From a bacterium (GTDB taxonomy: Bacteria > Bdellovibrionota_B > Oligoflexia > Oligoflexales > CAIYRB01): a stretch of DNA of 33,065 bases. Of the stretch, positions 1-33,065 are shown in pieces. The stretch lies in assembly GCA_900299215.1 (NCBI GenBank), contig OMIY01000328.1, positions 1 through 33,065 of the forward strand, read 5' to 3'. The notes under the pieces are model-generated. The model searched no databases. It was not told where the DNA came from and worked only from the letters and a program-made list of their open reading frames with translations. How positions within the stretch are numbered: position 1 is the first letter of the stretch; each line of letters opens with the position of its first letter. The position numbers were made by a program, and so were the translations under genes.

Positions 1-223
1 CCATTAGTAGACACATGGCCTCTTACTTGGGGCTTCTTGCGCGCTACTTCTGCAATTCGAAAAGTGAGGCTTCAGAATCTACTTTAGACTTCCTTGCTGG
101 AGCTTGCCTCGGGATGCCTCAAAACATGGGGACACCCCTAACATTTTTGCGATCAAGGGGTAGTCGCCGCATCGATCATTATGCTAGTGATCGATGGAAC
201 CATTTACTGAATGTTGAGCGGAC

Positions 224-1099
224 ATGAGTATCGGCCACCAAGGATATATAGAAAAGTTGATGTCGCAGATCGAGTCCATGGGCAACGCCCTCTGCGTCGG
301 CTGTGATCCCGATCTGACTGAGTCACCTGCGTTCGCGCAAGGGTGGTTCGAGCGTTATGGGCCTGTCTCGTTTCTTGAAAATTTTAGTTATGCAATGATT
401 GAGACAGCTGCCGGGAAAGTTCCCGCAATCAAATTTCAGAGTGCTTTTTATGAGGCCTGGGGTCCTGAGGGTTTTCGTGTCCTTCAATCAGCGATCCGAT
501 TGGCGAAGGCAAATAGGCTAGTCACAATTCTAGACGCCAAAAGAGGCGACATATCTTCAACAATGCGTGCTTATGGCGAGATGGCATTCGGTCAAATGAA
601 CGCCGATGCTCTTACAGTTACGCCCTATATGGGTACCGATACTGTGGACCCGTTAGAGTCGTGGTTAGTACGTGGTTATGGAGTGTATTTGGTCTGGGTC
701 AGTTCGAACCCTGCAGGCGCAACACTCCAGGATTGTCGCGTGAATAATAACGGTGAGTTGCTCTCTTCACACATTTATAGAGAATTTGCCCAGTTTTTTG
801 ATAAGAGGAAAATTAGCGACTCCCTAGGGCTTGTTCTGGGAGCCACTCGCGTCGAAAGTATTGAACCGAATGTGAGAGCTCAAATCAAAAACAATGCTCT
901 ATTAATGCCAGGTGTCGGAGCCCAAGGCGGGATCGTCACCGACGAGATCAGGAATCTGATCAGGTCCAAGCGTACCTTAATACCACAATCGCGTCAGCTG
1001 AGTAGAGGCTCCGACAATCTCCGAGATTGGAATGGTATGCGAGACCATTTGGAGCGAAATATCTCAATAGCTGCCAGCGACCTTAAGGTGCCAAATTAG
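224..1099 (+). CDS. pyrF: Orotidine 5'-phosphate decarboxylase, type 2 family
   Basis: 291 aa ORF; CVGCDPD near the N-terminus, KFQSAFYE, the catalytic LDAKRGDI motif and VTPYMGTD, characteristic of type 2 PyrF. Confidence 0.93.
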   Translation: MSIGHQGYIEKLMSQIESMGNALCVGCDPDLTESPAFAQGWFERYGPVSFLENFSYAMIETAAGKVPAIKFQSAFYEAWGPEGFRVLQSAIRLAKANRLVTILDAKRGDISSTMRAYGEMAFGQMNADALTVTPYMGTDTVDPLESWLVRGYGVYLVWVSSNPAGATLQDCRVNNNGELLSSHIYREFAQFFDKRKISDSLGLVLGATRVESIEPNVRAQIKNNALLMPGVGAQGGIVTDEIRNLIRSKRTLIPQSRQLSRGSDNLRDWNGMRDHLERNISIAASDLKVPN

Positions 1100-2070
1100 A
1101 CAGCAGGTGTAATCCCACTCAAGAGTTTCGAAGCAATATCTATCCAACCAACGTCGTGAAGACGTCGCAGAACTCTTGGAAGCGTGCGCAATAAGTCGGA
1201 TTGCACCGACATTTGCCCCCAATTTACTTGGTTTAGCAAAGTTACTGCATCAGCCTTTCTCCCAGTACGGCAGGCAAGTCCAAGTAAGGTAAAAACTACT
1301 GTTGGGTTTGATCCATACGCCGCCAAAAGTTTATTTGTGCCGTCTGCGGCTTCTTCAGCTAGAGATACCCCGGCGTTTGATTCAAGTGCAATCATTGCCA
1401 TATATAGGCTAACTTCAAGATTATTGGGCGAAATTTGCTTACATTTACGCAATGCCGCAAAGGCCTTCTCAGGATCACCGCCAACATGATGGGCCTTGGC
1501 AAGCTGAAACCATCCCAGAGGCTCGTTTGCCGCCAACTGAGTCGCAACGTCCAAAACCTCAACAGCCTCTGTCTGTCTGCCCAGCTCTAATAAGGCCTGC
1601 CCCTGAAGGGTGTAAATTGGTGCATATGGTTGATCAACTTTCTCGCACTCCCCAACACATTGCTCTAGCCTACCGATATTAAGTGCCGTCCACGCAGCGA
1701 AAAAGCGGAAAACGACTAATCTAGTCGACTCGGCGCCCGCTTTCATCGCATCAAAAAACAAATCGCCTTGATCTCGAAGTATCGCTTGCTCTGCGATCAA
1801 GCCAATCAGCTCCATGATTTGAGTTCCGCAAGTCTCGGCCAATGCCTCCGCCGTCAAAAAATCTTCAAGTGGGTGCTGTGATCTCTGTAAGAACAATCGA
1901 AAAGCATCCAACCAACGCCTGACTCCAACCGTGTCGATCGTGTCAAGGGCATCGCATAGCCGAAAAAGCAGAAAATCAGACGCGCAAGAGAGATCAGGTG
2001 AACTCTGTGACCATTGCTCGAACCATTTGCGAAGTTGAGGGTAGTCTGCCAACTGGGGGATAATTTGCAC
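1096..2070 (-). CDS. TPR-repeat protein
   Basis: 324 aa; TPR-like helices (APIYTLQGQALLELGRQTEAVEVLDVATQLAANEPLGWFQLAKAHHVGGDPEKAFAALRKCKQISPNN). Confidence 0.7.
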   Translation of the reverse strand: MQIIPQLADYPQLRKWFEQWSQSSPDLSCASDFLLFRLCDALDTIDTVGVRRWLDAFRLFLQRSQHPLEDFLTAEALAETCGTQIMELIGLIAEQAILRDQGDLFFDAMKAGAESTRLVVFRFFAAWTALNIGRLEQCVGECEKVDQPYAPIYTLQGQALLELGRQTEAVEVLDVATQLAANEPLGWFQLAKAHHVGGDPEKAFAALRKCKQISPNNLEVSLYMAMIALESNAGVSLAEEAADGTNKLLAAYGSNPTVVFTLLGLACRTGRKADAVTLLNQVNWGQMSVQSDLLRTLPRVLRRLHDVGWIDIASKLLSGITPAV

Positions 2071-2140
2071 AGGGTCTCCGTTGCCAAGTGGCGAGCTAAA
2101 GTTATCTCAATTAGTCTATCATGACGATCCATAGCTCCGG

Positions 2141-3589
2141 TTGCGCCGTGTCCGCGTTGGTATCTTGTCTTCGACCCGATTTGAGCGTATTCCGTCTCAT
2201 ATGATGGCATTTTGGCTCATGTGCATTGCAATCGGGGCTCAATTGGCTCGATCTCGCTTCTTGGAAGCCTATTTGGGACTTTACCGAGGAGGATTTGTGA
2301 TGTCACTCCTTGCCTTGGTCTTAGGCAAGAGTCTCATACCGTCAATGCGAGGAAACAAAATCATACCTAGGTATGCCCTACTCGTTTGCCTCAGTTTCAT
2401 TTGGACAAGTTATACAAATGCACCGCCGTTAGAGCCAGCTGACATAGAACAATCCTCAAATATCACCGTCAAATCTGCGATCTCTGCCGGCAGAGGCACT
2501 GTGATCTTAAAAACACCAAAGGCGTACTATCAATCATACGGATCTCGTGAGTGGGGCGCTTCTGGTGAGATAATTTGGAAAAATCAGCCCTCGCTTTTTA
2601 GTCGCCAGCGTTCCTATTTTATTAGTAGTGCCGCAAGGCAACAGAAAGCATCACCGATCTCCTATGCTCGTTTTTTTAAATCTTGGTTCACAAACCAGTC
2701 AAAAAATCTTGGTGGGAGACAAATGCGTTGGTTAAACGCAATTATTTTAGGTGACCTAGATCAACTGCCATATGACATCCGCAATGCCGTCCAAAGGAGC
2801 GGGCTTCATCATCTTCTTGTAGTGAGTGGTTTACATTTGACGATGATAAGTTTTCTCTTTAGCGCCTCGATTGGATTAATCCCAACCCTTGGCTACGCTC
2901 TCAGGCTAATCCCAGCCTCGATCTGGTTGGAAGTTCAGTCATTGCTCCGAATGGGCAGCGCATCTGCTGTACTAGCCTATTTTATAATTGTTGAATGCCC
3001 GCCAAATGCTGAAAGAGCACTAATCTCGACTGTTACATTTTGCATTTCTAAGATCTTTTTAGGATCGCTACCTTTGCTTAAACAGCTTCAAATTATGCTT
3101 GTGATACAGTCACTCGCCTTTCCGATCGGATTCGTGGGCGAAGCAAACGTACTTGGATGGGGTGCTTATCTTTTACTGTCTCATGCAAGACTGAAATATG
3201 GATCCCAAAATACTCAGTTCTGGCTTCCTCTTATAGCCACCCAGTTACACCTTTGCATACTGGGATCCGCGGTTTTTGGCGAATTAAACCTTTTACCAAT
3301 AATATTTATGCCTGCATTGATGCCAGTTTTAACGTTGCTCATGTCATTCACAACACTCTCACTTGCTCTACCCGAATGGCTCGAACCCAGGGTTGCTTTA
3401 AGCCACCTACATATGTCTATGCAATGGTTACTTTTCATGCTGCAAGCTTCAGTGGAGCATCTGCCTTGGCTTAGCAATAGCTCTGAAAATTTGCCTAAAT
3501 GGTTTCAGCCCTTGGCTTTGACGGCAGCAGCAATTTTACTTTTAAACGCCGTTAAGAACATAAAAATAAGGCAACATCTTAGTCTGTAG
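2141..3589 (+). CDS. ComEC/Rec2-family competence-domain membrane protein; no C-terminal metallo-beta-lactamase domain visible (start may be 2201)
   Basis: Hydrophobic polytopic protein with the ComEC signature AIILGDLDQLPYDIRNAVQRSGLHHLLVVSGLHLTMI; ends after the membrane region. Confidence 0.82.
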   Translation: MRRVRVGILSSTRFERIPSHMMAFWLMCIAIGAQLARSRFLEAYLGLYRGGFVMSLLALVLGKSLIPSMRGNKIIPRYALLVCLSFIWTSYTNAPPLEPADIEQSSNITVKSAISAGRGTVILKTPKAYYQSYGSREWGASGEIIWKNQPSLFSRQRSYFISSAARQQKASPISYARFFKSWFTNQSKNLGGRQMRWLNAIILGDLDQLPYDIRNAVQRSGLHHLLVVSGLHLTMISFLFSASIGLIPTLGYALRLIPASIWLEVQSLLRMGSASAVLAYFIIVECPPNAERALISTVTFCISKIFLGSLPLLKQLQIMLVIQSLAFPIGFVGEANVLGWGAYLLLSHARLKYGSQNTQFWLPLIATQLHLCILGSAVFGELNLLPIIFMPALMPVLTLLMSFTTLSLALPEWLEPRVALSHLHMSMQWLLFMLQASVEHLPWLSNSSENLPKWFQPLALTAAAILLLNAVKNIKIRQHLSL

Positions 3590-3591
3590 TG

Positions 3592-4701
3592 TTAAGCCGC
3601 ATTCTCTGCCTGTTCGTTTACGCTGGGCAAAGAGCCAGTATCTTTGTCAGTTTCCCTTTGTTTCTGACCCAGATAGGCACTAGCTCCGGCAACTACCAAG
3701 CAGAACAGTGAAACCAGCAGAAATGCTTTATGCCATGCAATTCCAGCAACGAGAAAGATCACCGAGGCCACCGAGCAAACAATTGCGTTAATGCTTATCT
3801 TGTCGCTCTGCTTAATTGGAAGTTCTCCTAAAAGAACGCCGGTATTATAGCCCTCGAGTAAAACATTTTTTTCTTTTGGTTTATAGAAATGCCTTAGGAC
3901 AGTCTGCGGTCTGTACACATACGTAGCATGCCAAAAGGGTAAATGAAGTAGTTGAACTCCCGCAATTTCAACCTCACTTCTGACATCAGTAAGGTAGTCG
4001 CAGTTCATTTTCGCTAACTCTAGATGATACTGTTCCACATGATTTTTGGCGCGGCGCATCGCCTCTTCCTCGCCGACTTGAACGCCAACTACAGCGAGGC
4101 CGTTGCTAAATGTGAAGTTAAACACTTCTCTTGATTCGTAGGCGGTTTTTTCACTACGAGCTTCCTGGAGTTGACCGCGGGAGAAGGTCGAGTCCAGTGG
4201 GAAGCCATCCCAACTGACCTCTACTTTCTCTTTGGGTTCGTGCAGTCGGGTCAAGCCCCAAGATTCACAAATATTATGGCGCCCAGATACGGCCCATCGA
4301 TAGCTCCTTTTGAATTGCCCCCTCTCGATTAGATAGTCGCTACCATGGGATCCATCAACTCGGCGTTTATGCTGCCTTTGGACAAGCCCTTTCCATTGCG
4401 TATGAACCTCTACAGACACCACCCAGTAAGGGACGCTCAAACCGTTGATATTAGTGACAAAATACTCGGCATCAACAAGATCCTGGCGATGATTGAGTCG
4501 TTTAAGCCATTCAACGACTAAGCCCTTTACCTGCACTGGATTCGCGGTGTTAGCGACGATGAAGTGATCGTTATATATTTCCTTGTGCCCGCTTTCTCGA
4601 TCGAGACTGAAAGTCGCTGAGCACAAAGGGCATATAAGGAGGTGATCAGTGACATCGTAAAACGAGGGGGAATTACAACCGGGGCACGCTAACTCGTACA
4701 T
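3592..4701 (-). CDS. Zinc-ribbon protein with C-terminal transmembrane helices
   Basis: N-terminal CPGCNSPSFYDVTDHLLICPLC (two CxxC pairs); C-terminal hydrophobic stretch INAIVCSVASVIFLVAGIAWHKAFLLVSLFCLVVAGASAYLG. Confidence 0.6.
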   Translation of the reverse strand: MYELACPGCNSPSFYDVTDHLLICPLCSATFSLDRESGHKEIYNDHFIVANTANPVQVKGLVVEWLKRLNHRQDLVDAEYFVTNINGLSVPYWVVSVEVHTQWKGLVQRQHKRRVDGSHGSDYLIERGQFKRSYRWAVSGRHNICESWGLTRLHEPKEKVEVSWDGFPLDSTFSRGQLQEARSEKTAYESREVFNFTFSNGLAVVGVQVGEEEAMRRAKNHVEQYHLELAKMNCDYLTDVRSEVEIAGVQLLHLPFWHATYVYRPQTVLRHFYKPKEKNVLLEGYNTGVLLGELPIKQSDKISINAIVCSVASVIFLVAGIAWHKAFLLVSLFCLVVAGASAYLGQKQRETDKDTGSLPSVNEQAENAA

Positions 4702-4740
4702 CTATTGGCACCTCCTAGTTTTATGGTATCACGGTAACCC

Positions 4741-4768
4741 TTGACAGTGGGCGCGCTAGCCTTACTTT
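4741..4768 (+). promoter_or_regulatory. Candidate sigma70-type promoter upstream of dnaK
   Basis: Perfect TTGACA at 4741-4746, 16-nt spacer, weak -10 TACTTT at 4763-4768; about 70 nt upstream of the dnaK ATG. Confidence 0.4.
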
Positions 4769-4835
4769 ATGGCAAGGCGCCTAGAGTGCCCCTAAATCAG
4801 AAAATGTCACAATATTTGGATTGATAGGAGAGATC

Positions 4836-6740
4836 ATGGGCAAGATCATTGGCATCGACCTGGGAACCACCAACTCGGTGGTAGCAATTATGGAAGGTAA
4901 CCAGCCCAAGGTTATCGCTAATGCGGAAGGCCACAGAACCACTCCCAGCGTCATTGGATTTACGAAGGATGGTGAAATTTTGGTTGGCGCAGCTGCGCGT
5001 CGTCAAGCGGTAACCAACCCAACTCGCACGATTTTTTCGGCAAAGCGCTTCATCGGATGCAACTTTGATGAGCGCTCTGACGAAGCTGCAAAAATGCCGT
5101 TTAAAGTTGTTAAAGGTAAAAACGGGATGGCTGTCATCGAAATCGATGGCAAGCAGTACACTCCGCAAGAGATCAGCGCCAAGGTGCTCGGAAAGCTAAA
5201 GCAAGCTGCCGAAGATTACCTCGGTGAAAAGGTCACTGAGGCTGTTATTACCGTTCCAGCCTACTTCAACGACAGCCAACGTCAAGCCACCAAAGACGCC
5301 GGTAAAATCGCTGGCCTAGATGTTAAGCGGATCGTTGCTGAGCCGACAGCAGCTGCACTAGCATACGGTCTGGACAAGAAGAAAAGTGAGAAGATCGCGG
5401 TATACGACTTTGGTGGCGGTACTTTTGATATTTCAATTCTTGAAGTAGGCGACAATGTCGTTGAGGTACTCGCTACCAATGGTGACACTCACCTTGGTGG
5501 TGACAACATTGATGAGCTTTTGATCGACTGGTTGGTCAAGAAGTTCAAAGGTGACACTGGGATGGATGTATCGAAGGACCCAATGGCTATGCAGCGCCTG
5601 AAAGAGGCTGCTGAAAAGGCCAAGATTGAGTTGTCCTCGGCTCAGAGCACAGAGGTGAACTTGCCGTTCTTGACGGCAGATCAGACTGGTCCGAAGCATC
5701 TGAATGTAAACCTAAATCGTTCAGAATTCGAAAAGATGATCCACGACATTATCGAGAAGACAATTGTCCCATGCCAGCGAGTCATGCAGGATTCTGGGCT
5801 TAATATCAATGAAATCAACGAGGTACTCCTTGTTGGTGGTTCCACCCGCATTCCGCTTGTGCAAAAAAGAGTGAAAGAGTTCTTTGGTAAAGAACCCAAC
5901 AAATCGGTAAACCCCGATGAGGTCGTTGCCGTAGGTGCAGCAGTTCAGGCGGGCATCCTTGGTGGTGAAGTCAAAGACGTACTTCTGCTTGACGTAACTC
6001 CACTTTCACTCGGTATTGAGACCTTAGGTGGCGTCATGACCAAGTTGATTGAGCGCAACACGACGATTCCGACGCGCAAAAGTCAGGTGTTCTCGACGGC
6101 TGCTGACAACCAAAGCTCGGTGCAAATTAATGTGCTGCAGGGTGAACGTGAAATGGCTAAGGGTAACCGTGGTCTAGCGGTATTTAGTCTGGACAATATT
6201 CCCCCAGCTCCACGCGGTGTGCCACAAATCGAAGTTACCTTTGATATTGACGCTAACGGTATCGTTTCAGTTTTCGCGAAAGACCTGGGCACTGGTCGCG
6301 AGCAGAAAGTCACTATTCAAGCTTCAACACGTCTCAGCGAAGATGAGATCAAGAATATGGTGCGTGACGCCGAAACTCATGCAGATGAGGACCGGAAGCG
6401 CCGCGAAACCGTTGAAGCTCGCAATGGCCTCGACTCGTTGATCTTCCAATGCGAAAAAATGCTCAATGAGAATGGCGATAAAGTGCCAGCGGCCGTGAAG
6501 TCCGACATTGAGTCCGCGGTAGCCTTGGCGAAAACCAAACTAGACAGCGAAGATAAAGAGGCTCTAACCAGTGCCCGCGAGGAACTTGAAAAACGTTTCC
6601 ACAAGCTCGCTGAGGAGATGTACAAGACTACTGGAGCTGGAGCCGCTCCAGGCGCCGAAGGTGCTAATGGGTCATCTGGTAGTAAAGCCAGTAAAGATGA
6701 CGTAGTTGACGCAGAATACGAAGAAGGCTCACCAAGCTAA
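4836..6740 (+). CDS. dnaK: Chaperone protein DnaK (Hsp70)
   Basis: [38 protein letters not shown] start; [16 protein letters not shown]-terminal [13 protein letters not shown] track begins at 4821 (TTG), but ATG at 4836 is preceded by AGGAG. Confidence 0.98.
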
Positions 6741-6759
6741 ATTCTTTGATTTTGGAGCC

Positions 6760-8001
6760 TTACGGCTCCAAGTCGGAAGCCTCGCTGATTGGCAATCCCA
6801 ACAGCGAGGTTATTTTTTGGTCTGGCACATCTTGAACTTGCCGAAGCTTGCGAGTAATCACTCGACTCCGACTATGAACAGTCTCGATAACATTTCCTGC
6901 CTCTTGCAGCTTTTTTTCGACTTTTTTTAAGACATCGTCGAACTTGATAAACTCTGCCTTAACAGCAGCTAGCAGCTCCCACACCTCACTTGACCGTTTT
7001 TGAATTGCCAAACTCCTAAAGCCCATTTGCAGACTATTGAGTAAAGCAGCTAGCGTGGTAGGACCTGCTATGATCACCCTATACTCTCTTTGAATCAAAT
7101 CGACTAAACCCGTCCGGCGAGCGACTTCGGCAAAGAGACCCTCTGTTGGCAAATATAAGACCCCGAAATCAGTTGTAGCAGGCGGATCTATGTATTTATC
7201 GGCAATATCCTTAGCTGAAGTTTTTATAAAAGTCTCAAGTTGCTTGAATGCCACTTCGGCTGCCGTAACATCAGCATGCTCTTGGGCTTCCACTAGGCGA
7301 TGGTAGCTTTCTAAGGGGAACTTGGCATCGATTGGTAACCAAACACACCCGTTGCCGGCATCTCGGCCTGGCATTTTTATTGCGAATTCCACTCTTCCGT
7401 TGCTGTTGGCCTTGGTTTGGACATTTGCACTGTACTGCTCAGAAGTCAGTATCTGGTCAAGAAGGCTGCCAAGCATAACCTCTCCCCAGATTCCTCGAGC
7501 CTTAACGTTTACGATGACCTTCTTAAGATCGCCAACACCAGTTGCTAGCGATTGCATCTCACCAAGTCCCTTGTGCACTTGTTCTAGGCGCTCGCTTACA
7601 AGCTTGAAGGATGCACCCAAGCGACGCTCCAAAGTACCCTCAAGTTTTTCTGCGACTGTGACTCTCATGTCTTCAAGTCGCTGGTTGCTCTCGGAGCGCA
7701 ATTGCCCAAGCTGTCGATCTAAAGAAGCCCTTAGCTCGGCAAAATTACTTGCGAGTTCCTGTCGGTTCTTCTGCGCATAGATATGAAGTTGTTGATGCAG
7801 AGTCTCTACCTTGGAGCTTAGCTCAAGACGCAGCTCCCTAGCACCTTCTGAGGCCTCTCGACGCGATTGTCCCAGTTCTTGAGTTAGGCTCAATCCTGGA
7901 CGATTTATGGCTCTGGCCACTAGAAGTAATAGCGAACCAATGCTTGCCAAACAGGTCAATGCTATTAAAACCACAATGAGCACCGGCAAATTGCCCAGCA
8001 T
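6760..8001 (-). CDS. rmuC: DNA recombination protein RmuC
   Basis: 413 aa; N-terminal TM helix, coiled coil, then RGIWGEVMLGSLLDQILTSEQY, LPIDAKFPLESYHRL, GPTTLAALLNSLQMGFR motifs of RmuC. Confidence 0.93.
   Translation of the reverse strand: MLGNLPVLIVVLIALTCLASIGSLLLLVARAINRPGLSLTQELGQSRREASEGARELRLELSSKVETLHQQLHIYAQKNRQELASNFAELRASLDRQLGQLRSESNQRLEDMRVTVAEKLEGTLERRLGASFKLVSERLEQVHKGLGEMQSLATGVGDLKKVIVNVKARGIWGEVMLGSLLDQILTSEQYSANVQTKANSNGRVEFAIKMPGRDAGNGCVWLPIDAKFPLESYHRLVEAQEHADVTAAEVAFKQLETFIKTSAKDIADKYIDPPATTDFGVLYLPTEGLFAEVARRTGLVDLIQREYRVIIAGPTTLAALLNSLQMGFRSLAIQKRSSEVWELLAAVKAEFIKFDDVLKKVEKKLQEAGNVIETVHSRSRVITRKLRQVQDVPDQKITSLLGLPISEASDLEP
6778..6818 (+). terminator. Candidate rho-independent terminator of dnaK
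   Basis: CCTCGCTG (6780-6787) pairs with CAGCGAGG (6802-6809), followed by TTATTTTTT; lies within the 3' end of convergent rmuC. Confidence 0.7.
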
Positions 8002-8036
8002 CTTTTAACCTCAGCAAAAAATTTTACATTTGAAGA

Positions 8037-8456
8037 CTACAACTTGAGATAAGCCATAGCCACTTGCAATTCGGCCCAAGCCTGACGCTTTAACAGTGGG
8101 TCTGTTAATAACTCTCGGGGATGGTAGGTTATGAGCATGCTGGTTTGAGAGGTCTCATGTATAAACACCTTGCCCGATTCACTTCTATTTAATTTCAGAC
8201 TGTTAGCCGCTTCCTGGCCAAGGATGATCACAAGCTCAGCAGTTTGAAAATCAGAGAAGCTGCTAGTATGGACCACTTTGGTTACGTCCGCGCTCAGACG
8301 CATAGCCTGCGACATCTTCCCAAGAAGTTGTCCTTCGTCTTCATTTAGCGGACTGTCCGTCAACCAGACCAGAAGTGGCTTAGCACTCCTTATTGTCGGG
8401 TGCCTTAGACCTCTTTCAATTTGCCAAATTATTTGGGCGTACATTGACTCGTTCAT
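8037..8456 (-). CDS. Small uracil-DNA-glycosylase-superfamily-like protein (family 4/5-like C-terminal motif; degenerate)
   Basis: 139 aa; LVIILGQEAANSL and MLITYHPRELLTDPLLKRQAWAELQVAM resemble the C-terminal HP(S/A)xLLR..xxK motif of UDG superfamily proteins; no Cys ligands present. Confidence 0.6.
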   Translation of the reverse strand: MNESMYAQIIWQIERGLRHPTIRSAKPLLVWLTDSPLNEDEGQLLGKMSQAMRLSADVTKVVHTSSFSDFQTAELVIILGQEAANSLKLNRSESGKVFIHETSQTSMLITYHPRELLTDPLLKRQAWAELQVAMAYLKL

Positions 8457-8535
8457 GACCCATGATTTACTCGACCTCTAATCGATAGGCTAGACCTTCT
8501 TGGAAACTCGAGGTTGTCATCGCAAATTCTTTGCC

Positions 8536-10041
8536 TCAAGCAGTCATCTTCTGCTGACGCTGCAGACGGCGCTGCGCGCATTCCATAATTTCAGGTCCGT
8601 ATTTTGCTTCGCTGGCACCTAACTGCAAAGCACGCATGTAGAGTTGTGCGGCCTTTAGCCACTGCTGGGTCATGACATGCACTTGAGCCAATAAAATAAA
8701 AGTCTTAGCTTTGTTGGGTTCAATCCGAATTGATTCATTAAGCGCTTCGAGACTTGCCGGAACCTGGCGCATAAGTATGAGCAATTCCGCTAGATTGTTA
8801 AATGCATCAGCTGTCGGCAGCAGTTTCACGACTCGCTGCAAAATAGGTAAAGCCTCGTTTAAATCGCCGTTGTGTAAATGAATATTTCCACAGATGCGCA
8901 GAGCCTGAGCATGCTCCGGGGTTTTTTGAAGAATTTCACGGACAACTGCTAAGGCTTCTTCGTTTCGTTTTTGCTGTAGATAAAACGACGCCAAAAGTGT
9001 TGAAACTTCATTTTTATCGGCGCTAATTTTTCTCTCATCTTTCAGTAAATACTCAGCTTTTTTAGGTTCACCAGCTTCGATACAATGCTTTACTGCTGCC
9101 TCAAGTGGCTTCAGTGCATTTGGGAGATATCGACGTACTCTGTGAAAATAATAAATGGATTTATCTAGATTTCCCTGTGCTGCATAGGAATGTCCTAGAC
9201 CCATCAATGCTCCCGTATTTTTCGGGGACACTCTCAAAGCAGCTCGGAAATGTACTATCGCATCTGTGGGGTTATCGTGTTGCAGCAAAAGTCGTGCAAG
9301 CTGGATTTGTCGCTCGGGCTGTTTTGGATTTATTTCAAGTTCTTGACGCATGGCCGTAAGTGCCTCGTCAGATTTATGACTTGCCAAAAGGATATCGCCT
9401 AAAGCTCTGTATGCTTTGTGATAACTTGGGCTTTTTTGGACCAAATCACGAAGAATCGCAAGTGCCTCAACGGTGCGATCTACTTTGGACAGAGCAAGCG
9501 CCCGTCCTACTGAGGCTCTGCAGCTTTCCGGCTCTAAGTCTAGAGTCTGTTCATAGGCTTCCAATGACTCAAAATATCGTCCTGTAGCGAATAGTTTCTC
9601 GGCACGATGCAGAGACTCAATACTCGCAATAGGCGCATGATAACTGTTCAGTGCACTCAGGATCTTTTTTTCTAATTCGTGAGCTTGAAATGGTTTTAGT
9701 AAATATTCAATTGCGCCTAGACTCGCGACTTTAACTATGTCTTCTTTGCTTGCCTCTCCAGTCACAACAATTACCGGGATATCACTTGCAATACTCCGAT
9801 CGTTTATGTGTTGGAGTACATCAATGCCTGTAACTCTTTTCATGTAAAGATCTAAAACTATTAGATCAATGGATGTCGATTTTAATACACGAAGCGCATC
9901 AGCCCCATCAAAACATTCAATGATGTTTATGAATCCCATATGCGAGATGACGCGTTTTATCGCCTTCCGAATGGGATCGTGGTCGTCGACAATAAGTACT
10001 GTCAACGCGGCAGGGTCAAATCTCAGTTTCTGAATTGCCAC
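8536..10041 (-). CDS. Response-regulator receiver domain fused to TPR repeats
   Basis: N-terminal IVDDHDPIRKAI...DLIVLDLYMKRVTGIDVL...VIVVTGEAS...YLLKPF is a complete receiver; remainder is TPR repeats; no DNA-binding domain seen. Confidence 0.9.
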   Translation of the reverse strand: MAIQKLRFDPAALTVLIVDDHDPIRKAIKRVISHMGFINIIECFDGADALRVLKSTSIDLIVLDLYMKRVTGIDVLQHINDRSIASDIPVIVVTGEASKEDIVKVASLGAIEYLLKPFQAHELEKKILSALNSYHAPIASIESLHRAEKLFATGRYFESLEAYEQTLDLEPESCRASVGRALALSKVDRTVEALAILRDLVQKSPSYHKAYRALGDILLASHKSDEALTAMRQELEINPKQPERQIQLARLLLQHDNPTDAIVHFRAALRVSPKNTGALMGLGHSYAAQGNLDKSIYYFHRVRRYLPNALKPLEAAVKHCIEAGEPKKAEYLLKDERKISADKNEVSTLLASFYLQQKRNEEALAVVREILQKTPEHAQALRICGNIHLHNGDLNEALPILQRVVKLLPTADAFNNLAELLILMRQVPASLEALNESIRIEPNKAKTFILLAQVHVMTQQWLKAAQLYMRALQLGASEAKYGPEIMECAQRRLQRQQKMTA

Positions 10042-10092
10042 GGTCTCCCCCTACGTTTGGGGATCGGCAATTTTAAAGTTGGCCTTAAATTT

Positions 10093-10830
10093 TCAGTCTT
10101 CCGAAGCTTTTGATCGGCCGTTCCATGAATGAACAAACTTCAGATAAGCCCTCGCCGTAGAATCATCTGGCGCTGTTTCTTGGGCTTTTTCCCAATGCCG
10201 TTTTGCTAGGTCTCGGTGCCCAAGCTTGTATTGAAGAATCCCGAGCCACGTATGAGCGTCAGAAATCTCAGGACTATCCTTCACCAAATCCTCAAACTCT
10301 TGCTTGGCCTTTTCATTTTGACCAACTTTCACATAAAGCTTTGCCAAACTCAATTTAACATCTGGCATTTTATCGTACAGGGCAAGAGCCTTACGGTATT
10401 CCTGGATGGCTTCATTCAGCATACCTGATTCAACGTAAGCATGACCGCTGGCGACGTGCATGTTTGCCAAACGCCCTAGTACCAAACCTGGTTGCCTTTG
10501 CCGGTCTCCGACACGCTCCTCGAGCTTTGTAAAAACTTGGGTGGCTTCTTCATAGCGGCTAACATCACAAAGAGTTGCCGCTAAGTTGAGCGCTGCTTCA
10601 ACAAACTCCGGATTGACGATTAGCGCCTGATTAAATTCTTTAATGGCCTCGGAGAACTTCGACTGCTTATGGTAGGTGAGTCCAAGCAAATTATGGATAT
10701 TAGCAAGAGGTCCGTAGTCGGCTAGAGTCGCTTTTAGCAGCTTTTCTGCAGCGTCAAAGCGGCTTAAACTTAGATAAAGTTCGGTTCTTTTCTTTACCTC
10801 TAGAAGTTCTGACCGTGCAACCAACATCAT
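10093..10830 (-). CDS. TPR-repeat protein
   Basis: 245 aa with repeated TPR motifs (NIHNLLGLTYHKQSKFSEAIKEFNQALIVNPEFVEAALNLAATL); overlaps the rny-like stop codon. Confidence 0.85.
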   Translation of the reverse strand: MMLVARSELLEVKKRTELYLSLSRFDAAEKLLKATLADYGPLANIHNLLGLTYHKQSKFSEAIKEFNQALIVNPEFVEAALNLAATLCDVSRYEEATQVFTKLEERVGDRQRQPGLVLGRLANMHVASGHAYVESGMLNEAIQEYRKALALYDKMPDVKLSLAKLYVKVGQNEKAKQEFEDLVKDSPEISDAHTWLGILQYKLGHRDLAKRHWEKAQETAPDDSTARAYLKFVHSWNGRSKASED

Positions 10831-12389
10831 GCTACCGCCGTGGCTTCGAATCTGCGCGAGACTAGGATCTTTATCTCGCCAGGGAACGCTACCTCTGACT
10901 CGATCTTTCTAGCTATGTTCTGTGATAAAAGTTGTAGATCATGCTCTTGGACACGCTTGTTGTTGACCTCGACGTGAACCTCTCTTGCACCATTCATGAT
11001 AGCAAGACTTGTGATACCAGGAAAACTTCGGACACAAGATTCAATGCCAGACATACGCATCTGATATCCCTCTTCCAAGTTAACCCTAGCACCAGGCCGA
11101 GCCCCAGACAACGTGTCTGCGGCACGCAACACATATGCAAGAGGCGTTTCAATCACGAGATCGTTGTGATGGGACATAACAGTATCGCAAATCAATCGCT
11201 TCTCACCGTAACGATCTGCATAGTCACCACTAATCACTGCATGACTTCCTTCGATACGATAATCAATTGCCTTGCCTATGTCATGAAGTAGACCACAACG
11301 CTTTGCTCCATCCACGTCTACACCTAGTTCACTGGCTATAATCCCTGCCAGCTTCGCTACCTCAACGGTGTGGTACCATTGGTTTTGTCTATAACTCGTA
11401 CGCCAGTTTAAGTAGCCAATGAGCTTTTGAATCTCAGGGTGAATGCCATCGAGCTTAACCTCCCTAACAGCCGTCCTACCGAGTTTTATGGCCTGCTGTT
11501 CAAGGAGCGCACGATGCTTGTCAAATGCAGCCGCTGCCCTTGACCAGCTGTTAGGACCTTTGGCCAAAAGTTCAGTCAGTGCGAGCCGAACTGCTTCGCG
11601 GTCGACCCCAGCTCCCCCGGCCAATTTTACCATTGGCACAGGAAACTCTGGACTTGCCAATAATTCGATCTCTATCTGTGCCTTTTCCCGAAGGTCAGCC
11701 AGAATTGTGGTCCCATCTGATGCCAATCGATCGGCCTGACCAGAGTCAGTTAGCTCAACAGTGTTAACTGACTTCGGCCAGTAAAAATCAGGAGCATACC
11801 GGGCCATTACTCGTGACATACATCGTTGGGCTAGTCGTTTATGTGACGAGCTTAGCTCATCGTACAAGTTTTTAAGAACCTTTTGGCACTCAATCTGCTT
11901 TGAGTCGATGATGTTTACTTGCATCGTCTTGCTCAGTGTCACTGCATCAACTTTTGCAGTAGTCTCCAGATTGCGAACGAGATCTCGCCTAATCTCATCA
12001 AGTTCAGCCAATTTCTGCTGATAGGCCTGCTTCAACACCTCCACTTTTGCAACGTGGGTATCGTGCTCTTTGTTAATCTTTTGGAGTCGGTTCTCCTCCA
12101 GCTGAAGCGAACGCTCTTGCGACAAGAGATCTTCTTCCCCGATCTTCAAATCCTCTTGCCGCTCAATTAGGTCGGCCTCCATTTGTTCTGCTAGTAGTTG
12201 CCACTCATCCTCTAAGCGCTCGAGTTCGTGCTGCTTCCGAGCAGCAACTTGCTGCCTAGCATCATTAAGAATGTCTTCCCTTTGAGACCTCTGCTCAGAT
12301 CGTAAGCGCTGCGGTAGCATCCGGTAGATTAAAAGGAACGCGAGGTAGCCAATTGCAATTGCTCCTAGCCCCAAGATCAAATAACCCAT
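10827..12389 (-). CDS. rny: RNase Y-like protein (N-terminal TM helix, coiled coil, HD domain; divergent KH region)
   Basis: RTSYRQNQWYHTVEVAKLAGIIASELGVDVDGAKRCGLLHDIGKAIDYRIEGSHA and ADTLSGARPGAR match RNase Y. ORF track starts at 12530, but MGYLILGLG at 12389 with upstream AGGAG is the more likely start. Confidence 0.85.
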   Translation of the reverse strand: MGYLILGLGAIAIGYLAFLLIYRMLPQRLRSEQRSQREDILNDARQQVAARKQHELERLEDEWQLLAEQMEADLIERQEDLKIGEEDLLSQERSLQLEENRLQKINKEHDTHVAKVEVLKQAYQQKLAELDEIRRDLVRNLETTAKVDAVTLSKTMQVNIIDSKQIECQKVLKNLYDELSSSHKRLAQRCMSRVMARYAPDFYWPKSVNTVELTDSGQADRLASDGTTILADLREKAQIEIELLASPEFPVPMVKLAGGAGVDREAVRLALTELLAKGPNSWSRAAAAFDKHRALLEQQAIKLGRTAVREVKLDGIHPEIQKLIGYLNWRTSYRQNQWYHTVEVAKLAGIIASELGVDVDGAKRCGLLHDIGKAIDYRIEGSHAVISGDYADRYGEKRLICDTVMSHHNDLVIETPLAYVLRAADTLSGARPGARVNLEEGYQMRMSGIESCVRSFPGITSLAIMNGAREVHVEVNNKRVQEHDLQLLSQNIARKIESEVAFPGEIKILVSRRFEATAVA

Positions 12390-12495
12390 CCAGTAGTCTC
12401 CTAATGCGCAGTTAGCCCAATTTATCGGCAGGTAAGTTTGTGGCAGCCTGCTAATTCCCGTAATACAATACGGAATAAGGTTTTGTCCCTGTGTT

Positions 12496-13353
12496 GTGAA
12501 CAACCGAGCCGAATTTGCCCCGGCCGTCAACCAAAAACGAGTCGTAGTGACAATTATATCAGATACTTATAATTTTTTGATAGATACAATGACTTCTGCG
12601 GCCGAGGAGCTGACAAAACGCCGGGGCGAGGCATTGAAAATTAGTGTCAAACCTGACGCCAGCCTTGTAACCGAGGCCGATCTAGCCAGCGAAAAGGTGA
12701 TCATCGAACGCATCAAGAAGTATTTTCCTGATGACCAGATCTTCGCAGAAGAGTCTGGGCGGAGCTCGGAGGCGAGACAACCGGGTAGTTCAGTTTGGGT
12801 GGTCGACCCTTTAGACGGTACTACGAATTATGCGAATGGTTACCCTCACTATTGCATTTCCATTGGTAGAGGAGTCTTCGACTCAAATGGCCGTATCCAA
12901 ATAGATACGGGAGCCGTGTACGACGCTGTGCGGGAAAAATTTTATTTTGCTGAACATGGTAAGGGAGCCCATTGTAACGGACGGTCCCTAAAGGTGGCTC
13001 CACCACGTCCGTTCCAAGAGAGCTTTTTGGTAACGGGCTTCTACTATTTAGAAGGCCCTGACTTGGAGCGCGAAGTTACCAGGTTCTCTAAAATAGTCCA
13101 ACAATGTCATTCGATTAGAAGAGACGGGTCAGCGGCCCTTGACCTCGCCATGGTTGCCGAAGGTATTTTCGACGCCTTTTGGGAGCTTGGTTTGGCTCCT
13201 TGGGACGTTGCTGCAGGTACCTTACTCGTTCGCGAGGCCGGTGGAGTAACCAGAAATTATCCATCTTCGGTTGGCTCCTACGACATCGAAGGCCACGGTA
13301 TCATTGCCGGAACACCAGGGACAGTCCAAGCATTGGCCCGCCATTTATGTTAA
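12496..13353 (+). CDS. suhB: Inositol-1-monophosphatase family protein (SuhB-like); start uncertain, probably 12547 or 12589
   Basis: DQIFAEESG, VVDPLDGTTNYANGYPHYCISIG and APWDVAAGTLLVREAGG are IMPase signatures. Homologous region begins around FLIDTMTSAAEEL, so the GTG at 12496 is probably too far upstream. Confidence 0.9.
   Translation: MNNRAEFAPAVNQKRVVVTIISDTYNFLIDTMTSAAEELTKRRGEALKISVKPDASLVTEADLASEKVIIERIKKYFPDDQIFAEESGRSSEARQPGSSVWVVDPLDGTTNYANGYPHYCISIGRGVFDSNGRIQIDTGAVYDAVREKFYFAEHGKGAHCNGRSLKVAPPRPFQESFLVTGFYYLEGPDLEREVTRFSKIVQQCHSIRRDGSAALDLAMVAEGIFDAFWELGLAPWDVAAGTLLVREAGGVTRNYPSSVGSYDIEGHGIIAGTPGTVQALARHLC
12545..12573 (+). promoter_or_regulatory. Candidate promoter for the inositol monophosphatase gene
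   Basis: Perfect TATAAT at 12568-12573 with weak -35 TAGTGA at 12545-12550 (17-nt spacer). Confidence 0.35.
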
Positions 13354-13400
13354 GCTAAATGTTCAAGGTCTTTGAATAAATACAGGCTCTGAAGGAGCAA

Positions 13401-14171
13401 ATGATGGGCCCAAATTTGGCTAACCTTAGGCTGATGTTAGCGGGTTTAAACCTGGCGGGTGCTGCTCACGCGGCTCCGGTCATAGAGTCAAATGCGAGAC
13501 TGGAAATCAACTGGAGCACCTTGCGTATGCGCTACTACGGTGAGGCGGTCTCTGGATCTGAGGATTTAAAGTCCGCCGAGAAAAAGGCCTGGCGCGATGG
13601 CTTAAACTACGCCAACGACGTGGTTCGCAACTTAAATATAGCTGCAAATGAGCCATTTTCCTCTAACCCCGAGAAACTTGCCGAAGATGCAAAAATTGCA
13701 TCTCACCAGGTTTCAGTAGGGACTTCGTCTTTCAGCACTACATACTTTGCAGATGGCACAGTGAGGGTCTATTTAGAAAGCCCTTTGCCCAAGGCACTGG
13801 AGAGTTCGCTCATCCACTTCAGGCAAAAGGAGGCACCTGAGCCAACCATGACAGAACACACAGGTATAGTCCTGGCTCCAGATCAAGCAGTGAAGCCGCG
13901 CCCAAATTATCAAATCACTGACGAGGATGGGAAAATTCTCTTTGATGTCAGGGATATGGCGCAAGCATCGTATAATCGCCGGCTGATGGGCCGATGGTAC
14001 CGGAAACCAAACAGCTCGGAGCTTACAGACGCTGTGGGGAAAAATCCCCTAAATATTCCGGTTCGCGTTACTGACGGCAAGTTCCTAGTTCAACGCGAGA
14101 TTTGGGAAAAGGCCATTGAGGGACACAAATCTCTACTAGTCAGTGGCATAATTGCGATTGCGTTGCCCTGA
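13401..14171 (+). CDS. Secreted hypothetical protein (possible LPP20-like fold)
   Basis: 256 aa; short signal-like N-terminus ending GAAHA/AP; residues with small-Ala-rich helix ([24 protein letters not shown]) and [17 protein letters not shown] strand. Confidence 0.55.
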
Positions 14172-14200
14172 ATTTATGTGATACCTCCTTCCTCCTCAAA

Positions 14201-14232
14201 GTTAAACGATCTGTGGGATGGGTCTGTTTAAC
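14201..14232 (+). promoter_or_regulatory. Inverted repeat in the rpmI leader (candidate ribosomal-protein leader hairpin)
   Basis: GTTAAAC (14201-14207) and GTTTAAC (14226-14232) are perfect reverse complements with an 18-nt loop, 29 nt upstream of rpmI ATG. Confidence 0.35.
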
Positions 14233-14260
14233 ATTTCTGCTGGAAGTAGAGGCAGTTGCG

Positions 14261-14461
14261 ATGTCGTACAAAGTTAAAACTCGGAAAGCCGCGGCAAAAC
14301 GCTTCAAGGTCAAGCCATCTGGTAAGGTCAAGCGTGCAAAAGCGGGAAAGCGCCACATTCTAACCAAGAAGGCGCGCAATCGTAAAAACAAGCTGAAGAA
14401 GCCGGCCTACGTGCACCCGTCGAACTTGAGTCGGGTACTACCTTGTTTGCCGAACGGATAA
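14261..14461 (+). CDS. rpmI: 50S ribosomal protein L35
   Basis: [48 protein letters not shown] is L35; ATG at 14261 rather than 14213. Confidence 0.96.
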
Positions 14462-14481
14462 GTTGAGAGGATAGGTAATCC

Positions 14482-14841
14482 ATGACCCGCGCCAAGAGGG
14501 GCTTTAAAGCCCGTAGAAGAAGAAAAAAGATCCTAGCACTAGCCAGTGGTTTCAGGGGCTCGCGGAAGAATCGCTTCCGTACAGCGATCCATGTTGTCCG
14601 CAGGGCGTTAAAATTCTCCTACCGTGACCGCAGAGCGAGGAAGGGTGACTTCCGTCAACTCTGGATCGTGCGGATCAATGCTGCAGCGCGCGCTGCTGGG
14701 ATGAAGTACTCTGAATTCATGTTCGGCCTAAAGCAACGTGGCATTACCCTAGACCGTTCGGTGTTGGCTGAATTAGCACTGCACGACGAACCGGCTTTCA
14801 CTAAGTTGGTTCAAGAAGCCAAAACCGCTCTGGCTAAATAG
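14482..14841 (+). CDS. rplT: 50S ribosomal protein L20
   Basis: 119 aa; KILALASGFRGSRKNRFRTAIHVVRRALKFSYRDRRARKGDFRQLWIVRINAAAR is L20. Confidence 0.98.
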   Translation: MTRAKRGFKARRRRKKILALASGFRGSRKNRFRTAIHVVRRALKFSYRDRRARKGDFRQLWIVRINAAARAAGMKYSEFMFGLKQRGITLDRSVLAELALHDEPAFTKLVQEAKTALAK

Positions 14842-14858
14842 TAGAATAGACATCAAAC

Positions 14859-14893
14859 AAAAAGCCCGATCTGTATCCAGGTCGGGCTTTTTT
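14859..14893 (+). terminator. Rho-independent terminator after rplT
   Basis: AAAGCCCGA (14861-14869) pairs with TCGGGCTTT (14882-14890), followed by a T run. Confidence 0.9.
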
Positions 14894-14913
14894 CATTTGA
14901 TTCTTAATTTTGA

Positions 14914-14988
14914 TGGCGGTTCCGTCGGGATTCGAACCCAAAACGCCGCCTTCGGAGGGCGGAATGATATCCTTTTCACCACGGAACC
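14914..14988 (-). tRNA. tRNA-Arg (anticodon CCG), CCA encoded
   Basis: Reverse complement folds as a cloverleaf: acceptor GGTTCCG/CGGAACC, anticodon stem CCGCC/GGCGG with loop CTCCGAA (anticodon CCG), T-loop GGGTTCGAATCCC, 3' G-CCA. Confidence 0.95.
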
Positions 14989-15120
14989 GTGCTGCTTCTG
15001 AAACACGACGCTCCCATCTACCAGTCATACCCCAGATTGACAAGACCTAATTCTCATTTTTCCTGTGTTTTCGGCTGTTAAGAGGACTATGATAGGACCG
15101 AAGAACAGGGGGGTGAGCCT

Positions 15121-17304
15121 ATGGTGTCAAAATACAAAACTGGTGCGAAAAACATAGGTGACTGGAGTTCGCTCGCCTCCAAGGAGATTGGGAGCACTGA
15201 AACCACGAGCGAAACCAGAATGACTCCTGCCGGTATCCCAATAAAGAAACTCTATACGCAAGGTGATTTGACCGGGGTGGCACATCTAGACAGCCTGCCA
15301 GGCTTCGCGCCCTTTACTCGTGGGCCGCGGGCAACGATGTATACTGTGCAACCTTGGACGCTGCGACAGTATGCTGGATTTTCCACTGCTGAAGAATCAA
15401 ACGCCTTCTACCGCCGAAACTTAGCTGCTGGGCAGAAAGGACTTAGCGTAGCCTTTGATCTAGCAACCCACAGGGGATACGACTCCGACCATCCCCGTGT
15501 CGTTGGTGATGTCGGTAAAGCCGGAGTTGCAATTGACTCTGTCGAAGACATGAAGATTCTTTTTGACGGAATTCCATTGGGCGATATGAGTGTCTCCATG
15601 ACCATGAACGGAGCAGTATTACCGGTCATGGCCGCCTACATTGTCGCCGCGGAAGAGCAAGGGGTTCAGCAATGCGATCTCAAAGGCACCATACAAAATG
15701 ACATCCTAAAAGAATATATGGTGCGCAACACATACATATATCCGCCAGACCCCTCCATCAGGATCGTCGCCGACATCATTGAATATACAAGCAAGCATAT
15801 GCCTAAATTCAACAGCATCAGCATAAGTGGATATCACATGCAGGAGGCTGGCGCAGACTCCGCCTTAGAGCTGGCCTTTACTCTCGCTGACGGTATTGAA
15901 TATGTTAGGACTGCAATTGCACGAGGACTTGGCGTCGATCAGTTCGCGCCACGGCTCTCTTTCTTCTTTGGCATCGGCATGAACTTTTTCATGGAAATTG
16001 CCAAACTGCGCGCGGCTCGAACACTTTGGCATGAGCTAATGCTTGAGTTTTCCCCAAAAGATCCTCGTTCCTCCATGCTAAGAACCCATTGCCAAACCTC
16101 TGGGTACACACTGACTGAGCAAGATCCATACAATAACCTTGTACGGACGACGGTAGAGGCCATGGCTGCAGTGCTTGGCGGGACGCAGTCCCTACACACC
16201 AATGCATTTGATGAAGCGATAGCACTACCATCAGCATTCTCAGCTCATCTAGCTCGTAATACACAATTAATCTTGCAGCACGAAACTGATTTGACTTCGA
16301 CTGTAGACCCATTTGGGGGCAGTTACTTCATGGAGAGGCTTACTCAAGACTTAATAGACAAAGCTCGCACCATAATTCAAGAGGTTGAGAGTTTTGGAGG
16401 AATGGTAAAGGCCATTTCGTCTGGTATGCCGAAGTTGCGAATTGAAGCAGCTGCTGCACGCAAACAAGCCAGAATAGACAGCGGCACTGATGTAATTGTG
16501 GGGGTGAATAAATTCCAGCGTGACCAAAGCTCCGACGACGAAAAATTTGACGTCCTAGTTGTCGATAATGCCGCGGTCCGCGAGCAGCAGTTAATTCGTC
16601 TAGCTAAAATTAAGAAAGAGCGAAATCAATTTGCCGTCGATCAAGCACTAAACGCACTACGCAATGCTGCAAAAAGTCCGACGGAAAACCTTTTAGCATA
16701 TGCAATTGAAGCAGTTCGGGCGAGAGCCACGGTTGGTGAAATTTCAGATGCACTAGCAGATATTTACGGAAGATATAGGGCCATGAATCAGACAGTTAGT
16801 GCGGTTTACTTGGCTGCTTATGCTGATAAAAAGGAGGGCGCTACCGTGCTGGCTGAGGTTAAGTCACTTATTGAACGCTTTGTTGAGCAAGAGGGTAGGC
16901 GCCCGAGAATACTTATTGTCAAACTTGGTCAAGATGGTCACGATCGCGGAGCAAAGGTCATCGCGACTGGGCTTGCTGATTTGGGTTTTGATGTAGATAT
17001 CGGCCCCCTGTTTCAGACTCCTGAAGAGGCAGCAAAACAGGCGATTGAATGTGATGCTCATGTCGTAGGAATTTCTTCCCAAGCCGCAGGCCATCGCACG
17101 CTCGTCCCGCAATTGATAGACGCGCTAAAATCTGCAAATGCGAGCGATATTAAAGTAGTTGTCGGCGGTGTCATTCCACAGCAAGACTATGAATTCCTGA
17201 GAAAATCCGGTGTTATGGATATCTTTGGGCCTGGGTCGCCAATTCCTGAATGCGCCAGGGCAATCCTGAAGTCACTCCTAAAACAAGTCGATCTTTGCTC
17301 ATGA
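15121..17304 (+). CDS. Methylmalonyl-CoA mutase (catalytic plus B12-binding domains in one chain)
   Basis: [52 protein letters not shown] catalytic domain; C-terminal [35 protein letters not shown] cobalamin-binding motif. Confidence 0.96.
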
Positions 17305-18272
17305 ATATCAGTGAAGAGAAACTTATCGCTGGGGTCCTGGGGGGCGATATAAGGTCGCTCGCCAAGTCGATCACTTTACTTGAAACATCAAAGGTAGATC
17401 AAAGACAAGCCGCTGATCGGGTTCTAGCCGCATTGTTACCTCATAGCGGACGCTCGCTTCGTATTGCTATTAGTGGACCCCCGGGAGTAGGGAAGAGCAC
17501 GTTCATAGAGGCCTTTGGCAGCTACCTTATTAAGGACGGACATCGCCTCGCCGTGTTGGCTATAGACCCATCCTCCCCGGTATCCGGAGGGAGCATTATG
17601 GGGGATAGGTTAAGAATGGAGGCTTTGGCTAGATCGCCCAATGTTTACATCCGGCCATCTCCAAGTTCTGGAGTACTCGGTGGAACAGCAAGGCGCACGC
17701 GGGAAACAATAATCGCCTGTGAGGCGGCTGGATTTGACTTCATTTGTATCGAAACTGTTGGCGTAGGTCAAAGTGAGACGGTCGCAGCAAATATGGCGGA
17801 TCTATTTATCCTCTTGTCTTTGCCCAACTCCGGAGATGAGGTCCAGGGGATAAAGCGCGGGATATTGGAGCTCGCTGATTTTGTTGTAGTCACCAAGGCA
17901 GATGGACCAGCAAAACAGTCCGCGGAACTCGCCAAAAACCAAATCGAGCAAGCATTAATGCTTACAAGGTCAAGCTCTAGGTTCCCTCCTAAGGTCTCAA
18001 CTGTAAGTAGTTTAGAAGGAACAGGAATCAAAGACTTGGTTAGTTCAATTTTAGATGCAGCTGAAGATCGTCGATCGAGTAATTACTTTCAATTGCGTCG
18101 TCGGGATCAAGCACTAGAGTGGTTCCATGCTGAGTTTGTTGCGATTCTAGTCGCGGATGCGGAGAAAAAACTGAAAGATCGGTCTGGCGCAATGGCTGCT
18201 GCGGTGGCTGATGGCAAAATTCCTCCGAGCATTGCCGCGGCTCAACTGGCGTCAACATTAATTTCCAAATGA
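17301..18272 (+). CDS. meaB: Methylmalonyl-CoA mutase-associated GTPase MeaB (ArgK family)
   Basis: [20 protein letters not shown] Walker [32 protein letters not shown]; start ATG overlaps the mutase TGA (ATGA). Confidence 0.95.
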
Positions 18273-19655
18273 TTATATACCCTTGTGTTCAATCTTCGGC
18301 CAGTAAACTCCAAAATCAAATTTTGGGGAATGCTGCTGATTATGACATCTTGAACACAAAGTTTTATCTGGTTTAGACGTGCTGCGATATCTGTACGGGT
18401 CTCTTGCGTGCTTTAACCTCGCGCCATGACAGTTCTCGCATTGAACATTAGCAAATTGGGGACTTAGATCTGAATTTACGAACCCCCCTGCTTCATTGGC
18501 GCCCAAAACGTGACAAGTCACGCATTCCGGGTCTTCATGTTTGTTCTTATCTTCAAGTGTCCTAAGTGCGTGAGCATGTTTCGACTTAAGGTAGTACTGG
18601 TAAATCTGAGCGTGACAGGTAGAACATGCCTGCGCACCAGCAAATTGGGAATCCTTAAGCTGCTCACTCCTTATCGACGCAGATTTCAAAAACTGGTCTC
18701 TGGCTGCTTTCGTATAAGCGCCGTAGATTTCGTCTACCGCGCTGCTCCCATCAGCACTGACTGGATCAAGCCAAGTTATTACCTTTCCCTCCCGAAGCCA
18801 TTCGGGCGATTGGGGTATTCGCTGCTTTTGAGGTGCATTTGCCAGTAGCGCCGCTAGGCTGGGAGCTTCCTCAGTTTGCAACTTCCCCCCTCTAAGAAGG
18901 CCTTGACCTGCTAATGGGACCATGTACACCGGAGGCAGAGCCACTCTCTTCAACCGTTCCTCATGACGACGATCCTCAGCTCCAGGTAGGGCCTCCCATG
19001 TTCCTGTGTTAGCACTTATGACTGTTGTGAATAAACCACTATCAGTAATCTTACGAAGCTCAGAATCTCGACCAGAAAAAAGCAAAATGCGCTCATCCTT
19101 TTCATGTCCGATAAGTGATTTGCTCCATTTCCTAAGTAAATCATTACTGAGCGACTCAAGCGGCTCCGTCGACGATATGGGTTGAGTGTATCCCATAGCG
19201 ACCCACCCTTTTCCCGTTACCTTTTCTTTCACAAGATTTGCCGTATCAACTGATGCGAGTACATTACTTAGAACATAAGGGAGTTCTTGACCTCGATGGC
19301 TTGTGCTCCATGCCCCAACTTGCTGCCTTCGCAAATACTCCAACCTATTAAAAAGTATGGCGTTAGGACGAATTTTTGCTTGAACGTCTAATATAAAATC
19401 AGACTTTAAATCTGGCTCATGCGGTAACGGCAACGCATTACCTAGGTCAAAAAGCAATAATTCCGGATGGATATTGCGTTCACGGAAAACCACATTTGCG
19501 AGCCTTCTGATGCCCCCTAAATCTGTGCTTGGGTCGCAACCACAGGGCTCAATATGACCACGTAGGTCACCATAAGCCAGAAAACCAAAATCGGCTGAAT
19601 TCGCCGATGCGGCTGTTGTCAAGAAAGCAATTAGTAGGTAGATCATGAATTGCAA
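18273..19655 (-). CDS. Secreted protein: UshA/calcineurin-like N-terminal region fused to C-terminal tetraheme cytochrome c (C554-like)
   Basis: Signal-like N-terminus; GFLAYGDLRGHIEPCGCDPSTDLGGIRRLA; four CxxCH motifs (CSTCH, CVTCH, CENCH, CSRCH). Confidence 0.8.
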   Translation of the reverse strand: MQFMIYLLIAFLTTAASANSADFGFLAYGDLRGHIEPCGCDPSTDLGGIRRLANVVFRERNIHPELLLFDLGNALPLPHEPDLKSDFILDVQAKIRPNAILFNRLEYLRRQQVGAWSTSHRGQELPYVLSNVLASVDTANLVKEKVTGKGWVAMGYTQPISSTEPLESLSNDLLRKWSKSLIGHEKDERILLFSGRDSELRKITDSGLFTTVISANTGTWEALPGAEDRRHEERLKRVALPPVYMVPLAGQGLLRGGKLQTEEAPSLAALLANAPQKQRIPQSPEWLREGKVITWLDPVSADGSSAVDEIYGAYTKAARDQFLKSASIRSEQLKDSQFAGAQACSTCHAQIYQYYLKSKHAHALRTLEDKNKHEDPECVTCHVLGANEAGGFVNSDLSPQFANVQCENCHGARLKHARDPYRYRSTSKPDKTLCSRCHNQQHSPKFDFGVYWPKIEHKGI

Positions 19656-19731
19656 CCCGAACCCGCGACTGTATGTTTGTGGGCCAGATCAAAGTTTAGT
19701 CGAAGTAACACCGTCCATAAAGTGGGACCTA

Positions 19732-20103
19732 ATGGTGACTGGAATACGCCTCACAGATCGTGCCTTAGAAGCTGCGATAGAGCTTAAAAGAGCTAATCAA
19801 GAATTTCAGCATTGTGTTCTGAGGCTGTACATAGACGGCAAAGGGTGCGATGGATTTTATTATGGCGTTACTTTCACATCTACAGAAAAGGATGATATTA
19901 GCGTACTTGATCACCCGCTGGCAGTCGTAATTGACAAGAAGTCACTAGAGTTTATGGCTGGCTCAACAGTCGACTGGGTTGATGACACCAGGGGTAAGGG
20001 CTTTTTGGTTAGCAATCCCAACCACAGTAAATTTCGCGGGAAATTCTATAAGCGTCAATCCTGGCAAAAAAAGCTTAGTTCTTCTTCTCAATCACTAACT
20101 TAG
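19732..20103 (+). CDS. HesB/IscA/ErpA-like A-type carrier fold protein lacking the C-terminal CxC
   Basis: TGIRLTDRALEAAIELKRANQ...CVLRLYIDGKGCDGFYYGVTFT...VVIDKKSLEFMAGSTVDWVDDTRGKGFLVSNPN is collinear with ErpA/IscA. ORF track starts at 19645; ATG at 19732 fits the family better. Confidence 0.8.
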   Translation: MVTGIRLTDRALEAAIELKRANQEFQHCVLRLYIDGKGCDGFYYGVTFTSTEKDDISVLDHPLAVVIDKKSLEFMAGSTVDWVDDTRGKGFLVSNPNHSKFRGKFYKRQSWQKKLSSSSQSLT

Positions 20104-21103
20104 TGCCTGGTTGAAGTGTCGTCACGCCCTGGCCCAAGAATACTATGTCAAAAACGCCAAAGGCTCCTCTTCCCTCTCGCAACGACAATAGTCCAGCACC
20201 AACGCGTTCATTAGGCTTAAGCATAACTTTCGCGACAGAGTCACCAACGGCAAGAGCTTGAACTTGTGGAATTGCCATCGATTTGACAGTTGACCCAACC
20301 AACACTTGATCGCCCTTTTGATCCAACACAATGCCGTCCCACCCAAGTGCCATATAAAGCCAGGCGATGAGGTCATCATTTGTCGCGACTTTAGGGGCAG
20401 GTAGCGTAAATAGCTGTACTGATTTTCCCGCCTCGAGTCGAAACCCCTGCCAATCTCCTGAGTCTGGAGCTATCACTACGATATCGGCTCCGGAAGATGC
20501 AAAAACTGTAGCCAACCTATCCATTGACGCGTATTTGCGCTTGTTTAGTTTGAGATTCCAATCTGCTGACATCGTGCTAGCTACGACAAAGTTGCTCAAG
20601 TTATTTAAACCGTCTGCGTCAACATTCATAAACTTTATTTGCTTTGGCGCTTTGGGATCCTTAGAAACAGATTCGTTTAGGTTTTTTACAAACACGATCG
20701 TCCGAGGAAACACAGGCGCTCTCGTTCTCATCTCGTTTAGCCAAGAATCTAAAGACGGCCCAATCGGCTTTGGCTGAGCCATGTCTGCGGAAGATGGAAC
20801 GGAATTAGGATCCGCAACTGCTGCTGGAGCTACCGAGTTAGGATCGACCACTTGTGCTGGCGCCACAGCATTTGGGTCTACAACTGGCACTACAGCATTT
20901 GGATCTGCAACCGGCGCCACAGCACTTGGATCGGCAACTGGCGCCACGGCATTTGGGTCTGCAACTGGCGCCACAGCGTTCGGATCGACTTGAGGAATCT
21001 CGGATGGAACGACAGCATCTTGCGCAAAACCCACACCTGAAATAAATGACGACACCAGCATCCCAAGTAAGACATCCCGCAGGTTTTCATAAAACTTAAG
21101 CAT
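20075..21103 (-). CDS. Secreted protein with N-terminal DPNAVAP tandem repeats
   Basis: 342 aa; signal-like N-terminus ending GVGFAQ; repeats of DPNAVAPVA; C-terminal region of unknown family. Confidence 0.7.
   Translation of the reverse strand: MLKFYENLRDVLLGMLVSSFISGVGFAQDAVVPSEIPQVDPNAVAPVADPNAVAPVADPSAVAPVADPNAVVPVVDPNAVAPAQVVDPNSVAPAAVADPNSVPSSADMAQPKPIGPSLDSWLNEMRTRAPVFPRTIVFVKNLNESVSKDPKAPKQIKFMNVDADGLNNLSNFVVASTMSADWNLKLNKRKYASMDRLATVFASSGADIVVIAPDSGDWQGFRLEAGKSVQLFTLPAPKVATNDDLIAWLYMALGWDGIVLDQKGDQVLVGSTVKSMAIPQVQALAVGDSVAKVMLKPNERVGAGLLSLREGRGAFGVFDIVFLGQGVTTLQPGTKLVIEKKN
20795..20989 (-). repeat. Coding tandem repeat, 27-33 nt units encoding DP(N/S)(A/S)V(A/V)P-rich peptide
   Basis: Translated seven-fold repeat VDPNAVAPVADPNAVAPVADPSAVAPVADPNAVVPVVDPNAVAPAQVVDPNSVAPAAVADPNSVP. 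Confidence 0.9.
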
Positions 21104-21112
21104 AAAACTGCC

Positions 21113-22792
21113 TCACCAGGATAAAGCTAGTCCAGCACCTGCATATCCAACTTGGTAAGAAACACCGGAAATCGCGGCTGGGTCAGTGGCTGCAGCCTTG
21201 ACCGTGGTGTTCGTCAGACCAACAGACTCCCAAAAGTAAAAGCCGAGAAGAGCCGTCCTCAATCGTAGACCCATCAATGGCAACTCTGGTCCAGCGGTAA
21301 AATAGGCATCAACTCCAAGGCGATTAGAGGTGATCTTGCCACCAGATTTAATGAGAGAATATCCAGTATTGATTCCGAACCAGCCCCGCAGGGTATACCA
21401 GTCGGATAACTTCTCTAGTCCGACTTCCAGGCCAAGAGCAAACGACCGACCTAAGCTAAAATCAGCCATCTCGGTTACCTTATTGTCCGTATTTTCTTCC
21501 ACCGGCAGTGAGGCATTAAAGGTCCAAATTCCGAGCTTGGGATCCACGGTGATTCTATCTACAAGCAAACCAGGCTTAAAATCCCAGGAGAACCCCAAAA
21601 CATGGCGAGCAAATGCGATTGAGGCAGTATACGTGGTGTCAGCTCCGGTAATTAGATTTACACCAGGTAAGGTCTGAGTGGTCTTGGGAAGGACGTCGTA
21701 ATAGTACCTGAGACCTTTTAGAGGCCCCCCCCGCATTTCAAATAAAAGTCCAAAGATATTGGTCTTGCCCAAGAGTGTGCCCAAAACACCCACACCGGGA
21801 AGAATCTGTTTCCCATATCGGAGCCCAACATACCCCGATGCAGCCGCCTCCCAAATCTGCCCAAGAAGGTCCTTACCTCCAGTTAAAAACTCGTCAAGCA
21901 AATCCTTCTCAATGGCTCGGTCCAAATCCGCATGGGCTTTTGCAAGTCCCTTCATGATCTCAGTTTTATGAGCGCCGGGACCATCAGCATTTTGCGCCCA
22001 CAATGGACCGGTGGCTAGAACGGCGTCAATCGCAGGAGTGATTTCATAGACTACATCACCTCCGGACAGCACAGACTTCTTCTTTATTTTTTTACTCTTT
22101 GGCTTATTAACCTTGGTTCGATTTGCGACTCCCACAACTTGGCTTGACCATTGCTTTAGAGTTGGATCCCAACTTAATCGATAGAGTACAAGTGACTTCG
22201 GTGCTTCCTGCTCTGGATATTTAAAGTCTCGAGATTTCCCCGCTCTCCAGTACCTCCCCGTGAAGCTTGGAGGGGTCCCCTTAATGCGGGCCTTGCTCAC
22301 AAGCATACCCATAGGGCTGCCTTCCAAAAGAGCGAAGGCGACATAGTCTATATACTCGTCGTCCTTGTAAAACTTCATTAAATGCTCAGATGGCGGCAGA
22401 ACAACTTCGCTGACGACATCACTGGATTTCTCATCTTGGTGCAATAGCTGAAATCTAACTTCTTTTAATCCGTCTACCACATTGAGGGTCCAGGTAGTTT
22501 GCTTGTCGGACCCAGACACTTTTTTGCCGCTTAAGTAGCAAGAAAAAGACCCAAAGGCGCCGAATCCGTAAGGACCGTTGCCAACGGACATCGAAGAACC
22601 AAGGGCACCACACGTTTTCTTCCAGTTTTTTCCGTATGTCTTCGCCTTGTCCTTTGGAATTTTACGACTTGCCTTAGCATCGACGACTATTTTTAAATGC
22701 TCTATGTTTACGTCTTCTGCGCGTGCGGTTCCAGCGGCCAAGACAAGCACTATATTCAGAGCGGCGATTTTAAAATAGGGGAGCACAAACAA
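21113..22792 (-). CDS. Hypothetical envelope protein, probable outer-membrane beta-barrel C-terminus
   Basis: 559 aa; signal-like ALNIVLVLAAGTARA; Gly/aromatic alternating strands in C-terminal half; last residues VGYAGAGLALSW end in an aromatic residue. Confidence 0.55.
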   Translation of the reverse strand: MFVLPYFKIAALNIVLVLAAGTARAEDVNIEHLKIVVDAKASRKIPKDKAKTYGKNWKKTCGALGSSMSVGNGPYGFGAFGSFSCYLSGKKVSGSDKQTTWTLNVVDGLKEVRFQLLHQDEKSSDVVSEVVLPPSEHLMKFYKDDEYIDYVAFALLEGSPMGMLVSKARIKGTPPSFTGRYWRAGKSRDFKYPEQEAPKSLVLYRLSWDPTLKQWSSQVVGVANRTKVNKPKSKKIKKKSVLSGGDVVYEITPAIDAVLATGPLWAQNADGPGAHKTEIMKGLAKAHADLDRAIEKDLLDEFLTGGKDLLGQIWEAAASGYVGLRYGKQILPGVGVLGTLLGKTNIFGLLFEMRGGPLKGLRYYYDVLPKTTQTLPGVNLITGADTTYTASIAFARHVLGFSWDFKPGLLVDRITVDPKLGIWTFNASLPVEENTDNKVTEMADFSLGRSFALGLEVGLEKLSDWYTLRGWFGINTGYSLIKSGGKITSNRLGVDAYFTAGPELPLMGLRLRTALLGFYFWESVGLTNTTVKAAATDPAAISGVSYQVGYAGAGLALSW

Positions 22793-22827
22793 CTCACTAA
22801 ATTAGAATGAGCGGAGCATAAAATCGT

Positions 22828-24993
22828 TTACTTAGTTGAAACAATTTCGACTTTTCCAACAAAAATAGCCTGAGCTTGATTGCCGATGAATGCCGCGACT
22901 TCAGCACTCGACTTGAGAAATTCACGATTGACTGGGTAGAGAGTTCCCTTCTTTAAAATATACAAAACGTGACCCTTATTTAGCAAGGACCACATCGGAT
23001 CACCTGGCCGATTTTGGCCAAATTCCCGAATATTTTGAAAAGCCGCCTTTGGGCCCTTGAAGACGAAATCCCCATTAAGTAAAGACGAAATCTTCATAAT
23101 TAGTTGTTTGTTTAATAGACTACCAGATACTTGTGCAACAATCTGATCCTCCCGGACAACAAAAAACCCCTCGTTACCCAATGGGTGTCTTTTGTCCAAG
23201 GAAATAAAGTTCGATCCTCGCACCAAATTGGTAAATCTCCCATAATCTGTGCCATTCATAAGCTGAATCACAAGCCCTGACTGAAATAGATCCACCTCAC
23301 GCTTAGCCGGTACCCATATAGAATTTGGATTTTCGGATCGTGGTGCAAATTCACTTACGCCAATGTTAATAGGTCCGTCTCCCACCTCTCCGAGAGTCAC
23401 CAGACTGAATTTAATTTCTTCACTAGACTGCAATTTGTTACGTTGTTTCTCACCTCTTGAGGCTTCGACACCAGCTCTCACTTTGAAGTGGTACCTCTTC
23501 ACACCGCCAGACTGTTCTAAGACCCCAACCTTTTTAATGGCCTTAAGTGGCAGCTTAATTGATGTATCGTTAGGATTTTCAACAAATACGTCCTCCTGCT
23601 GGCCGTTACCAGAAAGTGTAAAGTACGGTCTGAGCAAGACGGAGGCATCTTGCTTTTCGAGCGCTGTTGTTGGAACTGGAAGTTCGAGTGCTCCGCCCTG
23701 AGGATTATCAAGACTACGAAGAGTCCAATACTCGACTCCGCGAGGTGGCGGTGCGCTTTCCACTTTCACAGTTGGTAACGGTGGGGGAGGAGGAGGAGCC
23801 GGCGGAAGCTTTGCTACAACCACCTTCGGCGCAACCTGTTTAGGTCGGCTTGGCGTCGCAGCGGACTGTGCCACCGGCTTTGCTTCTAACGGTTTTTTCG
23901 CAGCAAGGGACGGAGCCTTCAACGTTTGGATCCCTTGATCAGACTTTGTTATGGTTTCACTCCGATTCTTCACTGAGCTTATGCCTTTTTGTTCAGCGGC
24001 AGCCTCGATCGTAGGCTCAACACGATTAGCATCGAATTTATTCAATTCAGCACCGCTAATCTTCAACGGCTCAGCTGCAATATTTCCGATATCAGTCAAT
24101 CCCATCTTGCCCCCTTGCAGCTGAGGTGCTGCGGGTACTGGGGCTGGGGGCATGGGTGCTGGCATCTTATCCAAGACAAGCTTTTCCAAGGGATCTGCTG
24201 CCATTTCATCTTCTGCAACGGCATAATTCCCTGGCTCCGAAATTTCTGTCGGTGTTGCTCCTTTTGTATTTCCACGAATATCTGATTTTCCCGTGTCACT
24301 CGCAACTGAAGTGGAAGTATGGGCTGAAGCCGGGACTGGCGGAGCCGGTGGTAGCGGGACCAGAAAAACAGGCGCCAACACCGGCTCTGGAGGGGGGGGC
24401 GGAGGAGCTGCAGCAACTGAAGATAGTGCTGGCTTGATAACACTAACCACGGATTTCAGATCTGCATTACTGGGCATTATCTTAGCTTGAACTGCCCTGG
24501 CTTGTCGGCTTCCTTGGGGCTTGAATACGGCAATCTTTTTACCCGCTGATATTGTATAGCTCTCTTCACCTGCTCTAAGAATGAGGTTGGGACAGTCCTT
24601 ACAACTATCCGAAATTTGTGGTACCGCAGATCCTCGTATGAGCTTAATGACAAATGCCGATCCTCGTTGAAAACCAATCGCGGTTATTTGCACCTGACTG
24701 TCTTCACCGAGAATCAGAGCTCGATACTTATCGAACTTGATCTTCGCACCACCCGATTCACCTGTTGCTAAGGTATCACCGTCGAAAATCCCTTGCCCTC
24801 GTGTAACTTCTCGCCAACGTATCACACCCTCCGAACGCGCTAGAAGCGAACCTTGCGATTCATCCAAAGTTGCGACAGATACTTGGATAACTCGTGTGAA
24901 TTTATCGATATTGTAAATTGCCAAAACGATGGCGATAACAGCTGCCAACCAGACTGCAAGAAGAGCTCCTTTTATATTGAATCTATTTAACAT
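22828..24993 (-). CDS. FecR-domain protein, membrane-anchored, Pro/Ala-rich linker
   Basis: N-terminal TM helix, then SLLARSEGVIRWREVTRGQGIFDGDTLATGESGGAKIKFDKYRALILGEDSQVQI (FecR signature), CKDC, long Pro/Ala-rich region. Confidence 0.8.
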   Translation of the reverse strand: MLNRFNIKGALLAVWLAAVIAIVLAIYNIDKFTRVIQVSVATLDESQGSLLARSEGVIRWREVTRGQGIFDGDTLATGESGGAKIKFDKYRALILGEDSQVQITAIGFQRGSAFVIKLIRGSAVPQISDSCKDCPNLILRAGEESYTISAGKKIAVFKPQGSRQARAVQAKIMPSNADLKSVVSVIKPALSSVAAAPPPPPPEPVLAPVFLVPLPPAPPVPASAHTSTSVASDTGKSDIRGNTKGATPTEISEPGNYAVAEDEMAADPLEKLVLDKMPAPMPPAPVPAAPQLQGGKMGLTDIGNIAAEPLKISGAELNKFDANRVEPTIEAAAEQKGISSVKNRSETITKSDQGIQTLKAPSLAAKKPLEAKPVAQSAATPSRPKQVAPKVVVAKLPPAPPPPPPLPTVKVESAPPPRGVEYWTLRSLDNPQGGALELPVPTTALEKQDASVLLRPYFTLSGNGQQEDVFVENPNDTSIKLPLKAIKKVGVLEQSGGVKRYHFKVRAGVEASRGEKQRNKLQSSEEIKFSLVTLGEVGDGPINIGVSEFAPRSENPNSIWVPAKREVDLFQSGLVIQLMNGTDYGRFTNLVRGSNFISLDKRHPLGNEGFFVVREDQIVAQVSGSLLNKQLIMKISSLLNGDFVFKGPKAAFQNIREFGQNRPGDPMWSLLNKGHVLYILKKGTLYPVNREFLKSSAEVAAFIGNQAQAIFVGKVEIVSTK

Positions 24994-25009
24994 CCGATTT
25001 TATCCGGTG

Positions 25010-25077
25010 AAATCACATCTTCTTGTGATTTTAGAAATCGCTCGACAATAATTTGCACCACTCGATTCATCGAATCG
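25010..25077. promoter_or_regulatory. Two perfect inverted repeats in the divergent fecR-like/spoIIE-like intergenic region
   Basis: AAATCACA-TCTTCT-TGTGATTT (25010-25031) and CGATTC-ATC-GAATCG (25063-25077). Confidence 0.45.
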
Positions 25078-25174
25078 GCATCTCATCACCTAACCTTTAG
25101 ACACCATCCGAATAGCGAGCATCCACTCGAGCTAAAGATCTATTATTTGGATCCGATAAGTTTTCTGACTGTTT

Positions 25175-27562
25175 ATGATCATGGGGCGGATATTGAAAAT
25201 CGCTGGTCTCAAATCCTTAGGAGCCAAGCTCTTTTATTTAATGACTGTGATGGTGCTCATCACGGTGGCCGGAAACTCGTGGCAATTTTTTAGGACGTAT
25301 AAAACTGATCTGTTAGAGCAATTACAGGACTCTCTACAGAGCCAGGCGGAAAGAGCAAAGGACCAAATAGAAACCCTAATCGAAACCTGGCGCGCGCAGG
25401 TCAGCGTCGCTCTACCAACCTTGCGCACTCAGGGTCACGACGATGGAAAATCAGGAAACTTGGCACTGCAGAGATTTGTAAATTCTAACGTAGACTTTGT
25501 TGCGATTCATCTGATCAGCGCCGCAAGTGCGACTAGCACCGATTTCAACTTGGTAGGTGAGGCTTTTACCTCGAGAATCAATGACAAGAATTTTGAGGAT
25601 AGGGAGGCTAGATTAGTAAACGACCAACTTCGGACTGTAATACCCGAATGGCTCAAGACGCAGGCCCCATCTTTGAAGGGAAAGGTCGCAGTCGAAAGCC
25701 TGGCGAAACAGGTTAAGCTGCCGTTAGTGACTACTGCGATCCGCTTCGATATTGCCAATTCATCTGAAGTACTCTGGGCGGTTCTTACGGCATGGCAAAC
25801 TGGAATAAATAAGGCCCTCTCCAAGTCAGCCTTCCTAAAAAGCTCTTTGATAGACCGCGGAGGCCGTATATTCGCCTCTTTAGACCCCGCAGAGGTGATT
25901 AAACGACCAACACTTGCAAGCAAGCAACTTTTAAAAAGCGCCATAGCAAGTAATAAACCCTCCGGTTTCGAACAAATTTATCGTGACAACAAAAATAAAG
26001 AAAAAGTCGGAGCTTACGCAAAGCTTCAAAAATATCCTCTCATTTTAGTCATCGAACAAGATGCAAATGCTGCAACTCAGACAGTACGCCGGACACTAAT
26101 TTCCACAAGCCTCTGGGCAAGCCTATTTGTTTTACTTGCCATAATGTTGAGCTTTCTTGGGTCTTCTCAGATTACAAAAGGCCTACGTGCCGTCACAGAT
26201 GCAACCACCAAGATTGCGGCGGGTGATTTCAAGCACAAGGTTGCAACAGGGAGCCAAGACGAAGTTGGGGCCCTTGCATCTGCGGTAAACCACATGTCAT
26301 TTCAGATTGAGAATCTACTTAAATCTCAGGTAGCTCAGGCACAAGTGGAGAAAGACCTTGAGACCGCAAAGACTGTTCAAAATACCTTTTTCCCTGATGG
26401 AGATATCCGACAAAACCATATCAAAGCGACTGGGTTCTATAAACCAGCGACCCAGTGCGGTGGCGATTTATGGGGACACTTTCCAATTGAGGATGGGATT
26501 GATTTCATTTTTATTGCCGATGCCATGGGGCATGGTGTGGCTGCGGCGCTTGTCACAGCGATGGCATATTCAATCACTATGTCAATTGCAGATATTGTAA
26601 AGCACGACCCTAGCTTTCGCGATTCACCTGGGATTGTTCTGGAACGATTGAACCGAGTTATTTATGAAGCCGTGGAAGGCAAAATAAGCATGACTTTCTT
26701 TGCCTCTGTCATAGACACCCGCCGGGGTATCATGACTTATGCAAATGCTGGACACAACTTTCCAGTAATATGTCCCGTGAGTGCAACCGACTCGCGCCTA
26801 GGAAAGCCTTCGAAGTCTCAAAATATGGGGGGTCTAATACAACCAATCTCCTTGAAGCTGATGGGTACACCGCTCGGCATGGACAGTACCTCTCAATACA
26901 AGGAAAGGACGATAGAATTAGCTCCGGGCGATAAGATATTTTATTTTACTGACGGACTCATCGAGTGCACGTCTCCATCGGGTGAAATGATGGGACGCAA
27001 GCAAATGCTTATAGATGTAGCGACCTTTGCAAATCTTCCTCCAGAGGAGATGAAGAATTCAATCATTGATAAAGCATTTGCATTCTATGCCGGCACCCCT
27101 CAGGCGGATGACATCACGTTAGTGGTTGCTGAAATCTCAAAAGATTGGTCACCAAACATCACCACGTCCCAACTAGAAGCGGATATCGAAGTTAAACGGC
27201 CAGAATCGAAAGAATCTGGGGCAATACCGGAATCAAGTGAAAAGCCAAAAGACATAATTTCGGCGGAAAGCATTTTGTCGGCACCAGAGTCGGACAAAGT
27301 AGAAATTACTAGCCCTGACAGGCCTGCTGATGAACTTCAGCTCAGATCCGAGCCTTTGGTACCAACAATGATCGAAGTTACTGTGGTAGCAGAAAACCCC
27401 ATCAATACGGTCGGGTCAGAATTATCACCAACCATCCCGTTACTCTCAGACCCACTTCAAACTTTGCCACCACCACCACCACCGCCACCACCGTCTACAG
27501 TCCAAGCTGAAACTAAAAAGCCAATGGGCAGGTACAAACTTAAGTTACCTAGTGTGGGCTAA
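25175..27562 (+). CDS. Membrane sensor with HAMP domain and SpoIIE/PP2C-type serine phosphatase
   Basis: TM helices at the N-terminus and before HAMP (LRAVTDATTKIAAGDFKHKVATGSQDEVGALASAVNHM); AKTVQNTFFPDG, GGDLWGHFPIEDGIDFIFIADAMGHGVAAALVTAM, FYFTDGLIECTSPSGEMMG, ADDITLVV. Confidence 0.92.
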   Translation: MIMGRILKIAGLKSLGAKLFYLMTVMVLITVAGNSWQFFRTYKTDLLEQLQDSLQSQAERAKDQIETLIETWRAQVSVALPTLRTQGHDDGKSGNLALQRFVNSNVDFVAIHLISAASATSTDFNLVGEAFTSRINDKNFEDREARLVNDQLRTVIPEWLKTQAPSLKGKVAVESLAKQVKLPLVTTAIRFDIANSSEVLWAVLTAWQTGINKALSKSAFLKSSLIDRGGRIFASLDPAEVIKRPTLASKQLLKSAIASNKPSGFEQIYRDNKNKEKVGAYAKLQKYPLILVIEQDANAATQTVRRTLISTSLWASLFVLLAIMLSFLGSSQITKGLRAVTDATTKIAAGDFKHKVATGSQDEVGALASAVNHMSFQIENLLKSQVAQAQVEKDLETAKTVQNTFFPDGDIRQNHIKATGFYKPATQCGGDLWGHFPIEDGIDFIFIADAMGHGVAAALVTAMAYSITMSIADIVKHDPSFRDSPGIVLERLNRVIYEAVEGKISMTFFASVIDTRRGIMTYANAGHNFPVICPVSATDSRLGKPSKSQNMGGLIQPISLKLMGTPLGMDSTSQYKERTIELAPGDKIFYFTDGLIECTSPSGEMMGRKQMLIDVATFANLPPEEMKNSIIDKAFAFYAGTPQADDITLVVAEISKDWSPNITTSQLEADIEVKRPESKESGAIPESSEKPKDIISAESILSAPESDKVEITSPDRPADELQLRSEPLVPTMIEVTVVAENPINTVGSELSPTIPLLSDPLQTLPPPPPPPPPSTVQAETKKPMGRYKLKLPSVG

Positions 27563-27575
27563 TATAGAATTAGGC

Positions 27576-28238
27576 TTATCTCAGCAAATAGCCACCACCG
27601 TAAACGCTTCTTATGCTTATTTGACTTCCGGTGAGCTTTGTCCTCAGTCGCGAAATATGGCTGTCTATTGTTCTTGGTGAAACCTTAATACCACTCCATA
27701 CAGCCGCGCTGATTTCTGACCTATCTATAACTTGACCGCAGTTTGCAATTAGTAGCTTTAACAGTTGGAGCTCTTTTTGTGGCAAACTAATATCTTCCAA
27801 AGATCCTTTTAGTCTCAATGAGAGATTTGAAATATCAAGCACCATGTCTCGATATTTTATTAAAGCCCCCGTCCTTGCTTTCGCCTGGTGTCTAATCTTG
27901 ATCTTTAATTCGGTAACAAACTGCAATGTATCATCTGTAAGATTCAACTTGTGCAATCCAGAGGGCAATGAGTCAGAACCGGTTCCATCTGAACACACGA
28001 GAAAAAGAGAACAATCGGGTAAAACGTCTTTGATTTCGATGTTTATTTGATCAATTGACCACTCACCAAACCGGCAGTCCACAATGACTGCATCCGGCAA
28101 ATTAGCCCCCCCTAATCGAGAAATAGCCACCAAGGATTTCAATGAGGCCACTGCACGGACGGCAAAGTCACCAATTAGGATGTCGGTGATTCTCGTCGAG
28201 TCATGGTTGCTTTTCTCAAGTATCCACAATGTTCCCAA
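27576..28238 (-). CDS. OmpR/PhoB-type winged-helix transcriptional regulator with atypical receiver (TTG start)
   Basis: C-terminal LPQKELQLLKLLIANCGQVIDRSEISAAVWSGIKVSPRTIDSHISRLRTKL...IRSVYGGGYLL is a Trans_reg_C wHTH; N-terminus has receiver-like organisation. Confidence 0.85.
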   Translation of the reverse strand: MGTLWILEKSNHDSTRITDILIGDFAVRAVASLKSLVAISRLGGANLPDAVIVDCRFGEWSIDQINIEIKDVLPDCSLFLVCSDGTGSDSLPSGLHKLNLTDDTLQFVTELKIKIRHQAKARTGALIKYRDMVLDISNLSLRLKGSLEDISLPQKELQLLKLLIANCGQVIDRSEISAAVWSGIKVSPRTIDSHISRLRTKLTGSQISIRSVYGGGYLLR

Positions 28239-28312
28239 AAACGGTTCTCCGCTTGAATTTCGCGTTTGTTCTGTGATTAGTTGCGTCCATCTATTCCCAG
28301 TTATTTAATTAT

Positions 28313-28372
28313 ATGACAGATATCGCCGAAAGGGACTTAGTGGCCTATCTGGAAAGAGTATTGAGTAGGTAA
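28313..28372 (+). other. Possible 19-codon upstream ORF preceding threonine ammonia-lyase
   Basis: ATG ACA GAT ATC ... AGG TAA encodes MTDIAERDLVAYLERVLSR; stops 4 nt before the ilvA-like ATG. Confidence 0.25.
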
Positions 28373-28376
28373 ATTA

Positions 28377-29606
28377 ATGAATCTTGAAATAAACATCGAA
28401 ACAATAAGAAAAGCCGCCATTAGGATCAGACCATATGTCGCCAGCTCACCGGTTAAATATTCAGTCAATCTTTCTAAAAAAATGGGGCAACCTGTTTATT
28501 TGAAACTAGAAAACTTAAATCTTTCGGGCTCATTTAAAATTCGCGGTGCTATGAATGCACTTCTCCAACTACCACAAGAAGACCTAAAGCGCGGCGTCAT
28601 CGCAGCAAGCGCGGGTAATCATGCCCAGGGAGTTGCGCACACATGCCGCTTGCTTGGCAGCAAGGCAACAATCTTTATGCCTGTGCACTCATCTATCGTA
28701 AAAGCTGCTGCAACGAGAGAATTGGGAGCTGAAGTCAATTTGGTTGGCAGTAGCTACGAAGAGGCACTAAATGCAGCTCAAGAGCACCAACGACAAACAG
28801 GCGCAGTATTCTTACATGGATTCAACGATGAACGTGTCATAGCTGGGCAAGGGACAGTAGCACTTGAATTAATCGAGCAAGTACCAGACCTGGGTCTCGT
28901 TTTGACGAGCATTGGCGGTGGCGGTCTAGCCGCAGGAGTAGCCTTAGCTATCAAGGAATCTAATACAAGTATTCAAGTCGTGGGCGTCCAGTCCTCGTCT
29001 TTTCCCGCGATGCAGCAATCAGTAGCCAACGGAAGCATAGTCGAAAACGCGACCGGTTATACGATTGCGGACGGAATTGCCATTAAAAAGCCAGGATCGA
29101 AAACGTTCGAAATTTTGAAGGCGTACGCTGACGACATTGTCCTAGTTAGTGAAGATGAAATTGCTTCAGCAGTCATGAATTTAATGGAATGGGAACATAT
29201 GCTGGCAGAAGGGGCAGGTGCCGCTGCTGTCGCAGCACTTTGGAAACTGCCAAAGTCAATTCTCTCAAAAGTCCAACAACGTCCGATAGTATGCGTAGTA
29301 TCCGGTGGCAATATCGACGTTAATTTACTCAAGAGGATCATTCCCATAGGTCTAAAACATACTGGCCGCTTATGTAGATTGGCTGTGACTATTCAAGATC
29401 GACCCGGGCGTCTCGCTGAGCTTCTCAACATCGTTAGTCAAACGGGAGCAAACCTTCAGGAGGTTACTCATAATAGGCTATATAATGCGGTAGGATTTGA
29501 CGATGTAGAAGTGATCCTTGATATTGAAACCATCGACACTAATCATCAAGAGCAGGTAATTTTGGCGTTGGTTAAACATCGATTTAAATATGTTAAGCTG
29601 GGATGA
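28377..29606 (+). CDS. ilvA: Threonine ammonia-lyase with C-terminal ACT domain
   Basis: YLKLENLNLSGSFKIRGAMNAL PLP-lysine motif, ASAGNHAQGVAHTCRLLG, TSIGGGGLAAGVA, ACT-like RLAVTIQDRPGRLAELLNIVSQTGANLQEV. Confidence 0.93.
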   Translation: MNLEINIETIRKAAIRIRPYVASSPVKYSVNLSKKMGQPVYLKLENLNLSGSFKIRGAMNALLQLPQEDLKRGVIAASAGNHAQGVAHTCRLLGSKATIFMPVHSSIVKAAATRELGAEVNLVGSSYEEALNAAQEHQRQTGAVFLHGFNDERVIAGQGTVALELIEQVPDLGLVLTSIGGGGLAAGVALAIKESNTSIQVVGVQSSSFPAMQQSVANGSIVENATGYTIADGIAIKKPGSKTFEILKAYADDIVLVSEDEIASAVMNLMEWEHMLAEGAGAAAVAALWKLPKSILSKVQQRPIVCVVSGGNIDVNLLKRIIPIGLKHTGRLCRLAVTIQDRPGRLAELLNIVSQTGANLQEVTHNRLYNAVGFDDVEVILDIETIDTNHQEQVILALVKHRFKYVKLG

Positions 29607-29612
29607 TCTGAC

Positions 29613-29642
29613 AAAAAAAATGGCGCTAACGCGCCATTTTTT
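29613..29642. terminator. Bidirectional rho-independent terminator between ilvA-like gene and lon
   Basis: AAAAAATGGCGC-TAAC-GCGCCATTTTTT, perfect stem with A run and T run; serves both convergent genes. Confidence 0.93.
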
Positions 29643-29657
29643 AAACTAAATATAAGT

Positions 29658-32111
29658 TTAACTCGCAAGGTTTTTACTACTGTGAACTCCGCCAACTGAA
29701 GTCAAATCATTTGCTCCATGAAATTCATTCGTTCGCAAGTCGAACATAACCTCAGCAACTTCTGGATACGTTTTTACGAAACTCACCCTAACTTTCTTTT
29801 TTACATTCATTGGCAGTTGCTCAAACGCGCTTCGATTTTTCTCAGGCAACAGGACGTGCTCAACCCCCTCACGCTGGGCCGCCAATAGCTTCTCTTTAAG
29901 CCCACCAATCGGCAGAACCTTCCCGTGCAAAGTTATTTCTCCGGTCATTGCAACCCTTTGCTTTGGAGCCTTGCCGAGAAGTGCTGACAGAATTGATGTC
30001 GCTAGAGCGATACCTGCCGAGGGTCCGTCTTTAGGCACTGCTCCAGCAGGCAAATGGATGTGAATTTCATTTTCAATCAAATTCTTCGCATCAATTCCAA
30101 ATTCAACTGCTCTTGACCTAACGTAACTTAAAGCCGTCTGAGCAGACTCTTTCATGACGTCACCAAGTTGTCCGGTCAACACCAATTTAGCTCTAGTTCC
30201 TGGCAGTAGGTTCGTTTCGATTGCCATTACTCCCCCGCCGTAACTTGTGTAAGCAAGTCCAAGCGAAACTCCAGTAACGGGCTCTAAATGGTAAAAATCA
30301 TCATCGAATCGTTTAACCCCCAGGTGTTTCTCTACCAATTGCGGCGTCAACTTAATGACAGTCCTCTTTCCAGAGTCGACTTCATCTTCGGCGTACTGGC
30401 GCGCAATTTTTCGACAAACAGAGGCTATTTGCTTCTCTAAACCTCTTAGACCGCTTTCTCGAGTATAGCTATTGATTATGGTGGTTAACGAATTTCTAGA
30501 GAAAACAACTTCTGATTCATTGAGACCTGATTCTTTGAGTTGTTTTGGTACCAAATATTGATTCGCAATAATCAACTTTTCTTCTTCCGAATAACCAGAG
30601 ACCTCAATTATTTCCAATCGATCTCTCAATGGGCCTGGGATTGTTTCAAGCGAATTGCAGTTCGCTATGAAAAAGACGTCTGAAAGATCGAATGCAACAC
30701 CCAAATAGTGATCGACAAAGTTTTTATTTTGCTCTGGATCAAGAACTTCTAACAGAGCTGAAGCTGGGTCGCCGCGGTGGTCGGATCCCATCTTGTCAAT
30801 CTCATCTAACATGATCAAAGGATTGCAGCTCTTCACCTGCTTCAGGCTCGTTATCAGACGACCTGGATATGCGCCTACATAGGTTTTTCTATGTCCTCGA
30901 ATGTCCGCCTCATCTCGAACGCCACCAAGTGAGATCCTAGAGAAGTGACGGCCCATAGCACGTGCAACTGAGCGACCAAGACTTGTCTTTCCAACTCCCG
31001 GGGGGCCAACAAAACAAATTATCGGACTTTTAGCTCTGGGATTTAATTTTTTGACCGCTAAATACTCTATAATTCTGTCTTTGACCTGATCCAATCCATA
31101 ATGGTCTTCATCAAGAACGTTTTTCACATCCTTAAGATTCAGCTTATCCTCAGTCCGTGTTTCCCAGGGTAAGGCTAAAATTGTTTCGACATGGGTCCGA
31201 GTTAATGCTGCTTCGCTGGTATCTGAATGCATTCTCTCAAGACGACGAAGTTGCCGTGATGCCTCATCTTTGGCTTCAGCAGTAAGTTTGACCTCTTCCA
31301 TCTTTTTCCAAAGAGCGTCAATTTCTTCTTTTCCATCAGAATCACCCAACTCAGTCTTAATCGCACGCATTTGCTCCCGAAGATAATGTTCACGCTGCAT
31401 GCGGCTAATTTCTTCTTTTGCCTGGGACTGAATGCGCACCTGCATCTGATAAACTTCAATCTCTCGTGATAAAAATCGATGCACTGCTCGTAAACGTTCG
31501 GTTGGATTGTAAACGGCAAGAATGCCCTGCGCCTCTTGGACCTTAAGCCCCAAATTTGCTGCTACTAAATCACCGAGTCGACCTGGTTCTGTGACATCCT
31601 CAAGGACCATTAAAATGTCTGGTGACAACACCTTTCCGAGGCTTACAACCTTTTCCAGATTTTCTCGAGTCGCCCTGATCATTGCTTCAATTTCAGGTGT
31701 GTTTTTTACGATGACCGGCTCTTCTATTAGCTTGACTCGAACCGATGGGAAAGGCTCAGTTGAAATCAAACCAGCTATCTCTGCCTTTGATATCCCTTGC
31801 ACTAGCACCTTCATTCGACCATCAGGAAGTTTCCTGGTACGCATGATGGAACAAACTGTTCCGGTGTCATAAACGTCAAATGGCGCATCTAGGCTGCAAC
31901 TTAGATTTTCAGCGTTTTCACCCGACACCTTGAACGCAGATAAAAAGATCTTCCGCTGGTGGGCAAGCGCATGCTCTACTGCATTGATACACAAATCCTC
32001 ATTTATGAAGACCGGTACAATCATGTGTGGAAAAACCACGATATCCTTCAACGGCAGCAAGGGCATCTCGGTGTTGATGTCGGTGAGCTGGTTAGTGCTT
32101 TGTCCGGTCAT
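29658..32111 (-). CDS. lon: ATP-dependent protease Lon (LonA)
   Basis: 817 aa; FVGPPGVGKTSLGRSVARAMGRHFSRISLGGVRDEADIRGHRKTYVGAYPGR, catalytic PKDGPSAGIALATSILSAL. Confidence 0.98.
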   Translation of the reverse strand: MTGQSTNQLTDINTEMPLLPLKDIVVFPHMIVPVFINEDLCINAVEHALAHQRKIFLSAFKVSGENAENLSCSLDAPFDVYDTGTVCSIMRTRKLPDGRMKVLVQGISKAEIAGLISTEPFPSVRVKLIEEPVIVKNTPEIEAMIRATRENLEKVVSLGKVLSPDILMVLEDVTEPGRLGDLVAANLGLKVQEAQGILAVYNPTERLRAVHRFLSREIEVYQMQVRIQSQAKEEISRMQREHYLREQMRAIKTELGDSDGKEEIDALWKKMEEVKLTAEAKDEASRQLRRLERMHSDTSEAALTRTHVETILALPWETRTEDKLNLKDVKNVLDEDHYGLDQVKDRIIEYLAVKKLNPRAKSPIICFVGPPGVGKTSLGRSVARAMGRHFSRISLGGVRDEADIRGHRKTYVGAYPGRLITSLKQVKSCNPLIMLDEIDKMGSDHRGDPASALLEVLDPEQNKNFVDHYLGVAFDLSDVFFIANCNSLETIPGPLRDRLEIIEVSGYSEEEKLIIANQYLVPKQLKESGLNESEVVFSRNSLTTIINSYTRESGLRGLEKQIASVCRKIARQYAEDEVDSGKRTVIKLTPQLVEKHLGVKRFDDDFYHLEPVTGVSLGLAYTSYGGGVMAIETNLLPGTRAKLVLTGQLGDVMKESAQTALSYVRSRAVEFGIDAKNLIENEIHIHLPAGAVPKDGPSAGIALATSILSALLGKAPKQRVAMTGEITLHGKVLPIGGLKEKLLAAQREGVEHVLLPEKNRSAFEQLPMNVKKKVRVSFVKTYPEVAEVMFDLRTNEFHGANDLTSVGGVHSSKNLAS

Positions 32112-32258
32112 CCAAGGCTCTCCTTACTAGTTACTTTTCGCTCAATCAGATCTTATATTGCATCATTATTACTATCGGCACTGGGTCGCTAGAGCTTGAG
32201 GCTCACTTGAGAACATTGACGTTTGCTGATTGTCGGGAAGGGTAAATTGCTGGAGGGA

Positions 32259-32696
32259 TTAAGTTGACTTGAGATTGATGATTACAATTAAATTTCCTAC
32301 TTTTTCACTGTCTTGATCGCCGCTTCCCTCGATAATAAAGGAAGTGCCCTCACGCGTACCGGCCGGTATCTTAATGCTAACGGAAACAGACTGTTTGATC
32401 GGTTTTGCACCCGACTGTCGGTTTGTAGTAGTCCGGGAAAATTTGACCAAAGCCTCGCCACCATCCCGCGCCAGGGCTGTACTAATCCAAATGGGGACAC
32501 GCAAGTCCAGGTTAGAGTGCTTTTGTTGCCAAGATTCAAAGGAGATTTCCTCGTAATTAATCTGATCACAAAAATTTCTGAGGGATTCTAAATCTGATCT
32601 GGAAAGGGAGGAGGGCTTTGCTGAAGATACGGCTGCTTTTTGCTTTCTTTTGTGCTTATTACGCAGCCGCTTTGGAGGAGAATTTGATTGGTCCAT
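32259..32696 (-). CDS. J-less protein resembling a single DnaJ/CbpA C-terminal substrate-binding domain
   Basis: 145 aa; basic N-terminal tail, then DLRVPIWISTALARDGGEALVKFSR...VSVSIKIPAGTREGTSFIIEGSGDQDSEKVGNLIVIINLKST, collinear with DnaJ CTD-I (VxVKIPAGVxxGTxIRLxGxGxxxxGxxGDLYVxVxV). Confidence 0.65.
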   Translation of the reverse strand: MDQSNSPPKRLRNKHKRKQKAAVSSAKPSSLSRSDLESLRNFCDQINYEEISFESWQQKHSNLDLRVPIWISTALARDGGEALVKFSRTTTNRQSGAKPIKQSVSVSIKIPAGTREGTSFIIEGSGDQDSEKVGNLIVIINLKST

Positions 32697-32714
32697 ATTT
32701 CTGGCACCGATATA

Positions 32715-33065
32715 TCAGCCACCCGTAGGTGTGAGAACACTTACCATTGCAGGTCGAAGTAATCGACCATGCAGCTGATAACCACGCGCATATTCATTGG
32801 CCACAGTATCAACAGTTACATTTGCGGAATCTACACGCTGGATCGCTTGATGAAGGTGGGGATCGAACGGTGCATCTTTGGCATCGATGGCTTCTAGACC
32901 ATGCTTGCGACATACATCTAGTAGCTGCCTACGGACCATTATCATTCCTTCAGCAAAGGCCTGAATGTTGCTCGCGTCAGTCAGAGCGGCAACATTGCTG
33001 TTCTCAGGTATAGCCTTTTCGAAACTATCAAGCACAGGCAAAAGATCCTTAAAAATTGTCTCAAG
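32715..33065 (-). CDS. grpE: Nucleotide exchange factor GrpE (5' end truncated by the window)
   Basis: LETIFKDLLPVLDSFEKAIPE...IMVRRQLLDVCRKHGLEAIDAKDAPFDPHLHQAI...GYQLHGRLLRPAMVSV is GrpE; reading frame open to the window edge. Confidence 0.95.
   Translation of the reverse strand, partial: LETIFKDLLPVLDSFEKAIPENSNVAALTDASNIQAFAEGMIMVRRQLLDVCRKHGLEAIDAKDAPFDPHLHQAIQRVDSANVTVDTVANEYARGYQLHGRLLRPAMVSVLTPTGG

Follow-up and report, generated by a model that had tools for sequence, protein, structure and literature searches.

Do the four adjacent genes at this locus encode parts of one system, and if so, what does its phosphatase act upon? The window (the whole stretch of DNA analysed, 33,065 nucleotides) belongs to an assembly of 3.9 Mb that is 91% complete. 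Three minus-strand genes, here termed REP, BARREL, and FECR, are separated by gaps of only 9 and 35 nt, and a fourth, SPOIIE, is divergent from them at a distance of 181 bp (Table 1). The original prediction gave the same gene order, with gaps of about 9 and 35 nt and a phosphatase about 180 bp away, and the open reading frames match it exactly. It read the four proteins as one stimulus-sensing system whose output is to dephosphorylate a STAS/anti-sigma partner from another locus. A promoter scan of the region between FECR and SPOIIE returned a single sigma-70-like match, not above chance.

Table 1. Positions of the four genes and their adjoining features in the window.
Feature	Position	Strand	Description
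IscA-like Fe-S biosynthesis gene	19645-20103	+	Assigned by Pfam; 3' end overlaps the REP 3' end by 29 bp
REP	20075-21103	-	ORF, secreted 342-aa protein
BARREL	21113-22792	-	ORF, TTG start, 559-aa outer-membrane protein (predicted)
FECR	22828-24993	-	ORF, 721-aa inner-membrane-anchored protein (predicted)
FECR/SPOIIE intergenic region	24994-25174		181 bp, presumed divergent promoter region
SPOIIE	25175-27562	+	ORF, 795-aa sensor phosphatase (predicted)
OmpR/PhoB-type winged-helix gene	27576-28238	-	Assigned by Pfam; neighbour of SPOIIE

Conservation and rearrangement of the four-gene set

In a first pass, the search was started from FECR, and neighbouring genes were read in about 70 loci. To counter selection bias, each of the four proteins was then searched for with its own profile, independently of the others, in 58 genomes of the class Oligoflexia, all of them fragmented MAGs, and the results were intersected. 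Of 40 REP genes, 37 have BARREL within 4 kb; one of the three others is a marginal 41-aa fragment. Every genome with REP also has BARREL. Of 51 FECR genes, 37 adjoin a SPOIIE-type sensor. SPOIIE and BARREL together adjoin 21 FECR genes, and REP is present in 19 of these as well. In the source genome, the SpoIIE gene of the window is the sole one of 23 that adjoins a FECR. Presence and absence are correlated for all pairs of the four genes across the 58 genomes (Fisher p 2e-7 to 6e-13, uncorrected for phylogeny), and mirror-tree comparison of the four proteins in 18 loci gives r of 0.90-0.95, which is in part due to shared ancestry.

The 19 complete sets are distributed in six families (f1, f6, f8, f10, f11, and f12) and in about five arrangements. 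Besides the order seen in the window, in which REP-BARREL-FECR is divergent from SPOIIE, we found the tightly overlapping order SPOIIE>FECR>BARREL>REP (L038, L041, L046, L058), FECR divergent from BARREL>SPOIIE>REP (L040, L068), BARREL>REP followed by FECR divergent from SPOIIE (L042), and BARREL-SPOIIE divergent from FECR (L059). Two genomes carry two complete sets each, G003 (L024 and L042) and G020 (L036 and L041). A contig scan with an alignment of closer BARREL relatives gave nine loci, all in MAGs of Oligoflexales type.

Could this pattern be inherited synteny of four functionally unlinked genes? From IscA to Lon, the region is conserved in its entirety in the source genus, as such an explanation would have it. 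However, the four genes remain in company even where their order and orientation differ. The surroundings of second copies within a genome, and of copies in other families, are entirely different, and the presence of the genes is correlated across genomes. Synteny by descent is thus largely refuted as the sole cause, and we regard it as very improbable. Reshuffling of a gene set without dispersal speaks strongly for a common function, and the proposal that the four proteins make up one system is strongly supported by co-location, co-occurrence, rearrangement without separation, and congruent divergence.

Comparison of neighbourhoods disclosed no further gene beyond the four that travels with relocated modules. 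The winged-helix gene adjoins SPOIIE at the primary locus in 13 loci; since it is missing from relocated copies, we consider it a neighbour and not a member of the module. The N-terminus of its product shows no detectable receiver family in Pfam. The IscA-like gene, syntenic with the module in 12 loci, is likewise a neighbour outside it.

The set also occurs in halves. FECR and SPOIIE are found without adjoining BARREL or REP in four loci (L027, L028, L029, L032), and the same genomes have BARREL-REP elsewhere. BARREL-REP pairs stand by themselves in L054, L057, L060, L073-L076, and L080. We therefore read BARREL-REP as an input unit and FECR-SPOIIE as an output unit, which are usually linked. 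A further 29 BARREL genes in the 58 genomes are solitary, and BARREL must therefore have other roles too.

Architecture of the envelope proteins

FECR is composed of a predicted transmembrane segment (residues 9-27), a FecR-like domain (~ 38-160), a Pro-rich linker, and a conserved C-terminal domain (~ 590-721). The FecR assignment made in the original prediction held in part. In Pfam, the window protein itself has no PF04773 match, only a sub-threshold one to DUF7354 (E 3.5e-4). Its homologues carry the assignment: PF04773 matches 10 of 19 FECR orthologues (best E 4.2e-8), and the family profile matches PDB entries 5ix9 and 4z29 (MtxA), so that the domain, judged by homology, appears real but divergent. 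The linker had been pictured as spanning the periplasm. It is long in the source genus and short or absent in other genera, and is not a trait of the family as a whole. FECR was also considered as an anti-sigma factor of the Fec type and rejected. Pfam detects no N-terminal anti-sigma domain, for which about eight residues in front of the transmembrane segment leave no room; no ECF sigma gene was recognised among the ten window genes scanned with Pfam (17250-32111), and BARREL has no Pfam match to a TonB receptor.

BARREL begins with a hydrophobic, signal-like N-terminus, read as a signal peptide, followed by an alpha/beta domain (~ 30-300) and a C-terminal barrel of 10-12 strands (~ 319-559) with Trp as the final residue. 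In the AlphaFold model (pLDDT 78, pTM 0.51), long strands run from about residue 319 to the end, and the best fold matches in the PDB are all outer-membrane barrels (OpcA with E 2e-5, EspP, OmpT, OmpA, and others). The last residue is W, F, or Y in 58 of 60 relatives; a terminal aromatic residue is the usual signal for outer-membrane insertion. Signal peptide, C-terminal barrel, and terminal aromatic residue together predict an outer-membrane beta-barrel, and the barrel suspected from sequence is thereby borne out by structure prediction. Neither of the two outcomes that the original prediction named as fatal to it, dispersed homologues and a failed barrel prediction, was obtained. Cysteines C61 and C85 are invariant in the family alignment and may form a disulfide. 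No Pfam or NCBIfam family matched BARREL convincingly, a PDB sequence search with its profile gave chance matches only, and no TonB receptor or plug was matched by Pfam in 18 members.

In REP, a signal-like N-terminus with a predicted helix precedes a DPNAV/Ala-Pro linker (~ 35-110) and a conserved domain of about 220 aa (~ 115-340), modelled by AlphaFold mostly with confidence (residues 115-340). The description of REP as a repeat protein is correct in that DPNAV repeats exist. They are limited to the N-terminal linker in the source genus, and the conserved C-terminal domain had been overlooked. The top PDB fold match of REP is FlgT (3w1e; Foldseek E 6.6e-4, probability 0.97, TM-score only 0.23), and the model is compatible with a distantly FlgT-like domain as a possibility. 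No Pfam or NCBIfam family matched REP convincingly, the FlgT Pfam match is absent in 22 members, and a PDB sequence search with the REP profile gave no match. Profile-profile comparison revealed no homology of BARREL, FECR, and REP to one another.

Some of these likenesses would also suit a different function, in which BARREL, REP, and FECR build a trans-envelope assembly (an adhesin, or a secretion or motility anchor), with SPOIIE as a coupled regulator and not a sensor read-out. The best fold match of BARREL is an adhesin, OpcA, and REP resembles a protein of the flagellar H ring. The FecR-like domain matches 5ix9, a chain named as antifreeze protein, and very weakly the LapA retention module (E 0.043). 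Moreover, many places have BARREL, alone or with REP, but no SPOIIE. A fold match to OpcA is, however, generic for small barrels, and no other gene recurs beside relocated module copies. We find such an assembly distinctly improbable.

The phosphatase and its candidate partners

SPOIIE is organized as a transmembrane segment (15-33), a dCache-like periplasmic sensor, a second transmembrane segment (307-325), HAMP, a SpoIIE/PPM domain, and a poly-Pro C-terminal tail. With this protein, hydrophobic N-terminal segments are present in FECR, SPOIIE, and BARREL, in accordance with the signal-like N-termini noted originally. The HAMP-SpoIIE phosphatase was also recognised correctly: in Pfam, both the SpoIIE domain (E 6.9e-36, 124.4 bits) and HAMP (E 1.6e-10, 41.6 bits) exceed the cut-off of 25 bits, and the catalytic motifs GGD, DAMGHG, TDGL, and DDIT are present. 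As these motifs are also intact in most family members, the phosphatase domain is apparently active. The sensor is less well defined, with a weak dCache match in 7 of 12 members and no match of its profile in a PDB sequence search.

The STAS/anti-sigma output is the claim that did not find support. Matches to PF01740 (STAS) and PF13466 (STAS_2) number zero in the source genome, at 91% completeness, which has 23 SpoIIE domains. PF13581 scores above cut-off there only in an ordinary HisKA histidine kinase, and thus no RsbW-like kinase was detected with this family. Across six genomes of the genus, PF01740 has two matches in total, at most one per genome.

These counts bear on the alternative that SPOIIE runs an RsbU/SiaA-like partner switch, in which the envelope proteins are the input and both the substrate (STAS or SiaC-type) and the kinase are encoded at other loci. 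The dCache-HAMP-PPM layout is in its favour, and the SiaA model finds the HAMP-PPM region (E 4.2e-18), at 65 bits far below its 700-bit cut-off. SiaA dephosphorylates SiaC in such a switch (PMC7647112), and one member of the genus has a cluster of STAS, HATPase_c_2, and SpoIIE (G003:C157). The near absence of STAS matches and the histidine kinase as the only PF13581 hit speak against it, as does the fact that no small conserved gene accompanies the module. We therefore consider a partner switch unlikely. It has its input side in common with the relay described below and differs from it in the substrate.

Proposed relay and comparison with known systems

The reading that we favour, and consider somewhat probable, is a trans-envelope relay in which BARREL, via REP and FECR, gates the SPOIIE phosphatase, which acts on a non-STAS substrate. 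BARREL would be the outer-membrane part, its N-terminal domain facing the periplasm, and REP a periplasmic adaptor bound to it. FECR, whose N-terminus holds it in the inner membrane, would contact BARREL or REP through its C-terminal domain, and its FecR-like domain would lie close to the dCache-like SPOIIE sensor. A change at the outer membrane, be it in a ligand, in surface contact, or in the state of the envelope, could then pass from REP to FECR and on to the sensor and HAMP of SPOIIE, switching the cytoplasmic PPM phosphatase. This would dephosphorylate a target that bears Ser/Thr phosphorylation and is not recognisable as a STAS protein; one of the nine Hanks-type kinases matched in the source genome may be what phosphorylates it. 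The evidence shows the genes with their domains and catalytic motifs, the predicted barrel fold, the co-location and co-occurrence, and the lack of detectable STAS, whereas the contacts, direction, and substrate in this scheme are inferred. Weighing against the relay are the loci with FECR and SPOIIE but no adjoining BARREL or REP, the 29 solitary BARREL genes, and the weakness of the likeness between REP and FlgT.

The four-gene module is real, and it is apparently undescribed in the literature searched. There, FecR and SpoIIE were named together only in a general survey of signalling capacity, and work on Oligoflexales signalling and on FlgT/TolB/CsgG held nothing on such a module. The set probably constitutes an undescribed system by which cell-surface signals reach a cytoplasmic phosphatase. 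More tentatively, and as a possibility that we hold with some doubt, it may represent a new class of trans-envelope signalling, with direct gating of an inner-membrane Ser/Thr phosphatase by outer-membrane barrel, periplasmic adaptor, and FecR tether and with a non-STAS substrate, in bacteria whose SpoIIE phosphatases number about 20 and in which STAS partners are essentially missing. Signalling from the outer membrane to the cytoplasm is known mainly from FecA/FecR/FecI- and RseA-type pathways, which end in an anti-sigma factor. If the relay is true, a conserved module ending in a PPM phosphatase would be an additional type of output. A genome such as the source genome, with 23 SpoIIE domains and no detectable STAS partner, also raises a testable question: what are the substrates of SpoIIE phosphatases where STAS proteins are missing?

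With FecI-FecR-FecA, the module shares an outer-membrane barrel and an inner-membrane FecR-domain protein encoded together. It differs in having no anti-sigma domain, no ECF sigma gene, and a phosphatase as output, and BARREL is small (10-12 strands, ~ 240 residues) and lacks a TonB plug, unlike the 22-stranded TonB-dependent receptors. The possible fold likeness of REP to the flagellar H-ring protein FlgT is set against the missing Pfam match, the low TM-score, and the fact that no flagellar genes are recognised alongside. The dCache-like membrane sensor, HAMP, and SpoIIE/PPM domain with intact motifs are reminiscent of SiaA/SiaB/SiaC/SiaD and RsbU-type partner switching. In contrast to these, no STAS, SiaC-like, or kinase gene is recognised near the module, STAS families are not found in the source genome, and three envelope proteins are co-encoded. 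MtxA (4z29) and the antifreeze adhesin chain 5ix9 resemble FECR in the FecR-like domain by profile comparison; in FECR, which is without adhesin repeats, this domain follows an inner-membrane anchor and has a phosphatase as its partner. The module is in this respect a variant of trans-envelope signalling assembled from known kinds of parts.

SpoIIE phosphatases and STAS domains

A whole-genome family search recovered 23 SpoIIE phosphatase matches in the window's own genome (91% complete), against which the same search of that genome returned none for STAS (PF01740) or STAS_2 (PF13466). This excess is genus-wide, with 16–23 SpoIIE versus 0–1 STAS per genome.

Tandem pairs like that of locus L139 are also carried by genomes G002, G003, G004 and G005, and their proteins, of ~450-500 aa, are a separate SpoIIE group within the genus.

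Variants of the module proteins

The REP reading frame broken in locus L093 suggests a frameshift or an assembly error. Short FECR-like proteins (413–425 aa), matching the FECR family in their C-terminal half only, are encoded in L044, L045 and L051, where their genes adjoin BARREL-REP pairs without SPOIIE. Profile searches disclosed expansion of the predicted-barrel family BARREL in G033 (14 matches) and G041 (9 matches), mostly as stand-alone genes.

Neighbours at the primary locus

Two neighbours are conserved at the window-type site. No receiver domain was detectable in the winged-helix regulator, and none of these regulators was seen beside relocated module copies. It is possible that this regulator is an output.

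Positions of neighbouring genes and variants
Feature	Position	Arrangement	Conservation
Winged-helix regulator	window 27576-28238	convergent to SPOIIE	13 loci
Secreted cytochrome c554/c7-type protein	window 18273-19655	adjoins IscA-like gene	11 loci
Broken REP	L093 (G005:C23) 11626-12425	two reading frames, 92 + 174 aa	
Tandem SpoIIE pair	L139 4994-7826	proteins of ~450-500 aa
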